This document shows positions 1-64,000 of a stretch of DNA of 64,000 nt, one piece after another (the stretch's first letter is position 1; each line of letters opens with the position of its first letter). Location: positions 62,001 through 126,000 of the forward strand of contig JAJZVM010000007.1 in NCBI GenBank assembly GCA_021845645.1. The letters are read 5' to 3'. The stretch is from Bacillota bacterium (GTDB lineage: Bacteria > Bacillota_E > JAJZYS01 > JAJYTV01). The notes below the pieces were generated by a model. It saw nothing but the letters and a program-made list of their open reading frames with translations, was not told the origin of the DNA and searched no databases. The position numbers and the translations under genes are program-made.

Positions 1-204
1 GCTCGCTCCGCGAGGTCCCCGCAGCGGGTCCAGCGCCAGGTCCTGCAGTCGGCGCCGGAACCGCTGCCGCCCGTGGCCCCGGACCCCACGCGCATCGTGA
101 TGGATCGCGTCAAGGAACTCGTGCAGCGCGATCCGGAGGAAGCCGCAAACCTCGTGCGCAACTGGCTGCGCGAGGACACGAAATCAAACCCGAGAAGGAG
201 ATAG
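1..204 (+). CDS. fliF: FliF-like flagellar MS-ring protein, C-terminal fragment
   Basis: The open frame enters from the left edge and ends in TAG at 202-204, giving 67 residues. The tail, with MDRVKELVQRDPEEAANLVR followed by NWLRED, matches the usual end of FliF: a charged helix that binds the FliG N-terminus and finishes in a (R/N)xWL(x)ED motif. FliF forms the membrane-embedded MS ring of the flagellar basal body. The preceding Pro-rich stretch fits the cytoplasmic linker. It is odd that flgM follows here instead of fliG, so either the gene order is rearranged or this is another protein with a FliF-like tail. Only the tail is visible, so the call rests on a short motif. Confidence 0.6.
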   Translation, partial: ARSARSPQRVQRQVLQSAPEPLPPVAPDPTRIVMDRVKELVQRDPEEAANLVRNWLREDTKSNPRRR

Positions 205-209
205 GGAGG

Positions 210-232
210 CATGCAGCGGCGCTGTCTGCATG
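210..232. repeat. Small inverted repeat between fliF and flgM
   Basis: CATGCAG (210-216) and CTGCATG (226-232) form a 7-bp perfect inverted repeat with a 9-nt spacer, just after the fliF stop. There is no T-run, so it could be a weak attenuator or mRNA-stability element. About 20 bases further on, AAATCGGC occurs twice in tandem (252-271). Function unknown. Confidence 0.3.
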
Positions 233-348
233 AGAGCCGCCCAGCGGGGGCGAAATCGGCGCAAATCGGCTGAGGCGGCAGTTCGGGCGACCTTGGGATG
301 CGCGATAGGGTAGATAGAAGGAACGGCATCGATTAGGAGGTGGGTCAG

Positions 349-612
349 GTGAAGGTGGACGAGGTGTCCGGCATTCCTGAGGTACCGCAGATCCGGCAGG
401 GTCAGGCGGCGCGGGAGGCCGAGCTGCAGCGCCAGAACGTGCAGCCGCCGACGCCGCCCGACCAGGTGGAGATCTCCCAGGCGGCGCGTTTCGCCGCGGC
501 CCCGGACCAGGCGGCGCGCGTCGAGAAGCTGAAGGCCGAGGTCCAGAAGGGCATCTCGGTGAAGCCGGACCAGATCGCGACCGCGCTCGTCAGCCAGGGC
601 GTGGTTCGGTGA
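349..612 (+). CDS. flgM: Anti-sigma-28 factor FlgM
   Basis: This small soluble protein (87 aa from GTG 349) holds sigma-28 inactive until the hook is complete and FlgM is exported. The C-terminal half has the FlgM pattern: a PDQVEISQAARF segment, then helices RVEKLKAEVQKGI and the SVKPDQIATALV motif near the end. I chose GTG 349 because AGGAGGTGG (335-343) is well spaced for it and overlaps the alternative GTG at 340. The stop overlaps the flgN start by four bases (GTGA), indicating translational coupling, and flgK and flgL follow, as is usual in Bacillota. Confidence 0.88.
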   Translation: MKVDEVSGIPEVPQIRQGQAAREAELQRQNVQPPTPPDQVEISQAARFAAAPDQAARVEKLKAEVQKGISVKPDQIATALVSQGVVR

Positions 613-941
613 ACGCCGAGGGTGATCTAAGAGCCGCGATCGGGCTTTACGAGGAGTTGTCGGCCCTGCTCGGCGAGATCCAGGCGGCGGTGGTGCAGGC
701 GGACACCGAGAAGCTCTCGGAGCTCGTGCCGCGGCAGGAGGAACTCCTGCGGCGGGTCGGTGACCTTCACCTGCCCGAGACGGCGCCGCGGGACCTGGCG
801 CAGGAGCTTGAGCGCGCCGCGGCCGACGCTCTGCGGCGCAATGCCCAGAACGGTATTCTGCTGCGCGAGCAGCTTGCGCTGATTCAGGTGACGATGAAGG
901 CGATCCTCGGCGAAGGCAGCGCCGTGAACCGGCTGGCCTGA
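609..941 (+). CDS. flgN: Flagellar export chaperone FlgN
   Basis: This 110-aa, almost entirely helical cytoplasmic protein sits exactly between flgM and flgK, the classic position of FlgN, the chaperone for hook-associated proteins FlgK and FlgL. The sequence shows heptad-like helices (LYEELSALLGEIQAAVVQ, then KLSELVPRQEELLRRV) and a C-terminal helix, as in the FlgN family. The GTG start overlaps the flgM stop. Family identity relies partly on context because FlgN proteins diverge strongly. Confidence 0.82.
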   Translation: MNAEGDLRAAIGLYEELSALLGEIQAAVVQADTEKLSELVPRQEELLRRVGDLHLPETAPRDLAQELERAAADALRRNAQNGILLREQLALIQVTMKAILGEGSAVNRLA

Positions 942-971
942 AGGCCCAGGATCGCAAGGGGGGGAACTGGG

Positions 972-2774
972 GTGCCATCGTCGTTTTTTGGCATGGACAT
1001 TGCGAGCACCGCGCTCAGCGCCGCGCAGACGCTGATGGATGTCGCGGGTCAGAACATCGCGAACGACGCGACGCCTGGCTACTCCCAGCAGGTGGCGAAC
1101 CTCGTCGCCACGCCGCCCTACGCCCAGCCCGACATGGGGGGCCTTTACACACCGCAGCTCGGAACCGGCGTCGAGGTGCAGTCGGTTACCCGCGTGCGGG
1201 CGAATTATCTTGACGGGATTTATCGCACCACGCAGAGCGACGAGAGCTACTACTCGACCCGCACGAACTACCTGCAGGCCCTGCAGAGCGTTCTGAACGA
1301 GCCGGGGTCGAACGGCCTCTCGGCGTCGATGAACACGTTCTTCTCGAGCTACCAGACACTGTCGCAGAACCCGCAGAGCTCCGCGGCGCGCACGGTCGTG
1401 CAGCAGGACGGCGAGGCCCTTGCGGCGCAGGTCCAGCAGATCTACCAGGGGCTGCAGAGCGTGGGCGTGCAGGCGCAGAGCCAAGCCGGCCTGGACGCGC
1501 AGACGGTGAACTCGGACCTGCAGCAGCTCGCGAACCTCAATACGACCATCTCCCAGGCACAGGCCATCGGCCAGCAGCCGAACGACCTCCTGGATCAGCG
1601 CGACAACCTCCTCGACAGCCTGTCGAAGCTCATCAACATCAACTTCTCGACGCAGACCAGCACAGTGGGGTCCTTTGTCACGTCGCAGGTGACGGTCACG
1701 ATGCCGACCAGTTCGGGCAGCTCCGTCACGCTTGTGAGCGGAGGACAGTACGGCTCGCTGCAAGTGCAGCCGACCACGACGAGCCAGGCATCGTACGCGA
1801 GCGATACGACGGCACTTGGGCTTACTGCCCAGACGGATACGATCAACGGCGTTACGATCGCCGTGACCGCCACGGACACGCTCCAGTCGCTCGCGTCCAA
1901 GATCAACGCGGCGAATGCCGGCGTGACGGCTACCGTGGTGCCGAACGGCTCGCAGTACCAGCTCACGCTGACGTCGAACTCGAGCCAGCCGATCACAGGC
2001 AGCGGCAGCGACCTCTTCGGCACGACCGCGCAGGGGCTCGCGATCCCTGTTGGCACACCGCAGTTCGTCGCAAACGCCACGGATGCGCTCACCGGCACAA
2101 CGTCGTCGGTGGCGCCGAGCGGCGGTTCGATCGGTGCGGCCTACAGCCTCGTCAACACCGATCTCAACCCGAACCCGCCCAGCGGCTCCGCACCCACGCT
2201 CATGAGCCAGTTCACCTCGGCGGTGCTGGGCCTGATGAACGACATCAACACGGTGCAGATGCAGGGCGTGTACCCTGTCTACTCCGGCAGCAGTACCACC
2301 CCGACATCCTGGTCGGCAGGGGTACCGTTCTTCGTGTCTCCAACGAACACCACCGGTACCCTGACAGCGCAGGACATCCCGTCCGTTGAAGTCAACCCGG
2401 CGATCCAGAATGATATCAACCAGATCACCACCACCTCGACGCAGGCGCAGGATACCGGCGGACCGAACCTGGGCGACGGATGGAACGCGACGCAGATGGC
2501 CGACGTCGCGCAACAGCAGGGCGGACCCGTGTCCCAGTATTCGGCCTTCGTCGCCGACATGGGCGCAGCGGTGGATCTCTCGCAGAACCTGCAGAGCACA
2601 TCGCAGTCCCTGCTGACCCAGGTGACGTCACAGCGCGAGCAGACCGCCGGCGTCTCCATCAACGAGCAGATGACGAACCTCGTCCAGGCACAATCCATGT
2701 ACACGGCAGCCGCCAAGGTGGCGGAGGCCATGGACAGTTCCCTGCAGTCCCTCTTGAGCGCCATCCAGCCATAA
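972..2774 (+). CDS. flgK: Flagellar hook-associated protein 1 FlgK (HAP1)
   Basis: FlgK is the first junction protein between hook and filament and is exported by the flagellar type III apparatus. This 600-residue protein has the rod/hook N-terminal motif (FFGMDIASTALSAAQTLMDV, then GQNIANDATPGYSQQ) and a C-terminal helix with the hook-protein ending SMYTAAAKVAEAMDSSLQSL. GTG 972 has a purine-rich site at 957-964. Residues about 274-358 hold a flagellin hook-IN-like module (DTLQSLASKINAANAGVTAT ... ITGSGSDLFGTTAQGLA) that closely matches a segment of FliD in the same window, which is unusual for FlgK. It is followed by flgL 42 bp downstream. Confidence 0.93.
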   Translation: MPSSFFGMDIASTALSAAQTLMDVAGQNIANDATPGYSQQVANLVATPPYAQPDMGGLYTPQLGTGVEVQSVTRVRANYLDGIYRTTQSDESYYSTRTNYLQALQSVLNEPGSNGLSASMNTFFSSYQTLSQNPQSSAARTVVQQDGEALAAQVQQIYQGLQSVGVQAQSQAGLDAQTVNSDLQQLANLNTTISQAQAIGQQPNDLLDQRDNLLDSLSKLININFSTQTSTVGSFVTSQVTVTMPTSSGSSVTLVSGGQYGSLQVQPTTTSQASYASDTTALGLTAQTDTINGVTIAVTATDTLQSLASKINAANAGVTATVVPNGSQYQLTLTSNSSQPITGSGSDLFGTTAQGLAIPVGTPQFVANATDALTGTTSSVAPSGGSIGAAYSLVNTDLNPNPPSGSAPTLMSQFTSAVLGLMNDINTVQMQGVYPVYSGSSTTPTSWSAGVPFFVSPTNTTGTLTAQDIPSVEVNPAIQNDINQITTTSTQAQDTGGPNLGDGWNATQMADVAQQQGGPVSQYSAFVADMGAAVDLSQNLQSTSQSLLTQVTSQREQTAGVSINEQMTNLVQAQSMYTAAAKVAEAMDSSLQSLLSAIQP

Positions 2775-2816
2775 GCGCTTCGTACCCCAGGGTAATCCGA
2801 CGAGGAGGGAGAACCG

Positions 2817-3890
2817 GTGCGCATAACCGATCAGATGATGTATCAGAACATGGCCCAGAATATCGACCAGGCACAGGCTGCCTACGTGCGGACGCAGCAG
2901 GAGGCCAGCTCCGGCGTCTCCATCTCCCAGCCGTCGGACAACCCTGCGGGAACAGCCACGATCCTGCAGCTTGAGGCGGCTCAGCAGCAGGTTACGGCGT
3001 GGCAGTCCAACGCGAACAGCGCACAGAGCCAGATGCAGGTTGCGGATCAGACGCTCGGGCAGATCGAGAACGCCGTGAACTCGGCCACCTCCTTGGCCAG
3101 TGAAGGTGCGAGCCAGACCAACACACTACAAGAAACCCAAGATATGGCAGCGCAAGCTGCGCAGATTCTTGGCGACGTCGGTGCGCTGGCCAACACACAA
3201 TACCAAGGCCTCTACATCTTCTCAGGTGTACAGCAGATCGCCCCTGTGACGTCGACGGGATCAGGCAGCAGCACGGTCTATACTCCAAGCTCGGAACAGA
3301 CGACCGCGGGCGGAGTGGTGGCGCAGTCTGTGGAGATCGGGCATGCGGTGCAGATCCCTGTTTCCGTGGACGCCTCGAGCGTGCTGGGCGGCACGCAGTA
3401 TGCCTCAGGGACTGCCTACAGCGCCCTGCCCGCCTGGCTGCAGCAGAGGGCCAGCGCCCTGCAGGCGCAGGCCCTGCAGCAGACGCCTCCTGGCACCGGG
3501 GTGCTTACGCCCGCCTCCGGTCCGACTTCTTCCCAGACGACGACGGTTGCCTTCTCGTCCTCTCTCGTCAGCGTACTCGGCTACCTGCAGCAGGATCTCT
3601 CCAGCGGGAACGCGGCGGCCGTCGAGGCGGACCTTGGCGAGTTGCAGGCGCAGGCCGGAACCTTGACGAACGTGCGGGCCGCTCTAGGCGCAAATATGAA
3701 CCGGGTGGAAGCGGCGGTCTCGCAGCTGCAGTCCACGAACACGACGCTGCAGACCGAGCAGGGGTCGGTCGAGAACGTGGATATGGCCCAGATCGTGGCG
3801 CAGCTGACTGCGGAGCAGACGGCGTACCAGGCAGCAGTCGCCGCGGGCGCCCAGATGAAGCTGCCGACGCTCGCAAACTACCTGACTTGA
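2817..3890 (+). CDS. flgL: Flagellar hook-associated protein 3 FlgL (HAP3)
   Basis: FlgL is the second hook-filament junction protein, related to flagellin. This 357-aa protein starts with RITDQMMYQNMAQNIDQAQA and has the flagellin-like helix with SQPSDNPAGTATILQLEAAQ. The C-terminus carries the paired helix TTLQTEQGSVENVDMAQIVA then LTAEQTAYQAAVAAGAQM, as expected for FlgL. The length is normal. GTG 2817 follows the site GAGGAGGGAG. It is the last gene of the flgM-N-K-L run, and a 13-bp hairpin follows its stop. Confidence 0.92.
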   Translation: MRITDQMMYQNMAQNIDQAQAAYVRTQQEASSGVSISQPSDNPAGTATILQLEAAQQQVTAWQSNANSAQSQMQVADQTLGQIENAVNSATSLASEGASQTNTLQETQDMAAQAAQILGDVGALANTQYQGLYIFSGVQQIAPVTSTGSGSSTVYTPSSEQTTAGGVVAQSVEIGHAVQIPVSVDASSVLGGTQYASGTAYSALPAWLQQRASALQAQALQQTPPGTGVLTPASGPTSSQTTTVAFSSSLVSVLGYLQQDLSSGNAAAVEADLGELQAQAGTLTNVRAALGANMNRVEAAVSQLQSTNTTLQTEQGSVENVDMAQIVAQLTAEQTAYQAAVAAGAQMKLPTLANYLT

Positions 3891-3909
3891 GTCCCGCTTC
3901 AACGATTGA

Positions 3910-3944
3910 GACCGGCGACGCGTGTATGCGCGTCGCCGGTCGTT
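3910..3944 (+). terminator. Hairpin after flgL
   Basis: Positions 3910-3922 and 3929-3941 are a perfect 13-bp inverted repeat with a 6-nt loop, followed by GTTT. It lies 20 bp after the flgL stop and 17 bp before the FkbM gene start, so it probably ends or attenuates the flgMNKL transcript. The T-run is poor. Confidence 0.6.
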
Positions 3945-3957
3945 TGGAGGAGAGGCT

Positions 3958-4968
3958 GTGCAGACGGATGCTTCCATCCAAGAAGCAGGGTCCTTGTTCC
4001 TGAAGGGACTGGATGCTGAGGCACGGGGTCTTGTTGAAGATGCGCGTCAGATCTACCGCCGGTCGCTGGCTATCGATGGGCGGGTCAGTTCGGCGCACGC
4101 GTTCCTGGCCGCCAGTTTCGGAAGCGATCTCGTCGAGGGAAACCTGCGGCTCAAGACATGCAGGCGCGGACGATTCCTCTATATGGTCAACGATCTCATA
4201 GGACAGTGCCTGCACCTTTACGGCGAGTGGTGCGATCATGAATACGAAGTGATGCAGAGCGCAGTACATGAGGGCAGCGTGGTGGTGGACGTGGGCGCCA
4301 ACATAGGTGCGTTCACGGTGCCTCTGGCGCGTCAAGCCGGATCGACCGGGAAGGTGTATGCGCTCGAGCCCCAGCGCGTGGTACATCAACTGCTCGCAGC
4401 GAACGTCGCGCTCAACGGCCTTACCAATGTGCACACGTTGCAGAAGGCTGGAGGCGATGGGGAAGAGGACGTTCTTTGGGTACCTGACTACACTGCGGCA
4501 AGTGATCGGCTGCTGAACCTTGGCGCTCGCAGCGCGGTCCGGACTCCGCTAGATGATGGTGAGGCGATTCCCTGCGTGACGGTCGACGCGCTCGGCTTGG
4601 ATCGCGTCCATCTGCTGAAGATCGACGTGGAGGGAGCCGAGCTGAAGGTGCTCCATGGAGCGCTCGGAACGATCGAGCGCTGCCGGCCCGCCCTGCATGT
4701 CGAGAACAATGCGGCCGACGGCAACCCTGAGCTGCTCTCGCTGCTCAGCGAACTTGGCTATCGTGCCTACTGGCAACTGACGCCCTACTATCAGCCAGCA
4801 AACTACTCCGGCTGCGGGTTTAGCCAGCATGATCACTTCGACCCGTCGGCAAACCTCTGGTGCGTGCCGCGCGAGAAGGCGGCAGTCGTGCCGGATCATG
4901 GTCTTCCGCCTGTGCGAGCGGGCAAGGACAATTGGAGGGCCGCCGCAGCGCGAGGGGCCGTGCGCTGA
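3958..4968 (+). CDS. FkbM-family methyltransferase with N-terminal TPR
   Basis: This is a 336-aa S-adenosylmethionine-dependent methyltransferase, probably acting on a glycan. The SAM-binding motif is clear (VVVDVGANIGAFTVPLA at about residues 107-123), followed by VYALEPQ and the FkbM signature LLKIDVEGAELKVLHGA. The first 60 residues form a TPR-like hairpin. I chose GTG 3958 because TTGGAGGAGAGG lies just upstream; the earlier ATG at 3925 lies in the hairpin loop. FkbM enzymes next to flagellin genes often methylate flagellin sugars, and the glycosyltransferase on the opposite strand supports this. The substrate is inferred. Confidence 0.78.
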   Translation: MQTDASIQEAGSLFLKGLDAEARGLVEDARQIYRRSLAIDGRVSSAHAFLAASFGSDLVEGNLRLKTCRRGRFLYMVNDLIGQCLHLYGEWCDHEYEVMQSAVHEGSVVVDVGANIGAFTVPLARQAGSTGKVYALEPQRVVHQLLAANVALNGLTNVHTLQKAGGDGEEDVLWVPDYTAASDRLLNLGARSAVRTPLDDGEAIPCVTVDALGLDRVHLLKIDVEGAELKVLHGALGTIERCRPALHVENNAADGNPELLSLLSELGYRAYWQLTPYYQPANYSGCGFSQHDHFDPSANLWCVPREKAAVVPDHGLPPVRAGKDNWRAAAARGAVR

Positions 4969-5007
4969 ACAGGGCCGCGCCTCACCTATCCATTTGGGCC
5001 AGGCGTG

Positions 5008-5271
5008 CTAGCCGCGGCGGTCAATGAGCTGGCCGTTCCGTGGCGGCAGAGGTTGGCGGCGCAACTGCCTGGCGTGCTGCCTGACGCTTATCTGTACGTC
5101 GTCGATCGCCTCACTCATGGCCGCCAGTATCGCCTCGAGCCCTGCCAGCTCCTCTATCGGGGCTCGCCCGATCATGCCGTCCAGAGCCGAGAGATGTGCG
5201 GAAAGTTCCGCCGCGGTCGCGTGAAAGGCCTCCCAGTGGTTGGCCTGCAACTCTGCACTTTCGCGTCGCAC
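5008..5271 (-). CDS. Small helical protein downstream of the glycosyltransferase
   Basis: The family is not recognised. The 87-aa frame (GTG 5271) is charged and helical (AELQANHWEAFHATAAELSA then APIEELAGLEAILAAMSEAI). The open frame extends upstream without a usual start codon through VIDELTVHLDTVAKL, which continues the amphipathic pattern. An AGGAGGT site sits about 9 nt before an ATC codon near the end of the glycosyltransferase gene, so a rare start overlapping that gene is possible. The size, charge and flagellar context resemble FlgN- or FliT-type chaperones, but this is only a guess. Confidence 0.45.
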   Translation of the reverse strand: MRRESAELQANHWEAFHATAAELSAHLSALDGMIGRAPIEELAGLEAILAAMSEAIDDVQISVRQHARQLRRQPLPPRNGQLIDRRG

Positions 5272-5300
5272 GAGCTTGGCTACGGTATCCAGATGGACGG

Positions 5301-6953
5301 TCAGTTCGTCGATGACGCAGCCACCTCCTGAGCCCAGAAGTTGACCAGCGGACCGAAATGCGCACGGTAAACAGCATAGCCCTGCGGAAGCTCACCCGAC
5401 TGAATCCCCGCTAGCTCACGTTGAAGCGCATGGTAAAGATCCTGAGGGGCCGTGCTCAGAAACGAGGCAAGCTCGTCGTGACGACCGGAGCGTCGGTAAG
5501 CGACGACGCGAGCCAGCTGTGCATACGCACCGACCTCGTTTCGGGTGTCGATTCCGTTGAGCAGGGAAATGGCCAGTGTAGGGTCACCCGTGTGCAAAGC
5601 ATCTGTCGCAAGCCAGAAACGGACCGTCGGGTTGGGATCGTCTGTAAATCGCAGCCTGGCCAGGCTCCTGACGAGATCGTACGCACCGACGGCGAAGAGG
5701 TGTTGCATGAGGGGCCAGAGCATAGGTTCGGGAACGAGCGCATGCACAGCAGGGATTGCGTGCGGCGCCTGCAGCAGGAGATCGCCGATCGTTGCGACCA
5801 TGCCGGGATCCTCCGGGACATCCTTCGACACGGAGAGCAGCAGCTGAAGTCCCGCATCGGGCGCGCCCAGACGCGAGAGGGCCAGGGCCGCGTTCTGGTA
5901 CGCGGTGATCGACCGCGATGGTGAGAAGAACTCCTGTTGTTGCCGCCGTACATCCGCCACAGCGGTGGACCAGAGAAGGTGTGTAATGCCGATGGCGGTC
6001 TTCTCTTGAATCAGCTCTGCATATCCGAGGAAGAACCACAAGTCCGCAAGCCACGGCGACACCTGCAACCGCTGCAGGCAAAACTCAGCGGCCTCCTCGG
6101 TCTTGCCTAATTGCAAGAGATTCTCAGCATAATACACACTAAGCGCGTCAAAATACGGAAAGTGTGGCGCCGTCGGATCAGCCTCGGTCACCTTGACGGC
6201 TTCTAATGACAAACGAAAGTATGGATCTGCATCATTCGGCTTGCCCATGCGCTGGCACTCGCGCCCAATTTGCGAAAGTACATACGAATGCAATGTGCCG
6301 CCGGGCGGCAGGGTGGCGAGATAGTCCAGCAACATCAAGTAGTTTCGCTCGATTTTTGCCTTGTCCTTGACGACATCGGCAAGAAAACCATAGTGCCACA
6401 CGTAATATGGACTGTTCCATATCTGTCCATCTGTCAGCGAGTGTGCAATCTGCTCGTGGATCGGACCCTGATACCGATGGGCTGGCGTGTTGCGGAACAC
6501 CCGAATCGTCTTGCCGCTGTCCACCAGGCGATGGTCGTCCACGCTGCGAACGTTGGCCTGCGAGATCTGTATTCCCACGGTGCCGGGGCCAACCTTCTCG
6601 ATGTCGCCTCGAAGACTGGCAGCCTGTCCTGGCGGGAACTCCTCATCGCAGTCGAGGACCACGATCCATCTGCCGCGAGCGCGATCAATGCTGTAGTTCC
6701 GAGCTGCAGAGAAGTCGTTCGGCCAGGGGATCTCAAACACGCGCGCACGATGCGCCTTGGCGATCTCGAGCGTGCGATCGTGCGACCCCGTATCGATGAA
6801 AACGATCTCGTCGGCTAGATCCGCGATGGATGAAAGTGCGCGGTCGAGGAAACGCTCCTCGTCCTTGCCGATCAGACAGACCGAGACGAGCGGCCGCGGC
6901 GACTTCTCCAATGAATGCGCCTTTTTGCGGTGTCGAGTATCAGACACCTGCAT
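5301..6953 (-). CDS. Family 2 glycosyltransferase with C-terminal TPR region
   Basis: The N-terminal ~240 residues are a GT-A fold GT2 domain: VSVCLIGKDEERFLDRAL, IVFIDTGSHDRTLEIA, PWPNDFSAARNYSI and the metal/nucleotide-sugar site WIVVLDCDEEF. The remaining ~300 residues are TPR-like helices (YLMLLDYLATLPPG, YFRLSLEAVKV, LLQLGKTEEAAEFCLQRL). This architecture is common in SunS-like and flagellin or peptide glycosyltransferases. The gene overlaps the end of the acetyltransferase gene and lies in the same strand run as fliD, fliS and flagellin, so flagellin glycosylation is the best inference. ATG 6953 has GAGGTG upstream. Confidence 0.8.
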   Translation of the reverse strand: MQVSDTRHRKKAHSLEKSPRPLVSVCLIGKDEERFLDRALSSIADLADEIVFIDTGSHDRTLEIAKAHRARVFEIPWPNDFSAARNYSIDRARGRWIVVLDCDEEFPPGQAASLRGDIEKVGPGTVGIQISQANVRSVDDHRLVDSGKTIRVFRNTPAHRYQGPIHEQIAHSLTDGQIWNSPYYVWHYGFLADVVKDKAKIERNYLMLLDYLATLPPGGTLHSYVLSQIGRECQRMGKPNDADPYFRLSLEAVKVTEADPTAPHFPYFDALSVYYAENLLQLGKTEEAAEFCLQRLQVSPWLADLWFFLGYAELIQEKTAIGITHLLWSTAVADVRRQQQEFFSPSRSITAYQNAALALSRLGAPDAGLQLLLSVSKDVPEDPGMVATIGDLLLQAPHAIPAVHALVPEPMLWPLMQHLFAVGAYDLVRSLARLRFTDDPNPTVRFWLATDALHTGDPTLAISLLNGIDTRNEVGAYAQLARVVAYRRSGRHDELASFLSTAPQDLYHALQRELAGIQSGELPQGYAVYRAHFGPLVNFWAQEVAASSTN

Positions 6954-7467
6954 GCACCTCGCCTTGTAGCCACTTCACCATCCAGATCTCGTCGACAAAG
7001 CCGTGCTGAAGCCGGTACTGTCCTGTGAAGCGCCCTTCCTCGCGGAAGCCGAACGACTGAAACAGAGCGATAGCCGCCTCGTTGCTCGCGAGGACGCTGA
7101 GGGTGCTGCGGCGGACTCCCTGGGACCTGCCCCACTCCTCCATGCCATCAAGAAGATGCCGTCCAATGCCATGACGCCGATGGGTGGGCGATACGGCGAG
7201 CGCCAGGCGGGAAACGTGTGCGAGTCTCGTATCGGTTCCGCGCGACGCCGTAAGGACGCCGACCACGGATCCGGCTTCGCCTGTGCAGACGAGAGAGAGG
7301 TAGATGGACGAATCCGCCGCCGCGAGGAACTGAACCTCCTGCTCCATGGACAGCGGAAAGCGATCGATGCCAAGCCACTCCTCCTGAGCGGCCACATCGT
7401 CCACGAGACGGATGATGGCTGCGGCATCCTCGGGTGAGGCCCTGCGGACGGTGTACGGTTCAGTCAT
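6940..7467 (-). CDS. GNAT-family N-acetyltransferase
   Basis: This 175-aa acetyl-CoA-dependent transferase has the GNAT motif A (VSRLALAVSPTHRRHGIGRH, in which RRHGIG binds CoA pyrophosphate) and motif B (SVLASNEAAIALFQSFGFRE). It resembles the RimI/RimL and sugar N-acetyltransferase branches. GGAGGTTAG lies 8 nt before ATG 7467 and overlaps the fliD stop region. Because it sits between fliD and the glycosyltransferase, it may acetylate an amino-sugar used on flagellin, but the substrate cannot be read from sequence. Confidence 0.75.
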   Translation of the reverse strand: MTEPYTVRRASPEDAAAIIRLVDDVAAQEEWLGIDRFPLSMEQEVQFLAAADSSIYLSLVCTGEAGSVVGVLTASRGTDTRLAHVSRLALAVSPTHRRHGIGRHLLDGMEEWGRSQGVRRSTLSVLASNEAAIALFQSFGFREEGRFTGQYRLQHGFVDEIWMVKWLQGEVHAGV

Positions 7468-7474
7468 CTAAGAG

Positions 7475-8917
7475 CTAACCTCCACTGCTCGACGAGGAAC
7501 TGCTGCTACTGCTGGACGTGCCGTTCAGCTGGTTGATCAGCCCCGACACCATGGATTGCTGACCGAGCAGCGAGATGAGCGCGTTGATCTCGTTCGTGAA
7601 CTGCGTTCCCAGCGCGCTCTGCTGCAGGGTGATGAGGGTCTGCTCGTTCTGCTCGGACTGGTCGATCTGTTGGATCTGCTGCTGATACCCGTTGAGTACC
7701 TGGGCGATCGTACCGGTCGTGGGCGCGGTGTACGCCGTAAGTACGGTGTTGAGGTTGCCGGCGATGCCCGAGCCTCCTGAGGCGCCGGCAACCAGGTTCT
7801 GCACGGCGGTCGGGTTCTGTGCGTAGGCCGAAAGGAACGTGCCTGGCGTGAAGTTCAGCGTCGTCGTCTTGTCGGGATTCAGGGTCAGCGTCAAGCCGAC
7901 GTCCGTGACGGACTGGAAGCCCACGGGCTGGTTCTGGTCGAGCCCGAAGAGGGCGCTATTGACCGTGGAGAGGAGGCCTTCGGCAGTGGCGTCACCTGCC
8001 AGCACCTGGCCTTTGGCCGTGTACTTGGCGATGGTCGCCGTGAGGTTGTTGTAGTCCGAGGCGACCTGGCTGAGAGCGGACTCCGCCCCGGACGAAGAGG
8101 ACGTCACGGAGATGGTGGCGGGGGTACTGGTCGTGGTCAGCCCGAGCAGCGTGAGCGTCACGCCGGGGATGCTCGTGGAATCGGTGGCCTGGGTGCCGGT
8201 CACCGACACGCCGTTCACCGTGTAGAGCCATGGCAGGGCTTTTTGGGCAGGCGAAGACAGGTTCAAGGCCAGGCCCTGGCTCGTCGTACCGAAGAGGTCC
8301 GTGCCCGACCCTGTAATGGACGCGTCCTGTGTGCTTGAGAGCGACAGGTAATAGGAGCCGCCTGAGTCGATGACCGTGGCGGAGACACCGGCGCCTGCGG
8401 CGTTGATCTTCTGTGCGATGGTGTCCAAGGTGTCCTGGCTTGTGATCGAGATGCTGCCGGAGCTGGACCCGGAGCCGAGGGTCACGGTCTGGGCCTGCAG
8501 GTTCAACGCCGTCGAGGCCGACGCGTAGGAGCTCTGGCTCGACACCACCTCCGGCTGCCCGACCTGCGTGACCGCCACCAGATACGTACCGGGCGTGGCT
8601 CCGCTGCCGGTCGTGGCCTGCACAGCCGTCGACTGAGACGACGTGGCCGCGGCCGTCTGCCAGGTGGACGCCGAACTGAGGGAAGAAAAGTCGGACTGCA
8701 GGGCCGACACGGCACTTTGGATAGCCTGCCAGGCCGTCGACTGGGAAGTGATCGTCTGCAGTTGCTGCGAAAGGTTTTGAATGGGCTGTTCCATCGCTGT
8801 CTGCTCGCTCGTATAAAGCTGTGCAAGGGCGCTCAGGTTCAGGTTGGGGTACATAGCGCTGAGGATCGCGGGGTTGCTGAGAAGGCCGCCCAGGGAATTC
8901 GGGCCGGAACTGCTCAT
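7475..8917 (-). CDS. fliD: Flagellar filament cap protein FliD (HAP2)
   Basis: FliD caps the growing filament and inserts flagellin subunits. The 480-aa protein has the FliD N-terminus (YTSEQTAMEQPIQNLSQQLQ, then TAWQAIQSAVSALQSDFSSL), a hook-IN motif region (residues about 129-220) and a C-terminal coiled coil (GYQQQIQQIDQSEQNEQTLI, then LISLLGQQSMVSGLINQLNG). It ends in a poly-Ser/Gly tail. ATG 8917 follows GAGGTG. fliS and flagellin lie upstream on the same strand. The hook-IN module is shared with FlgK in this window. Confidence 0.92.
   Translation of the reverse strand: MSSSGPNSLGGLLSNPAILSAMYPNLNLSALAQLYTSEQTAMEQPIQNLSQQLQTITSQSTAWQAIQSAVSALQSDFSSLSSASTWQTAAATSSQSTAVQATTGSGATPGTYLVAVTQVGQPEVVSSQSSYASASTALNLQAQTVTLGSGSSSGSISITSQDTLDTIAQKINAAGAGVSATVIDSGGSYYLSLSSTQDASITGSGTDLFGTTSQGLALNLSSPAQKALPWLYTVNGVSVTGTQATDSTSIPGVTLTLLGLTTTSTPATISVTSSSSGAESALSQVASDYNNLTATIAKYTAKGQVLAGDATAEGLLSTVNSALFGLDQNQPVGFQSVTDVGLTLTLNPDKTTTLNFTPGTFLSAYAQNPTAVQNLVAGASGGSGIAGNLNTVLTAYTAPTTGTIAQVLNGYQQQIQQIDQSEQNEQTLITLQQSALGTQFTNEINALISLLGQQSMVSGLINQLNGTSSSSSSSSSSSGG
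8258..8533 (-). repeat. FliD copy of a module shared with FlgK
   Basis: FliD residues about 129-220 align with FlgK residues 274-358 (DNA 1791-2046). Both read SYAS..TAL.L.AQT.T, then DTL....A.KINAA.AGV.ATV, then ITGSG.DLFGTT.QGLA. The similarity is visible at protein level across about 85 residues with a short insertion (GSGSSSGS) in FliD. Confidence 0.7.
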
Positions 8918-8941
8918 GCCTGCACCTCTTTCGCTCGGGTC

Positions 8942-9340
8942 CTACGCGTTGCCCTGTACGCCAGGGGATGCAGCGGGTGCGGCCAAGGGAGCCGCTTCCT
9001 GCCAAGCGTCGCGCAGCACGGAGAGCACCTGCAGGACAGCGTCAATGCCCTCGACGGACTTGGCCATGTTTGCCTGCCCGAGTAGTGCGGTGCAATGCCC
9101 GTACAATGCCTTGAGATTCGTTACGAGATCTTTGGGCTCCTCCGGCAGGCCCTGCCCGAGCGCGAGAACGACCTGCTGCGCGAGGATGAGCCGATTGTGG
9201 GCCTTTTCGAGCTGCTTCTGCTCGATGGCCAGGCGCGCCTGGGCGAGAGTCGAAAGGAGCTCCGTGAACAGCGTAGGGAGCTCGCTCTGCGTACCTGCCG
9301 TGCTGCGGCCGAGCTGCTGATAGCGGACGATGCCGTTCAC
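8942..9340 (-). CDS. fliS: Flagellin export chaperone FliS
   Basis: This four-helix cytoplasmic chaperone binds the flagellin C-terminus. The 132-aa sequence shows the family features: an N-terminal Tyr motif (NGIVRYQQLG), the long helix LLSTLAQARLAIEQKQLEKA, HNRLILAQQVVLALGQGL and VTNLKALYGHCTALLGQANM. GTG 9340 has AAGGGGTGA upstream. It lies between flagellin and fliD on the same strand, the standard fliC-fliS-fliD context. It has an unusual Ala/Pro-rich C-terminal tail. Confidence 0.88.
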   Translation of the reverse strand: MNGIVRYQQLGRSTAGTQSELPTLFTELLSTLAQARLAIEQKQLEKAHNRLILAQQVVLALGQGLPEEPKDLVTNLKALYGHCTALLGQANMAKSVEGIDAVLQVLSVLRDAWQEAAPLAAPAASPGVQGNA

Positions 9341-9374
9341 GTCGGATCACCCCTTGGCAGCCTATCGGGAGAGG

Positions 9375-9412
9375 GGGCGCGCAGGTGGTCGGAGGTCGAC
9401 CGCCGCGCGCCC
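9375..9412 (-). terminator. Possible attenuator hairpin between flagellin and fliS
   Basis: GGGCGCGC (9375-9382) pairs with GCGCGCCC (9405-9412), with a partly self-complementary 22-nt interior. It lies between the flagellin stop and the fliS start. A partial terminator here would let flagellin be made in excess over FliS and FliD. There is no T-run. Confidence 0.35.
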
Positions 9413-9440
9413 GCCGTGCTGAGTCCCTAGTGCGGTGGGA

Positions 9441-11057
9441 TCAGGGGAACAGCTTGAGGAGGGCCTGCGGCATGGCGTTGGCCTGTGCCAGCATCGCGAC
9501 GCCGGCTTGCTGCAGGATCTGATCCTTCGTCAAGTTGGCCATCTGCAGCGCGACGTCCGTGTCCATGATGCCGCCCTGGGCGGTCGTCAGGTTCTGGGAC
9601 GAGGTCTGCAGCTGGCTCGATGCAAACTGCAGGCGGTTCTGGTAGGCGCCGACGGTCGCACGGTCAGCCGAGACCTGGTTGATGGCGTCCTGCAAGGAGG
9701 TCAGGGCCAGGTTGGCCAGACCCTGCGTCATGATGTTGAGACCGGTCGCGACCTGGGCGTTGCCGCCGTTGCCCGTCGCCGCCGAGGCCGTGACCACGTT
9801 GAAGGCGTAGAGGTCGGTCGTGGCTGCAGCTGCAATGACGGTCCCGGTCACCCCTGTCGCGTTGGCAGTGAAACTGCCTGCCGTCGTGAACGTGCTGGCG
9901 CCGGAGGCGTTGAAGGTCAATGCCGCCGTGTACGTCGTGGATGGGCCGGTCCCCGCTTGGAACACCAATGCGGCCGGGGTGGCACCACTCTGCGAATTGA
10001 GGGAGATGTACGTTCCGCTGGCGATGGCGCCGGTAAACGTCTCAGACGAGAGGATGTAGCTGCTCGCCGACGGCACCGCTGCCGCCGTGGCTGCTGTCGA
10101 GGAGCTGGTGACGTAGAAGGTCGTCGACTGCGGCGTAACTGTGAAGGAGTTGGTCGCGCCCGCCGTGGGCGTTGCGCTTGTGGTGAAATTGAGGATGTCA
10201 CCGGACGAGTCGGTGATCGTGAACGTCTGGACCGCGGCTGTCGTAGCGGTTAAGGTCCCGGTCTGGGTTGAGCCGCTCGCGTAGGTGATGGTGTACGCGA
10301 TGCCTGTGCCGCCGGCGTTGACGGACATGGCGATCGTCTCGGTCTGTGCCGAGCTGTACGTGCCCGAAACGCTGGCGAACGTCAAGCCGGTGGTCGCGCC
10401 CGACACCTGCCACGGCGACGCCTCGAACGACAGGTAGTCGTAGCTGCTGCCGGTCGCAGCAGCGAGTCCACTTGCGTTGACCGTCGTGGACGCCTGCACC
10501 ACGCCGATGGTGTCATTGGTGCCGGTGACCCCGTTCGCCTGCTCGCCTGCTACGCCGAGCGTGTACGCGTCGACAGCGTTCATCGACATGGTCAGGGCCT
10601 GACCGGCGTTGGCGCCGATCTGGATCTGCTTGCCCTGGAAGGTGCCGTCGAGCAGGTTGATGTTGTTGAACTGGGTCGTGTTCGCGATCTGCGTGATCTC
10701 CTGGGCGTACTGGTTCATCTCGGACTGCAGGGCGCTCAGGTCGGTCTGGTTGTTGGTGCCGGTGGCAGCCTCGCTCGCGAGCGAGTACATGCTCTGCATG
10801 ATGTTCTGCACCTGGCCCATGGCGCCGTCGGCCGTCTGCAGGAGCGTGATGCCGGACTGCGAGTTCTGGTAGGCCTGGTTCATGCCGTCGATCTGCGACT
10901 GCATCTGCTGGCTGATGGCCAGCCCGGACGGGTCGTTCGCGGCGCTGTTGATGCGAAGGCCTGACGACAACTGCTGCAGAACGCCGTTCATGTTCTGCTG
11001 CGTGTTGTCGAGGTTCAGCCAGGCATTCAACGCTGCGACGTTCGTGTTTACGAACAT
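9441..11057 (-). CDS. fliC: Flagellin
   Basis: This is the major filament subunit, 538 aa from ATG 11057. The conserved N-terminal D0/D1 helices are obvious (FVNTNVAALNAWLNLDNTQQ, LQQLSSGLRINSAANDPSGL, SGITLLQTADGAMGQVQNIM). So are the C-terminal ones (SLQDAINQVSADRATVGAYQ, NRLQFASSQLQTSSQNLTTA, ending ANAMPQALLKLF). The middle ~320 residues are a Thr/Ser/Ala-rich variable domain, attractive for O-glycosylation given the neighbouring GT2 and FkbM genes. An in-frame upstream ATG (11129) would add 24 basic residues not found in flagellins, so I reject it. Confidence 0.95.
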   Translation of the reverse strand: MFVNTNVAALNAWLNLDNTQQNMNGVLQQLSSGLRINSAANDPSGLAISQQMQSQIDGMNQAYQNSQSGITLLQTADGAMGQVQNIMQSMYSLASEAATGTNNQTDLSALQSEMNQYAQEITQIANTTQFNNINLLDGTFQGKQIQIGANAGQALTMSMNAVDAYTLGVAGEQANGVTGTNDTIGVVQASTTVNASGLAAATGSSYDYLSFEASPWQVSGATTGLTFASVSGTYSSAQTETIAMSVNAGGTGIAYTITYASGSTQTGTLTATTAAVQTFTITDSSGDILNFTTSATPTAGATNSFTVTPQSTTFYVTSSSTAATAAAVPSASSYILSSETFTGAIASGTYISLNSQSGATPAALVFQAGTGPSTTYTAALTFNASGASTFTTAGSFTANATGVTGTVIAAAATTDLYAFNVVTASAATGNGGNAQVATGLNIMTQGLANLALTSLQDAINQVSADRATVGAYQNRLQFASSQLQTSSQNLTTAQGGIMDTDVALQMANLTKDQILQQAGVAMLAQANAMPQALLKLFP

Positions 11058-11163
11058 GGCCTTCCCGCGCCCTCCGACGCGGATTTCCCTTCCCTTCCTT
11101 GATGATCTCGCTCCCCCGTCGAGGAGCATCTGGAGGGTGAACCCTCTAGAGGTTCTACCTGTC

Positions 11164-11206
11164 CTATCGGTCGTGTGTGGAAGATCTGGAGGAGTGAAAT
11201 ATCGCC
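11164..11206 (-). promoter_or_regulatory. fliC: Candidate sigma-28-type -10 elements upstream of flagellin
   Basis: On the - strand two sequences share the CGATA core of the sigma-28 -10 element: GGCGATAT (complement of 11199-11206) and ACCGATAG (complement of 11164-11171), about 142 and 107 bp before the flagellin ATG. Neither has a convincing TAAA -35 at the expected distance, so this is a weak candidate. An imperfect palindrome around CCTCTAGAGG lies between them and the gene. Confidence 0.28.
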
Positions 11207-11297
11207 GTCATAGGCAATCAGGTCCCGTGTGAGCGGGCAAGATCGATCTGTTGCCTTCAATGCGCCGGAAATCTCGCCATTGCTCCGCTTCCGCCTG

Positions 11298-11918
11298 CTA
11301 GAGCTTGCGCAGGGCCTGGAGCCTCTTGCGCTCCTGGCGCAGCACATAGGCGATGACGCGGTCCTGGTCCATCTCCTTGATCTCCATGAAGTCGAAGCCG
11401 ATGAGGCGCCCCCCCTGGGGGCTCTCCCCGACCCGGACGGCGTACATGGTGAGGGGGACGGGGGCACCGGTCTCGAGAAAGAGGGTCGCCGAGACGATGT
11501 CCTGCTTCATGATGCCGCTTCCCTGCGGGCAGTGGGCGAGAAGGCCGCAGCCCGAGAGGTCCACGGCGCGGCACGCCTTCTCCCCGATCACGAGTGGCAG
11601 GTCCACCGGCGTGCGGTGGAAGCGGCGCTTGGCGAAGCGCTGGATCATCAGCGGCTGGCGCGCGGTGACGGTGCCGTCGGCCTGGACCGACAGCACGTCC
11701 AGTTCGGCGACCAGCGTCGCGTTGCCCACGTCGACGCGCGCGATGATGTGGCTGCCTGCGGGGAAGGGGACCCCCCTCAGGCGCCTGCCCTTCGGCACGA
11801 ACGTCAGGGTACGCCCGTCCTGACCGGCGATCTCCGCGCGCTGCGTCACCGGGCCATCCGGCGTCGCGCGCTCCAGCGAGACTTCCGCGCCGATCGGGAA
11901 CTCCGGCAACTCCTCCAA
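11298..11918 (-). CDS. YcgR-like PilZ-domain protein (c-di-GMP flagellar brake)
   Basis: This 206-aa cytoplasmic protein has an N-terminal beta-barrel resembling the YcgR N domain (about residues 5-95) and a C-terminal PilZ domain. The PilZ c-di-GMP signature is present: the arginine cluster RFAKRRFHR at ~92-100 and DLSGCG at ~118-123. YcgR proteins slow the motor or alter its bias when c-di-GMP rises, which suits a place between flagellin and the switch/chemotaxis operon. The TTG start at 11918 is supported by GGAGG seven bases upstream. It is divergent from fliN. Confidence 0.82.
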   Translation of the reverse strand: MEELPEFPIGAEVSLERATPDGPVTQRAEIAGQDGRTLTFVPKGRRLRGVPFPAGSHIIARVDVGNATLVAELDVLSVQADGTVTARQPLMIQRFAKRRFHRTPVDLPLVIGEKACRAVDLSGCGLLAHCPQGSGIMKQDIVSATLFLETGAPVPLTMYAVRVGESPQGGRLIGFDFMEIKEMDQDRVIAYVLRQERKRLQALRKL

Positions 11919-12003
11919 TGCGCAGCCTCCAAGCGATGATGATCTGCAGGGGCGCCTGCCTTCGCAGGATAAAGCGTTTGTCGGCGAGAACTGAGGCCCC
12001 TGG

Positions 12004-12043
12004 TTTCGATCCTGCTCGCGCTCTTTCGATCCTGCTCGCGCTC
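12004..12043. repeat. Perfect 20-bp tandem duplication upstream of fliN
   Basis: The 20-base unit TTTCGATCCTGCTCGCGCTC occurs twice head to tail, at 12004-12023 and 12024-12043, in the 245-bp spacer between the divergent PilZ and fliN genes. It may be a recent slippage duplication or paired regulator sites. Confidence 0.85.
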
Positions 12044-12163
12044 AAGGTAACAGATGGTCTAAAGTGGGGACAAGCAAGATGGGTACATTGGGACCTATTC
12101 GACGTAGGTTCCGTATTCCATCCTGATTGGCAGCCGAGGGCATGGAGACGTGGGGGTGACGTT

Positions 12164-12598
12164 ATGGCTGAGGATCCCATGCTGAGCCAAACGGAGATCG
12201 ACGCCCTTCTGCGTTCTCTGCAAGACGACGCGCAGGAACCGACGCCAGTCGCACCCCGGACGGAGCCCCTGCCTGGCATCCCCCAGGCACAGCCCGTGCA
12301 GCCCAGCGCTGCACCGGCGGCGAGAGTGTCCTACAACCTGCCGCCGGGATTCGGCCTGCTCCTGGGTGTACACGTGACGCTCTCCGTAGAGCTCGGCGGC
12401 ACCCCGCTCGACTTGGGCGACCTTCTGCAGTTCGGGCGCTCGTCGCTCATCGTGCTCGACGGCCGCGTCGACGCCCCGCTGACCCTGTTCGTCAACGGGG
12501 TGCCTTTCGCCGAGGGCATCGTCGTGGAGACGAACGGTCGCTACGGCCTGCGCATCACAGAACTCTTGCAGCCGCAGGAAGGAGCCAAGGCCTCTTGA
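12164..12598 (+). CDS. fliN: FliN/FliY-type flagellar switch protein with FliM-like N-terminal peptide
   Basis: This 144-aa C-ring protein has a C-terminal SpoA domain at about residues 65-138 (VHVTLSVELGGTPLDLGDLL ... GRYGLRITELLQ). The N-terminus has MLSQTEIDALLRSLQ, the CheY-P-binding EIDALL peptide typical of FliM and FliY. In Bacillus FliY a CheC-like phosphatase domain lies between these parts; here there is only a Pro-rich linker, and CheX is encoded separately next door. ATG 12164 follows GGGGGTGA. The stop overlaps the cheX TTG start. Confidence 0.88.
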   Translation: MAEDPMLSQTEIDALLRSLQDDAQEPTPVAPRTEPLPGIPQAQPVQPSAAPAARVSYNLPPGFGLLLGVHVTLSVELGGTPLDLGDLLQFGRSSLIVLDGRVDAPLTLFVNGVPFAEGIVVETNGRYGLRITELLQPQEGAKAS

Positions 12599-13059
12599 AC
12601 GTCGAGTGGATCAATCCTTTCATCCGCGCCGCGAACCACGTCCTCAGCGAGACCGTCTCTTTCGATCACGCGAAGCTTGGCCAGCTCCAGGTGGACGAGG
12701 CTCCCTACACGACGCAGGACGTCACTTGCATGCTCGGCGTCTCAGGCGTCCTCTCCGGTTCCGTATTTCTCGGCATGCCGAACTCGGTGGCGTCCATCAT
12801 CATCGAGCGCATGGTCGGGGAAGAGCTTCCCGTCTCGGACCCGCTCGGAGAATCCGCCCTGGGCGAGGTCGTCAACATGATCTCGGGCTCGGCCCTGCGC
12901 TTCCTCGAAAGCGCCGGCTACACCTGCGCGATCACCCCGCCCGTGGTCATCCGCGGCCGTGGGGCGACCATCACGACGGCGGCCAAGAAGCGGGTCGTCG
13001 TGCCGATGCAGTACGACCAGGCCCTGATGCACCTGGCCGTCTCGCTACAGCAGGGCTGA
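12595..13059 (+). CDS. cheX: CheY-P phosphatase CheX
   Basis: CheX dephosphorylates CheY-P. The 154-aa protein has the CheX/CheC/FliY phosphatase motif ExxNxxxG as E91-VV-N94-MIS-G98 (GEVVNMISGSALRFLE). It also has the long beta strands of the fold, for example GVSGVLSGSVFLGMP. TTG 12595 overlaps the fliN stop (TTGA), with GGAAGGAG upstream. A single phosphatase motif and this length fit CheX, not CheC. The product may work at the switch alongside the shortened FliN. Confidence 0.88.
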   Translation: MNVEWINPFIRAANHVLSETVSFDHAKLGQLQVDEAPYTTQDVTCMLGVSGVLSGSVFLGMPNSVASIIIERMVGEELPVSDPLGESALGEVVNMISGSALRFLESAGYTCAITPPVVIRGRGATITTAAKKRVVVPMQYDQALMHLAVSLQQG

Positions 13060-13072
13060 GAGGGAGGTAGCC

Positions 13073-14143
13073 ATGAGGCGCATGCGCCTGGGGCCGGAGG
13101 CCATCGGCCAGACCCTGGCCGAACCCCCGACCGATGCGACAGGCCGGCCGCTCGCGCCGCGCGGCAAGGTCGTCGACGAGGAGCTCAAGCGCCGGCTGCA
13201 GGAAGCCGGCGTCCAGATCGTCTTCGTGGAGGATCCCGCGTTCTCCGACCTCCAGTTCTCTGCCTTGGTGTCGCCGCCTACGATGCGCCTGGCCTCCGCC
13301 GTGTTCCACGAGGCGAAGGAGCGCCTGCAAAGCCGGCCCAAGGATCCCTTGCCCTACGTGCCGTTTCTTCACCTGGCCCAGGCGGTGATCCAGGACTCGT
13401 TCGACACACCCCTCGACGTCGCCGCCGTGTTGCTGCCGCAGAATCAGGCGCAGCGCGACGAGATCCACGCCCTCAACCGCGCCAGCCTCGCGGTGCGACT
13501 GACGCAGGCCATGCGCCTGCCGCGCTATGCCACGGACTTGGCCGCCGCCGGGCTCGCGTGCGATCTCGGCATGCTCGTGGTACCGCCCGAGCTGCGCTGG
13601 CGACATACGGAGCTCACTCCCGAGGAGGTCGAGACGATCCGCGGTCACGTGGCGGCCAGCGTGCACTGCGTCGAAGGGCGCGAGGGCTGGAGTGCGGTCA
13701 CCCGCGCCGCCATCGCCCAGCACCACGAGCGCATCGACGGCAGCGGCTATCCGAACCGCGTCAAAGGGGACGAGATCCACCCCACCGCGCGCATCCTGGC
13801 GGTCTGCGATGTGTTCTGCGCCATGCTGCTCCCCCGGCCGGACCGCGGGGTCTTCTCTCCGGAAGAGGCACTTGCCGAGGTGGACGGCGCTGCCGGCAGC
13901 CTGTTCGATTACGATACCGTCGTCGCGTTCCACCGCATGGTGCCGCCCTACCCGGTCGGCACGGAGGTGGAACTCTCCACGGGCGAGCGCGCCGTGGTGC
14001 TCCGGGTGCCAGGGAGCCTCAAGGCGCGGCCGCTCGTACGGGTCTTCATGGACAAGGACGGCACGCGCCTGACGGAGTTCCCCGAGATGGACCTCACCCA
14101 ACGGGAACTGCAGGCAACGACCGTGGTACGGGTAATCGCCTAG
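13073..14143 (+). CDS. Degenerate HD-GYP-type protein
   Basis: This 356-aa cytoplasmic protein shows an HD-GYP output region at about residues 120-270. The HHERIDGSGYP motif (GYP with its preceding HH) and KGDEIHPTARILAVCDVFCA are intact. However, the HD dyad, normally HDIGK, reads CDLGM (LACDLGMLVVPPEL), so a metal-binding His and the Lys are replaced. Intact HD-GYP enzymes hydrolyse c-di-GMP; this one may have lost activity and bind nucleotide only, or be altered. A small C-terminal beta domain follows. It lies between cheX and cheY, with a PilZ gene nearby. GAGGGAGGT precedes ATG 13073. Confidence 0.75.
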   Translation: MRRMRLGPEAIGQTLAEPPTDATGRPLAPRGKVVDEELKRRLQEAGVQIVFVEDPAFSDLQFSALVSPPTMRLASAVFHEAKERLQSRPKDPLPYVPFLHLAQAVIQDSFDTPLDVAAVLLPQNQAQRDEIHALNRASLAVRLTQAMRLPRYATDLAAAGLACDLGMLVVPPELRWRHTELTPEEVETIRGHVAASVHCVEGREGWSAVTRAAIAQHHERIDGSGYPNRVKGDEIHPTARILAVCDVFCAMLLPRPDRGVFSPEEALAEVDGAAGSLFDYDTVVAFHRMVPPYPVGTEVELSTGERAVVLRVPGSLKARPLVRVFMDKDGTRLTEFPEMDLTQRELQATTVVRVIA

Positions 14144-14161
14144 AAGCGGGGGAATAGGGCA

Positions 14162-14518
14162 GTGGCCAAGATCCTGGTGGTCGATGATGCCATGTTCATG
14201 CGCAGCCGCCTGCGAGGTCTCTTGGAAGGAGCTGGACATAACGTCGTGGAGGCGGCGAACGGCAAGGAAGCGGTGGACGTGTACCAGCAGGAGCGACCCG
14301 AGCTCGTGCTGATGGACGTCACCATGCCCGAGATGGATGGGCTCGAGGCCCTGAAGCGCATTCGCCAGGGCACCCCTGGGGCCAAGGTGATCATGTGCTC
14401 CGCGCTTGGGCAGCAGTCGATCGTGCTCGAGGCGATCAAGGCAGGCGCCAAGGACTTCATCGTCAAGCCGTTCCGTCCCGAGAAGGTCTTGGAGGCGGTC
14501 GGTCGACAAGTGCCCTGA
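14162..14518 (+). CDS. cheY: Chemotaxis response regulator CheY
   Basis: This single-domain receiver (118 aa) binds the flagellar switch when phosphorylated by CheA. All receiver residues are present: acidic pair D8-D9 (VVDDAMFMR), phospho-acceptor D52 (LVLMDVTMPEMDG), S80 (VIMCSALG) and K102 (DFIVKPF). The start is GTG 14162. The stand-alone length and position before cheW-cheA support CheY over a transcriptional regulator. Likely phosphatases are CheX and CheC in this operon. Confidence 0.93.
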   Translation: MAKILVVDDAMFMRSRLRGLLEGAGHNVVEAANGKEAVDVYQQERPELVLMDVTMPEMDGLEALKRIRQGTPGAKVIMCSALGQQSIVLEAIKAGAKDFIVKPFRPEKVLEAVGRQVP

Positions 14519-14594
14519 TCAAGAGACAGTTCCAGCCAATTTCCGGTATAATTCGCAGAGGTCTAATTTGCCGAGGGCCCTGGGGGATGAGCCG

Positions 14595-15188
14595 ATGAGC
14601 GACGATGGCGACCTGCAGTTTGTACTCTTCGAGATCGAGGGCGTCCGCTACGGTGTCGAGGTCGAGCGGGTGCTCGAAATCATCACGCGTCCGGAGGTAA
14701 GCCCTGTGCCCTCCGCCCTCGACTGCGTCGAGGGCGTGATCAACCTGCGCGGCAAGGTGCTGCCCGTGCTGGACCTGCGCCGACGCTTCCGCCTCGGCGG
14801 GGATGCCGGGACTTCCACCCACATCGTCATCATGCAACTGCACAGCGAGACGGCGGGCATCTCGGTCGACGGGGTGTCGCAGGTGGTGCGGATTCCGGTG
14901 GACGCGATCGAGCCGCCGCCGCCAGCGATCACCGGACCCCAGGCGCGCTACGTCGTCGGCATCGCCAAGCACCAGGACCACCTCGTCGTCATCCTCGATC
15001 TCGACCGCGCCTTCGAGCCGGACGAGCTCGCGCTCGACACCGCCGGCCGCCTGACGGGCGGCCAGGGACGCGCGAGCCTGCACGAGCGCAAGGACCGGCA
15101 GGACCGGCAGGACGGGTCGCCGGCGGCGACCCGGGGTCCGCAGGACGGGTCGCCGGCGGCGACCCGGGAGGCAAGCCATGACGAATGA
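14595..15188 (+). CDS. cheW: Chemotaxis coupling protein CheW with repeat-bearing tail
   Basis: CheW links receptors to CheA. The 197-aa protein has the CheW fold: FVLFEIEGVRYGVEVERVLE, the receptor-binding CVEGVINLRGKVLPVLDLRR, TAGISVDGVSQVVRI and YVVGIAKHQDHLVVILDLDR. CheW proteins are usually about 150 aa; here residues ~160-197 are an extra polar tail containing an 11-residue tandem repeat (QDGSPAATRGP then QDGSPAATRE). ATG 14595 follows GGGGGATGA. The end overlaps the cheA start by 11 bases. Confidence 0.93.
   Translation: MSDDGDLQFVLFEIEGVRYGVEVERVLEIITRPEVSPVPSALDCVEGVINLRGKVLPVLDLRRRFRLGGDAGTSTHIVIMQLHSETAGISVDGVSQVVRIPVDAIEPPPPAITGPQARYVVGIAKHQDHLVVILDLDRAFEPDELALDTAGRLTGGQGRASLHERKDRQDRQDGSPAATRGPQDGSPAATREASHDE
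15107..15168 (+). repeat. 33-bp-period tandem repeat in the cheW 3' end
   Basis: A 29-bp GC-rich unit is repeated exactly at 15107-15135 and 15140-15168 (period 33 bp, 11 codons), preceded by a shorter GGACCGGCA duplication. It encodes the Gln-Asp-Gly-Ser-Pro-Ala-Ala-Thr-Arg repeat of the CheW tail. In-phase periodicity would allow copy-number change without a frameshift. Confidence 0.85.
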
Positions 15189-17160
15189 TCTGGGCTGGAG
15201 CATGACCGAGGACGACCGGCAGCTCTTTCTGGCGGAAGCCGACGAACTCGTGCAGGTGCTCGAGTCCGGGGCCCTTGCCATGGAGCAGGGCGGCATCGCG
15301 GACGAGACCCTGCAGGCGATGTTTCGCGCCGCCCACACCCTCAAGGGCAACGCCGGGCTGATCGGCGAGCAAGGTCTCGCCGAGCACATGCACAGGCTCG
15401 AAGCAGGTCTCGACGAACTGCGCTCCGGGCGCGTGGCGCTCACGCCGGCGATGATCCAGCAGGTGCTCTCCGGCATCGACACGATGCGCGAGCTCCTGGC
15501 GCACTTCGCGCGCGGCGAGTCGCCCACGTCGGCCGCGGAGTGGGAGAGCCCCGCCCAGGGCGCTGCCCAGGCCGAGAGCCCGGAGGCCGTGGCCGCTCCT
15601 GCGGCTCTGCATGCCGGGGCGTTGCCGCAGGGCACCGTGCGCGTGCACCTCAGGGTCGTGGACGACTGTCCGATGCCGGCGGTGCGCATATTCCAGGCCT
15701 ATCAGGCCCTGTCGCACATCGGCCGCATCGAGGGCTCGGACCCCGCGCAGGAGACCCTGGCGCAGTACCAGGGGCGTACGGCCGCGGTGCTGCTCGCGGT
15801 GGAGCGCGACGCGTCGCAGGACAAGTCCCAGGCATCGACGCTGGAGGAGGTCGCGGCGTCGCTGGAAGGCGTCGACGAGATCAACCTGGTGAGCGTTTCC
15901 GAGGAGCGGCCTGCGGCCGCGTCCCCTGCGCAGCCGAACGGCGGCTCCGGCGGCGACACCCTCGAAACCGCAGCCGCCCAGACCGTCCGCGTGCGCGTGG
16001 ACGTGCTCGACCACTTGATGAACCTCGTGGGCGAGCTCGTGCTCGACCGCACCCGCGTCGCGGATCTGATCGGCCACCTCGAGGGGCAGGCGAAGGAGCA
16101 GGACCAGGAGGAGATCCGGCAGGAGCTCTCGCGCACATCCGTCCACCTGGGCCGGGTGACGCTCGACCTGCAGGAGACGATCATGAAGGCGCGTATGCTG
16201 CCGATCGAGCACCTCTTCAGGCGCTTCCCGCGCCTCGTGCGGGACCTCGGCCAGAAGGCCGGCAAGAAGGTCCAGTTCGAGATGTCCGGCCTCGACACGG
16301 AGCTCGACCGCATGGTGATGGACGAGCTGGGCGATCCCCTTACACACCTGCTGCGCAATGCCGTGGACCACGGCGTCGAGCGGCCGGAGGCGAGGCGCGC
16401 GGCGGGCAAGCCGGAGACAGGCAAGGTGATGCTGCGCGCCGGCACGGAGGAGGGCTATGTCGTCATCGAGCTCGCCGACGACGGCGGCGGCATCGACGTG
16501 GACCGCGTCCGCCAGGTGGCACTGCAGCGAGGCGTGATCACCCCGGAGCAGGCCGAGCGCCTGACGGAGCACGAGGCGGAGGATCTCATCTTCGCTCCGG
16601 GCTTCTCCACCGCCGCAGAGGTGACGGAGATCTCGGGACGCGGCGTCGGGCTGGATGCCGTGCGCGGCTCCCTCGAGCGCCTCTCGGGCTTGGTGGAAGT
16701 GGCGAGCGAGCGTGGCGTCGGCACCACCTTCCGCCTGCGCATCCCTCTCACGCTCGCCATCATGCGGGCCCTGCTGGTGCGTACGGGCGAGGAGACCTAC
16801 GCCTTGCCGCTCGGCGCCGTGCGCCAGATCGTCAAGCTGTCGGACACGAACGTCCAGCAGGCCTACGGCCGCACGCTGCTCGCCGACCGCGGGCAGCTGA
16901 TCCCGCTGCACGGGCTCGCGATGCTCTACAGCGGCGAAGACCGCCCGGACGAGACCTTCGCCGTCGTGGTCGGCAGCGGCCGTCAGCAGGTGGCGCTCAG
17001 GGTCGGGGCACTGCTCGGCGAGCAGGAGATCGTCCTCAAGTCGTTCGGGGACTTCCTCGGAGCCGTGCCGGGCCTCACGGGCGCCACCATCCTCGGTGAC
17101 GGCCAGCTGGCGCTCGTGACGGATGTGCGCTTCTTCCTGCAGGGGAAGGAGGCCTCATGA
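15178..17160 (+). CDS. cheA: Chemotaxis histidine kinase CheA
   Basis: This 660-aa kinase phosphorylates CheY and CheB. Domains in order are P1 Hpt with phosphorylatable H53 (FRAAHTLKGNAG) and a P2-like response-regulator docking domain at ~145-240. The P3 dimerisation helices follow at ~262-325 (VDVLDHLMNLVGELVLDRTR). The HATPase has its N box near 390 (LLRNAVDHGVE), G1 near 430 (ELADDGGGID) and G2 near 485 (ISGRGVGLDAV). A CheW-like P5 runs from ~540 to the end. Length and motifs are normal. ATG 15178 lies inside the cheW end and its own stop overlaps cheC (ATGA). Confidence 0.95.
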   Translation: MTNDLGWSMTEDDRQLFLAEADELVQVLESGALAMEQGGIADETLQAMFRAAHTLKGNAGLIGEQGLAEHMHRLEAGLDELRSGRVALTPAMIQQVLSGIDTMRELLAHFARGESPTSAAEWESPAQGAAQAESPEAVAAPAALHAGALPQGTVRVHLRVVDDCPMPAVRIFQAYQALSHIGRIEGSDPAQETLAQYQGRTAAVLLAVERDASQDKSQASTLEEVAASLEGVDEINLVSVSEERPAAASPAQPNGGSGGDTLETAAAQTVRVRVDVLDHLMNLVGELVLDRTRVADLIGHLEGQAKEQDQEEIRQELSRTSVHLGRVTLDLQETIMKARMLPIEHLFRRFPRLVRDLGQKAGKKVQFEMSGLDTELDRMVMDELGDPLTHLLRNAVDHGVERPEARRAAGKPETGKVMLRAGTEEGYVVIELADDGGGIDVDRVRQVALQRGVITPEQAERLTEHEAEDLIFAPGFSTAAEVTEISGRGVGLDAVRGSLERLSGLVEVASERGVGTTFRLRIPLTLAIMRALLVRTGEETYALPLGAVRQIVKLSDTNVQQAYGRTLLADRGQLIPLHGLAMLYSGEDRPDETFAVVVGSGRQQVALRVGALLGEQEIVLKSFGDFLGAVPGLTGATILGDGQLALVTDVRFFLQGKEAS

Positions 17161-17675
17161 GGGATGGCGCCGATCCCCACGCGCTAGGACCCGTGCTCGC
17201 GGACCTCCTCGGCGTACCCGTGGAGCTCTCGGAGCGCGACGGGCGGGAGATCCCCCTGCGGGACCTCTCGCACCTGGCCGGGCCGCCCGATGCGCCGTCC
17301 GTGGCCGTCTACCTCTGCGACGAGGACGGCATCGGCGCGCAGATGCTGCTGCTGTTCACGCCGGTGGACGCCAGGGCGCTTGGCAACCTGATGCTCGGCG
17401 ACGGTGCGGGCAGCGAAGATATCCTGGACATCTGCCGCGAAATCGGCAACGTCCTCGCGGGCCGCTTCCTCTCGGATCTCGCGGACCAGAGGAAGGGACG
17501 CCTGACGCCGACGACGCCGCAGTCCACGGTGGACATGGCCGGAGCGGTGATCAGCTCCGTGCTGGCGAGCTCCCCTGCCGGCACCAGCGTACGCAGCCTG
17601 GCGATCCGCCTGCATGCGGCCGATCGCAGCATTGGCGCGACGCTGATCCTCCTGCAGACCGAGGTGGCGAGATGA
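17157..17675 (+). CDS. cheC: CheY-P phosphatase / CheD partner CheC
   Basis: This 172-aa CheC-family protein has one clear phosphatase motif, E95-IG-N98-VLA-G102 (ICREIGNVLAGRFLSDLAD). The symmetry-related second site, present in Bacillus CheC, is degenerate (MAGAVISSVLAS). CheC weakly dephosphorylates CheY-P and sequesters CheD for adaptation. The cheD gene directly follows with an ATGA overlap, and the upstream overlap with cheA is also ATGA. Confidence 0.85.
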   Translation: MRDGADPHALGPVLADLLGVPVELSERDGREIPLRDLSHLAGPPDAPSVAVYLCDEDGIGAQMLLLFTPVDARALGNLMLGDGAGSEDILDICREIGNVLAGRFLSDLADQRKGRLTPTTPQSTVDMAGAVISSVLASSPAGTSVRSLAIRLHAADRSIGATLILLQTEVAR

Positions 17676-18151
17676 TCCGCCCGGTGCCGGTGGGACTCGG
17701 CGAAGTGCGCATGAGCCGCGACCCCGAAGAGCAGCTGTGCGTCTACGGCCTCGGCTCGTGCGTCGCCGTCTTCCTCTACTCCTCGACGGTGCCCGTCGTC
17801 GGCCTGGCGCACGTCGTGCTGCCCAGAAGCCCGGACCCGTCGGCCACGGATGGCGCCGAGCCAGGGCGCTACGCCGACAAGGCGGTACCGCTCCTGGTTG
17901 CGCAGCTCGCGAAGGCCGGCGTGCGGCAAGGGTCGCTCAGAGCCGCGATCGCCGGGGGTGCCGCCGTGCTCGGCTTCACGAGCGCGATCGGCGAGCAGAA
18001 CGTGCAGGCGGTGCGCGAACAGCTCAGGCAGTTCGGCATCCCGGTCGAACAGGAGGATCTCGGGGGCCAGAGGGGCCGCTCCGTACTGTTCGACGGGGCG
18101 CAGGGACGGCTGGACGTCCGGGTGCTGGCCGCCCCGAACATCGACATCTAG
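17672..18151 (+). CDS. cheD: Chemoreceptor glutamine deamidase CheD
   Basis: CheD deamidates receptor glutamines and interacts with CheC. The 159-aa protein has the catalytic Cys in YGLGSCVAVFLY (C30) and His in GLAHVVLP (H47). The third residue of the Thermotoga enzyme (Thr) appears to be Val24 here, by my hand alignment. It also shows GRYADKAVPLLV and AAIAGGAAVLGF. It starts with ATGA overlap on cheC. Confidence 0.9.
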   Translation: MIRPVPVGLGEVRMSRDPEEQLCVYGLGSCVAVFLYSSTVPVVGLAHVVLPRSPDPSATDGAEPGRYADKAVPLLVAQLAKAGVRQGSLRAAIAGGAAVLGFTSAIGEQNVQAVREQLRQFGIPVEQEDLGGQRGRSVLFDGAQGRLDVRVLAAPNIDI

Positions 18152-18187
18152 ACTCCTCGCGCTCGCCAGATTCGCCGGTGGGAGGTC

Positions 18188-19294
18188 GTGACGGTGCTGC
18201 AGGGCACGGTGCGCGTGCTGATCTGCGACGATTCGGCTGTCGCGCGCCAGTTCATCGCACGCGCCTGCGAGATGGTTCCCGGTATCGAGATCGCCGGGCG
18301 CGCCGGCAACGGCGAAGAGGCGGTTCGCCTCGCGCGTCTGCTGCGCCCGGATGTCATCACGATGGACGTCGAGATGCCGGGCATGGGCGGCATCGAGGCG
18401 GTGCGCCGTATCATGGCGGTGGCGCCGACCCCGATCCTCATGGTTTCGAGCCTCACCCACGAGGGCAGCATCGTCACGCTGGAGGCGCTGAATGCCGGCG
18501 CCCTGGACTTCGTGCCGAAGCCTGGCCCCCAGGAGGATGCCCATCGGCAGGCCGCCCTCGTGGCGGAAAAGATCCTGCAGCTGGGCGAGCGCGGCAAGCA
18601 GGCCCTGGGACTCGGACACGCCGAGGGCCGGCAGGTGCGGGCAGAACCCGCCCCACCCATGCACCGGGAGCCGGCACGGTCCGAGAGGCCGACCGCGCCG
18701 CCGCCCGTGCGTCCAGGCAGGTTGCCGCTCGTGGTCATCGGCGCCTCCACCGGCGGGCCGAGGGCCTTGTTCAGCGTCGTGCCCCACCTGCCCAAGGACT
18801 TTGCCGCCGCCGTGCTGATCGTGCAGCACATGCCGCAGGGATTCACGCGCTCGCTGGCGGAGCGCCTCGACGACCAGGGCCCTCTGCCGGTGCGGGAGGC
18901 CGAGCAGGCCGAGGAACTGCGCCAGGGAGTCGTGCGGGTCGCGCCGGCGGGGCACCACCTCGTCGTTTCCGGCATGCAGCTGAAGCTTTCCGACACGCCG
19001 ACGGAGCATGGCGTGCGCCCGGCCGTCGACGTCACCCTGCGTACGGCGGCCGCCACCTATCCAGGGCCGATCGTCGCCGCGATCCTGACCGGCATGGGCC
19101 GGGACGGAACCGACGGAGCCCAGCGGGTGCGCCAGGCAGGCGGACATGTGATCGCGGAGTCCGAGGCCACCGCGCTGATCTACGGCATGCCGAAGTCGGT
19201 GGTGGAAGCGGGCGCCGCGGACTGCATCGCCGACCTCGGCGAGGTCGCCTACGAGATCGTGCGCTTTACCGAGGAGGCAGGGCGTGGCCACTGA
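18188..19294 (+). CDS. cheB: Chemotaxis methylesterase/deamidase CheB
   Basis: This 368-aa two-domain protein has a receiver with phospho-acceptor D60 (VITMDVEMPGMGG) and K (DFVPKPG). A Pro-rich linker leads to the methylesterase domain with Ser in VVIGASTGGPRAL, His in LIVQHMPQGFTRSLAERL and Asp in TGMGRDGTDGA. It removes methyl groups from receptor glutamates during adaptation. The GTG start has GGGAGGTCGTGAC upstream. Its stop overlaps the cheR start by 11 bases, so the two antagonistic enzymes are translationally coupled. Confidence 0.95.
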   Translation: MTVLQGTVRVLICDDSAVARQFIARACEMVPGIEIAGRAGNGEEAVRLARLLRPDVITMDVEMPGMGGIEAVRRIMAVAPTPILMVSSLTHEGSIVTLEALNAGALDFVPKPGPQEDAHRQAALVAEKILQLGERGKQALGLGHAEGRQVRAEPAPPMHREPARSERPTAPPPVRPGRLPLVVIGASTGGPRALFSVVPHLPKDFAAAVLIVQHMPQGFTRSLAERLDDQGPLPVREAEQAEELRQGVVRVAPAGHHLVVSGMQLKLSDTPTEHGVRPAVDVTLRTAAATYPGPIVAAILTGMGRDGTDGAQRVRQAGGHVIAESEATALIYGMPKSVVEAGAADCIADLGEVAYEIVRFTEEAGRGH

Positions 19295-20060
19295 CGAGTA
19301 CCTTGTCTTGCAGGATGCGGTGCGGCGGCGGCTGGGATTGGAACTCGCACACTACAAGCGCGAGCAGATGGAGCGGCGGCTCAAGGCCTATGCGGTCCAG
19401 CACGGCTACCGAGACCTCGCCGGCCTCGCGCAGGCGCTCGGCGCCGAGCCCCAGCTGGGCGGCGAGGTGCTCTCCTACCTGACCATCCACGTTTCGGAGT
19501 TCTTCCGCGACCCGAACTTCTTCTCGCATCTCAAGGAGCTCGTGGCGGCCCTGCCGCAGAGCACCGGCAAGCCTCTGCAGGTCTGGAGCGCCGGCTGCTC
19601 GATCGGCGCCGAGGCGTACTCGCTGGCGATGCTGCTCCTCGAGGAGCGGGGACCGGACGGCGCCAGGATCCTCGCGTCCGACATCGACGACCGGAGCCTT
19701 GAGCGGGCGAGGCGCGGCGTCTACCGCGAGGACGAGCTCAAGAAGGTGGATGCGGCCCGCCTTCGCCGCTACTTCGTGCAGGAGGGCAGCGACTTCACGG
19801 TCCGCGAGGATCTCAGGCGCCAGATCACCTTCCGCCATCACGACCTGCTGCGCGATCCCTATCCTGCGGAGCAGGACATCATCCTGTTCCGCAACGTCGC
19901 GATCTACTTCACCGAGGACGCCAAGGCTCAGGTGCTGGCGGGTCTCGCCAGGGCGCTTGGGCCGCAGGGTCTCCTGATGGTCGGCGCCACCGAGGCGATC
20001 CTCCGGCCTCTGGAACTCGGTCTGCGGCAGGTGCGACCGTTCTTCTTCGCCCGCCTCTGA
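19284..20060 (+). CDS. cheR: Chemotaxis protein methyltransferase CheR
   Basis: CheR methylates chemoreceptor glutamates using SAM. The 258-aa sequence has the N-terminal helical domain (YKREQMERRLKAYAVQHGYR) and LTIHVSEFFRDPNFF. The SAM site is LQVWSAGCSIGAEAYSLAM, followed by ILASDIDDRSLERARRGVY and DIILFRNVAIYFTEDA. GTG 19284 follows GAGGAGGCAGG. The length is standard. Confidence 0.95.
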   Translation: MATDEYLVLQDAVRRRLGLELAHYKREQMERRLKAYAVQHGYRDLAGLAQALGAEPQLGGEVLSYLTIHVSEFFRDPNFFSHLKELVAALPQSTGKPLQVWSAGCSIGAEAYSLAMLLLEERGPDGARILASDIDDRSLERARRGVYREDELKKVDAARLRRYFVQEGSDFTVREDLRRQITFRHHDLLRDPYPAEQDIILFRNVAIYFTEDAKAQVLAGLARALGPQGLLMVGATEAILRPLELGLRQVRPFFFARL

Positions 20061-20123
20061 CCCGAGCAGTGGCGGGAGACCGCTGCGAAGTCCCGCAAAG
20101 ACGGCCCCATGGGAGGTGCCGGG

Positions 20124-21152
20124 TTGCCCTACGAACCCTTGAGCCACATGCAGGTGCGGATGCGCGTCAAGGACCGCGGCACCGGCTACACCCCCTGCCC
20201 GGTGAGCGCAGGGGGCGGACGTTCGCTGCTGGTGCAGGTGCCGCGCGGCGACGCGGGACTGCCCTGGGTGCCGCCAGGCACCGAGGTCGAGCTCCTGCGC
20301 AAGGACGGGCTGCGGGCTGCCGCCGGCACGGTGCGGGCACGCTCCCTGCGTCCGGTGCCGAGCTTTGCCGTCGAGCTGCGCGAGCCGCTCCTGCAGGATG
20401 TCCTCTACACCCCCAAGGAAGGTCGCGCCGTGCTCGTGACGGGGGGCAAGGGCGGATCCGGCAAGACGTTCGTGTCGCTCGGCCTGTCGGTCCTCCTGGC
20501 ACAGCAGGGCTGGCGTGTCGCCCTGATCGACGCGGACCTCGGCACCGCGGACATCGCGGTGACCCTCGGCCTGCCGAGGGAGCCGCACCTCGGCCACGTG
20601 CTGGACCGCAAGGTGACCGGCGAAGCCGCCATGCAGCGGGAAGTACGGCCGAACCTTGCGGTGCTGCCCGGGGCGATGGGCGTGCGCTGGGGCGACCCGT
20701 CCGTCTGGAAGCTTGGGCATCTGCTGACGCTCGTGCAGGAGCTCCGCCCCGCCTACGACTTCGTCGTGCTGGACTCGCGCGCAGGCGTCGGCCAGGACGT
20801 GACGGCGCTCTGGCAGGGCGTCGACCGTGTGCTCTTCGTGACGGTGGACGAGCCGGCGGGCATGGCCGATACCCTGGGCCTGCTCGAGGCGTTCGGCGAG
20901 ACGGGCCGGCTGCGTTCCGGGGCACTCGTCGTCAACCGGGTGCACAGCTACCGCGACGCCTCCGACCGCCTGCTCGCCTTCGCCAAGAACGTGCGTCAGC
21001 AGACCGGCCGGGAACTGCCGCTCTGGGGCGTGCTGCAGGAGGACCCGCGGGTGCATGCGCTCGCCGCCGAGGGCAAGATCCTGATCGAGTCGCATCCGCT
21101 CGCCCCGACGTCGGTCGCGCTGCGCCAGCTCGCGGCGCGCGTACAGGCCTGA
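20124..21152 (+). CDS. FlhG/YlxH-like MinD-family ATPase with N-terminal beta domain
   Basis: This is a 342-aa ParA/MinD-type ATPase. The deviant Walker A lies at about residues 109-116 (VTGGKGGSGKTFVSL), followed by VALIDADLGTADIAVTLGL and the Walker B-like FVVLDSRAGVGQDV. MinD-like proteins beside chemotaxis and flagellar genes are usually FlhG, which controls flagellar number with FlhF. The first ~95 residues are extra and look like a small beta-barrel reminiscent of the YcgR N domain (VELLRKDGLRAAAGTVRARS). TTG 20124 is preferred because GGGAGGTG lies six bases upstream; ATG 20109 overlaps that site. Confidence 0.8.
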   Translation: MPYEPLSHMQVRMRVKDRGTGYTPCPVSAGGGRSLLVQVPRGDAGLPWVPPGTEVELLRKDGLRAAAGTVRARSLRPVPSFAVELREPLLQDVLYTPKEGRAVLVTGGKGGSGKTFVSLGLSVLLAQQGWRVALIDADLGTADIAVTLGLPREPHLGHVLDRKVTGEAAMQREVRPNLAVLPGAMGVRWGDPSVWKLGHLLTLVQELRPAYDFVVLDSRAGVGQDVTALWQGVDRVLFVTVDEPAGMADTLGLLEAFGETGRLRSGALVVNRVHSYRDASDRLLAFAKNVRQQTGRELPLWGVLQEDPRVHALAAEGKILIESHPLAPTSVALRQLAARVQA

Positions 21153-21166
21153 GCAGGGTGCGTCTG

Positions 21167-21198
21167 GACCGGCCCATGCAGGAGCATGTCGGCCGGTC
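21167..21198 (+). terminator. Hairpin ending the chemotaxis operon
   Basis: GACCGGCC (21167-21174) pairs with GGCCGGTC (21191-21198), and inside it CATGC (21175-21179) pairs with GCATG (21184-21188). Together this is a ~13-bp stem with a 2-nt bulge and an AGGA loop, 14 bp after the FlhG-like stop. No strong T-run follows, so it may be a weak or protein-assisted terminator. Confidence 0.5.
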
Positions 21199-21273
21199 TG
21201 GAATGACACTCTTTAGCTGCGGGCCGGCGTCTGGCCGACTGGACGGCCTGCCGCGGCGAAGGGGGATGCGGGT

Positions 21274-21708
21274 ATGCCGAGACTTGAGGCGGGGACGACC
21301 TTTCCGCAGCTGCCGGGCCTCGCGCCGGTGAACGTGGAGATCGGTCGCCAGCCGTTTGTTCTCTATTTCTACCCGAAGGCGTTCACGGGCGGCTGAACGC
21401 GCGAGGCGCAGGACTTCGAGCGGTCGCTCGACAGACTTCAGGCGGCAGGTGTGAAGGTATTCGGCTGCAGCACGGATGAACCAGAGGTGAACCAGCGCTT
21501 CCAGGCCGAACTCGGCGTGCACTTTCCGATCCTCTCGGATACGGCCGGCCGTGCGGCGCAAGAGCTAGGCATCCTCGCGCCTAGCGGCCATGCCCAGCGC
21601 ACGACCTATCTGGTCGACGGCGGCGGCATGCTGCGGCGGGTGTGGTACGACGTCAAGGTGGACGGTCACGCCGAGGCGGTCAGCGAGGCGGCACAGGCTC
21701 TGGCCTGA
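21274..21708 (+). CDS. Selenocysteine-containing peroxiredoxin (Bcp/AhpC-TSA type), TGA read as Sec
   Basis: The full frame is 144 residues if TGA at 21394-21396 is decoded as selenocysteine 41. The sequence around it, LYFYPKAFTGG-U-TREAQDF, matches the peroxiredoxin active site LYFYPKxFTxGCTxEA with U exactly at the peroxidatic cysteine. Downstream coding continues without damage (VKVFGCSTDEPEVNQRFQAE, FPILSDTAGRAAQELGI, RTTYLVDGGGMLRRV). A hairpin with a GGTC loop lies at 21417-21430. The usual Bcp resolving Cys is Gln here, so it is 1-Sec-like. The enzyme reduces peroxides using thiols. ATG 21274 follows GGGGGA. Needs selA/B/C/D elsewhere. Confidence 0.85.
21417..21430 (+). promoter_or_regulatory. 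Candidate bacterial SECIS hairpin
   Basis: CGAGC (21417-21421) and GCTCG (21426-21430) form a 5-bp stem capped by the tetraloop GGTC. The loop begins 26 nt after the in-frame TGA, inside the coding region. Bacterial SECIS elements lie immediately 3' of UGA and present a GG(U) apical loop to SelB; the E. coli fdhF element also shows GGUC. The imperfect lower stem cannot be settled by eye. Confidence 0.7.
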
Positions 21709-21719
21709 CCAGCGCGATG

Positions 21720-21746
21720 AAGGCGGCCCCCGTACGGGGCCGCCTT
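21720..21746. terminator. Bidirectional hairpin between the selenoprotein and vapC
   Basis: AAGGCGGCCCC (21720-21730) and GGGGCCGCCTT (21736-21746) form a perfect 11-bp stem with a 5-nt loop, between the convergent peroxiredoxin (+) and vapC (-) genes. Short A and T ends on both sides suit termination from either direction. Confidence 0.65.
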
Positions 21747-21770
21747 CGCATACCGGCCTGCCGGCAGCGG

Positions 21771-22157
21771 TCAGGGCCGGACGACCACCACGTCGATGTC
21801 GAGGTCAAGGTTCGACCAGCTGCGATCGGCGGTGATCGCCTGCGCATGTTCGGACCGCGCCAGTTGCAGGCAGGCGCGGTCGCCCAGCGAAAGGCCGGCA
21901 CGCCGCGTCTCATGCCGGAGTGCTGCTGTGCCGGTCGCCTCCGCCTGCCCGAAGGCGCACACGGTGATTGGCAGCATGTTGCACGCCGCCAAGGCCTCTT
22001 GCGCCGGCATGCCCTCGTCCTCAAGCTTCGTGAGCACTTCCGCCAGGTTGACCGCACTCATCAGCGCGCCCGGCAGGTACCGCAGCACGACATCGTAGCC
22101 AGGCTCGCGGTGAAGCAGGGCCAGCAAGGCAGAGGCGTCCAGAACGCTCTTATCCAT
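21771..22157 (-). CDS. vapC: VapC-type PIN-domain ribonuclease toxin
   Basis: This 128-aa PIN-domain protein cleaves RNA when its antitoxin is lost. The acidic metal-binding residues are present: D7 (VLDASALLALL), E40 (AVNLAEVL), D93 (LSLGDRACLQLA) and D111 (AITADRSW). ATG 22157 overlaps the end of the antitoxin gene by 8 bases, the typical order antitoxin then toxin. Upstream in-frame starts would read through the antitoxin and are rejected. Confidence 0.9.
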   Translation of the reverse strand: MDKSVLDASALLALLHREPGYDVVLRYLPGALMSAVNLAEVLTKLEDEGMPAQEALAACNMLPITVCAFGQAEATGTAALRHETRRAGLSLGDRACLQLARSEHAQAITADRSWSNLDLDIDVVVVRP

Positions 22158-22398
22158 CTCTCTCCTCGCGCCGCCGCTCCTGGAGCAGCTCGGACGTGAG
22201 ATCACGGTCCGGAGGGATATATCTGCCCACAAGCTCTTGCGCCTGGCGCACGGCCTGCTCCATGCGCAGGAGCCTGAGCGACCCGTCCTCGAGCATCAGT
22301 ACGAGATCATCTCCCTCCGACAGCGCAAGAGCCTCGCGATAGGCGGCAGGGATGACGACGCGCCCACCTGCACCCAGCCGCACGCGCTCCATTGGCAT
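22150..22398 (-). CDS. vapB: AbrB/SpoVT-type VapB antitoxin
   Basis: This 82-aa antitoxin has an N-terminal swapped-hairpin AbrB DNA-binding domain (RVRLGAGGRVVIPAAYREAL, ALSEGDDLVLMLEDGSLRLL). The C-terminal helix (MEQAVRQAQELVGRYI) probably wraps around VapC. ATG 22398 is chosen because AGAGGTGG lies 5-8 bases upstream; a second ATG follows two codons later. It precedes vapC and should repress its own promoter. Confidence 0.88.
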   Translation of the reverse strand: MPMERVRLGAGGRVVIPAAYREALALSEGDDLVLMLEDGSLRLLRMEQAVRQAQELVGRYIPPDRDLTSELLQERRREERDG

Positions 22399-22415
22399 GG
22401 GACCACCTCTATGCA

Positions 22416-22444
22416 AGTATGGCGCTCGAAGAGAGCGATGGCAA
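22416..22444 (-). promoter_or_regulatory. vapBC promoter with operator-like inverted repeat in the spacer
   Basis: On the - strand, TTGCCA (complement of 22439-22444) and CATACT (complement of 22416-22421) are separated by exactly 17 bp, a sigma-A-type arrangement just upstream of the vapB ribosome binding site. The spacer contains CGCTC (22423-22427) and GAGCG (22433-22437), an inverted repeat placed where a VapB-VapC complex could block polymerase. Confidence 0.6.
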
Positions 22445-22517
22445 CCATGTGGCGCGTATGGTGGCATGGCGAAAAAACACGCCATTCCGGTGGCCACAGT
22501 GACGACCTGGGTTCTGG

Positions 22518-23723
22518 TCAGTCCCGATCCTGGGCACGCCGTCCCCGCCTGCCAAAGCGACGGACGAACGCGGTGACGAAGGCCCGCGCCTTGGACTCCG
22601 GAAAGGGCTCGACGAAGCCGTAGCGGGCGTGCTCGTACGTCGCGAGCATCTCGTCCTCCCAGCCCTGGGTCCTTGCCCAGCCGCGGGCCGTGGTGCCGGG
22701 CGGCAGGGGCTTGCCGCGCAGGTGCAGCCCCACGGTGCGCCGGACCGCCCGCCGGGCGCCCTCGCCGTAATCCACCCCGCCGCGCCGTGCGCGGACCGCC
22801 GCCCGCGTCACATCATCCGCGGCGCCGGGGGCGTTCGGGTCTTGCGCCTCCCCGGCCTCTTCCACCTCTAGACGGCGGTAGAGCAGGTAGACGATCCCGG
22901 CGAGCACCAGCACGGCGGCGACCGCGAGGACGAGTTCGAGGTGATGCGTGAAGCTCGCCGTGTACGGGTGCTGCGCAAAGTGCGGGGACTGCGGCTTCGT
23001 GCGCTTCTCCTGCTGGGGCGGGATGTGCGGCCTGCGGCCCAGGAGGAGTCCGATGAAGAACTGCACCACGATGCCGAGCACGTAGGCGATCGGGCGGAAA
23101 ACGGCCGCGAAGAGCGGCTCGAGGAAGTCGAAGGCGTGGTGCGCGGCGGCCAGCCGGACGGCGCCGATGACGGCCGCCACTAAAGCGGCGCCGCCGCCGA
23201 TGACAAGGGACATCCTGAGCCCGTGGTTTGCGGTCGACGGCTGCGCGTCGCCGCTCTCGCGGCTGTGCGCGAGCGGCAACCCTCCGAGGGCCCCGATCAG
23301 GTAGAGGACGGCGCACAGGGCGATGAGCCACGCGCTCGGGCGGCCGACCACCGCGCGCCCGAGGACGACGAGCAGCAGCAGCGCCATGCCGCGCTTCTGC
23401 TCGATGCGCAGGAAGGTGACGCTCGGTTGGCGTGAGAGGGTCAGGGGCCTTGCGCTCTGCATGAGCAGGAGCAGGGCAGCGAAGAAGATGTCGGTCGCCG
23501 GCACCAGGAGAGCGGATGACGCCGCGACGAGCGCGGCCGCGAGGATGCTCAGGCGGGGCAGGCGCCCCCGCAGCAGGGCCGGCAGCAGATAGGCGAGCGC
23601 GAGGAGCCAGAAGGGGACGGGCAGGACGATCCAGCTCGCCAGGGTGGTGAGCAGTGCCGCGGACCAGCCGAAGGCCATCAGGTGCTGGCTCAGGCGCGGT
23701 GCCCAGTGCAGGTGGCGGCTCAT
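22518..23723 (-). CDS. Membrane protein with C-terminal DUF4129-like domain
   Basis: This 401-aa integral membrane protein has about seven hydrophobic segments, for example SAALLTTLASWIVLPVPFWL, LSILAAALVAASSALLVPAT and LVLAVAAVLVLAGIVYLLYR. The last ~100 residues are a cytoplasmic DUF4129-like region (GVDYGEGARRAVRRTV, PPGTTARGWARTQGW, YEHARYGFVEPFPESKARAF). Such a domain is usually the C-terminus of TgpA-type transglutaminases encoded with moxR and DUF58. Here the transglutaminase domain itself is missing. Its start overlaps the DUF58 stop (ATGA). Confidence 0.72.
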   Translation of the reverse strand: MSRHLHWAPRLSQHLMAFGWSAALLTTLASWIVLPVPFWLLALAYLLPALLRGRLPRLSILAAALVAASSALLVPATDIFFAALLLLMQSARPLTLSRQPSVTFLRIEQKRGMALLLLVVLGRAVVGRPSAWLIALCAVLYLIGALGGLPLAHSRESGDAQPSTANHGLRMSLVIGGGAALVAAVIGAVRLAAAHHAFDFLEPLFAAVFRPIAYVLGIVVQFFIGLLLGRRPHIPPQQEKRTKPQSPHFAQHPYTASFTHHLELVLAVAAVLVLAGIVYLLYRRLEVEEAGEAQDPNAPGAADDVTRAAVRARRGGVDYGEGARRAVRRTVGLHLRGKPLPPGTTARGWARTQGWEDEMLATYEHARYGFVEPFPESKARAFVTAFVRRFGRRGRRAQDRD

Positions 23724-24973
23724 AGGACGACGGGCAGCGGCCGCACGCGCGGCGGCACGGCCGGGTCTCCCTCCGCCCCGGGCCCCGTCTGCAGGTAGAA
23801 CGTGCGATGATCCCGTGCGGCGCGCATCAGGGCGAACTGCATGTCCTGCGTGAGATACGGCGCAATCGCGATGATCTGCACCTGGTAGTCGAGCGTCGGC
23901 AGCTCTTCGAGAAGGATGCGCGGCAGGTTGCGGAAGAGGCCCGGCGGCCTCAACTGCGCGAGTGCCGCGAGGATGCGCCCGAGCTGCTGCGGGCCGCCGC
24001 GGGGACGCTCGCGCACCGAGAAGGGGCGCTTGCCGGCCGCCTCGCTGAAGACGCCGGTGACGTAGAGCCCTACGGCCTGCCCGCGGTCGATCAGATGGTT
24101 CGCGAGGCTCGCGGTGATCTCGACCGTGCGCTCCAGCACCTCCGTGTCGATGCCGTCCCAGGCGTTGCGTGAGGTGGTCGGGTCGAGAAAGATGGCGGTC
24201 TGCGCCGTCGCCACCGTCTCGTAGGTCCGCACATAGAGATCGCCCCGCCTTGCGCTCTGCCGCCAGTCGATGCGGCGCAGGGGGTCCGTGGGCTGGTAGG
24301 GGCGCGGGCCGACGTAGCGGCTCTGCTCGTCGAGGAACGAGCGGCCGCGCCGCTCGCCGAGCGGCATCGCCTCGCGGATCTGGGCGCGGATGTCGTGCAC
24401 CTTTGGGTAGCAGAGGAAGTCGGCCTCGCCCCCGAGCTCGCCCCGGGCGTCCTCGAGTCCGAGGGGATCTGTCAGGTGTACCGCGGCGGGCCCGATGCGC
24501 TGCAGGCCGCGCTGCGGCACCTGCAGGCTCAGGCGGCGCTCCACCTGCTCCCGGGGTGAGAGCGAGAAGGGCAGCAGCAGCACCGCGTCGAGCGGCGAGC
24601 GCTGCAGCTTGAGGCCCTGCACGTCGATCCTGCGCGGCAGGTGCAGCTCGAGCCGCAGCCAGGGCAAGGGCAGGCGGCTGCGGTTCGCGATGCGCACCCT
24701 GAGGTCCACAGGCCTATCGGGGAAGACACGGCGCGGCTGCGCGCGCAGCGAGAGCTGGAGGCGTCGCCAGACCCTTGTGCGGTAGTACCACGCGACGCGC
24801 GACGTCGCGAACCAGACGCCGAGCAGAGCGACCAGGAGCCAGTCGCCGCGCCAGAGCGCGTAGACGAGCGCCGCGGCCCCGAGGACGTCGAGCCCGGGAC
24901 GCTCCCAGGAACGCGGCGAGCTGGAAACCCGCTGCGCCTCTCGCCGCCATGCGCCCTGCAGCCGGCTGATCAC
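23720..24973 (-). CDS. DUF58-domain protein (MoxR-associated)
   Basis: This 417-aa protein has two N-terminal membrane segments (DVLGAAALVYALWRG, LLVALLGVWFATS), a beta-sandwich region (VDLRVRIANRSRLPLPWLRL) and the DUF58 signature RPYQPTDPLRRIDWRQSARR. A von Willebrand factor A-like fold follows (TAQTAIFLDPT). It is predicted to act with the MoxR ATPase in assembly or quality control of envelope proteins. GTG 24973 overlaps the moxR stop (GTGA). Confidence 0.85.
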   Translation of the reverse strand: MISRLQGAWRREAQRVSSSPRSWERPGLDVLGAAALVYALWRGDWLLVALLGVWFATSRVAWYYRTRVWRRLQLSLRAQPRRVFPDRPVDLRVRIANRSRLPLPWLRLELHLPRRIDVQGLKLQRSPLDAVLLLPFSLSPREQVERRLSLQVPQRGLQRIGPAAVHLTDPLGLEDARGELGGEADFLCYPKVHDIRAQIREAMPLGERRGRSFLDEQSRYVGPRPYQPTDPLRRIDWRQSARRGDLYVRTYETVATAQTAIFLDPTTSRNAWDGIDTEVLERTVEITASLANHLIDRGQAVGLYVTGVFSEAAGKRPFSVRERPRGGPQQLGRILAALAQLRPPGLFRNLPRILLEELPTLDYQVQIIAIAPYLTQDMQFALMRAARDHRTFYLQTGPGAEGDPAVPPRVRPLPVVL

Positions 24974-25923
24974 CGCCGGCCCTGGCCTTCGAACGGCACA
25001 GGCAGCTCCTCGAGGGTCTGGGCGAGCACTTCGCTCCGTGTCGTGCCGCCCAGCTCCGCGCTCGCGTCGAGCATGATGCGGTGGGCGAGCACCGGTTCCG
25101 CCAGACTCTGCACGTCGTCCGGGACGACAAAGTCGCGACCCTCGAGCAGGGCCTGCGCGCGGCAGGCCGACGTGAGGGCCAGGGTGGCGCGGGGGCTCGG
25201 GCCGAGCGCGATGCCGGGCCTCGCGCGCAGGGCGCGGCTGACGGAGACGATGTAGTCGAGCACCGGCGGCGAGACCTCGATGCCCTGCACGGCTTTCTGC
25301 AGCGCGAGAATGCCTGCCGCGTCCGTCACGGGCTGCACCTGCGGCAGGAGTTCCTGTCCTGCGCCGCGGCGCACCAGTTCCCGCTCGGACTCCTCGTCGG
25401 GGTAGCCGATCGCGATGCGCAAGAGGAAGCGGTCGAGTTCGGCCTCGGGCAACGGGAACGTGCCCTCCTGCTCGATCGGGTTCTCGGTGGCGAGCACGAA
25501 GAACGGCTTCGGCAGGGCCATGGTGTCGCCGTCGACGGTCGCCTGGCCTTCCTGCATGGCCTCGAGAAGTGCCGACTGGGTGCGCGGCGTCGCACGGTTG
25601 AGCTCGTCTGCCAGCAGGATGTTCGTGAAGACGGGGCCGGGGCGGAAGTCGAAGCGCTCGTCGCGCCGGTTGTAGACGCTCAGTCCCGTGACGTCCTGCG
25701 GCATGAGGTCGGGGGTGCACTGCAGGCGCTGGCTCTCGAGCGAGAGCGCGCGCGAGAGGGCGCGCACGAGCATGGTCTTGCCGACGCCCGGCACATCCTC
25801 GAGGAGCACGTGTCCGCCGGCGATGAGCCCTGTGAGCACCTGCTCGATCACCGGACGCTTGCCTACGATGACTTTCTCGACCTCGTCGACGATGCGGTGG
25901 CCGAGGTCCTTCATGTCCGACAT
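24970..25923 (-). CDS. MoxR-family AAA+ ATPase
   Basis: This 317-aa chaperone-like ATPase has Walker A (LLEDVPGVGKTMLVRALS), Walker B (ILLADELNRATPRTQSALLE), sensor 1 (FFVLATENPIEQEGTFPLPE), the arginine-finger region (AELDRFLLRIAIGYP) and the C-terminal lid. ATG 25923 is preferred over ATG 25944 because AGGAGG lies 7-12 bases upstream. It is the first gene of a three-gene, fully overlapping operon with the DUF58 and DUF4129 proteins. Confidence 0.93.
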   Translation of the reverse strand: MSDMKDLGHRIVDEVEKVIVGKRPVIEQVLTGLIAGGHVLLEDVPGVGKTMLVRALSRALSLESQRLQCTPDLMPQDVTGLSVYNRRDERFDFRPGPVFTNILLADELNRATPRTQSALLEAMQEGQATVDGDTMALPKPFFVLATENPIEQEGTFPLPEAELDRFLLRIAIGYPDEESERELVRRGAGQELLPQVQPVTDAAGILALQKAVQGIEVSPPVLDYIVSVSRALRARPGIALGPSPRATLALTSACRAQALLEGRDFVVPDDVQSLAEPVLAHRIMLDASAELGGTTRSEVLAQTLEELPVPFEGQGRR

Positions 25924-25990
25924 GGAGCGCCTCCTGACTGGCAAAGGGCTGCCATGAACTTGAAGTACGCTGCCTCGTGCCCGGAACCTG

Positions 25991-26414
25991 CTAGCCGAAG
26001 CGGATCCGGGGATCCGAGGCCGAGGCGAGGAGGTCCGCTAGGAGGTTCAGGCACGGCGATGCCGATCACCGTCACGAGATTCAGCACCTGACCGAGCCGA
26101 CCTCCCAGCATCAGTTCCCAGAGGTTGTCCCGCCCGAGCGCGTCGGCGCCCAGGGGATAGCCTGCGCCCGGTGGCGCCAGCATCTCGGCGACGGTGTACG
26201 CCGCCGTGCGGCGCCAGACATCGGGTCCGAGGAACGAGAAGAGGATCAAGAAGACGAGCACCGCCGAGCCCAGCCAGAAGAGGTGGTGGCGCAGAAGCCG
26301 CCGCCAAGGCCTGCTGGCGACCCCTGCACCTGCCGCCCTGGCAGGCGAAGCGCGCGGAGCGCCAATCCTTGCGAGCACCGCCGTCCCTCCGCAGCTTCCG
26401 GACATGCACCACAA
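25991..26414 (-). pseudogene. Deleted OppC/DppC-type permease
   Basis: The 5' part encodes a permease N-terminus: a basic lead and first membrane span (RRLLRHHLFWLGSAVLVFLI), then YPLGADALGRDNLWELMLGG, the DppC-type PLGTDxLGRDxxSRxxxGxR motif. It then jumps, in another frame, to LNLLADLLASASDPRIRFG and a TAG at 25991-25993, the typical permease C-terminus. About 150-200 internal residues, including the EAA loop, are missing. It is a relic of a third peptide transporter near two intact ones. Confidence 0.75.
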
Positions 26415-26433
26415 GAGCTAGCTTCTGCATGTC
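26401..26433. repeat. Nested palindrome near the permease relic
   Basis: GACATGCA (26401-26408) and TGCATGTC (26426-26433) are a perfect inverted repeat whose interior includes the self-complementary AGCTAGCT. It lies at the upstream edge of the broken permease. It could be a structured remnant or a regulator site. Confidence 0.4.
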
Positions 26434-26893
26434 CCGCGGCAAATCCTGTTACCTCAGGCTCCCTTGGTTGCCCAAGGACTGCGTGGCGTCGGCCGGCGGG
26501 CCCATCGGGACCTTGCGGGCAGAGCGATCGGACCGCGCCGCACACCTCGTGCTCAGCGAGGGGGACCTGTCGGACGCCGACGTAGGGCCGCACGGAAGCC
26601 GGCGATTGGCCGGCACCCGAGGATGAGCGTCCAAAGGCACTTCAAATATCAGACCAATCAGCCGAGTGTAGGGGCAGGCGCGCACCTCCGACAGGGCCGG
26701 TCCGTCCATGGCAATCCGCGGGTGGAGTGCGGAAGTAGTCGGATCTGGCCGAGCGGCCACGGCCGTGCGGCCATTGACCTGCCACATGGCGCCAATCTAG
26801 TCTCACCTCAGGAAGGTATGACCTAAAGGCTGTGCGTGCGGCTCGCTCGGATGCGAGTGCCGTCGGCGCCCCCGCAAGGCCCTGGAGGTGCAC
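26434..26893. other. Non-coding stretch between the permease relic and the HypD activase
   Basis: About 460 bp with no frame showing convincing protein character on either strand. No terminator with a T-run and no clear promoter could be picked out. It presumably contains the promoter of the activase-hypD operon and debris from the deleted transporter locus. Confidence 0.5.
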
Positions 26894-27676
26894 ATGCCGA
26901 GCACCGAGGGAATGGTCTTCGACATCCAGCGGTACGCGCTGCACGACGGCGCGGGGATCCGCACGCTCGTGTTCCTCAAGGGCTGCCCCTTGCGCTGCCC
27001 CTGGTGCCACAACCCCGAAGGGCAGCAGAAGAGGCAGCAGGTGATGCGCTACCAGGACGGCTCACAGAAGCTTGCGGGACGCAGGGTGTCTGTGCGGGAC
27101 CTGGTGCGGGAGATCGAGAAGGACACCATCTTCTTCGACCAGTCCGGTGGCGGCGTCACGATCTCGGGCGGGGATCCCCTGCTGCAGCCCCAGTTCCTCA
27201 TGGAGCTCCTGCAGGCGTGCAAGGGGCATGACCTGCGCACGGCCGTCGAGACGTCCGGCTACGCACGCTGGGAGGATGTCGAGCGGATCGCACCCTTCGT
27301 CGACCTCTGGCTCTTCGACGTGAAGCTGATGGACCCCGAGCGGCACCGGCGCTGGACCGGGGTTTCGAACAGGCGCATTCTCGCGAACCTGCGCAGCCTT
27401 GCCCTGCGGGGCGCGTCCGTGATCGTGCGCATCCCTGTCGTGCCGGGTGTCAACGACGACCGGGAGAACCTCGAAGCCACCGGGCGCTTCGTCCAGTCCC
27501 TCGGCACGGTCGGCGAGGTGCATCTCCTGCCGTACCACCGCGCGGGCCTCAGCAAGTACGAGCGGCTCGGCGTGGCCTACAGCCTCGAGGCCACCCCGGA
27601 ACCCACCGCCGAGGAGATGGCAGGGCTCGCGGCGATCGTCGAGGCGTGCGGCCTGAGAACGAAAATCGGCGGCTGA
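26894..27676 (+). CDS. Radical-SAM glycyl-radical enzyme activase (HypD activating enzyme)
   Basis: This 260-aa activase installs the glycyl radical on the adjacent HypD enzyme using SAM and a [4Fe-4S] cluster. The cluster motif CxxxCxxC is C31-PLR-C35-PW-C38 within FLKGCPLRCPWCHNPEG, followed by FDQSGGGVTISGGDPLLQPQ. Many activases of non-PFL glycyl radical enzymes carry a cysteine-rich ferredoxin insert after the cluster; here the next ~30 residues have no cysteine, so the protein is PflA-like and compact. ATG 26894 has GGAGG five bases upstream. The hypD start is 28 bp downstream. Confidence 0.9.
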   Translation: MPSTEGMVFDIQRYALHDGAGIRTLVFLKGCPLRCPWCHNPEGQQKRQQVMRYQDGSQKLAGRRVSVRDLVREIEKDTIFFDQSGGGVTISGGDPLLQPQFLMELLQACKGHDLRTAVETSGYARWEDVERIAPFVDLWLFDVKLMDPERHRRWTGVSNRRILANLRSLALRGASVIVRIPVVPGVNDDRENLEATGRFVQSLGTVGEVHLLPYHRAGLSKYERLGVAYSLEATPEPTAEEMAGLAAIVEACGLRTKIGG

Positions 27677-27703
27677 GCCGCGAGTTCAGAGGGGGATGTG
27701 GAC

Positions 27704-30061
27704 ATGAACCAGCGCGTGGAGGACCTGAGGCGCCGGAGCGTCGAGGCGCAGACGACCGTCTCGCCGGAGCGGGCCAGGCTGATGACGGAGTTCTACCGGG
27801 AGAGTCGCGGGCTCTCCGCACCGATGCTGCGTGCGAAGGCCTTTCAGTACCTCCTGGAGCACAAGACGATCGTGATCGGACCGGGCGAGCTGATCGTCGG
27901 CGAGCGGGGCCCGGAGCCCAAGGCGACGCCCACCTACCCCGAGCTCTGCTGCCACAGCATCGAGGACCTCGAGGTGCTCGATGGCCGCGAGAAGATCCCG
28001 TACGCCGTCGACGAGGCGACGAAGAGCTATTACCTGCAGGAAGCCATCCCGTTCTGGCGCGGGCGCTCGCTCCGGGACCGGATCTTCGGGAGCATGACGC
28101 CGGAATGGATCGCGGCCTACGATGCCGGGATCTTCACCGAGTTCATGGAGCAGCGGGCGCCGGGGCACACCGCGGGCGGCGGCCAGATCTTCCGCAAGGG
28201 CTTCCTCGAGCTCAGGCGCGAGGCCGAGGCCGAGATGGCGGCCCTCGACTACTTCCGGGATCCCGAGGCCCACCCAAAGCACGAGGAGCTCATGGCCATG
28301 ACCGTGGCGTGCGATGCGATCATCCGCTTCGCGGAGCGGCATGCAAAGCTCGCGCGGCAGCTGGCGGCGCAGGAGCCGGAGCCGGGGCGCAGGCAGGAGC
28401 TCGCCCAGATCGCGGAGATCTGCACGAGGGTGCCCGCCCACGCGCCGCAGACGTTCTGGGAGGCCCTTCAGGCCTACTGGTTCGTGCACCTCGGCGTCAT
28501 CACGGAGCTCAACACCTGGGACGCCTTCAATCCTGGCCGCCTGGACCAGCACCTCTACCCCTTCTACCGGCAGGACCTCGCGGCAGGGCGCCTGACGGAG
28601 GAGTCGGCCAAGGAGCTTCTGCAGTGCTTCTGGGTCAAGTTCAACAACCAGCCGGCCCCGCCCAAGGTGGGCGTGACGAATGCCGAGTCCGGCACCTATA
28701 CGGACTTCGCCAACATCAACAGCGGCGGGCTCCAGGCGGACGGGTCGGACGGCGTCAACGACGTGAGCTACCTCGTGCTGGACGTGATCGACGAGATGCG
28801 CCTGCTGCAGCCGAGCTCCAACGTGCAGATCAGCAAGAAGACGCCGGACCGCTTCCTCCGGCACGCCCTGAAGGTGGTGCGCAAGGGCTGGGGACAGCCT
28901 TCGATCTTCAACGCCGACGCCGTGGTGCAGGAACTCCTGCGCCAGGGGAAGTCGCCGCAGGACGCGCGCGAAGGCGGCACCAGCGGCTGCGTCGAGGCGG
29001 GGGCGTTCGGCAGGGAGGCCTACATCCTCACCGGCTACTTCAACCTCGTCAAGATCCTGGAGCTGACGCTGCACGACGGGATGGACCCGCGCACCGGCAG
29101 GCAGCTGGGCCCGCACACGGGCGACCCGTCGCAGATGCGGGACTTCGACGCGCTCGTCGGGGCATACGAGCGGCAGATGCGGTACTTCATCGACGTCAAG
29201 ATCCATGGCAACAACGTGATCGAGCGCCTCTACGCTGAGGAGATGCCCGCGCCGTTCCTCTCCGTGATCACCGACGACTGCATCAAGAAGGGCAAGGACT
29301 ACAACGACGGCGGCCCGCGCTACAACACGAGCTATATCCAGGGCGTCGGCATCGGCACCCTGACCGACAGTCTCGCGGCGATCAAACGCCACGTCTACGA
29401 CGAAGGCGCCTTGGCCATGCGGGATCTCCTCGACGCACTCGATCGGGACTTCGATCGCGCCGGGGACCTGCGAGAGCGCCTGATGAACGAGACGCCGCGC
29501 TACGGCAACGACGACGACTACGCCGACGACATCATGCGGCGCATGTTCGACATCTTCCATGGAGCGGTGGACGGGCGGCCGAACACCAAGGGGGGCAGCT
29601 ACCGCATCGACATGCTGCCGACCACCTGCCACGTCTACTTCGGCTCGGTCACCGGGGCGACACCGGAGGGGCGTCACGCCTGGCAGCCCGTCTCCGAGGG
29701 CATATCGCCCGTGCAGGGCGCAGACCGCCAGGGACCCACCGCGGTCGTCAAGTCTATGGCGAAGATGGATCACATCCGGACGGGCGGCACCTTGCTCAAC
29801 ATGAAGTTCATCCCGCAGGTCCTGGAGGGGGAGGAGAACCTCGAGAAGCTCCTGCACCTCGTCAGGTCCTACTTCCGCATGGACGGCCACCACATCCAGT
29901 TCAACGTGGTGAGCGCCGAGACGCTGCGCGACGCGCAGCGCCATCCGGAGGAGTACCGCGACCTGATCGTGCGCGTGGCAGGGTACAGCGACTACTTCTG
30001 CGACCTCAGCCGGGCCCTGCAGGACGAGATCATCGCGCGCACCGAGCACGCGGCGTTCTAG
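27704..30061 (+). CDS. hypD: Glycyl radical enzyme, trans-4-hydroxy-L-proline dehydratase
   Basis: This 785-aa glycyl radical enzyme dehydrates trans-4-hydroxy-L-proline to pyrroline-5-carboxylate in the cytoplasm without oxygen. The thiyl site is GGTSGCVEAGAFGREAY (C429, E431) and the radical site RVAGYSDYFCDLS (G760). Comparing with C. difficile HypD residues I remember (F152, H160, D278, S334, F340, C434, E436, Y450, T645, G765), every one is matched here at a constant offset of 5: F147, H155, D273, S329, F335, C429, E431, Y445, T640, G760. That argues for HypD over PFL, CutC or glycerol dehydratase. ATG 27704 is better spaced from AGAGGGGGA than GTG 27698. Confidence 0.92.
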   Translation: MNQRVEDLRRRSVEAQTTVSPERARLMTEFYRESRGLSAPMLRAKAFQYLLEHKTIVIGPGELIVGERGPEPKATPTYPELCCHSIEDLEVLDGREKIPYAVDEATKSYYLQEAIPFWRGRSLRDRIFGSMTPEWIAAYDAGIFTEFMEQRAPGHTAGGGQIFRKGFLELRREAEAEMAALDYFRDPEAHPKHEELMAMTVACDAIIRFAERHAKLARQLAAQEPEPGRRQELAQIAEICTRVPAHAPQTFWEALQAYWFVHLGVITELNTWDAFNPGRLDQHLYPFYRQDLAAGRLTEESAKELLQCFWVKFNNQPAPPKVGVTNAESGTYTDFANINSGGLQADGSDGVNDVSYLVLDVIDEMRLLQPSSNVQISKKTPDRFLRHALKVVRKGWGQPSIFNADAVVQELLRQGKSPQDAREGGTSGCVEAGAFGREAYILTGYFNLVKILELTLHDGMDPRTGRQLGPHTGDPSQMRDFDALVGAYERQMRYFIDVKIHGNNVIERLYAEEMPAPFLSVITDDCIKKGKDYNDGGPRYNTSYIQGVGIGTLTDSLAAIKRHVYDEGALAMRDLLDALDRDFDRAGDLRERLMNETPRYGNDDDYADDIMRRMFDIFHGAVDGRPNTKGGSYRIDMLPTTCHVYFGSVTGATPEGRHAWQPVSEGISPVQGADRQGPTAVVKSMAKMDHIRTGGTLLNMKFIPQVLEGEENLEKLLHLVRSYFRMDGHHIQFNVVSAETLRDAQRHPEEYRDLIVRVAGYSDYFCDLSRALQDEIIARTEHAAF

Positions 30062-30118
30062 GGACCGGCGGCTTCGAGGCTCCGACGCCGCAATCGATCT
30101 GCGAATGGTGGAGAGAAC

Positions 30119-32062
30119 GTGGCACTGAAGTCCCTCGCACCTGAAGACTACCAGCGTCTCGCGTCTGCAACGCACGCGGCCATACACCCTGCCGGCCAGA
30201 GCCTCGCCTACGTCCGCACGCGCTTCGATCTCCAAGGCGGTCGCGTCGGCGACATCGTCCTCGTGAACCTGCATGACGCCCGTGGCAGCGTGCTTGCCCT
30301 GGACGTGGCCGACGAGCAGCCGGCCTTCGCGCCGGACGGCAGCCAGCTCGCGTTCCTGAGCCGGCGCGGGGGCCTGCAGGAGCTTCGCCTGGTGGATCTC
30401 GCGCGCCCCGAGGAGCGCGTCCTGACCCGATTCGCCGGCACCCCCCGGGCGCCGGTCTGGTCCCCGGACGGGCGGCGCATCGCCGTGGAAGTGCTGGAAC
30501 CGGAGGGGGAACGGGGTCCTCGCGTCCTGCGTCGCCTGCGCTACAACGTGAACGGCATGGGCTTCATCGGCGAGCGCAAGTGGCAGATCGTGCTGGTCGA
30601 CGTGGCAACAGGAACCCAGCAGACGATCGGCGATCCGCGCTACCATCACTTCTTCCCGGCCTTCGCGCCGGACGGCAACCGCCTCGCCCTCGTCACGACG
30701 CGGCGAGAGACCTGGGACCTAGAGTGGGTCTGGGACGTCTATACGGTCGACCTGAACGGCGACAGGTGGACGAGGCTCACCTCCTCGGACGGCGTCGCCA
30801 TGTATCCCGCATGGTCCCCTGACGGTACGCGGGTCGCCTTCCTCCACAACCACGCCCCTTGGACCGGCACCACGTCGGACTACCACCTGATGGAGGCACC
30901 GGCCGACGCGAGCGCCCCCGCACGCTGCCTCAGCCACCTGCTCGACCGCGGCGCGACCGACGTGTACGAACCTCCTCTTGCAGCGGGAGCGCCGCCCGTC
31001 TACACGGCGGGTGGCGACGCCGTGCTTTGGCTCGCAAGCGACCGAGGCTTCCGCGTGCTGCAGAAGAGCGCCTGCGACGGATCCGGATCCACTCCCGTCG
31101 CGGAGCACGTGGGCTGGCCGAGCCTGGACGCCCGCCGCGGACGGGCCGCCCTGCTCGCCTACCGTGCCGATCGCCCGCCGGAGGTGGCGACGCTCGACCT
31201 CCAGGAGGGGACCCTGCGCACCGTCACCGACGAGAACCCTTGGCTGCGCGACTACGGACTCTGCCGAGAGCCCCTTCGGGTCGCACTGCCGTCCAAGGGC
31301 GGGACGAGCGAGGCCGTCGTGTGGCGCCCGGCCGGGGACCGGCAGACCCCGCCGGCGACGATCGTGCAGTTTCACGGCGGGCCGCACGGAGCGTTCGGGC
31401 CCTACTTCAACTTCGCGGAGCAGATGCTCGCGAGCCACGGCTACCTTGTCGCGAGCCTCAACTACCGCGGGTCTGCCGGCTACGGCCAGGCGTTCGCCGA
31501 CCTCGTCCACGCCGACTGGGGGCCCCAGGAGGGAGAGGACGGGCAGCGGCTCATCGCGCGCCTCGGAGAGCTCGGGTGGTCCGACCCGGCGAAGGTCGGC
31601 GTCTACGGCATCAGCTACGGCGGGTTCATGACCAACTGGATGATCACGCATTACCCCGACGAGGTGCAGGCGGCGGTGACGATCTCGACCGTGGCCAGCC
31701 TCTTTACGTCGGCCTACGGCATCGACCACTGGGAATCGATCGCGACCGACATGGGCGGGCCGCCGTACCGCATCCCCGGCTACTATCACGACCATTCCCC
31801 GGCATCCTTCCTCGACAAGGTGCGCACGCCGCTCCTCATCCTGCACGGCGAGGAGGACATGACCTGCCCGCTGATCGAGGCGGAGATCATGTTCGTCGGC
31901 CTCCGCTGGCGCCTCGGGGACGTGGAGTTCGTGCGCTACCCCGGCGAGTCGCACTCCTTCATGCGCATCGGGCGCCTGGACACCATCGTGGACGCGCACC
32001 GGCGCATGCTCGCGTGGTTCGACCGCCACCTCGGGGCCTTGGAGGTGGCGAGCCGTGGCTAG
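30119..32062 (+). CDS. S9-family peptidase (prolyl oligopeptidase / acylaminoacyl-peptidase type)
   Basis: This 647-aa cytoplasmic serine peptidase has an N-terminal seven-blade propeller with TolB-like repeats (QPAFAPDGSQLAFLSRRGG, APVWSPDGRRIAVEV, YPAWSPDGTRVAFLHNHAP). A C-terminal alpha/beta hydrolase follows. The catalytic Ser is in VYGISYGGFMTNW (~498), Asp in HGEEDMTCPL (~580) and His in PGESHSFMR (~611). S9 enzymes cut oligopeptides, often after proline. It lies between hypD and a dipeptide importer, so peptide breakdown after uptake is likely. The stop overlaps the next gene by 8 bp. Confidence 0.9.
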   Translation: MALKSLAPEDYQRLASATHAAIHPAGQSLAYVRTRFDLQGGRVGDIVLVNLHDARGSVLALDVADEQPAFAPDGSQLAFLSRRGGLQELRLVDLARPEERVLTRFAGTPRAPVWSPDGRRIAVEVLEPEGERGPRVLRRLRYNVNGMGFIGERKWQIVLVDVATGTQQTIGDPRYHHFFPAFAPDGNRLALVTTRRETWDLEWVWDVYTVDLNGDRWTRLTSSDGVAMYPAWSPDGTRVAFLHNHAPWTGTTSDYHLMEAPADASAPARCLSHLLDRGATDVYEPPLAAGAPPVYTAGGDAVLWLASDRGFRVLQKSACDGSGSTPVAEHVGWPSLDARRGRAALLAYRADRPPEVATLDLQEGTLRTVTDENPWLRDYGLCREPLRVALPSKGGTSEAVVWRPAGDRQTPPATIVQFHGGPHGAFGPYFNFAEQMLASHGYLVASLNYRGSAGYGQAFADLVHADWGPQEGEDGQRLIARLGELGWSDPAKVGVYGISYGGFMTNWMITHYPDEVQAAVTISTVASLFTSAYGIDHWESIATDMGGPPYRIPGYYHDHSPASFLDKVRTPLLILHGEEDMTCPLIEAEIMFVGLRWRLGDVEFVRYPGESHSFMRIGRLDTIVDAHRRMLAWFDRHLGALEVASRG

Positions 32063-32990
32063 CGTGTTCGAGCTTGGCCCGTCGCCCGGCGAGGCGGCTG
32101 AGGAGGGTGTGCCAAGCCGGCGGTCCTACTGGCGCAAGCTCGCGTCGCACCCCTTCTTCTGGCCCGGCGCCATCCTGGTGGCGCTCGTCGTCTGCGTCGC
32201 GGTCTTTGCGCCGGAGATCGCCACGCGGCCCTACTGGCAGATCTACCCCGACACCGGCCTCTCCGTGACCGGTGGGCCCTTGCCACCCCAGTGGACGGCC
32301 AAGGGCTTCCTCCTGGGCACGGACTGGCTCGGCCGGGACGTCTTCAGCCGGCTCGTCTGGTCGGCGCGCATCTCGCTGCAGGTGGGCATCTTCGCGAGCG
32401 TGATCTCGGGCGTCGCAGGACTCCTGATCGGATTGGTGTCGGGGTACTTCGGCGGCTGGGTCGACATGGTGCTGATGCGCTTCACCGACGTCATGATGGG
32501 CTTTCCGGCCCTCTTCTTCCTCATCCTGCTGATCAGCCTGATCGGCCCGAACGTCGAGGTGATCTACCTGACGATGGGACTCCTCGGCTGGCCGTCGATC
32601 GCCCGCTTCGCCCGCGGCCAGGTGCTTTCCGTGCGCAGGGAGACTTACGTGGACGCTGCGCAGGCGAGCGGCGGAAGCCGCACGAGGATCATCCTGCGCC
32701 ACATCATGCCGAACATCATCACGCCTGTGGTGGTGCTCGTCAGCATGTCGATCTCGGGCAACATCATCTACGAGAGCACTTTGAGCTTTCTCGGCATCGG
32801 CGTGCCGGACCCGATCCCGAGCTGGGGCAAGATGGTCTCCGGCGGGCTCTCCTACCTGTACGTCGCCCCGACCCTGGTGATCTTCCCGATCCTCGCCATC
32901 TCGGTGACCACCATCGGCTTCAACCTGCTCGCCGAGGCGTTCAACGCCACGGCGAACCCGCGCGGCGCCCGGGGTGGCCACCGTGGTTAA
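32055..32990 (+). CDS. Peptide ABC transporter permease (DppC-like)
   Basis: This 311-aa inner-membrane permease has a basic N-terminus, a first span (FFWPGAILVALVVCVAVFAP), the DppC motif LLGTDWLGRDVFSRLVWSAR and four further spans. The EAA-type ATPase-contact loop is YVDAAQASGGSRTRIILRHI. The GTG start lies inside the S9 gene end. It is paired with the DppB-like permease and binding protein that follow, but no DppD/DppF ATPase gene is present in the cluster. Confidence 0.92.
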   Translation: MASVFELGPSPGEAAEEGVPSRRSYWRKLASHPFFWPGAILVALVVCVAVFAPEIATRPYWQIYPDTGLSVTGGPLPPQWTAKGFLLGTDWLGRDVFSRLVWSARISLQVGIFASVISGVAGLLIGLVSGYFGGWVDMVLMRFTDVMMGFPALFFLILLISLIGPNVEVIYLTMGLLGWPSIARFARGQVLSVRRETYVDAAQASGGSRTRIILRHIMPNIITPVVVLVSMSISGNIIYESTLSFLGIGVPDPIPSWGKMVSGGLSYLYVAPTLVIFPILAISVTTIGFNLLAEAFNATANPRGARGGHRG

Positions 32991-33912
32991 CTACATCATC
33001 CGGCGGCTCGGCTGGGTCGTCGTCACGCTGCTCGGCATCGTCTTGATCAACTTCTTCGTCATGCACATGCTGCCGATCAACTATGCCAAGGTGATCGCCG
33101 GCACCCATGCAAGCGCCGTCACCCTGAAGGAGATCGCGCAGAACTACGGCCTCGACAAGCCGACGTGGTACCAGTTCCTCCTGTACATCCGCCAGCTCGC
33201 GCAGCTGAACCTGGGCTACTCCTACCAGCTGCACCTGCCCGTCACGTCGATGCTCGGCACGGCGATCCCGAAGACGTTCTACCTTGCCGTGGTCGCGGTG
33301 ATCTTCGAGCTCGCGATCGGCATCCCGCTCGGCATCTGGACGTCGAGGCGCGCCGGCAGCCTCCTCGACTCCGCCGTCATCGCGATCTCGCTGATCGGCG
33401 TGTCGCTGCCGACCTTCGCTGTCGGCTCGCTGCTGCTCTATGTCTTTGCCTTCCGCCTCGCCTGGTTCCCGATCGGGGGATACGCTTCGTTCCCGCATAT
33501 CGGCTACGTCATCCTGCCGGCCCTCTCCTATGCCATCACCGGGGCCGCGTACTACACCCGGCTCCTGCGCTCGGCGATGCTCGACATCGGCGACGCCGAC
33601 TACGTGCGCACCGCCTGGTCCAAGGGGTTGTCCGGCAACCGCGTCGTGATGCGGCACATCTTCCGCAATGCCCTGGTCCCCTTGGTGACGTTCTTCGGCC
33701 TCGACTTCGGCGGCCTCCTCGGCGGCCTCCTCGTCACCGAATCCATCTTCGACTGGCCGGGCATCGGTGCCATGACCTACCGCGCCATCCCCGTGGTGGA
33801 CATGCCGACGCTGCTCGGCGTCGTGCTCTTCGCCTCGTTCGCCATTGTGATGATGAACCTCGTCGTGGATGTCTTCTACGCGGTGCTCGACCCGCGAATC
33901 ACCTATTCTTGA
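32974..33912 (+). CDS. Peptide ABC transporter permease (DppB-like)
   Basis: This 312-aa six-span permease has the DppB N-terminus (YIIRRLGWVVVTLLGIVLIN) and NYGLDKPTWYQFLLYI. The EAA loop is YVRTAWSKGLSGNRVVMRHI, and the C-terminal signature is VVDVFYAVLDPRITYS. GTG 32974 or GTG 32983 could start it; both lie within the end of dppC. It forms a heterodimeric channel with the upstream permease. Confidence 0.92.
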   Translation: MATVVNYIIRRLGWVVVTLLGIVLINFFVMHMLPINYAKVIAGTHASAVTLKEIAQNYGLDKPTWYQFLLYIRQLAQLNLGYSYQLHLPVTSMLGTAIPKTFYLAVVAVIFELAIGIPLGIWTSRRAGSLLDSAVIAISLIGVSLPTFAVGSLLLYVFAFRLAWFPIGGYASFPHIGYVILPALSYAITGAAYYTRLLRSAMLDIGDADYVRTAWSKGLSGNRVVMRHIFRNALVPLVTFFGLDFGGLLGGLLVTESIFDWPGIGAMTYRAIPVVDMPTLLGVVLFASFAIVMMNLVVDVFYAVLDPRITYS

Positions 33913-34000
33913 CGGCATTCGCCGTTCAGATGAGGGGGGGAGTGTAACGGCAGGCATACGGTCGCTGTGGACAAAATCGGAAGCGGCAGGAGGGAACGAG

Positions 34001-35737
34001 TTGTCGAGACTCAGAGTACTGGGTGCAGTGGCATCTGCGGTTCTGATGGTCAGCGCCAGCGCGATAGCGCTGCCGCAGGTTTCGCTCGCCGGAGGACAGC
34101 AGGCCTTCAGCACCAAGCCTACCTATGGCGGCACACTCACCGTGGCATGGCCGAACGACTTCGCCACCCTGGATCCGGCTCAGTGGGATGACTCGCAGTC
34201 GCTCGCGGTCATGCAGTCGTTGTACGACACGCTTGTCGAATACCAGAAGGACAGCTCGAAGATCGGCCCTGGACTCGCGACGCGCTGGACGGTCAGCCCC
34301 AACGGACTTACGTATACGTTCTTCCTCCGCACGGCGCAGTTCTCGAACGGTGACCCGGTGACTGCCCAGGACGTGGCCTTCAGTCTGGATCGCGTCAGTC
34401 AGCCTGGAGCGAACTCGCCCTACGCCAGTTTTGCGCTGGGCAACATCCAAGGGTATGCCGCTCTGCAGAAGGAGCCCAAGACGAGCGCCGCGTACACCAC
34501 ATGGAGTTCCGATCCCATGCCTTTGAGCGGTGTCAAGGTGCTGGGGCAGCACTCCCTGAGCATCACGCTGGTGCAGCCGTCCGCGTACTTTCTCAACGAT
34601 CTGGCCCTTCTGGTGGCCGGTGTCCAGGACCCGGCCGCGGTACGCAAGTTTGGCCCGGAGGACGCCAACAACGCCTACGAGGACCATGCAGTAGGTTCAG
34701 GGCCATTCGAACTGCAGTCCTGGACCCACAACCAGAAGATGGTTCTCGTCCCCAACCCGCACTTCTGGGGGCCGAAGCCCTATCTGGCCAAGGTGGTCGA
34801 ACTGGTCGACGTGAACGACCAGACCGCCTTCGAGATGTTCCAGCGCGGTCAGGTCAATCTCATCCTTCTACCGTCCAAGACCATGTACCTGGAGGCCATC
34901 AGCAACCCCAAGACGTCGTATCTCTACCACCGCCAGCCGTACAACTGGGTGCTCTACGGCTACATGGACGTGACGAAGCCCCCCTTCAACAACGTGCTCG
35001 TGCGTCAGGCGCTGAACTACGCGCTGGACAAGCAGGAGCTCATCAAGGTCGCTGAGAACGGTCGCGGCTACCTGCCGAACGACGGCGTCCTGCCGCCGGG
35101 GATGCCCGGCTGGGTGAACTCGCAGGAACCCTACCCCTACAACCCGACCAAGGCGAAGAAACTCCTCGCACAGGCCGGCTACCCCAACGGTCTCTCGTTC
35201 AAGTTCTACATCCCGGCGGACAGCACGGACACCGCGCTCGGGTCCGTGATCCAGGAGGACTGGCAAAAGGTCGGTGTCCACATCACGCTTCAGCCGGTCT
35301 CCACATCCATCTACTGGACGCAGGCTTCGCCGCCCCCGGGCGGCGGTCCGCAGACGCAGTACGACGCCGGTGACGCCGGGTGGATCCAGGACTATCCTGA
35401 CCCCTCCGACTTCTTCTCCAACATGCTGACGGCGACCGGACCGGCCAACGACCCGGCGAAGGACGTCTTCCCTGGCTCCAACTTCGCCAACTACAACAAT
35501 GCTCAGGTCGACGCGCTGGTGGCGAAGGCGAACGTCATGCCGAACTCGGAGAACGCACAGCGCTACAAGCTCTACGACCAGGCGCAGGCCATCGTCGAAC
35601 AGCAGGCACCGTGGCTCTTTGAACTGTTTGGTGTGCAAGACGTACTGCTGACACCAAACGTCGGGCCGAGCGACATCAACATCTACCTGCACCCGATCAA
35701 GGCGATGCAGCTCCAGTACATCTGGGTCTCCAAGTAA
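34001..35737 (+). CDS. Peptide ABC transporter substrate-binding protein (family 5)
   Basis: This 578-aa extracytoplasmic binding protein of the DppA/OppA family has a Sec signal peptide (residues ~1-30, LRVLGAVASAVLMVSASAIA). SBP_bac_5 motifs follow: TYGGTLTVAWPNDFATLDPA, LATRWTVSPNGLTYTFFLR, VGSGPFELQSWTHNQKMVLV and VRQALNYALDKQELIKV. There is no lipobox cysteine, unusual if the cell is monoderm. TTG 34001 follows GGAGGGAAC; the longer frame from 33869 overlaps dppB and lacks a signal start. Last gene of the first Dpp cluster. Confidence 0.92.
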   Translation: MSRLRVLGAVASAVLMVSASAIALPQVSLAGGQQAFSTKPTYGGTLTVAWPNDFATLDPAQWDDSQSLAVMQSLYDTLVEYQKDSSKIGPGLATRWTVSPNGLTYTFFLRTAQFSNGDPVTAQDVAFSLDRVSQPGANSPYASFALGNIQGYAALQKEPKTSAAYTTWSSDPMPLSGVKVLGQHSLSITLVQPSAYFLNDLALLVAGVQDPAAVRKFGPEDANNAYEDHAVGSGPFELQSWTHNQKMVLVPNPHFWGPKPYLAKVVELVDVNDQTAFEMFQRGQVNLILLPSKTMYLEAISNPKTSYLYHRQPYNWVLYGYMDVTKPPFNNVLVRQALNYALDKQELIKVAENGRGYLPNDGVLPPGMPGWVNSQEPYPYNPTKAKKLLAQAGYPNGLSFKFYIPADSTDTALGSVIQEDWQKVGVHITLQPVSTSIYWTQASPPPGGGPQTQYDAGDAGWIQDYPDPSDFFSNMLTATGPANDPAKDVFPGSNFANYNNAQVDALVAKANVMPNSENAQRYKLYDQAQAIVEQQAPWLFELFGVQDVLLTPNVGPSDINIYLHPIKAMQLQYIWVSK

Positions 35738-35753
35738 AGGAAGTAGTACGCAA

Positions 35754-35787
35754 GGGGCGCGGCGCTCGATCCGGGGCGCCGCGCCCC
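35754..35787 (+). terminator. Hairpin after the first Dpp binding-protein gene
   Basis: GGGGCGCGGCGC (35754-35765) and GCGCCGCGCCCC (35776-35787) form a perfect 12-bp stem with a 10-nt loop, 17 bp after the stop and 22 bp before the M24 peptidase start. No T-run, so it may attenuate and not fully terminate. Confidence 0.55.
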
Positions 35788-35808
35788 TGCGCCGGGGAGG
35801 TTGATCGC

Positions 35809-36903
35809 ATGGATTCGCGCCTTCAGCGGCTTCGTTCGCTCATGCGTGACCGCGGCCTCGGTGCGCTGATCATCGCGGCGCCGGAGAGCCTCGGCCACAG
35901 CAACCTCCGGTACCTGACCGGATTCACAGGCACTTCGGGCTACCTTGTGGTCGACGGGGACGGCGCCACGTTCCTCACCGATTCGCGCTACGTGGAGCAG
36001 GCGCAGGCGGAGGTACAGGAGTGCCGTATCGTCCAGCATGCGGTGCCCTACATCGAGACGCTGGCGGAGATTTGCCGCGCGGCAAGCGGGCCCATCGGCT
36101 TCGAGGCGGGCAACGTGCCCGTGCGCATGTTTGACGAATGGAAGACCCGCCTGCCCGAGCGCGAGTTCCAGGCGGCGGACGGTCTCGTAGAAGGACTGCG
36201 CATCGTCAAGGACCCCGCCGAGATCGCGAGCATGCGGCGGGTGGCCTCCTTGGCGGGACAGGCGCTGCAGGACGTCCTCGGCACATTCGAAGCCGGCATG
36301 AGCGAGCGCAAGCTCGCCCGGGAGCTTGCCCACGCGATGCAGGAACATGGGCTCGATGCCCCCGGCTTCCCCTTCATCGTCGCGTCGGGACCGCGCGGGT
36401 CCTTGCCGCACGCACAGCCGACCGACAAGGCGGTCGAGAGCGGCGAGCTCCTGACGATCGACTTCGGCGGTGCCCTGGACGGCTACCTTTCGGACGAGAC
36501 GGTTACCGTCGGTGTGGGCAATGTGGGACCGAAGCTGCGCGAGATTTACGAGCTCGTCCTGATCTCGCAGACGGCCGGTATCGCGGCCGCGGGGCCGGGC
36601 GTCGCTGCGAGCGAGGTGGATCGTGCGAGTCGGGCGGTGATCGAGGCCTCCTTGTACCGGGAGTGGTGCTTCGCCTACGGCGTGGGACACGGCGTCGGTC
36701 TCGACATCCACGAGGAGCCGTTCGCTGCGAGGCCGGGCGCGGGGCGCGTCGACCGCGTGCTCATGCCGGGCATGACCATCACGGTGGAGCCTGGCATCTA
36801 CATCCCGGGGGTAGGTGGCGTCAGGCTGGAGGACACCTTGGTGATCACAGAGCAGGGCAACGAGCGGATTACTGGAACCAGCAAGGAATACCGGACGCTC
36901 TAG
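35809..36903 (+). CDS. M24B metallopeptidase, Xaa-Pro aminopeptidase/dipeptidase type
   Basis: This 364-aa cytoplasmic pita-bread enzyme of the PepP/PepQ family releases residues linked to proline. The creatinase-type N-domain (ALIIAAPESLGHSNLRYLTG) precedes the catalytic domain. The metal ligands are visible: Asp in LLTIDFGGALDGY, Asp in LSDETVTV, His in GVGHGVGLDIHE, Glu in TVEPGIYIPG and Glu in VRLEDT. Next to HypD and an S9 peptidase, cleavage of Xaa-Pro or Xaa-Hyp peptides is a natural role. ATG 35809 follows GGGGAGG. Confidence 0.9.
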   Translation: MDSRLQRLRSLMRDRGLGALIIAAPESLGHSNLRYLTGFTGTSGYLVVDGDGATFLTDSRYVEQAQAEVQECRIVQHAVPYIETLAEICRAASGPIGFEAGNVPVRMFDEWKTRLPEREFQAADGLVEGLRIVKDPAEIASMRRVASLAGQALQDVLGTFEAGMSERKLARELAHAMQEHGLDAPGFPFIVASGPRGSLPHAQPTDKAVESGELLTIDFGGALDGYLSDETVTVGVGNVGPKLREIYELVLISQTAGIAAAGPGVAASEVDRASRAVIEASLYREWCFAYGVGHGVGLDIHEEPFAARPGAGRVDRVLMPGMTITVEPGIYIPGVGGVRLEDTLVITEQGNERITGTSKEYRTL

Positions 36904-36921
36904 CCGCGACGGAAGACAGGA

Positions 36922-36956
36922 GCCGTAGGGTGCCGCGGACGGCGGCACCCTGCGGC
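36922..36956 (+). terminator. Hairpin after the M24 peptidase gene
   Basis: AGGGTGCCGC (36927-36936) pairs with GCGGCACCCT (36942-36951), and the stem extends outward through 36922-36926 / 36952-36956 with one G-T pair. This gives about 15 bp with a 5-nt loop, 18 bp after the stop. It probably ends the hypD-Dpp-pepP transcript region. Confidence 0.65.
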
Positions 36957-37150
36957 CTGGAAGGAGTGATCATACTCGAGCTGCGCGCCAGCTCGCTGCT
37001 CATGGCTTGGACGCCGGCCGCGGCGCCTAGGCACGAGCGGCCCGTGCCTGGGCGCGCCAGGAGAGCCCTGCCGTCCAGGCTCCGGCAAGCTGCCGCAGGG
37101 CTGCGACGTGATGGCGTAGCCGATGGGTGATCCCGCGCGGCGCCCGACCC

Positions 37151-37990
37151 TCACGTGTCGTCGGATCCGGGCTCGGGCGGCCTCTGGGGCGCGAGCATCT
37201 GCTCGGACACCTCGACACTCTCGCAGATATGCCTCTCGATCAGGCGGCGCGCCACCTGAGGCTTCTTCTGGCGGACGGCCTGCGCGACGCCCAGCAGCTC
37301 GCTCGCCTGCCGCGAGCGCCACTCCAGCGTGTCGTGGCCGCCGACGATCAGGACGGACTGCCGGAAGGCGCCGTTCAGGGCCAGCATGACGGCCTCGCGG
37401 ATGGGGTTGCCGGACGCCGCGGCAAGGTGCCGGTGAAAGCCGATGTCGAGGTCCATGTAGGTCTCCCAGGGCACGCCTGGACGGTTCGCGACCTCCACCA
37501 GCCGTGCCGCCGCCTCCATCAGGCGGGCGATCGCCTCCGGCGTGGCGCGCCGCGCGGCAAGCTCGGCGCTCTCCATCTCAAAGGAGAGGCGAAATTCGGT
37601 AAAGTGCTGTGGCGTCGCCTTGCCGAACTGGATCAGGGCGCTCAGCGCGGCGCCGGTATGGTCGACCGGAGGGCTGCAGACGAAGATGCCGCCTGCGGCG
37701 CCGCGCCGCACCTCGATCAGGCCGGACGCCTCGAGGATGCGCAGGGCCTCCCGCAGGGTCGCGCGGCTTACCCCGAAGAACTGGCCCAGATCGCGCTCCT
37801 TCGGCAGGCGCTCGCCAATGTGGATGGCGCCCGTGAGGATGGCCTGCTGGATCTGCAGGGCCACGGCGTTCGAACCGCGGCCGGCGGTCGTGGCCTCGAA
37901 GATGCGCGTGAAGTGCTCGTCGGTGGACCCTGCCGGCCGGGTCGAAGCCGGTAGGGGCTCCTGGTGGTCCCGGCGCCGCCCTTCTGCCAT
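37151..37990 (-). CDS. GntR-family regulator, FadR/FCD subgroup
   Basis: This 279-aa DNA-binding regulator has a winged helix at about residues 40-105 (IQQAILTGAIHIGERLPKER, then LGQFFGVSRATLREALRILE, SGLIEVRRGAAGGIFV). The all-helical FCD effector domain (FRLSFEMESAELAARRATPE, MDLDIGFHRHLAAASGNPI) contains the D..H..H-type metal/ligand residues. FCD regulators usually sense small organic acids or amino-acid derived metabolites. Its position between the hypD-peptidase block and an SDR gene suggests local control. The ~40-residue N-terminal extension before the HTH may be disordered. Confidence 0.88.
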   Translation of the reverse strand: MAEGRRRDHQEPLPASTRPAGSTDEHFTRIFEATTAGRGSNAVALQIQQAILTGAIHIGERLPKERDLGQFFGVSRATLREALRILEASGLIEVRRGAAGGIFVCSPPVDHTGAALSALIQFGKATPQHFTEFRLSFEMESAELAARRATPEAIARLMEAAARLVEVANRPGVPWETYMDLDIGFHRHLAAASGNPIREAVMLALNGAFRQSVLIVGGHDTLEWRSRQASELLGVAQAVRQKKPQVARRLIERHICESVEVSEQMLAPQRPPEPGSDDT

Positions 37991-38013
37991 GCGTCACCAC
38001 CCCAAACGTTCAA

Positions 38014-38025
38014 GTGGTATACGGC
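38014..38025. promoter_or_regulatory. Possible FCD-GntR operator
   Basis: GTGGTATACGGC contains the TGGTATAC core of operators used by several FCD-type GntR regulators (TGGTATACCA-like), 24 bp upstream of the gntR start and in the spacer shared with the divergent SDR gene. The right half is imperfect. Autoregulation is inferred. Confidence 0.35.
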
Positions 38026-38105
38026 CCATCGCGCCTTTGGCTGCAGTTCGACAGCCGGAACGCCTCGCCTGCTGGAAGGCGACGGCAGCTCGCACGGGAG
38101 GGGAC

Positions 38106-38834
38106 ATGATGCGCAGGGAACTCAGCGACCAGGTGGTCGTGATCACGGGAGCCAGCCGCGGCATCGGCCGCGCCGCGGCCCTCGAGCTGGCGTCCGGGGG
38201 CGGCAGGATCGCTCTTCTGGGACGCGACGAGGCGGCGCTGCGCGACGCGGCGCGGGAGGCGGCAAGGCGCGGCGCCGACGCGCGCTGGTACCTCGGGGAC
38301 CTGAGGGACCACCCGCGCACGGCGGAGATCGCAGAGCGACTGCTGCAGGACTTCGGTGAGGTCGACGCGCTCGTCAACAACGCCGCGGTCGGCAAGTACG
38401 GCAGCTTCCTCGACCTCGAGCTCGACGACTGGCGCACGCAGTTCGACGTCAACATCCTCGGTCTCGTCGCGATTACCAGGGCGCTCCTGCCGGCAATGCT
38501 AGCCAGGCGGCAGGGTCACATCCTGAACGTCTCGAGCGTGCAGGGCCTGGCGGCGACGGCGACGTCGGCCGCGTACTCGGCGACGAAGTTCGCCCTGATG
38601 GGTATGAGCCAGTCCATGGCGCTCGAGCTCGGCCCTCGGGGCATCAAGGTGTCCGTCCTGTGTCCCGGCAGCGTCGAGACGGACTTCGACGGCTTCCCCG
38701 GCCGCCTCAAGGCGAACCCCTTGTCTGCCGAGGATGTGGCCCTAGCCATCCGCGACATACTGGAGAGCGGCGGGCGGGCGCACATGTCCCAGGTGGTGCT
38801 GGTGCCGTTTGCGGGTGGAGCCGAGGCGAGATGA
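38106..38834 (+). CDS. Short-chain dehydrogenase/reductase
   Basis: This 242-aa classical SDR has the NAD(P)-binding TGASRGIGRAAALELASGG and NNAAVGKYG. The catalytic Ser is in ILNVSSVQGLAATA, with YSATKFALMG (Tyr-xxx-Lys) and CPGSVETDF. Lys/Arg pattern around GRDEAAL suggests NADPH. The substrate is unknown. GGGAGGGGAC precedes ATG 38106; an in-frame extension back to 37542 overlaps the divergent regulator and is rejected. Confidence 0.9.
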   Translation: MMRRELSDQVVVITGASRGIGRAAALELASGGGRIALLGRDEAALRDAAREAARRGADARWYLGDLRDHPRTAEIAERLLQDFGEVDALVNNAAVGKYGSFLDLELDDWRTQFDVNILGLVAITRALLPAMLARRQGHILNVSSVQGLAATATSAAYSATKFALMGMSQSMALELGPRGIKVSVLCPGSVETDFDGFPGRLKANPLSAEDVALAIRDILESGGRAHMSQVVLVPFAGGAEAR

Positions 38835-38966
38835 TGCGGGTGGGGTTCGCGAGAGCCTTCGCAAGGCTCTTGCGGTCTTGCGCGGCGCTCGGCCTGATTT
38901 AATCGATGCCTTAGAAGATCCGTGTATCGTGGGGCCAGAGAGACAGACAAGGAGGTAATGGCCAGC

Positions 38967-40070
38967 ATGCGATCAAAGGTGCTCCTTTCCGTGCTCGGCG
39001 TTGCCGTGCTCAGCTCCCTGGCCACACTCGGCGTGACATCCGTGCTCGGTACGGCGACGCATGTGCCCATCGTCACCGCGCAAAGCAGCCAGAGCGTACC
39101 CATCACGACATCGACGATCCCGGACATGGTGGCGCAGACGAATCCCGCCGTCGTGCAGATCAACGCTGTACAGACAACGACGGTGCAGCAGTCGATCTTC
39201 GGCTTCGGCGGCCCCACGGTGCCCCAGACCCAGAGTTCCGGCGTGATCGGCAGCGGGTTCATCATCTCGTCGAACGGGGACATCATCACCAACGATCACG
39301 TCGTGAACAACGCGCATGACATCACGGTGACGGTGCTCGGCTACTCGACGCCATTCAAGGCGCAGGTCGTCGGAACCGACTACAACCTTGACCTCGCGCT
39401 GCTCAAGATCAGCGCGCCAAAGCCTTTGCCGTACCTGACCTTCGCCGATCCCTCGAGCATCGAGATTGGCCAGTTCGTCGTCGCGATCGGCATGCCGTAC
39501 GGCCTCAGCCACACCGTGACATCCGGCGTCGTGTCGGCGCTCGGCCGCCCGCTCCAGATCGGCAGCCGCTCCTACCGCGACCTGCTGCAGACCGATGCGG
39601 CGATCAACCCAGGCAACTCGGGCGGACCGCTCCTGAACCTCCAGGGGCAGGTCGTCGCCGTCAATACGGCGGTCAACACGCAGGGCCAGGGCATCGGCTT
39701 CGCGATCCCGGAGAGCACCGTGACACAGGCCCTGCCATACCTCGAGCAGGGGAAGGCGGAGCCTGAGCCGTGGCTCGGCATCGGGGTGGAGGACGTCGCG
39801 ACGGCCCAGTACCTGCCGCAGGGCTACACCGGCAGCACCGGCGTCCTGGTGGACCAGGTGATCTCGGGCGGACCGGCCGCCAAGGCGGGCATCCAGGCGG
39901 GCGACGTGATCCTGGCCATCAACGGTCAGGCGACGCCTACGACGGACAGCCTGATCGAGGACGAATACAACACCAAGGTCGGGCAGACAGTGACCTTGAA
40001 GGTGTGGCACCAGGGATCGATCGAGACGGTGCAGGTCGTGATGGGCAACATGCCCGCGAACGGCGGCTGA
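38967..40070 (+). CDS. HtrA/DegP-like serine protease with PDZ domain
   Basis: This 367-aa membrane-anchored quality-control protease has an N-terminal hydrophobic segment (VLLSVLGVAVLSSLATLGVT) as signal or anchor. The trypsin-like domain carries the triad H111 (ITNDHVVNNA), D142 (YNLDLALLKI) and S218 (INPGNSGGPLL). One PDZ domain follows (WLGIGVEDVATAQYL, AAKAGIQAGDVILAINGQAT). AAGGAGGT (38949-38956) fits ATG 38967; ATG 38958 is too close. It is followed by a strong hairpin and a YCF48-like lipoprotein gene. Confidence 0.93.
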   Translation: MRSKVLLSVLGVAVLSSLATLGVTSVLGTATHVPIVTAQSSQSVPITTSTIPDMVAQTNPAVVQINAVQTTTVQQSIFGFGGPTVPQTQSSGVIGSGFIISSNGDIITNDHVVNNAHDITVTVLGYSTPFKAQVVGTDYNLDLALLKISAPKPLPYLTFADPSSIEIGQFVVAIGMPYGLSHTVTSGVVSALGRPLQIGSRSYRDLLQTDAAINPGNSGGPLLNLQGQVVAVNTAVNTQGQGIGFAIPESTVTQALPYLEQGKAEPEPWLGIGVEDVATAQYLPQGYTGSTGVLVDQVISGGPAAKAGIQAGDVILAINGQATPTTDSLIEDEYNTKVGQTVTLKVWHQGSIETVQVVMGNMPANGG

Positions 40071-40095
40071 TCCCGGGCAGGTACACAGGGATGCC

Positions 40096-40123
40096 GGCAG
40101 GCGCGCCTCATGGCGCGCCTGCC
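40096..40123 (+). terminator. Perfect hairpin after htrA
   Basis: GGCAGGCGCGCC (40096-40107) and GGCGCGCCTGCC (40112-40123) form a 12-bp perfect stem with a TCAT loop, 25 bp after the protease stop. It lacks a T-run but is very stable. Confidence 0.6.
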
Positions 40124-40308
40124 GCGCGTCTATGGGATGGCGCCACGCCAGGCATAATGATGTACGGCATCGCAGCGGCTCGTCCGCTCGGAGATGCCAG
40201 AGACTGGCGCCGCGACGCCGCATCCTGAGCGCAGGTGCCGCACATCGAGCGGCGAAACGCTTTGTGGAATACGCTTTGATCAGCGAATGCGACAAGGAGC
40301 CGTGACCC

Positions 40309-42336
40309 GTGCGTTCTAGACGTCTTCTGGCCATGGCCGCATGCCTTGCGGCCGTCGCGCTCGCCGCCGGCGGGTGCGGCGGCTTGCAGCAGTCCTCCGC
40401 GCCTATCACCGAACCTCTGGCGACGGTCGAGGGGCCGCTCGAGCAGACGATCTACACGGCGGTGGACTTCGTCGGCCGAAGCGGCCTGCTCGCCGGCTAC
40501 CGCCAGACCTTGGGCGTTGCGCCGCCGCGTGCGACGGCGGCGGCAGAGGTGCCCGCGACAGCGCCGGCGCCGGTGCCCGGCACGAGCGAGATCTGGCGCA
40601 CCACGGACGGCGGGCGCACCTGGCGCGGCACGCCGCTCGGCAGCTGGCAGGTGGGGACGATCGACATGGTCACGGCCAAGGTAGGCTACCTGACCGCCAC
40701 GGATCCCGACACCGGCTCTGCCGTGCTCCGCACCGCCGACGGTGGCCGCACCTGGCACGAGGTGCTGGCGCTCGCGTTCGACCCGAGCATCGTGCGGGTC
40801 TGGAGCCCGTCGCAGGCGCTCGTGCTCTCGCAGGGCACCCTCTGGTCCACCGAGGACGGCGGCCTGCGCTGGCACCAGGTCGTGCCCGACGTGCAGGGTA
40901 TCGCGGCGGCGAGCTTCGTGACGCAGCTGCGCGGGTATGCGGTTTCCGGCACGCGCATCCTGCAAACGCAGGATGGCGGCGTGCACTGGCAGGCGCAGTA
41001 CGCCCTGCCGCAGGCTCTCACGCTGCAGCTCGGCGCTCCGACCGGGGCGACGATCGACGTGCTCTCAAGCGGGCGCGGCTGGGCGTCGCTGTCGCTGTCG
41101 GCCTGCTGGCCGAGCGGCTGTCCGAACGTCGTGCTGCACACCGATGTGAGCGGCCACTGGCAGATCGTGAGCGGCGAGGACGCCGGCCCGATCGCAGGCA
41201 TCCACGCGTCGGAGGACGGGCTGCCCGGCGGGGCCCAGGCACTATGGGCCACGGGGCCGGAGTCTGCGGTCTGGAACGGCGCCGGCGGCCTCTGGCAGAC
41301 GGAGGACGGCGGCGCGACCTGGCAGGAGGTCGGAGCGCCGAAGGCCCAGCAGCCGAGCCCGGCCTTTGTCGCGGTGAGCGGCGTAGGTACCGGCGACCTC
41401 TGGGCGGTGGGGCAGGACCAGTGGGGCGGCTACCTGCTGCATCGCGCCGCCGCCGGCTGGCAGCAGGTGCGCCCGAAGCCGTACCCGGTGGCCGCGGTGG
41501 ACTTCGTCACGGCCCGGGTGGGCTACGGCATCGGCCTCAGCTGGGCGCCGCGCGCCATCGTGGGCACGCGAAACGGCGGGCGTACGTGGCACGTCCTCGG
41601 CCAGGTGTCCGGCAGCCTGCCGGTCGCCATCGACTTCACCAGCGCCGAGGAGGGTTACCTCGCGACGGCCGGTGCCGGTGGCACACTCTGGCGCACCAGC
41701 GACGGCGGGTGGACCTGGCAGGTGATCGGAACGCTCGATGCGCCGCCGATCTCGCTCGCCTTCCGCGACGCGAGCCACGGCACGACCTTGCTCGAGACCG
41801 GCCCTGGCTGGCCTCTCCAGTTCTCTCTGCGCCAGACCTCGGACGGGGGTGCGACATGGCTTGCCGGCCGACTTCCTGAAGCGCTCACCGACACGCTGTC
41901 GAACACGACGCCGGTCGTCGTGACCTCGGCCGCGGCTGTCTTCCCTGGACCGACCTCCGGCTACTTCCTGGCGCTCGTCGGCCGGCAGCCGCAGATCTGG
42001 CAGACGCAGGGATCAAGCTGGCAGGCCGTCGACGTTCCCGTCGGGAGCGGAGGCCGCGGCACCGGCCCGGAGCAGTACCAGGGGGGCGCCATGTCAGCGG
42101 CTGGCCCGGCGGACGTCTGGCTGGCCCTGCAGCCGCTGTGGCCCGGCGCGAATGTGCGTGTCCTGCGGCTTGGCGCCTCCCAGTGGCAGGCCTACGACCT
42201 GCCGCTGGGACTCCGCCTGGATCTGCCGGAGGGCAGTGAGACGATCTCCGTGTTCGGCCGTCAGAGGGCGGTCCTCCTGACGAACCTCGGGCCGCTCGAA
42301 ACGGTGGACGGCGGCCGCACCTGGCGTCCGATCTGA
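40309..42336 (+). CDS. YCF48-like beta-propeller lipoprotein
   Basis: This 675-aa exported lipoprotein has a signal peptide ending in the lipobox LAAGGC (C23). The rest is a series of beta-propeller repeats with the Asp-box/BNR-type motif W(R/Q)TxDGGxTW: TTDGGRTWRGTPLG, TADGGRTWHEVLAL, TQDGGVHWQAQYAL, TEDGGATWQEVGAP, TSDGGWTWQVIGTL, TSDGGATWLAGRLP and a last copy at the C-terminus. YCF48/HCF136-like propellers act as assembly factors or binding scaffolds; no catalytic residues were recognised. Start is GTG 40309. Confidence 0.82.
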   Translation: MRSRRLLAMAACLAAVALAAGGCGGLQQSSAPITEPLATVEGPLEQTIYTAVDFVGRSGLLAGYRQTLGVAPPRATAAAEVPATAPAPVPGTSEIWRTTDGGRTWRGTPLGSWQVGTIDMVTAKVGYLTATDPDTGSAVLRTADGGRTWHEVLALAFDPSIVRVWSPSQALVLSQGTLWSTEDGGLRWHQVVPDVQGIAAASFVTQLRGYAVSGTRILQTQDGGVHWQAQYALPQALTLQLGAPTGATIDVLSSGRGWASLSLSACWPSGCPNVVLHTDVSGHWQIVSGEDAGPIAGIHASEDGLPGGAQALWATGPESAVWNGAGGLWQTEDGGATWQEVGAPKAQQPSPAFVAVSGVGTGDLWAVGQDQWGGYLLHRAAAGWQQVRPKPYPVAAVDFVTARVGYGIGLSWAPRAIVGTRNGGRTWHVLGQVSGSLPVAIDFTSAEEGYLATAGAGGTLWRTSDGGWTWQVIGTLDAPPISLAFRDASHGTTLLETGPGWPLQFSLRQTSDGGATWLAGRLPEALTDTLSNTTPVVVTSAAAVFPGPTSGYFLALVGRQPQIWQTQGSSWQAVDVPVGSGGRGTGPEQYQGGAMSAAGPADVWLALQPLWPGANVRVLRLGASQWQAYDLPLGLRLDLPEGSETISVFGRQRAVLLTNLGPLETVDGGRTWRPI

Positions 42337-42589
42337 CCAGGACTCGGTGCCCCGACGCGCCCGCACGGCCGCCTGCGCACCATCGGCATGCCCATCCCGC
42401 CGGATCGCGCAGAGCTACCATGACCGCTGCGGCGACAGGTATCGCGGACTGCCCTGGGACCCGAAGGAGTCATTTGCGGCTGTGGCCAGCTACTATGCGG
42501 CCCACCAGCGCTGCCGGTAGGGACTGCCGGCCGCGCCGGGCGCCTGGCCGCGCATGACCCTTGCGGCAGGCAGATCGCCGCCGATCCTG

Positions 42590-43303
42590 TCAGTGGCCCC
42601 CGACGCCGAAGTAGGCTTGGCGCACCGCGTCGTCGGCTTCGAGTTCCTGGACGCTGCCGACGAAGGAGATGCGCCCGCCGTCCAGCACGTAGGCGCGGTC
42701 CGCGATCTCGAGGAACTTGACGTTCTGCTCGGCGATCAGCATCGTCGGGCCATTCTCCCGCAGCTTGCGCAAGGCCGTCACCACCTCGCCGACAAAGCGC
42801 GGCGAGAGCCCCGCCGAGGGTTCGTCCATCAGGAGAAGGCGCGGCGGGACGACGATCGCCTTGGCGACACCCAGCATCTTGCGCTGGCCGCCCGAGAGGC
42901 TCGCCGCACTCGCCGCGTGCAGGCGGGCGAGATCCGGGAAGGTCTCATAGAGTTCGGCGATGCGCTGGCGCAGCTCGTGCCGTGGCAAGCCGAACCCGCC
43001 GACCTGCAGGTTCTCGTCGATGCTCAGGTTCGGGAAGACGCCGAGCTCCGTCATGTAGTGGATGCCGCGCTTAACCCTGAGGTCGGTGCGCAGGCGCTCC
43101 ATGTGCTGTCCCCCGAGCAGGATCTCGCCATTGAGCAGCGACCTCAGGCCCATCAGGGCCTTCAGGAGGGTCGTCTTGCCTGCTCCGTTCGAACCGAGCA
43201 GCACCGCCACCTCGCCCTGGGCAAGCTCGAGGTCGACGCCCCAGAGCACCTGCAGCCTGCCGTAGGCCGCCTCGATGCCGTGGGCGGCGAAGAAGGGATC
43301 CAT
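42590..43303 (-). CDS. livF: Branched-chain amino acid ABC transporter ATPase LivF
   Basis: This 237-aa ATP-binding subunit has Walker A (LLGSNGAGKTTLLKALMG), a Q-loop region, the signature SLSGGQRKMLGVAKAIV and Walker B (RLLLMDEPSAGLSPRFV). H-loop MLIAEQN has Gln-Asn context typical of LivF (AEQNV). ATG 43303 follows GGAGG; the longer frame to 43345 overlaps livG. It is the last gene of the liv operon. Confidence 0.93.
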   Translation of the reverse strand: MDPFFAAHGIEAAYGRLQVLWGVDLELAQGEVAVLLGSNGAGKTTLLKALMGLRSLLNGEILLGGQHMERLRTDLRVKRGIHYMTELGVFPNLSIDENLQVGGFGLPRHELRQRIAELYETFPDLARLHAASAASLSGGQRKMLGVAKAIVVPPRLLLMDEPSAGLSPRFVGEVVTALRKLRENGPTMLIAEQNVKFLEIADRAYVLDGGRISFVGSVQELEADDAVRQAYFGVGGH

Positions 43304-43307
43304 CGCA

Positions 43308-44015
43308 TCAGCCTCCAAGGAAGACCTCGACCACCCTCGGGTCATTGGCCGCGGCCTCGAGTTTGCCGAAGAAGATCTCAGCGCCCGCGTTCATCACCAC
43401 GACATCGTCCGTGACCTTGCCGAGAAAGCCCATGAGGTGCTCCACGACCAGCATCGTGATGCCCTCGCCGCGCAGGGCGTTCAGCTTGTCGGCCACGAGC
43501 TCGAGGTCCGCCGGGCTGAGTCCCGCGCCCAGCTCGTCGACCAGGAGGAGCTTCGGGTCGGTCGCCATGGCGCGGCCGAGGTCGAGGAGCTTCTGCTGCG
43601 CCGTGTTGAGCGAGTTCGCCTCGCGGCCTGCGAGATCCGAGAGGCCGAGAAACCCGAGGACGTCGTCCGTCCGCCGCCGGCTGCGCCGGCTGTGGCCGAG
43701 CGCCACCTCCACGTTCTGGCGCACGGTGAGCGAGCCGAAGGGCTTCGGCACCTGAAACGTGCGGTTGACGCCGAGGTGGCTCAGGTGGTGCGGCAGCCGG
43801 CCGGTCACATCGACCCCCTGGAGATGGACCTTGCCGGCGCTCGGGGCGTAGATGCCCGAGATGATGTTGATGAGCGTCGTCTTGCCAGAGCCGTTCGGGC
43901 CGACGAGGCCGAGTGCGCCGCCGCTCTCGAGGCGCAGGTTCACGCCACGCAGGGCCTGGAACCCGCCGAAGTTCTTCTCGACGCCCTCTACCTCCAGCAT
44001 GGCGTCAGAGGACAT
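43308..44015 (-). CDS. livG: Branched-chain amino acid ABC transporter ATPase LivG
   Basis: This 235-aa ATP-binding subunit has Walker A (LVGPNGSGKTTLINIISG), the LivG Q-loop context GVNRTFQVPKPFGSLTVRQN, Walker B (KLLLVDELGAGLSPADL) and the H-loop MLVVEHLMGFL. The ABC signature is altered, reading SLNTAQQKLLDLGRAMA instead of LSGGQ. The protein is also slightly short compared with typical LivG (about 255 aa). It pairs with LivF. Confidence 0.92.
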   Translation of the reverse strand: MSSDAMLEVEGVEKNFGGFQALRGVNLRLESGGALGLVGPNGSGKTTLINIISGIYAPSAGKVHLQGVDVTGRLPHHLSHLGVNRTFQVPKPFGSLTVRQNVEVALGHSRRSRRRTDDVLGFLGLSDLAGREANSLNTAQQKLLDLGRAMATDPKLLLVDELGAGLSPADLELVADKLNALRGEGITMLVVEHLMGFLGKVTDDVVVMNAGAEIFFGKLEAAANDPRVVEVFLGG

Positions 44016-44925
44016 GGATTCCCTTCTTTCGCAGGAGCGACGCTACGCCATCCGGCAGGAAGATCACCAGGGCGACGATCAGGACGCCGTAGATCAGCTG
44101 GAAGTACTGCGGGTCGGAGATGCCGATCATGTTGTACATGCCGAACAGCACCACCGTGCCGAAGATCGGCCCCAAGAGGGTCCCGACGCCCCCGAAGAGC
44201 GCGAACACGATCGCGAAGATGCTGATGGATAGCGTGAAGACGGCGTCGGGGTAGAAGACCGAGGTCTGCCAGGCGAACACCCCGCCGACGACGCCGGCCA
44301 GGCCTGCGGAGATCATCCAGGCCAGGGTCCGCTCTCGCACCACCGGCACGCCGGCCATGGCCGCCGACACCGGGTCGTCGCGCATGGCCTGGAGCGCCAT
44401 GCCGAAGCGCGAACGCCGGATGTAGAGCACGACGGCGACGGCCAGGAGCAGCACCACGAGCATGGTGTAGTAGCTGGCCGACGGATCGAACTGGTTCGCG
44501 AGCTGGATGCCGTAGGGGCCGTAGGTCACGTTCTGCAGGGCCGGGTTCGCGATGATGAGGTAGACGGCCTGGGACGCCGCCAGGCTCGCGATCGCGAAGT
44601 AGGCGCCGGAGAGGCGCAGGAGCGGCGACAGGAGGAGGCCCAGCGCGAGCGCCACCACGCCGCCGGCCACGATGCCGGCCAGCGGCGCGAAGTGCAGGTC
44701 CAGCATGGCGAGGGATGCGCCGTAGGCGCCGACGCCGAAGAAGCCGACGTAGCCGAACGGCAGGTAGCCCGTGAAGCCGTAGAGGATGTTCACACCCTGG
44801 GACAGGGCGAGGTACACCATCAGCTGGAAGAGCAGCATCTGGTTCTGGTACACCCTCGGCAGCAGCAGGAGGGCGATGGCCATCGCGAGGAGGACGGCGC
44901 CGTCGCGCCAGATCGCCCTACGCAC
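44005..44925 (-). CDS. livM: Branched-chain amino acid ABC transporter permease LivM
   Basis: This 306-aa permease has hydrophobic spans throughout (GAVLLAMAIALLLLPRVYQN) and the LivM signatures NILYGFTGYLPFGYVGFFGV and SGAYFAIASLAASQAVYLII. The EAA-like loop contains RRSRFGMALQAMRDDPVSAA and GGVGTLLGPIFGTVVLFGM. GTG 44925 has CAGGTG upstream and gives a normal N-terminus; TTG 44943 is the alternative. It overlaps livH and livG. Confidence 0.92.
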   Translation of the reverse strand: MRRAIWRDGAVLLAMAIALLLLPRVYQNQMLLFQLMVYLALSQGVNILYGFTGYLPFGYVGFFGVGAYGASLAMLDLHFAPLAGIVAGGVVALALGLLLSPLLRLSGAYFAIASLAASQAVYLIIANPALQNVTYGPYGIQLANQFDPSASYYTMLVVLLLAVAVVLYIRRSRFGMALQAMRDDPVSAAMAGVPVVRERTLAWMISAGLAGVVGGVFAWQTSVFYPDAVFTLSISIFAIVFALFGGVGTLLGPIFGTVVLFGMYNMIGISDPQYFQLIYGVLIVALVIFLPDGVASLLRKKGIHVL

Positions 44926-45790
44926 TGCGCACCTGGCGGCCAAACAGGCCGCTCGGCTTCACGAGCAGCACGAGGAGCAGCAGGACGTACGGCAGGAGGC
45001 TCGCCCAGGACGGCAGGTAGGTCTGCATGAGCATGAGCGCCACACCGTAGATGAGCCCGCCTGCGATGGTGCCCAGGGGGTTGCCCAACGTGCCGAGCAC
45101 GATCACGGCGAAGGCGGTGGTGGTCAGGTCGGTGCCGATGTCCGGCGTGATGCCGCCGAGCATGAACGGCGCGAGCGCCCCGGCGGCGGCCGCCAGACCG
45201 AGCCCGATGCCGAAGGCGATCGCAGAGACGCGGTGCAGGTTGATGCCGCTCACTTGCGCCTCCTCGCGGCTCGCCATCACGGCGCGCGTCGAGTAGCCGA
45301 GGCGTGAGCGGTAGAGGTAGAGATAGATGAGCGCGAGCGCCACGAGGCTGACGAGCCCGCTCACCACCCAGACGGCCGGCAGCGCCTGGCCGAGCACGGA
45401 GATCGGCTGCGTGCCGAAGACCGGTTCAAAGATCGACTGCTCGTTGTTGCCGAACTCGATGACCGCGAGGGCCTGGATGACCTGCGAGAGACCGAAGAAG
45501 AGCACGAGGGAGATCATCTCCGGGTCCTTGGTGCGGGCGATCCGCGGCACGAGCAGGTAATAGAGCCCGATCCCGACCACGAACACCGCGGCGGCGGAGA
45601 GCACCAGCGACAGGAGCGGGTGCAGGTGCCAGTCCGTGTAGAGCAGGACGGCGGCGAATCCGCCGATCATGACGAAGTCGCCATGCGCCAGGTTCACCAT
45701 GCGCAGCACGCCGAAGCTCAGGTTCAGGCCGAGGGAGATCAGGGCGTAGTAGAGGCCGAAGAGGATGCCGGCCACGAGGGCATAGAGCAT
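44918..45790 (-). CDS. livH: Branched-chain amino acid ABC transporter permease LivH
   Basis: This 290-aa permease has LivH motifs: GILFGLYYALISLGLNLSFG, VLRMVNLAHGDFVMIGGFAA, the cytoplasmic loop RSRLGYSTRAVMASREEAQV, AAAAGALAPFMLGGITPDIG and LGTLGNPLGTIAGGLIYGVA. ATG 45790 follows AAAGGAAG. The stop overlaps livM. Confidence 0.93.
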   Translation of the reverse strand: MLYALVAGILFGLYYALISLGLNLSFGVLRMVNLAHGDFVMIGGFAAVLLYTDWHLHPLLSLVLSAAAVFVVGIGLYYLLVPRIARTKDPEMISLVLFFGLSQVIQALAVIEFGNNEQSIFEPVFGTQPISVLGQALPAVWVVSGLVSLVALALIYLYLYRSRLGYSTRAVMASREEAQVSGINLHRVSAIAFGIGLGLAAAAGALAPFMLGGITPDIGTDLTTTAFAVIVLGTLGNPLGTIAGGLIYGVALMLMQTYLPSWASLLPYVLLLLVLLVKPSGLFGRQVRSA

Positions 45791-45825
45791 TTGGGTCTTC
45801 CTTTCGGACGGGGTCCCTCGAGGCT

Positions 45826-45862
45826 CAAGCGCTGGCCCGGCTTGCGGCCGGGCCAGCGCTTG
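45826..45862 (-). terminator. Hairpin between livJ and livH
   Basis: A 16-bp perfect inverted repeat (45826-45841 with 45847-45862) with a 5-nt loop lies between the binding-protein stop and the livH start. Such an element commonly protects or partly terminates the binding-protein mRNA so that it outnumbers the membrane subunits. The second Dpp operon has the same arrangement. Confidence 0.6.
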
Positions 45863-45874
45863 CGCGGGAGGTTC

Positions 45875-47119
45875 TCAGTGGCTGGGGGTGGGCAAGGCCT
45901 TGCCGGTCGCGACCGACTGCGGGAACACGATGACCGGGGCCACGCCGGACTTCGACGGCTGCAGCTGGGCGACCGGCAGGAGCTCTCCGAGCTGTGCGCC
46001 GGTGCTGGCGAGCTTGTACTGCCCGTCGAGGGTGAAGAACGAGATCTTGCCGGCGGCCGCCCTGAGGTCGAGCTGGCTCAGCGACTTGGCGGTCCCGAGG
46101 GTCTTCTGGATGACTAGGCCAGCCTGGTAGCCGGCGATGTCGAGGAAGTTTGGCGCCGAGTGGATCTGGGGCTCTATGGCCTTGGTGAACGCCGACAGCG
46201 TGAGGCCGTAGTCGACGCCGCTGTTGTAGGCCAGGAGCGGCGGGGTCGGGTAGGTGTAGGTGTAGCCGAGCGCCTTCGCCCCGACGTTCTGCGTCAGCAG
46301 CGCGAGCTGCTGACCCGGGAAGATCGTGAAGACGAACGGGAAGTGGACGCCGGCGGCGGTGATGTTCTGGAAGAACGGGATGTCGTTGGTCGGGTAGCCG
46401 AACTCGATCACGGCGTCAGGGTTCGTCTGCGCGATCTGGTGGATGATCACCGTGTAGTTGCTCGTGGAGGTGTCGACGCCGTTGTTGTAGACAGGCGTGA
46501 TGCCGGCCGACTTGAGTTCGGCCGTCAGCGTCTGGTCCTGGGCGCCGTCGAAGTCGTTCGTTCCGTAGACGATGGCGACCCGCTTCTTGTGCAGGGCGAT
46601 CAGGTACTTGCCGAGCGAGTCGGGCCACACGGCCGACGTCGGCAGGCTGGTGAGCACGATGTAGGGACTCGGCGGCGTGAAGAAGCTCGAGCCGGTGCCG
46701 GTCGGGTCGAAGAGCACCACCTTGTGCTCCTTCGCGACCGTGACGGCAGCCGCCGTCAGGACGGAGCCGAAGTCGGAGACGAGGATGTTCACCTTGTTCT
46801 GCGTGATCAGCTGCGCGTAGAGCGTCGTCGCCGTGTTCGGGTCGCTCTGGTCGTTGTAGTCGACGAGATTCACAGGGATCTTCTTGTCATAGGCCTTGAC
46901 GAAGACTCCGCCCTGGCGGTTGACCTGGCTGATCCAGAACTTGAGGCCGGCGAGCTCCGGCAGCGATGAGGTCGCATACGATCCGGATCCGGCGTAGAGG
47001 GTGCCGATCGTGATGGCCTTCGGGGCTGCGGGGGACGCCGCGCTGGCCGTGGCGCCGCTGCCGACGACCATGAGTGCCGCGACCCCGACCAGTGCAGAGA
47101 GGTAGCGTCTGAACTGCAT
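45875..47119 (-). CDS. Branched-chain amino acid / amide binding protein (LivJ/K-like)
   Basis: This 414-aa type I periplasmic-binding-fold protein has a signal peptide (YLSALVGVAALMVVGSGATA SAA). The binding domain shows IGTLYAGSGSYATSSLPELA, GLKFWISQVNRQGGVFVKAY, VNLVDYNDQSDPNTATTLYA and VAIVYGTNDFDGAQDQT. There is no lipobox cysteine. The ligand is probably branched-chain or another amino acid; given the locus it could even be a proline-type compound. ATG 47119 is preferred to GTG 47122. Confidence 0.9.
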   Translation of the reverse strand: MQFRRYLSALVGVAALMVVGSGATASAASPAAPKAITIGTLYAGSGSYATSSLPELAGLKFWISQVNRQGGVFVKAYDKKIPVNLVDYNDQSDPNTATTLYAQLITQNKVNILVSDFGSVLTAAAVTVAKEHKVVLFDPTGTGSSFFTPPSPYIVLTSLPTSAVWPDSLGKYLIALHKKRVAIVYGTNDFDGAQDQTLTAELKSAGITPVYNNGVDTSTSNYTVIIHQIAQTNPDAVIEFGYPTNDIPFFQNITAAGVHFPFVFTIFPGQQLALLTQNVGAKALGYTYTYPTPPLLAYNSGVDYGLTLSAFTKAIEPQIHSAPNFLDIAGYQAGLVIQKTLGTAKSLSQLDLRAAAGKISFFTLDGQYKLASTGAQLGELLPVAQLQPSKSGVAPVIVFPQSVATGKALPTPSH

Positions 47120-47507
47120 CACCTATCCTGTCGCCTCCTCGAGCTGTCTGCTGGAAGCCGCGTGGGCATCCGTCCATCGTGGTCCAACAAGAATATACCA
47201 ACCATTCGGTGCATCTCTCGTATATGGCATAAAGCACTAATGGTCCGGGGCCATTTGACCCGCATCCGTCCTTTTCCATGTTGCGTGACATCCTGGGAAC
47301 CGCCGTGGCCCTGTCACCCGATGCAGGGGGAACGGAGGTTGGCGGGTGGTCGCTGCCCGTCTGGCAGGAGTGGCAGGGGGCCCGTCGAATTGAGTGATTT
47401 CGTAAGTTATGAAGCTCACCGGGGGCAGAAGGAGGTCTGGGCAGAGACCCGGTCACGGGCGGTCAGCGGTCTACTCGCAGGTATCCCATGCAGTTTGGAG
47501 GTGCCCC
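47120..47507. other. Divergent intergenic region between liv and second Dpp operons
   Basis: This 388-bp region is unusually AT-rich in its middle (47185-47245). It contains ATATAC (47193-47198) and GTATAT (47220-47225), an inverted repeat, and ATATACCA, which resembles half of an FCD-GntR operator. It should hold promoters for both divergent transcripts, but no -35/-10 pair was convincing. No T-box or riboswitch motif was seen. Confidence 0.45.
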
Positions 47508-49115
47508 GTGGTTAAAACGAACTGGCAACGTCTCCTGACCGGTGCGGCCGTCGCGTTTGCGCTCGGTGCCGCCAGCCTGGGCTCACAGATCCCGGCGCAG
47601 GCGGCCTCCCCGACGCAGGGCGGCACGCTGTCCATCGAGGTCTCGGCGGATCCCGTCGGACTCGATCCGGCCGTGACCCTCGACAATGACTCCGGCTACA
47701 TCCTCGGTACGCTGTACGATGGCCTGACGGCCTATGGCGTCGGCACGACCAAGGTGATGCCCGGCCTCGCACAGAGCTGGCAGATCACGAACGGCGGCAA
47801 GACCTATATCTTCAACCTGCGCCAGGGCGTCAAGTTCTCGGACGGAACGCCGTTCAACGCGCAGGCGGTGGCCTTCTGGGTCGATCACATGATCAACCCC
47901 AAGAACCCCGACTACTACGGCAACCTCAAGGGCGCCGAGACGTTCGTGCCCTTCACGTGGGGCAACGTCACCGGCACCAAGGTGCTCGGCCCGTACAAGA
48001 TCGCCATCAACATGAGCCAGCCGAACGGCGAGTTCCTGGCCGACCTCGCCATGGTCTGGAACGGCGTCACCAGCCCGAAGATGCTCAAGACCTACGGCAC
48101 CAACGCCTGGCAGCACCCGGCGGGCACCGGCCCGTTCGAGTTCGTGCGCTGGGTCAAGGGCCAGTACGTCGAGGTCAAGGCGAACCCGAACTACTGGGGC
48201 GGCAAGCCGCATCTCTCTGAAATCCTCTTCAAGATCATCCCTGACCAGGCAACGCAGCTGCTGTCGCTCAAGACGGGCGCCGTCAACATCCTGACGGACG
48301 TCGCGCCGAGCGAGATCCCGACGATCAAGGCCGACTCGGGCCTCAGGCTCCTCGCGGAGGCGGGCCTTGACGACAACTACATCTCGCTGCCGGTGCAGAC
48401 GGGCCCGTTCAAGAGCCTGCTCGTGCGTCAGGCCGTCAACTACGCGGTCGACAAGGTGGCCATCGACAAGAGCCTCTACGGCGGCTACGCGCAGGTGATG
48501 AACTCGCCGCTGCCCACCGTCGCGTTCGGCTACGACAAGAGCATCCCGGCCTACGCGTACAACCTCCAGAAGGCGAAGCAGCTGATGAAGCAGGCCGGCT
48601 ACGCGGGTGGCTTCACCTTCACGATGGACGTCTACAACAACGCGCGCGGCTACAACCCGATCGGCGGCCCGGAACTCGCCGTCGCGATCCAGAACGACCT
48701 GAAACAGATCGGCATCACGCTGAAGCTCAACGTGCTCGACCCGGCCACGTGGCTCGGAGAGGCGAGGTCGAACAGCTTCAACAAGATGTCGCTCGCAGGC
48801 TGGACCGGCGACAACGGCGACCCCGACGACATGATCTCGCCGCTCTTCAACGGCAACGCGTTCCTGACGGGCAACTTCGCGCACTACAGCAACCCGACCG
48901 TGAACCAGGACTTCGCCAAGGCCCTCCTGACGTCCGTCCCGGCGCAGCGTGCGGCGTACTACGATGTGATCCAGAAGCAGATCATGCACGACGCGCCGGC
49001 GATCTTCCTCAACTACACCGACCTGATGCGTGCCACGACGTCGAACGTCCACGGCTTCGTGCCGAACCCGACGTTCTTCTACGTGAACATGAACCAGGTC
49101 TGGCTCTCGAAGTAA
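47508..49115 (+). CDS. Peptide ABC transporter substrate-binding protein (family 5), second cluster
   Basis: This 535-aa DppA/OppA-type protein has a signal peptide (LLTGAAVAFALGAASLGSQI, then PAQA). Motifs are TQGGTLSIEVSADPVGLDPA, LAQSWQITNGGKTYIFNLRQ, FVRWVKGQYVEVKANPNYWG and VRQAVNYAVDKVAIDKSLYG. It lacks a lipobox, like its counterpart in the first cluster, with which it shares a C-terminal VWLSK/IWVSK-type end. GTG 47508 follows TTTGGAGGTG; the 33-residue extension from 47409 is rejected because it places the signal peptide internally. Confidence 0.92.
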   Translation: MVKTNWQRLLTGAAVAFALGAASLGSQIPAQAASPTQGGTLSIEVSADPVGLDPAVTLDNDSGYILGTLYDGLTAYGVGTTKVMPGLAQSWQITNGGKTYIFNLRQGVKFSDGTPFNAQAVAFWVDHMINPKNPDYYGNLKGAETFVPFTWGNVTGTKVLGPYKIAINMSQPNGEFLADLAMVWNGVTSPKMLKTYGTNAWQHPAGTGPFEFVRWVKGQYVEVKANPNYWGGKPHLSEILFKIIPDQATQLLSLKTGAVNILTDVAPSEIPTIKADSGLRLLAEAGLDDNYISLPVQTGPFKSLLVRQAVNYAVDKVAIDKSLYGGYAQVMNSPLPTVAFGYDKSIPAYAYNLQKAKQLMKQAGYAGGFTFTMDVYNNARGYNPIGGPELAVAIQNDLKQIGITLKLNVLDPATWLGEARSNSFNKMSLAGWTGDNGDPDDMISPLFNGNAFLTGNFAHYSNPTVNQDFAKALLTSVPAQRAAYYDVIQKQIMHDAPAIFLNYTDLMRATTSNVHGFVPNPTFFYVNMNQVWLSK

Positions 49116-49121
49116 AAGACC

Positions 49122-49152
49122 CGGGAGGGGGCGGCCCGGCCGCCCCCTCCCG
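49122..49152 (+). terminator. Hairpin between the binding-protein and permease genes
   Basis: CGGGAGGGGGCGGC (49122-49135) and GCCGCCCCCTCCCG (49139-49152) are a perfect 14-bp stem with a 3-nt loop, 6 bp after the stop. No T-run. Probably an intercistronic stabiliser or attenuator. Confidence 0.6.
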
Positions 49153-49170
49153 CAGAGGGGAGCGTGAGGG

Positions 49171-50175
49171 ATGCTCACCTACGTCGTGCACCGTCTGCTC
49201 TGGGCGATCCCCGTGCTGCTCGGCGTGCTGGTCGCCGTGTTCATCGGCCTGCACGTGGTGCCGGGCAACGTCGCCCAGTCCATCGCCGGCGCCCACGCCA
49301 CGGCTGCGCAGCTCAGGCTCCTCACGCGCCAGCTCGGACTCGACAAGCCGCTGTGGGTGCAGTTCTGGGCCTATCTCGTGCAGATCGTGCAGGGGAACTT
49401 CGGCACATCGCTGCAATACCACAACCAGGTCGCACAGGACATCGGCCAGGCCTTCCCGATCACCCTGCAGCTCACCATCGCGGCGTTTCTCATCGCCGGG
49501 TTGGTCGGAGTCCTGGCGGGCGTCCTGGCAGCCGCCTTCCGCAACACCTGGCTCGACAGCGTGATCATGCTGCTCGTGCTCGTCGGCATCTCGATGCCGA
49601 TCTTCTGGACCGGCGTCATGCTCATCCTGGCACTCGGCGTCGATGTGCCGATCTTCCCCTTTTCGAGCGTGATCACGGCCGGCACCGTGCTGCCGCACAT
49701 CACGGGCATGCCGGTCGTGGACGCCTTGCTGAGCGGCAACATGAGCGCCGCCGCGGATGCGCTGCGCCATCTGGTGCTGCCGGCGATCACGCTCGCCACC
49801 TATCCGATCGCCTTCGTCACGCGCATGACGCGCGGCGCGATGATCGAGGTGCTCGGGCAGGACTACCTGCGCACCGCGAGGGCGAAGGGGCTGCGCGAAG
49901 GCACGGTCGTCTGGAAGCACGCGCTGCGCAACGCCTCCCTGCCGATCGTCACCGTGCTCGGCGTGCAGGTGGGAGGGCTGCTCTCCGGCGCCGTCCTCAC
50001 CGAGACGATCTTCGCCATCCCGGGGATCGGGCGGCTGATGATCCAGGCGATCCTCTTCCGCGACTACCCGCTCGTCCAGGGCATCGTCATCCTGGCCGCG
50101 AGCCTCTTCGTGTTCATCAACCTGCTCGTGGACCTCGTCTACGCGCGCCTCGACCCGCGCATCCGCTACAGCTAG
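49171..50175 (+). CDS. Peptide ABC transporter permease (DppB-like), second cluster
   Basis: This 334-aa six-span permease has the DppB N-terminus (YVVHRLLWAIPVLLGVLVAV), RQLGLDKPLWVQFWAYLVQI and FGTSLQYHNQV. The EAA loop is YLRTARAKGLREGTVVWKHA, followed by LSGAVLTETIFAIPGIGRLM and LVDLVYARLDPRIRYS. The ATG start follows GAGCGTGAGGG. It pairs with the next gene; no ATPase genes follow. Confidence 0.93.
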   Translation: MLTYVVHRLLWAIPVLLGVLVAVFIGLHVVPGNVAQSIAGAHATAAQLRLLTRQLGLDKPLWVQFWAYLVQIVQGNFGTSLQYHNQVAQDIGQAFPITLQLTIAAFLIAGLVGVLAGVLAAAFRNTWLDSVIMLLVLVGISMPIFWTGVMLILALGVDVPIFPFSSVITAGTVLPHITGMPVVDALLSGNMSAAADALRHLVLPAITLATYPIAFVTRMTRGAMIEVLGQDYLRTARAKGLREGTVVWKHALRNASLPIVTVLGVQVGGLLSGAVLTETIFAIPGIGRLMIQAILFRDYPLVQGIVILAASLFVFINLLVDLVYARLDPRIRYS

Positions 50176-50187
50176 GAGGGAAGGCCC

Positions 50188-51087
50188 ATGGCTTTGCCGC
50201 TTGCGACCGTGCAGGGGGAGGAGTCTCGGGAAGCCCTCCCCACATCCGAGGGGCTCCGCGCCTGGCGCCATTTCCGCCGCAACCGCGGCGCCGTGGTCGC
50301 TCTGGTGGTGCTCAGCCTGATCGTCCTGGCGGCCATCTTCGCACCGTTCCTCACGCACCAGGACCCACTGGCGCAGAACCTGGCGCAGGCCTTGCAAGCT
50401 CCGTCCTCGGCCCACCTCTTCGGCACCGACGAGTACGGGCGCGACGAGTTCGCGCGCATCCTCTTCGGCGCGCGCACCGCGCTCGAGACGGGCCTCGTCG
50501 TCGTCCTGATTTCGCTGACCGTCGGCACGCTCTGGGGCCTCCTGTCCGCCTTCTACGGCGGCCTCTGGGACATGGTCCTGATGCGCGTCGCCGACGTCTT
50601 CATGGCCTTCCCGTTCCTGCTGCTCGCGCTGATGATCGTGGCCGCTCTGGGACCGGGCCTCATGCAGGCGGAGATCGCGATCGCCATCACCTACATGCCT
50701 GTCTACGCGCGCCTCGTGCGCTCGGTCGGGCTCGGCCTCAAGAGCCTCGAGTTCGTGCAGGCGGCAAAGTCCGTCGGCGCGCGCGACGCCGCGATCCTCT
50801 GGCGCCATTTCCTGCCGAACCTCCTGCCGACCCTTCTCGTCCAGGCGACGCTCAACGTCGGCACAGCCATCATCGACGTCGCGGGCCTCTCGTTCCTCGG
50901 CATGGGCGTGCAGCCTCCCACGGCCGACTGGGGCGCCATGCTGTCGGACGGCCAGAACTTCATCCTGCTGTCGCCCTGGCTCGTGCTCGCGCCAGGCATC
51001 GCCATCCTCGTCGTGGTGCTGGCCGCGAACCTCGTGGGAGACGGCCTGCGCGACGCGCTCGACCCGCGCCAGAGGCACCAAGCCTAG
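50188..51087 (+). CDS. Peptide ABC transporter permease (DppC-like), second cluster
   Basis: This 299-aa permease has the first span VVALVVLSLIVLAAIFAPFL, the motif HLFGTDEYGRDEFARILFGA, and the EAA loop FVQAAKSVGARDAAILWRHF. LSFLGMGVQPPTADWGAML and the C-terminus NLVGDGLRDALDPRQRH complete it. GGAGGGAAGG precedes ATG 50188. Confidence 0.93.
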   Translation: MALPLATVQGEESREALPTSEGLRAWRHFRRNRGAVVALVVLSLIVLAAIFAPFLTHQDPLAQNLAQALQAPSSAHLFGTDEYGRDEFARILFGARTALETGLVVVLISLTVGTLWGLLSAFYGGLWDMVLMRVADVFMAFPFLLLALMIVAALGPGLMQAEIAIAITYMPVYARLVRSVGLGLKSLEFVQAAKSVGARDAAILWRHFLPNLLPTLLVQATLNVGTAIIDVAGLSFLGMGVQPPTADWGAMLSDGQNFILLSPWLVLAPGIAILVVVLAANLVGDGLRDALDPRQRHQA

Positions 51088-51117
51088 GGGCTCCCGCCCC
51101 CGAAGGAGTGACCCACG

Positions 51118-51897
51118 TTGTCCGAGAGCACAGGAGGCTTCCAGGGCCGCACGGCATTCGTCACAGGGGCGGCGCACGGCATCGGACGCGCCATCGCGGT
51201 GGAACTCGGCCGCCGTGGTGCGCGCGTCTTCGCCACGGACGTGCTCGAGCGGGATCTTGCAGCGACCAAGGCCGCCGTCGCGGCCGTGGGCGGCGAGGTG
51301 CAGGTGATGGCGCTCGACGTCACCGACTCCGCCCGCGTGACGCAGGCGGTCGCCCGCGCCGCCGAGGGCGGGCTCGACATCCTCGTGAACGTGGCCGGCG
51401 GCGTGCTGGGGCAGGTCGGGCGGCCGATCGAGGAGGTCGCCGACGAGGAGTTCCTCGCCATCGTCCAGGTCAACCTGCAGGGGGCTTTCCACACCATCCG
51501 CGCCGCGGCGCCGCACATGAAGGCGCGTGCGTACGGGCGGATCGTCAACATCTCCTCGGGTGCCGGCCGGTCCGTGAGCCTCACCGGCATCCAGGCCTAC
51601 GCAGCTGCGAAGGCGGGGCAGATCGGCTTCACGCGCCAGATGGCCCACGAGCTCGGCCCCTTCGGCATCACCGTCAACAACGTGGCTCCGGGCTTCGTGC
51701 GCTCGAACCCGACGACCGAGCGCCAGTGGCAGTCCTACGGCCAGGAGGGGCAGGCGCAGCTCGTCGCCGCGATCCCCTTGCGCAAGCTCGGCCGTGCCGA
51801 GGACATCGCCTACGTGGTCTGCTTCTTCGCCTCGGAGGAGGCGGGCTGGATCACAGGCCAGACGCTCAGCGTCGATGGCGGCAAGTTCATGCAGTAG
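51118..51897 (+). CDS. Short-chain dehydrogenase/reductase, second copy
   Basis: This 259-aa classical SDR has FVTGAAHGIGRAIAVELGRR and NVAGGVLG. The catalytic Ser is in IVNISSGAGRSVSL, with YAAAKAGQIGF (Tyr-xxx-Lys), VNNVAPGFVRS and the C-terminal WITGQTLSVDGGKFM of FabG-like enzymes. Asp at the end of strand 2 (ATDVLERD) suggests NAD preference. It probably oxidises or reduces a hydroxy or keto product of the peptide pathway. TTG 51118 follows GAAGGAG. Confidence 0.9.
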   Translation: MSESTGGFQGRTAFVTGAAHGIGRAIAVELGRRGARVFATDVLERDLAATKAAVAAVGGEVQVMALDVTDSARVTQAVARAAEGGLDILVNVAGGVLGQVGRPIEEVADEEFLAIVQVNLQGAFHTIRAAAPHMKARAYGRIVNISSGAGRSVSLTGIQAYAAAKAGQIGFTRQMAHELGPFGITVNNVAPGFVRSNPTTERQWQSYGQEGQAQLVAAIPLRKLGRAEDIAYVVCFFASEEAGWITGQTLSVDGGKFMQ

Positions 51898-51901
51898 GGA
51901 G

Positions 51902-53635
51902 ATGCTCAGATTGCTTCGCGCAAAGGGGCTGCAGGACATCCTGGATCGCCTCTGCCTGCAGGTGGACGCGCAACGTCTCATGTCCTTCACGGACGAGTTC
52001 TCGCAGGAAGTGCGCCTCTCCGGCAGCGAGGAGGAGGAGCGGGCCTTTCGCCGCATCGCCGTCCGCCTCGAGGAGATGGGCGCCACGGTGCGGCTCTCGC
52101 ACCATCCGGGCTATGTCAGCTGGCCGGGGCCTGCCAGGCTCGAGGTCTCGGGCCTGGGTCCGATCCCCTGCATCACGCATGCCATGGCGGCGCCCACCGC
52201 GGGCCTCGTTGGCGAGATCCTGGACCTTGGCCGGATCGCGCCCGACGCCCTGGCCGCGTCGGCCGACCCGAGCGGCAGGATCGTCCTGCTGGACGGCGTC
52301 GCGAACCCCCAGCGCGTGCAGGCGGCGGAGGCGGCCGGCGCGATCGCGGAGATCTTCGTCAGCGGCAGGCGTCGCCACGAGATGATCGTCTCGCCCGTGT
52401 GGGGCAGCCCGGGCCAAAAGGACCTGGACCGCCTGCCGAGGACACCCTCCGTCTCGATCGACCTCGCGGCCGGCGAGGCCTTGCGCAGGCATCTCGGCAG
52501 CGGTCCGGCATCGGCCAGGATCGAGGCCGAGGTCGACACGCGCTGGCGCCTGCTGCCGCTCCTCGAGGCGGAGATCGGACCACCCGACGGGGACGGGACA
52601 TTTGTGCTCCTGTCCGGCCACGTGGACTCCTGGCACCTCGGATCCATGGACAACGGCAGCGCCAACGCGCTGATGCTCGAGATGGCGCGCCTGCTCGCGC
52701 CGCAGCGGGCGTCGCTGCAGCGCGGCCTGCGCCTCTGCTTCTGGTCCGGCCACTCGCACGGGCGCTACGCGGGCTCAGCGCGCTACGCCGACCAGCACTT
52801 CTTCGAACTGCGCGAGCGGTGCGTCGTGCACGTCAACGTGGACTCGCCCGGCGGACAGGGCGCTACCGACCTCAGCCAGGCCATCGCGAGCGCGGAGCTC
52901 TGGCAGCTGGCGCGGGATGCCGTCGGGCCCGAGACCGATGTCCCGTACATCGGCACGCCGCCGCTGAGGGCGGGCGACGAGTCCTTCCTCGGCATGGGCG
53001 TTCCGGCCCTCTTCATGGAGGTCTCGGAGCAGCCCCCCGGCGACGAGGGCAGCTCCGGCGTCTCCGCGGGCGGCGGGCTCGGCTGGTGGTGGCATACCCC
53101 GGAGGACACCATCGACAAGCTGGACCCCGAGTTCCTCGCGCGCGACGCGCGCATCTACCTGAGGGCGCTCTGGCCGCTGCTCGCGGACGCCGTCCTGCCG
53201 ATGCAGGCCGAGGCGGCCGCCAGGGAGATGCTGCTGGCGCTCGAGACGCGGGCGAGGGCCGCCAGGGGACGGCTGGACCTCGATCTGCCGATCCGCCTCG
53301 CGGAGCGCCTCGTGGGGCGGGCGGAGGCGCTCGATGCCAAGGGTGAAGGCCTGCGCTGGATGGGTGAGGCGGCGCCGCCGGGTGCGGTGCGGCGGGTGAA
53401 CCGGCGCATCCTTGCCCTCACGCGGGCGCTCGGCCAGGTGCGCTACGCGCGCCAGGGGCCGAGCCAGCAGGACCCGGCCCTGGCGCAGGACCTGCTGCCG
53501 GGTCTCGACCGGGCGCGGGAGCTCGGCGCACTCAGGGAGGGCGATGCCATGATCTTGCACCTGCAGGTGGATCTCGGGCGCGAGCGCAACCGGATCGCGC
53601 TTGCGCTCGCGCAGGCCCTCGATGCCTTGCGCTGA
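51902..53635 (+). CDS. M28-family peptidase-like protein
   Basis: This 577-aa protein resembles M28 aminopeptidase/carboxypeptidase Q enzymes. Residues ~110-190 look like a PA insert (IVLLDGVANPQRVQAAEAAG). The zinc-site segment VLLSGHVDSWHLGSMDNGSA supplies His and Asp. NVDSPGGQGATDL supplies another Asp, and WWWHTPEDTIDKLD the last His. The usual EE (catalytic and bridging Glu) position instead reads FWSGHSHGRYAGSARYAD, so the normal Glu pair is replaced. It may bind metal differently or be specialised. It starts with GGGAG just before ATG 51902. Confidence 0.82.
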   Translation: MLRLLRAKGLQDILDRLCLQVDAQRLMSFTDEFSQEVRLSGSEEEERAFRRIAVRLEEMGATVRLSHHPGYVSWPGPARLEVSGLGPIPCITHAMAAPTAGLVGEILDLGRIAPDALAASADPSGRIVLLDGVANPQRVQAAEAAGAIAEIFVSGRRRHEMIVSPVWGSPGQKDLDRLPRTPSVSIDLAAGEALRRHLGSGPASARIEAEVDTRWRLLPLLEAEIGPPDGDGTFVLLSGHVDSWHLGSMDNGSANALMLEMARLLAPQRASLQRGLRLCFWSGHSHGRYAGSARYADQHFFELRERCVVHVNVDSPGGQGATDLSQAIASAELWQLARDAVGPETDVPYIGTPPLRAGDESFLGMGVPALFMEVSEQPPGDEGSSGVSAGGGLGWWWHTPEDTIDKLDPEFLARDARIYLRALWPLLADAVLPMQAEAAAREMLLALETRARAARGRLDLDLPIRLAERLVGRAEALDAKGEGLRWMGEAAPPGAVRRVNRRILALTRALGQVRYARQGPSQQDPALAQDLLPGLDRARELGALREGDAMILHLQVDLGRERNRIALALAQALDALR

Positions 53636-53648
53636 AGGAGGAACAGCA

Positions 53649-54692
53649 TTGCGGTATCTTGTGGTGGGCGCGGGCGCGATCGGCGCCACCGTCGGCGCGT
53701 ACATGGCGAGGGCGGGCGAGGACGTGACGTTCGTCGACAAGGACCCCGAGCACGTCGTCGCCATGCAGCAGCGAGGGCTGACGATCCAAGGCTTCGCTGA
53801 AACGTTCTCCCTGCCCGTGCGGGCCTTGCGGATCGAGGAGATGCAGGCGGCCCCCGACCCGCCCGACTTCCTCCTGCTTGCCGTCAAGGCCCAGCACACC
53901 CGCGAGGCCCTGTCGGCCGCCATGCCCGCCGTCGGCCCCGGCACGGCCGTCGTCTCGCTCCAGAACGGGCTCAACGAACGGACGATCGCCGAGATGTGCG
54001 GCGCGGAGCGCACCATCGGCTGCTTCGTCAACTTCTCCGCCGACTACCTCGGCCCGGGCCTCGTCCACTACGGCTCGAGCGGCGCGCTCTACCTCGGGGA
54101 GCTCGACGGGCGGATGACGGAGCGGCTCAGGGCGCTCGGACAGGCGGTCGGGCGCTTCGGCAAGGTGGAGCTCACCACCAACATCTGGGGCTACCTCTGG
54201 GGCAAGCTCGGCTACGCGAACATGCTGTTCGCCACCGCGCTCGCCGATGAGAGCATGGGCGACGTCACGCGCCGCTACCCGCAGCTCATGGTGGAGCTCG
54301 CCTGCGAGGTGTATGACGTGGCCGACAGGGAAGGCGTGCGGCCGGAGGCCTTCGACACCATCACGCCGGACCTCTACTGGCCGCGAGAGGCCCAGGACTG
54401 GAGCCGCATCGGCCCAGCGCTCGAGCGCATGGCGGCGTGGCAGCTCTCGAGCCAGAAGACCAAGAGCGGCATCTGGCGGGACCTCAAGGTGCGCCACCGC
54501 CCGACGGAGGTGCGCGAGCAGCCGGGCCGGGTGCTCGAGATCGGCCGGCAGCACGGCCTTGCCATGCCCTTGACGGCACGGCTCGTCGCCATGATCGAGG
54601 AACTCGAGCGCGGCGAGCGCGAGATGTCCTGGCAGAACCTCGACGAACTCGAGGCGATGCGTCAGGCGAGCCACGCGCGGGCGCCGAGATGA
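53649..54692 (+). CDS. Ketopantoate reductase-like (ApbA/PanE family) dehydrogenase
   Basis: This 347-aa NADPH-dependent 2-oxoacid reductase-like protein has the Rossmann motif YLVVGAGAIGATVGAYMARA at the N-terminus, then FLLLAVKAQHTREALSAAM, VVSLQNGLNE (the ketopantoate reductase N) and a helical C-domain. Lys in NIWGYLWGKLGYANML fits the catalytic Lys. Inside a peptide-degradation operon it probably reduces another 2-oxo acid. TTG 53649 follows AAGGAGGAAC; the longer frame from 53601 overlaps the M28 gene. Confidence 0.85.
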   Translation: MRYLVVGAGAIGATVGAYMARAGEDVTFVDKDPEHVVAMQQRGLTIQGFAETFSLPVRALRIEEMQAAPDPPDFLLLAVKAQHTREALSAAMPAVGPGTAVVSLQNGLNERTIAEMCGAERTIGCFVNFSADYLGPGLVHYGSSGALYLGELDGRMTERLRALGQAVGRFGKVELTTNIWGYLWGKLGYANMLFATALADESMGDVTRRYPQLMVELACEVYDVADREGVRPEAFDTITPDLYWPREAQDWSRIGPALERMAAWQLSSQKTKSGIWRDLKVRHRPTEVREQPGRVLEIGRQHGLAMPLTARLVAMIEELERGEREMSWQNLDELEAMRQASHARAPR

Positions 54693-56110
54693 AGGAGGGC
54701 GGGTCCTTGCGCGAGACCCTGGAGCGGTATTTCGCGGCGGCGAGACAGCGTCAGCTGGATGAACTCTTCGCATTCCTGCGCATCGAGAGCGTGAGCGCGC
54801 AGAAGGCCCACGCGGGGGACATGGACCTGGCCGCCGCCTTCGTGGCGGACGACCTCCGGCGCAGCGGCCTGCAGAAGGTGGAGGTGATGCGGGCGGGCGG
54901 GCATCCCGTCGTCTGGGCCGAGCACCTCGGGCGCAGCGGCGCCCCGACGGTCCTGATCTACGGCCACTACGACGTCCAGCCGCCGGAGCCCCTCGACCTC
55001 TGGAACTCGCCCCCCTTCACGCCGGACGTGCGCGACGGGCGCATCTACGCACGGGGCGTCAGCGACGACAAGGGACCGCTCTTCGTCGCGCTCAAGGCGA
55101 TCGAGGCCCTCAAGGCGACCTTGGGCGAACTGCCGGTGAACGTCCGCTTCCTGATCGAGGGAGAGGAGGAGATCGGCAGCCTTCACCTCGCGCCGTTCGT
55201 CGCGCAGCATCGCGAAGACCTGCGGGCCGATCTGGTGCTGAGCGCCGACGGCGCCATGTGGCGTGCGAGCGAACCGTCCCTGACCCTGGCGGCGAAGGGC
55301 CTGTGCGGCCTCGAGATCCAGCTCGAGACCGCGAACCAGGACCTGCACTCGGGCCGCCACGGCGGCGGCGTGCCGAACGCCCTGCATGTGCTCGCAGAGC
55401 TGCTCGCCGGCCTGCACGGGCCGGACGGGCGCGTGCAGGTGCAGGGCTTCTACGACGATGTGCTGGAGCTCACGCAGGCGGAGCGCGCCGAGATCGCCAG
55501 GCTCTCGTTCGACGAGGACGCCTACCGGAAGTCCCTCGGCATGCGGGCGCTCTTCGGCGAGCAGGGCTACTCGACGCTCGAGCGCCAGTGGACCCGCCCG
55601 ACGCTCGAGCTGAACGGCATGGGCGGCGGCTACCAGGGCGAGGGCGGCAAGACGGTCGTGCCGCGCGAGGCGATGGCCAAGCTGACCTGCCGCCTCGTCC
55701 CGGACCAGGAGCCGGAGGAGATCCAGGCCCTGGTGGCGGCGGAGATCGAGCGGCGCTGCCCGCCCTGGGCCAGGGTCACGGTGCGGCGGGAGGGCGGGCT
55801 CGCGCGCTGGTACCGCATGCCCCATGACCATCCCGTGCTGCCGCTCGCGGCCGAGGTGCTGGAGGAGGTGACCCAGAGGCCGCCGGTCAAGGTGCGGATG
55901 GGCGGCACCGAGCCGTGCGCGGAGCTATTCCAGCGCGAGCTCGGCATCCCCACCCTGTTCTACTCCTTCTCCACGTCGGACGAGCAGTACCACGCCCCGA
56001 ACGAGTTCTTCCGGCTCGAGCGCTTCGACCAGGGCCTGCTGGCGTGGGCCCTGCTCCTCGCGCGCCTGCCCGAGGGATTGAGGGCCGAACCGATCTCGGC
56101 TGGGAGGTAG
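54689..56110 (+). CDS. M20-family metallo-dipeptidase
   Basis: This 473-aa di-zinc peptidase has VLIYGHYDVQPPEPLDLW (first His and Asp) and YARGVSDDKGPLFVALKAIE (bridging Asp). The catalytic Glu pair is in FLIEGEEEIGSLHLAPF, and GMGGGYQGEGGKTVVPREAM and MGGTEPCAELFQREL lie further on. The form is typical of CNDP-like cytosolic dipeptidases. The start overlaps the ApbA-like stop (ATGA). It would split the di- and tripeptides imported by the Dpp system. Confidence 0.93.
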   Translation: MKEGGSLRETLERYFAAARQRQLDELFAFLRIESVSAQKAHAGDMDLAAAFVADDLRRSGLQKVEVMRAGGHPVVWAEHLGRSGAPTVLIYGHYDVQPPEPLDLWNSPPFTPDVRDGRIYARGVSDDKGPLFVALKAIEALKATLGELPVNVRFLIEGEEEIGSLHLAPFVAQHREDLRADLVLSADGAMWRASEPSLTLAAKGLCGLEIQLETANQDLHSGRHGGGVPNALHVLAELLAGLHGPDGRVQVQGFYDDVLELTQAERAEIARLSFDEDAYRKSLGMRALFGEQGYSTLERQWTRPTLELNGMGGGYQGEGGKTVVPREAMAKLTCRLVPDQEPEEIQALVAAEIERRCPPWARVTVRREGGLARWYRMPHDHPVLPLAAEVLEEVTQRPPVKVRMGGTEPCAELFQRELGIPTLFYSFSTSDEQYHAPNEFFRLERFDQGLLAWALLLARLPEGLRAEPISAGR

Positions 56111-56117
56111 ATGGCTG

Positions 56118-57047
56118 ATGAGTCTCGGCACGATGTCGGCACGCAAGCTGCGAGGCTGCCTCGAGGTCCCGGGCACCGAGGTCGAGATCCCCTACACGGA
56201 TGTGCGCGGTGCGGCGGACGGGCCGACGCTGCTGCTCACAGGCGGCGTCCACGGCGGGGAATACCCCGGCATCGCGGCGGCGATCGAGATCGCGTCACGG
56301 CTGGATCCCCAGGAACTCAAGGGCCGCGTCCTCGTGCTGCACCTCACGAACCCGCCGGCCTTCTGGGGCAAGAGCCAGTACTGGAACCCGCTCGACGGCA
56401 AGAACCTGAACCGCTGCTTTCCCGGCGATCCGCAGGGCAGCGCCTCGGAGCGCATGGCCGCCCGCGTGATCCAGGAGCTCCGGCGGGCGGACTACTGGAT
56501 CGACATGCACGGCGGCGACATCCACGAGGAACTCGTGCCGTTCACGATCTTCTCCGATCATGGCAGCGATGCGGTGCGCGCCACGGCCGAGGCCATGGCC
56601 AGGGCCTACGGCATCCCGCGCCTCATCCGCTCCGCAAACGTCGCCGGCGGCAGCTACGCCGCGGCGGCGGAACTCGGCGTGCCGGCGATCCTGCCCGAGG
56701 CGGGCCAGGTCGGGCAGCTCGATCCCGTGGCGCAGGCCATCCATGTGCAGGGCGTGTTCGACGTGCTGCACCTCCTCGGGCTGCTCCAAGGCGCCCCGGC
56801 GCCGCACGCGGCGCCGCAGGTGTACACGCGCTTCGTCTGGAGCCGTGCGTCGCAGCGCGGCTTCTGGCGGGCCAGGATGCATCCTGGCGACCGTGCGGCC
56901 AAGGGAGACCTCGCAGGACTGCTGCATGACGCCTATGGCGATCTCCTGGAAGAGGTACGGGCGCCGGAAGAGGGTGAAGTGCTGTTCGCCGCGAGTTCCT
57001 TCGCGATCGGCCAGGACGACCCGCTGTTCGCCGTCGCGGCTCCGTGA
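56118..57047 (+). CDS. M14-family AstE/AspA-type deacylase
   Basis: This 309-aa zinc enzyme has GGVHGGEYPGIAAA (His and Glu ligands), KNLNRCFPGDPQGSASERMA (substrate carboxylate Arg) and DYWIDMHGGDIHE (third ligand). The catalytic Glu is in PAILPEAGQVGQ, and a C-terminal biotinyl-like beta domain follows (VRAPEEGEVLFAASSFAIGQ). The subgroup includes succinylglutamate desuccinylase, aspartoacylase and related N-acyl amino acid or carboxypeptidase enzymes. ATG 56118 is nine bases after GGGAGGT. Confidence 0.87.
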   Translation: MSLGTMSARKLRGCLEVPGTEVEIPYTDVRGAADGPTLLLTGGVHGGEYPGIAAAIEIASRLDPQELKGRVLVLHLTNPPAFWGKSQYWNPLDGKNLNRCFPGDPQGSASERMAARVIQELRRADYWIDMHGGDIHEELVPFTIFSDHGSDAVRATAEAMARAYGIPRLIRSANVAGGSYAAAAELGVPAILPEAGQVGQLDPVAQAIHVQGVFDVLHLLGLLQGAPAPHAAPQVYTRFVWSRASQRGFWRARMHPGDRAAKGDLAGLLHDAYGDLLEEVRAPEEGEVLFAASSFAIGQDDPLFAVAAP

Positions 57048-57084
57048 GACCCCTGGGCAGCGTCGCCGGGGAGGGGGAGCGCCG

Positions 57085-57726
57085 ATGATCCAGACCGTCG
57101 TGGACCAGATCCGCGCCGAGCTCCGCCGCCGCGTGCTGATGGGCAGCTGGAGCCTCGGCGAGCGGCTGTACGAGGAGGAGATCGCGCAGGGACTCGGCGT
57201 CAGCCGCAGCGCCGTGCGCGAGGCGGTGCGCCTTCTGGAGCAGGAGGGGCTGCTGGTGCGGGCTGCGCACCGCGGCCTCTTCGTCGCGAGCCCATCGGGC
57301 CGGGACACCCTGGAGGTGGCGCAGCTCCGGGCAGTGCTCGAGGCGAGCGCCGTGCGCTTCGGCGCACCGCCCGATCTCGGCACGCTGCAGGAGCTCGAGC
57401 GCATCTGCCGCCGCTTCGATCAGATCCGCGACTCGGATCACCTCGAGGCGGTCAACCTGGACCGGACGTTTCACGGCCTGATCGCGGCGCACGCGCAGAA
57501 CGCCCTGCTGCTGCGCAAGTATCACGAGCTTGACGGGCACATCGCGATCTTCTTCCACTGGGTCACGGCGCACGTGCCCGGGCGCCTCGACGACATCGGC
57601 CAGCGCCACCGCCAGCTGCTTGCGGCCTATGCCGTGGACGATCCGGATACGTTCGCCAGCTGCGTCACGCAGCACTACGAGGAGGCGGCGGCAGAACTGG
57701 CGCGCCACCTGCCCGACGCCGGGTAG
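57085..57726 (+). CDS. GntR-family regulator, FadR/FCD subgroup, second copy
   Basis: This 213-aa regulator has a winged helix (IRAELRRRVLMGSWSLGERL, EEEIAQGLGVSRSAVREAVR, LEQEGLLVRAAHRGLFVA). The FCD-like domain (RAVLEASAVRFGAPPDLGTL, NLDRTFHGLIAAHAQNALLL) and C-terminal QHYEEAAAELARHL follow. It is the last gene of the second peptide operon and probably controls it. GAGGGGGAG precedes ATG 57085. Its last codons form the left arm of a 20-bp hairpin. Confidence 0.88.
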   Translation: MIQTVVDQIRAELRRRVLMGSWSLGERLYEEEIAQGLGVSRSAVREAVRLLEQEGLLVRAAHRGLFVASPSGRDTLEVAQLRAVLEASAVRFGAPPDLGTLQELERICRRFDQIRDSDHLEAVNLDRTFHGLIAAHAQNALLLRKYHELDGHIAIFFHWVTAHVPGRLDDIGQRHRQLLAAYAVDDPDTFASCVTQHYEEAAAELARHLPDAG

Positions 57727-57744
57727 GTGGCGCGCCAGTTCTGC
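57691..57744. terminator. 20-bp hairpin overlapping the gntR 3' end
   Basis: 57691-57710 and 57725-57744 are perfect reverse complements (20 bp) around a 14-nt loop. The left arm lies in the last codons of gntR, the stop is at the start of the right arm, and the creatininase gene on the other strand ends at 57748. It is a natural bidirectional terminator for these convergent genes and the longest perfect palindrome noticed in the window. Confidence 0.7.
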
Positions 57745-57747
57745 TGG

Positions 57748-58452
57748 TCAGTCCTCCCAGGGTCCCTCGATGGCGGCTCGCGTCTCGGCTACGCCATCGG
57801 CCCAGATCGCGAGCATCTCCTCGTCCGGGCGCTGGTAGCGGCCGCCGTAGTTGCCGTCGACCAGGTAGGCCCGCACCTCGCGGGGGGTGAGGAGTCCGAG
57901 CCGCACGGGGTCGGTCATCGGCTTCTCGCCGTCCGGCATCGCGACGTCGCCGAGGCGGGTCCAGGGGAAGTTCTCCATCCAGGAAGCATGGGAAAAGTGC
58001 GGGTCGAACGAGCGCACCTTGGCGATCGTGCGCGGTGCGTTCCACCAGTTGTGCAGGCGGACGCGGGAGTCCGGGTGGTCGGCCACCCACTCGCCCGACA
58101 GGGAGCCAGCGCTCTGGTTGCCGCCATGCCCGTTGACGAGCAGGATGCGTCGGAAGCCTGAGGCGTGCAGGGCGTCCAGGAGGTCGCGGACCACGTGCAG
58201 GTAGGTGTCGACGCGCAGGCTGAGGCTGCCGGGGAAGTCCCGGAAGTATGGCGTCACGCCGTACGACTGCGCCGGGAAGACGGGCACGCCGAGGGGCTCG
58301 GCAGCCTCCACGGCCACGCGCTCGGCGAGGATCGCGTCGACGCCCAGGCTGAGATAGCCGTGCTGCTCGATGGAACCGAGCGGCAGCACCGCACGGTCGT
58401 CGCGGCGAAGGTATTCCTCGACCTGCATCCAGTTCATGTCGACGATGCGCAC
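57748..58452 (-). CDS. Creatininase-family amidohydrolase
   Basis: This 234-aa metal-dependent amidohydrolase of the creatininase/MftE family has the metal motif VLPLGSIEQHGYLSLGVDA (Glu, His, Asp) and LLVNGHGGNQSAGS. The later DGNYGGRYQRPDEEMLAI segment contributes the remaining ligands region. Family members open creatinine or cleave peptide-like or formamide bonds, as in mycofactocin and riboflavin-like precursors. No mycofactocin genes are here, so small cyclic or N-substituted peptide amides are plausible substrates. GTG 58452 follows AGGAGGAG. Confidence 0.87.
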   Translation of the reverse strand: MRIVDMNWMQVEEYLRRDDRAVLPLGSIEQHGYLSLGVDAILAERVAVEAAEPLGVPVFPAQSYGVTPYFRDFPGSLSLRVDTYLHVVRDLLDALHASGFRRILLVNGHGGNQSAGSLSGEWVADHPDSRVRLHNWWNAPRTIAKVRSFDPHFSHASWMENFPWTRLGDVAMPDGEKPMTDPVRLGLLTPREVRAYLVDGNYGGRYQRPDEEMLAIWADGVAETRAAIEGPWED

Positions 58453-58489
58453 AGGTACTCCTCCTCACGGGTGGTCGGGATGGAACCTG

Positions 58490-59119
58490 TCAGGGCGATG
58501 GCGGCCGCCTTCGGGCGAGTGCGTCCTCGAGCCAGGCGAGATCCTCTCCGGCGACGATCGCCTGGCGCTGCGCCAAGTTGGCCTTGAGCACCTCCGGGAT
58601 CTTGGCAAGGACGGCTTCGGCATCGCCGCGCGGCACCAGCACGATCCCGTCCTCGTCGGCCAGGAGGAGATCCCCGGGCGTGACCGTCACGCCGAGGAGA
58701 TCCACAGGCTCGTCGAGGGCGACATAGTCCTGGCGCCGAGGCTTCTTCGGCTGTGTGCCGCGTGCGAAGACCGGCAGAGAAAGAGCCTCGCGGTCGCGGA
58801 CGTAGCCGTCGACGATGAAGCCGGCGGCGCCGCGCACCGCCGCCCGCAGCGAGAGCAGCTCCCCCGTGAGAGCCGCCCCGTCGCCACCGCCGACGGCGAC
58901 GAGGACGTCGCCAGGGTTCGCCTGCACCGCCAAGGCCTGCAGGCCGAGGTTGTCGCCCGGGGCGAGGTGCACGGTGCGGGCGAGACCGCACAGGCGTCCC
59001 GAGCCGCCGATGGCAACGAGCCCGGGTGGCAGCGGCACGCCGCCGGCGTCGCCGACGTCCGAGGACGCGATGTCGGAAAACGCCTGCCTGAGAGACTCGG
59101 CATCCCGGGCCTTGCCCAC
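58490..59119 (-). CDS. RraA / HMG-aldolase-family protein
   Basis: This 209-aa RraA-fold protein includes 4-hydroxy-4-methyl-2-oxoglutarate aldolase/oxaloacetate decarboxylase relatives. The signature GDVLVAVGGGDGAALTGELL, then GFIVDGYVRDREAL (Arg and Asp for substrate and metal) and GDLLLADEDGIVLVPRG are present. In a catabolic locus a class II 2-oxo-4-hydroxyacid aldolase is more likely than the RNase E regulator role. 4-Hydroxy-2-oxoglutarate is an intermediate of aerobic hydroxyproline catabolism, so an aldolase of this type is suggestive. GTG 59119 follows AAGGAGG. Confidence 0.82.
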   Translation of the reverse strand: MGKARDAESLRQAFSDIASSDVGDAGGVPLPPGLVAIGGSGRLCGLARTVHLAPGDNLGLQALAVQANPGDVLVAVGGGDGAALTGELLSLRAAVRGAAGFIVDGYVRDREALSLPVFARGTQPKKPRRQDYVALDEPVDLLGVTVTPGDLLLADEDGIVLVPRGDAEAVLAKIPEVLKANLAQRQAIVAGEDLAWLEDALARRRPPSP

Positions 59120-59269
59120 CAGTACCGCCTCCTTGCCTTATGGTTACGTATTTCGAAACTTCGACAAAACAACCTGCGTCGGCACGGCGGATTTTTCAGG
59201 TTGGTGCCATGCGTCCAGGTTCTGCTAGAGTGTCCTGGGGGATCAGCCGATCAAGGAGGATCTTCAGTC

Positions 59270-60502
59270 ATGCCGAGCCACGAGGAGCTTCTCCGCTACG
59301 CCGATATCATCGTCCGGGTGGGTGCCAATGTGCAGCCCGGCCAACCGGTGACCGTCAGCGCGCCCCTCGATACCGCGCCCTTCGCCCGCATCCTCGCCGA
59401 GCGCCTTTACGAGGCCGGTGCGGGCATTGTGCGCATGAACTGGCAGGACCCGCTTTGCCAGCGCCTGACCCTGGAGAGGGCAGACGAGGCGAAGCTCGGC
59501 CAGGTGCCGACGTGGGAGGCACAGCGCCTGACCGAGGAGATCGACGAGAACTCCATCCGCATCTACGTCGACGCGGAGGACCCGGATCTGCTCAAGGGCG
59601 TCGATCCTGGCCGCGTCGCGCTCGCGCGCAAGGCGCGCGGCCAGGCCCTCAAGGCTGCGGACGACCGCATCATGGCCGACGAGGTGACGTGGGTCGTCTG
59701 CGCGAGTCCGTCGCCCGCCTGGGCGCGCAAGATGTTTCCCGAGATCGCGGATGCGGATGAGGCCGTAGAGGCGCTCTGGGAGACCCTCCTGCGCGTCATG
59801 CGGACCCAGGGCGACGACGCGGTCGCCGCTTGGCGCGCACACTTCGACGACCTCGAGCGCCGCGCGGAATTCCTGAACACCCGGCACTTCCGCCGTCTGC
59901 ACTACCGTGCGCCCGGCACCGACCTGCACCTCGAACTGCCGCCGCTCCACGTCTGGAGCGCGGCGCGCGCCAAGAACGCCCGGGGCGCGGCCTTCGCCGC
60001 CAACCTGCCGACGGAGGAGGTCTACACGCTGCCGGCGCGCGGTGGCGCACAGGGCACGGTGCGGGCGACGATGCCGCTCGTCTACAACGGTGTCGTGATC
60101 GAGGGCATCGAGATCAGGTTCGAGGCCGGGCGCATCGTCGACTTCCGCAGCCGCACGGGCTTCGAGACCCTGAAGCAGCTGATCGAGACGGACGAGGGCT
60201 CGCACCACCTCGGCGAGGTGGCGCTCGTTCCCGTGACGTCGCCGATCGCCGAGGAGGGCCGGCTCTTCTACAGCACGCTCTTCGACGAGAACGCGTCCTG
60301 CCACCTGGCCGTGGGCCATGCCTATCCGACGTGCCTCAAGGGCGGCCGCGACATGTCCGGGGAGGAACTCGCGCAGGCGGGCCTCAACGACAGCATCACC
60401 CATGTCGACTTCATGATCGGGTCCAAGGAGCTCGACATTGACGGCGAGACCGAGGCGGGCGAGATGGTGCCGGTCATGCGCAAAGGACTCTGGGCGTTCT
60501 GA
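59270..60502 (+). CDS. M29-family aminopeptidase (AmpS/aminopeptidase T-like)
   Basis: This 410-aa metallo-aminopeptidase has the M29 N-domain (LLRYADIIVRVGANVQPGQP, RILAERLYEAGAGIVRMNWQ) and catalytic region: NLPTEEVYTLPARGGAQGTV, GEVALVPVTSPIAEEGRLFY, STLFDENASCHLAVGHAYPT and DFMIGSKELDIDG, supplying Glu, His, Tyr and Asp ligands. The length is typical. It removes N-terminal residues from imported peptides. ATG 59270 follows AAGGAGG; long in-frame extensions overlap the opposite RraA gene. Confidence 0.93.
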   Translation: MPSHEELLRYADIIVRVGANVQPGQPVTVSAPLDTAPFARILAERLYEAGAGIVRMNWQDPLCQRLTLERADEAKLGQVPTWEAQRLTEEIDENSIRIYVDAEDPDLLKGVDPGRVALARKARGQALKAADDRIMADEVTWVVCASPSPAWARKMFPEIADADEAVEALWETLLRVMRTQGDDAVAAWRAHFDDLERRAEFLNTRHFRRLHYRAPGTDLHLELPPLHVWSAARAKNARGAAFAANLPTEEVYTLPARGGAQGTVRATMPLVYNGVVIEGIEIRFEAGRIVDFRSRTGFETLKQLIETDEGSHHLGEVALVPVTSPIAEEGRLFYSTLFDENASCHLAVGHAYPTCLKGGRDMSGEELAQAGLNDSITHVDFMIGSKELDIDGETEAGEMVPVMRKGLWAF

Positions 60503-60515
60503 AGTGGGGCATTTG

Positions 60516-60549
60516 GTGAGGGGCCAGGCCGGAAGGCGACGCCCCTCAC
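60516..60549 (+). terminator. Hairpin after the M29 gene
   Basis: GTGAGGGGC (60516-60524) and GCCCCTCAC (60541-60549) form a perfect 9-bp stem with a 16-nt loop, 14 bp after the stop. No T-run. Confidence 0.5.
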
Positions 60550-60641
60550 GTGGCGTATCCCAGCCGTGCGCCACCCGCCTCTCGGCGACGGTTGCGAGGT
60601 AGATGGCTACCTGACATTGTGGGCGCAGGAGGCGGGCTGAG

Positions 60642-60809
60642 ATGCCGAACCAGTACCGGAAGGGAACGGTGGAAATCACCCTCCGCGTCCCGGAATCGCT
60701 GAGGGACGAGATCAAGCGCCAGGCCGAAGCGCGCGCAACCTCGGTCAACCGGTTCATTCGCGATGCTGTGGACGAGTCTCTTGCCACGCGCCTGCGCCAG
60801 AGGGTGTAA
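60642..60809 (+). CDS. Small ribbon-helix-helix protein, possible orphan antitoxin
   Basis: The 55-aa frame from ATG 60642 to TAA 60807-60809 has an Arc/CopG-type ribbon-helix-helix layout: a beta strand (TVEITLRVPESL), helix (RDEIKRQAEARA), the turn TSVNRF, and a second helix (IRDAVDESLATRLRQR). AGGAGG lies about nine bases upstream. Such proteins are often antitoxins or small repressors. No toxin-like frame was found on either side, so it may be an orphan, or the toxin may have been lost in the degenerate region downstream. Confidence 0.72.
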   Translation: MPNQYRKGTVEITLRVPESLRDEIKRQAEARATSVNRFIRDAVDESLATRLRQRV

Positions 60810-61109
60810 AACTTCCGCGGATTGCCAGCAACTGGCCGAGGCCGTGGTGCGCGGCGTACCGCCAGAGGATGCGACGTAGCGCCGACTCTTCCCCGACACC
60901 CGAGGAACGTGTGGCCGTGCGCCATCGCCGGGTGAACCGGCCAGCGGACGGACGAGCGATTCGGCGTGGACCCGCCGTCTGAGCAGCAGCAGATGCATCG
61001 GGCGTCACGGCATGGCGGCGCAGGTGTTCCGCTTGCGACGAACGTTGGACGGCTCTCCTGCCGGACCCGCACCCGTGCACGCCGCATCATCGCCGGGGAC
61101 GTGGAAGCC
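60810..61109. other. Non-coding or eroded stretch
   Basis: About 300 bp between the ribbon-helix-helix gene and the frameshifted gene. No frame has recognisable protein character and no clear regulatory element was seen. Confidence 0.4.
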
Positions 61110-61919
61110 ATGCGCCGCATCAGCCTTCTTCTCGGATGCCTCGCCCTGCTCGCCGCGGCCTTCGCCGTCGACCGGGCGGGCAGCCTCGGCCCCATTCCTT
61201 CGCCCCTGGCCGCCGGCTCCCAGTCGGCCGGCGAGGTCCAGGTCCCACCGCCCCAGGGCGCACGGGCAAGCGCAAACGTGCTGGCGCCGTTTGAGACGAT
61301 CGGCTCGCCTTACCTGCGGACGACGGTGGGGACCTACCGCGTCCCTCTGACGCCTTTGGCCCTCTACGCCTACTACCAGCCCCTGCTGCAGCACCTCGGC
61401 TCCGATCCTCGGGCGTAGGGCAGACCTGCGGGCGGATGGGCTACTGCACCTACGGCTGGGCGTTCGCGCGGGGCACGGACATGTCCGACACGGTCGTGCT
61501 GACGGTGGCGCCCAAGACAGAGGGGAGCCTCTACTCCGTCGCCCTCGAGCTCATCATGGCCCCGCCGCGTCCCACGGGCAGCTTCGTGCCTGCGGCTGCC
61601 ACGCAGGTGACTGTGCGCACGGGCGACGTTCTCGAGCGCGTGGCGAAATGCGACCTTCACAGCGCCTGCGGTGATCGGGCGCCTGCGTAGGATCGTCAAT
61701 GGCCTGCCTGTCGACATAGGCGGGCGGCTTGGCTGCGCGGCAGACGTCGGCGCCTCCGCCATGGTCACGTTCACCGCGAGCATCGGCAGCTGGAGCTACC
61801 TCGAAAACCCCGCCTGCGTCACCGTGGCCAGGCCCGACGGCGCGCATCTCGCGGACCTCACCTGGGACTTGTGGCGGGCGGCGGCGCAGCTGACCCATGT
61901 GCGCGTGCCATCGCCCTGA
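61110..61919 (+). pseudogene. Frameshifted secreted-protein gene
   Basis: Three adjacent segments look like one gene broken twice. From ATG 61110 a signal peptide (ISLLLGCLALLAAAFAV) leads to SPYLRTTVGTYRVPLTPLAL and a stop at 61416-61418. Coding character continues in another frame to about 61650 (MSDTVVLTVAPKTEGSLYSV, ALELIMAPPRPTGSF). It then returns to the first frame to 61919 (TFTAPAVIGRLRRIVNGLPV, GGRLGCAADVGASAMVTFTA). The family was not recognised. Sequencing error could cause the same pattern. Confidence 0.5.
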
Positions 61920-61940
61920 GGCCGGCCCGTGCGGCTGCGC

Positions 61941-61980
61941 AAAAAGGGGGGTCGGCCCCGCGGTGCGGGACCGGCCCCCC
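61941..61980 (-). terminator. Intrinsic terminator of the blue copper protein gene
   Basis: Read on the - strand, a G+C-rich stem (complement of 61971-61980 pairing with 61946-61955, one G-T pair, with an inner CCCGC/GCGGG helix) is followed by TTTTT (complement of 61941-61945). It starts 13 bp after the stop of the copper protein gene. This is the clearest rho-independent terminator in the window. Confidence 0.85.
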
Positions 61981-61993
61981 TGGCCGTTCCAGC

Positions 61994-62500
61994 CTACTGC
62001 GCCTTCTTGGCGCTCGCCGAGACGGTGAGGCGGATCCACATGCCTGCGGGCTCGTGACCCGGTACGGCGCAGACGATGTAGTAGGTGCCGGCGCGCGAGG
62101 CGCGGAACGCGAACTCCGCCCGCTTGCCCTGGCCGACGCCGGCGGTGGCGTCCTTCATGCCGGAGCCGGGGAACGCCGGCGTGACGCTTGTCTGGCTCTT
62201 GGTCACGACCGCGCTGTGCGGCATCGCCCCATGGTTCAGGAAGAGCACCGTGACCTCCCAGCCGGCCGGCACCGTGACGCCGCCCTTGCCCTTCGCGAGG
62301 CCGTTGAAGTTGAAGCCGCTGTTGGCGCCGTCGGCCTGGGCTTCGACGAACAGCGTCACTGTCTTCTTGGCGGGATTCTGCGCCTTGACGAGCGGCGGCG
62401 CGGCGTGGACACCGGCGGCCGAGGCCGCGGCTGGGCCGAGCATGGCCCCGAAGAGAAGCAGAGTCCCCGCCGCAAGGGCGGTGAGACGCGAACGCAGCAT
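61994..62500 (-). CDS. Sulfocyanin-like blue (type 1) copper protein
   Basis: This 168-aa exported cupredoxin has a signal peptide (LTALAAGTLLLFGAMLGPAA then ASAAG). The copper ligands are visible: H95 (MPHSAVV), C144 (YYIVCAVPGHEPAGMW), H149 and M154. The NFNGLAKGKGGVTVPAGWEV segment matches sulfocyanins, first known from aerobic archaea and found in some acidophilic or thermophilic bacteria. There they carry electrons to terminal oxidases. It lacks a lipobox. It implies aerobic respiration in an organism that also encodes an oxygen-sensitive glycyl radical enzyme. Confidence 0.8.
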   Translation of the reverse strand: MLRSRLTALAAGTLLLFGAMLGPAAASAAGVHAAPPLVKAQNPAKKTVTLFVEAQADGANSGFNFNGLAKGKGGVTVPAGWEVTVLFLNHGAMPHSAVVTKSQTSVTPAFPGSGMKDATAGVGQGKRAEFAFRASRAGTYYIVCAVPGHEPAGMWIRLTVSASAKKAQ

Positions 62501-62604
62501 TCTGGTTCCCCCTTCTGCCGAAAGGTAGCATAGCCATGGCAGAGGTCAAGGGGACACGACCTGTAGTGCCGGCCCGGATATGACGGGCAGTTGGCGGACA
62601 GGTA

Positions 62605-62745
62605 TCAGGCGTTGACGGTTCCATCCAGCTTGGCGAGGACGAACTGGGCGATCAGGTTGGCCGCGAGCGACGACGTCTGGTTGCGGTGGCGGTCATCGGA
62701 TTCACCTCGACGATGCTCACCGCACCTGCCCCGGGGCCACCGCCG
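62605..62745 (-). pseudogene. Arginase/agmatinase C-terminal remnant
   Basis: On the - strand the sequence reads VSIVEVNPM then, after a one-base shift near 62690-62700, DRHRNQTSSLAANLIAQFVL and AKLDGTVNA before TGA (complement of 62605-62607). The VEVNPxxDxxNxTxxLAxxLI pattern is the conserved C-terminal end of the arginase family. The rest of the gene is absent, so this is a truncated, frameshifted relic. Confidence 0.55.
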
Positions 62746-62935
62746 TTTGGTCGGGCTTGGATGGCCGAAATGTCTTCTTCATGAGTCTCTGCCTTCCCAG
62801 CAAACCCATGTGTACCTGATTTGGGACCGGTAAGGACTTATGGTGGCTTTCGGGTCAGGCTCCTAGTCGTATTCGCGCCCTGGTGGCAACATGTAGGCGG
62901 GAAACGATGTCCGAGGCGAACGGGAGGGTTCGGGC

Positions 62936-63232
62936 ATGCAGGTTCCAGTCGCTGAGGGAATCTATCGGGAAACACTTGCCCACGGGGCGTCGCTTATGGT
63001 GGTGCGCTTTACCTTCCGCAAGGGTGCGTCCGTCCCTCGCCACCGTCATCCCCACGAGCAGTCAAGTTACATCGTGCAAGGCTGCCTCCGCTATACGATC
63101 GAGGACAGAGAGGTCGTTCTGCGACCCGGAGACTCCCTTGTCGTGCCAGCAGACGCTGAGCATTCTGCCGTGGCACTGGAGGATACGGTCGACCTGAACA
63201 GCTTCACTCCATTGCGTACGGACTATCTGTAA
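62936..63232 (+). CDS. Small single-domain cupin
   Basis: This 98-aa protein is a conserved cupin barrel: motif 1 is VPRHRHPHEQSSYIVQGCLR (metal His, His, Glu or Gln) and motif 2 is LRPGDSLVVPADAEHSAVA (His). It is close to the small cupins that bind divalent metals and act as sensors or minor dioxygenases/isomerases. The exact function is unknown. It sits alone between an arginase relic and a transposase. Confidence 0.8.
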   Translation: MQVPVAEGIYRETLAHGASLMVVRFTFRKGASVPRHRHPHEQSSYIVQGCLRYTIEDREVVLRPGDSLVVPADAEHSAVALEDTVDLNSFTPLRTDYL

Positions 63233-63306
63233 GGCTGCGCCAAGCGGCTCTGCCGTCATGGCGGACCCTGTAGGAGCTGCGCTTCTCCGCCGACCTCCTC
63301 GGCATG

Positions 63307-63331
63307 AAAAAGGACCGCCAGTGCCCGGTCC
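63307..63331 (-). terminator. Terminator-like hairpin downstream of the transposase
   Basis: On the - strand GGACCG and CGGTCC (63312-63317 with 63326-63331) form a 6-bp stem followed by TTTTT (complement of 63307-63311), about 55 bp beyond the transposase stop. Confidence 0.5.
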
Positions 63332-63386
63332 AGGCATTTCGCATGTTGGGGACGCCATCTGGTGAGATTTCAGGCGGCCTTTCAGG

Positions 63387-64000
63387 TTACGTCACGTAGG
63401 GTTGGGTGAGGATCTGTGGGTCGATGCGTAGCAGTTCGAAGACGCGACGGATCTCCGGGCGAAGGCGGGAGAACGTGCGATGGTGCACACCGCGATCATC
63501 GACGGAGAGACGCACCTCGACGCGGCGGAGCATGTCGAGGAGCTGGTCCGTGGTCGGCGTGGAGCGCCAGATCCCGCCTGGCAGCAGCATCTTCTTCTGT
63601 AGCGACGTCTCGAGCGAGGCCCGGGCGCGATGCTGGATCAAGCGGTAGATGATGAGGGCGAAGAAGAGGACATAGGCGAAGGCCTCGACGCGCCGCGGAA
63701 GCTTGAGGAAGACCGGCGAGAGATGCCACGGCACCTTGAGGAAGCGCCAGTTCTGCTCCGCGAGGAACTGGCTGTGGTAGTCGCGCAGCACGTCCTCTGC
63801 CGCCTTGTCCTTCAGGGGCACGTTGGTGATCAGTACGAAAGTGGAGAGGCGCTCCTTCTCGCGCTGGATCACGTCAGTCTGCTGATCACCGAGCTTCAGA
63901 TCGATGGTGTAGCGAGTGACACGTGGGGGCTCCTCTCCCTTGCGAGGCCGGCCCCGCTGCGAGCGCTTCAGTTGAACCTCCTGCGTCTGGATCTCGGTCT
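63387..64000 (-). mobile_element. IS1634-like transposase, C-terminal part
   Basis: The frame is open from the right edge of the window to the stop at 63387 (about 204 residues). It reads RYTIDLKLGDQQTDVIQREK, then STFVLITNVPLKDKAAEDVL, EQNWRFLKVPWHLSPVFLKL and PRRVEAFAYVLFFALIIYRL. The STFVLITN...Y...(W/F)RFLK...VFLK...RVEA...LVYRL layout is characteristic of the C-terminal part of IS1634/IS4-group DDE transposases, where the final catalytic Glu lies near EQNWRFLK. The other end of the element is outside the window, so its terminal repeats could not be paired. Confidence 0.75.

What the first reader, a model, noticed from the sequence alone, without database searches (positions are those of the whole stretch)
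21274..21708. Peroxiredoxin gene with in-frame TGA at the catalytic cysteine and a SECIS-like hairpin: a likely undescribed selenoprotein
The frame is intact on both sides of TGA 21394-21396, and the TGA falls exactly where peroxiredoxins have their peroxidatic Cys (LYFYPKAFTGG-U-TREA). A CGAGC-GGTC-GCTCG hairpin follows 20-33 nt downstream, with the GGUC apical loop seen in E. coli fdhF. A random nonsense mutation would be unlikely to hit this one codon and also carry the hairpin. Gene finders would miscall it as two fragments or a pseudogene. It predicts a full Sec machinery (selA, selB, selC, selD) elsewhere in this genome.
Basis: partly seen in the sequence, partly recalled or inferred. 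Interest (0 to 1): 0.9.

Follow-up and report, generated by a model that had tools for sequence, protein, structure and literature searches.

The report
Unannotated selenium-containing peroxiredoxin gene
A bacterial peroxide-removing enzyme is very probably built with selenocysteine at its active site through an in-frame UGA that gene finders read as a stop; the enzyme type is already known, so this is a well-supported new member rather than a new kind.

Summary
Observation confirmed. Window 21274-21708 (+) encodes a 144-residue PrxQ/BCP-type peroxiredoxin interrupted only by TGA 21394-21396, exactly at the peroxidatic Cys codon (PKAFTGGU). It is not a random nonsense mutation or assembly error: nine orthologues in nine other genomes carry TGA at that codon, and all ten copies share TTCGAGCGGTCGCTCGA downstream. 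Of the other 97 distinct homologues read, 96 have Cys there and one distant one has TGA. Of the nine genomes, 8 have selB over the cut-off (1 in pieces), 8 full selA (1 partial) and 8 tRNA-Sec(UCA) (1 not recovered). The clade's one Cys copy (G065) lacks the hairpin, and no selA, true selB or tRNA-Sec was found in its genome. Among the listed protein-database hits the closest relatives are only 83-90 aa fragments. 'Undescribed' needs qualifying: TxxU Sec-peroxiredoxins are an established family. The hairpin alone is not rare by chance; its conservation is the evidence. The window's own genome is not held, so its Sec machinery is inferred from relatives.

The parts
21274..21708 (+). Sec-peroxiredoxin (PrxQ/BCP type), 144 aa including Sec41, stop TGA 21706-21708
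   Evidence: Pfam AhpC-TSA 5.4e-25; AF2 model pLDDT 95.6 with PrxQ/BCP proteins as the best PDB folds
21394..21396 (+). UGA codon read as selenocysteine (residue 41, peroxidatic position)
   Evidence: TGA in 10 orthologues; of the other 97 distinct rows, 96 have Cys and one (L033) TGA; Pro34, Thr38 and Arg109 invariant in the 34-row alignment
21416..21431 (+). bSECIS-like hairpin UCGAGC-GGUC-GCUCGA, loop 21422-21425
   Evidence: Identical in all 10 TGA copies, absent from the Cys copy of G065; core MFE -8.8 kcal/mol
21385..21387 (+). Thr38 of the TxxU motif (PKAFTGGU)
   Evidence: Invariant
21466..21468 (+). Cys65, the only Cys codon in the frame; among the rows found only in the window and G001-G004
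21451..21708 (+). 85-aa GTG-started ORF: the fragment that a gene finder would call
   Evidence: database fragment P0002 (85 aa) matches at 95%
20109..21152 (+). MinD/ParA-type ATPase, upstream neighbour
   Evidence: Pfam; beside the Sec-Prx in L001-L004 and L112-L114, not found in L109-L111
18188..20060 (+). CheB (18188-19294) and CheR (19284-20060), conserved upstream context in L001-L004

Best explanation
The gene encodes a thiol/selenol peroxidase of the PrxQ/BCP type whose peroxidatic residue is selenocysteine. SelB carrying Sec-tRNA(UCA) is directed by the hairpin just downstream of UGA 21394-21396 and inserts Sec instead of termination. The Sec41 selenolate, held by Thr38, Pro34 and Arg109, attacks peroxide; the resulting selenenic acid is then reduced by a partner thiol. 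Shown by sequence comparison: frame, codon, position, hairpin conservation, machinery in relatives. Inferred: decoding in this organism, peroxidase activity, roles of the active-site residues (by analogy with known peroxiredoxins), identity of the reductant. The protein has no Cys at the +5 position of 2-Cys PrxQ, so it works either as a 1-Cys type enzyme or through Cys65.
For: TGA at the same codon in nine orthologues 49-80% identical; conserved gene order in L001-L004, and the ATPase neighbour also in L112-L114; pN/pS 0.09-0.43 on both sides of the TGA in six pairs. 10 of 10 TGA copies have the identical hairpin, which meets the published bSECIS limits (4-nt loop starting GG, 6-bp stem, spacing 25 nt, core MFE -8.8; limits). 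G001-G004: tRNA-Sec, selB and selD in 4 of 4, selA in 3 of 4 plus a partial match. In the five further TGA genomes: selA 5 of 5, selB over the cut-off 4 of 5, ARAGORN tRNA-Sec 4 of 5. G065, with TGC, lacks the hairpin, and no selA, selB over the cut-off or ARAGORN tRNA-Sec was found in it. A known family has the same motif.
Against: No tRNA and no relative of the selA/selB/selD genes lies in the window, and its genome is not held. The hairpin shows invariance and no compensatory change, so the structure is not proven by covariation, and its folding energy is ordinary. With 45 nt folded the hairpin is in the predicted best structure in only 5 of 10 TGA copies; with the first 13 nt after the UGA left out, in 9 of 10. 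No protein evidence. G051 has a TGA copy, but its selB is in pieces and no tRNA-Sec was recovered. In G066, G067 and the Cys genome G065 the neighbours were not matched within the roughly 3-kb loci held.
Confidence: 0.96

Rival explanations
1. Pseudogene or sequencing/assembly error: the TGA is a nonsense change in a Cys-Prx gene.
For: A single TGA separates two open stretches, and the window's own genome is not available.
Against: The same TGA in nine other genomes, seven of them with the same ATPase neighbour; purifying selection on both sides.
Confidence: 0.01
2. UGA is a general sense codon (for example Trp or Gly) in this lineage.
For: An open frame across the TGA.
Against: 9 of 10 window ORFs examined end in TGA, including the Prx itself; the homologues have Cys there, not Trp or Gly; the relatives have tRNA-Sec and selB.
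Confidence: 0.005
3. Two separate products: a 40-residue peptide and an 85-residue protein restarted at GTG 21451.
For: Databases list such C-terminal fragments.
Against: Either piece alone lacks part of the fold and of the active site; residues on both sides of codon 41 are conserved as in one-piece homologues; gene finders stop at TGA mechanically.
Confidence: 0.02

Closest known systems
Sec-containing peroxiredoxin (Prx), PF00578 / COG1225 Bcp, TxxU motif; described in Eubacterium acidaminophilum (Sohling 2001, seen only as a reference in PMC13188914 and PMC9312934)
   Same: AhpC-TSA domain, PxxxTxxU motif with Sec at the peroxidatic position, bSECIS right after the UGA
   Different: Far below the cut-off of NCBIfam's peroxi_PrxU model (28.6 against 270 bits); Gly-Gly before U; Cys65 in the window clade. 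The reference protein itself was not compared here
Cys-type PrxQ/BCP (Xanthomonas campestris PrxQ 5iiz, Burkholderia ambifaria 5enu)
   Same: Fold (TM normalised by the query 0.75-0.88 among the PrxQ/BCP chains listed, one fusion enzyme 0.74) and the conserved Pro, Thr and Arg
   Different: Sec instead of Cys; no Cys at the +5 position; about 30% identity

Membership tests
Selenoprotein (bacterial) | In-frame UGA conserved among orthologues and aligned with Cys in homologues | tested here: met
   107 distinct rows, 11 TGA (10 in this clade plus L033), 96 Cys, no other residue
Selenoprotein (bacterial) | bSECIS downstream: 3-9 nt loop, 4-16 bp stem, G in the first two loop positions, 16-37 nt spacing, MFE <= -7.5 | tested here: met
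   Loop GGUC, 6 bp, 25 nt, -8.8 kcal/mol (limits)
Selenoprotein (bacterial) | selA, selB, selC, selD in the same genome | tested here: inconclusive
   Window genome not held; found in relatives
Selenoprotein (bacterial) | Selenium found in the protein | not testable with these tools
   Needs 75Se labelling or mass spectrometry
Sec-Prx (TxxU, PF00578) | AhpC-TSA domain and PxxxTxxU motif | tested here: met
   PKAFTGGU; motif
NCBIfam peroxi_PrxU equivalog NF040737 | Score over the curated cut-off of 270 bits | tested here: not met
   28.6 bits
NCBIfam PrxQ/BCP equivalogs NF053650 and NF006960 | Score over the curated cut-offs of 260 and 140 bits | tested here: not met
   84.1 and 66.5 bits
2-Cys PrxQ with resolving Cys at +5 | Cys at position 46 | tested here: not met
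   Gln46

The most novel reading that the evidence does not exclude
A clade of Sec-PrxQ in which Sec41 is resolved by a lineage-specific Cys65 at the end of a central strand (a selenenylsulfide site not used by known PrxQ), and in which the SECIS requirement has fixed the protein's FERSL helix sequence.
Probability: 0.15. Interest if true: 0.5.

Novelty: new member of a known kind. Interest (0 to 1): 0.38.

Why it matters
It adds a well-supported, unannotated selenoprotein clade from uncultured Bacillota, whose closest relatives appear in the protein search only as C-terminal fragments. It includes a natural comparison: in one clade, Sec copies go with hairpin and Sec machinery, and the one Cys copy goes without. 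It also suggests an RNA signal that constrains the protein sequence: FERSL is invariant in the ten Sec copies and not in the Cys copies.

Tried and rejected
Own-genome search for the Sec machinery: no genome is held. No tRNA, no Rfam match and no relative of the selA/selB/selD ORFs in the window. Hairpin rarity as a stand-alone argument: rejected. Direction of the Sec/Cys change in G065: the tree puts it in the Sec clade (97/93) but its place inside is open, so Sec-to-Cys change versus retained Cys is not settled. Plasmid search: 181 records, all under 60% identity. Literature for this lineage: searches with Symbiobacterium, Limnochord, Sulfobacillus, acid mine drainage and Thermaerobacter and two general ones listed no paper that I could see describes this gene; only listings were seen except for the papers named in the report. 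A search on the fdhF hairpin was seen as a listing only. The Sulfobacillus thermotolerans paper (PMC7409299, passages) names a selenocysteine-containing PrxU; a table passage there gives a 178-aa thioredoxin peroxidase, perhaps the same protein; it was not compared here.

The tRNA-Sec covariance model alone is not specific: it rings in 14 of 14 control genomes, over the cut-off in 5, and over the cut-off in 10 of 10 genomes. I therefore counted only ARAGORN calls of tRNA-Sec(tca). In G051 and G065 the best match is a tRNA-Ser and a tRNA-Arg, and in G113 ARAGORN calls nothing. The selB model likewise rings in 14 controls (over the cut-off in 2), so only matches over the cut-off were counted.

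Other TGA-bearing peroxiredoxins of the class: 16 stretches fetched, 12 matched the query again, 11 of those have TGA at position 41 and 1 has Cys; 4 gave no match at the limit used and were dropped.

Full report
What is there. The + strand frame 21274-21708 is open except for TGA 21394-21396 and reads MPRLEAG...LYFYPKAFTGG-U-TREAQDFERSLD.... With the TGA read as Cys it matches AhpC-TSA (E 5.4e-25); it stays under the cut-offs of all NCBIfam models listed. The closest solved structures are PrxQ/BCP-type proteins by sequence and by fold; the AlphaFold2 model has mean pLDDT 95.6 and pTM 0.90. In an alignment of 34 rows (the window, 10 clade members and 23 of the 120 proteins listed) Pro34, Thr38, residue 41 and Arg109 are invariant.

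Orthologues. A scan of genome contigs found 514 relatives and kept the best 80 loci; a six-frame search of the 154 genomes held for the class of G003 gave matches in 103. Of the 11 best-scoring genomes (G001-G004, G049-G051, G065-G067, G073; 50-79% identical), 9 carry one TGA inside the match, and G065 and G073 none. In one search I read codon 41 in 111 rows: 85 TGC, 11 TGT, 15 TGA. Four TGA genes are there twice (L001-L004 = L105-L108), which leaves 107 distinct rows: 96 Cys and 11 TGA. Ten of the TGA rows form the clade of the window; one (L033, Poribacteria, 36% identical) is a distant separate case. None has another residue. Gene order CheB, CheR, MinD/ParA ATPase, Prx is kept in L001-L004 (CheB cut by the contig end in L001), and CheR and the ATPase are also beside the gene in L112-L114. 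L109-L111 (G066, G065, G067) gave no neighbour match within their roughly 3-kb loci. pN/pS is 0.09-0.43 on both sides of the TGA in six pairs.

The hairpin. UCGAGC-GGUC-GCUCGA lies 25 nt (to the loop) after the UGA and fits the published bSECIS limits (section read). All ten TGA copies of the clade keep TTCGAGCGGTCGCTCGA. Codons 48-52 are invariant in 5 of 5, against 5 of 43 other codons of identical amino acid, p = 1.5e-4; in the five closest rows alone, 5 of 5 against 29 of 82, p = 0.0075. These tests ignore relatedness. Results against: energy z-scores are ordinary. 15% of synonymous recodings of the window gene reach an equal Watson-Crick stem (1.3% for G066, 9.8% for G049; 14-57% over the three when G-U pairs and larger loops are allowed), and 41 of 1371 window TGAs have one. 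There is no covariation because the arms do not vary. The hairpin is in the best fold of 60 nt in 5 of 5 close copies, in the best fold of 45 nt in only 5 of 10, and in 9 of 10 when the first 13 nt after the UGA are left out. E. coli fdhF has GGTC 18 nt after its UGA.

Machinery. G001-G004: tRNA-Sec with anticodon TCA in 4 of 4; selB over the cut-off in 4 of 4; selA over the cut-off in 3 of 4 and a partial match at a contig end in G001; selD in 4 of 4, each with one TGA inside. Second set: selA in G049, G050, G051, G066, G067 (5 of 5 TGA genomes) and not in G065. selB is over the cut-off in G049, G050, G066, G067, in pieces partly at a contig end in G051, and in G065 only below the cut-off (best 194.8 bits against 242.25). 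ARAGORN calls tRNA-Sec in G049, G050, G066, G067 and not at the best sites of G051 and G065, where it calls tRNA-Ser and tRNA-Arg. The covariance model alone passes its cut-off in 10 of 10 of these genomes and in 5 of 14 controls, so it was not counted by itself. selD was not searched in this set. Four more distant genomes with a Cys copy as best match (G069, G073, G092, G113) have selB, three of them with tRNA-Sec: machinery does not force Sec, but nearly every Sec copy comes with machinery. The completeness of these genomes, G065 included, is not given.

Tree. Ten Sec rows and G065 form one clade (97/93); the branching inside is open, so whether G065 went from Sec to Cys is not settled (30 rows).

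Gene calling. Of the 120 listed relatives (1511 in all), P0002-P0011 and P0013 are 83-90 aa long and cover 49-63% of the query; the 7 of these 11 whose sequences I read begin after the TGA. The best full-length entry, P0012, is a 46% identical Cys protein.

Known or new. Sec-peroxiredoxin is an established family: 12 in the 2006 survey, and one is listed for Symbiobacterium thermophilum (PMC1794560, passages). The 2026 review lists Prx with motif TxxU ahead of its 'predicted with high confidence' group and cites Sohling 2001 (PMC13188914, passages and one section); the 2022 review lists it as COG1225 Bcp, TxxU (PMC9312934, passages). PMC1242214 was seen in passages only. The class also holds other TGA-bearing peroxiredoxins: 11 of 12 re-matched stretches, of 16 fetched, have TGA at position 41. 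So this is a new member, in a clade for which my literature searches listed no description.

Mechanism. Sec41 very likely attacks peroxide as in other Sec-Prx. The reductant is not known. Gln46 replaces the +5 resolving Cys. Cys65 is the only other thiol and occurs only in the window and G001-G004 among the rows; the other five Sec copies have Ala, so Cys65 cannot be needed in the whole clade.

Noticed in passing
L033:1869-2216: Poribacteria MAG with a separate TGA at the peroxidatic codon of a 36% identical peroxiredoxin: another likely Sec-Prx.
   Followed up: partly
L155-L158, L160, L161, L163, L164, L166-L168: Other peroxiredoxin-like genes in the same class carry TGA at the peroxidatic codon (11 of 12 re-matched stretches): the class looks rich in Sec-peroxiredoxins.
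   Followed up: partly
L101-L104: selD of G001-G004 contains one in-frame TGA; in L102 and L104 it lies in a GUxCK motif, so a Sec-type SelD is likely.
   Followed up: partly
window 21771-22497 (-): PIN-domain / MazE-type antitoxin pair downstream of the peroxiredoxin, with matches downstream of it in L003 and L004 and none in L001 or L002.
   Followed up: partly
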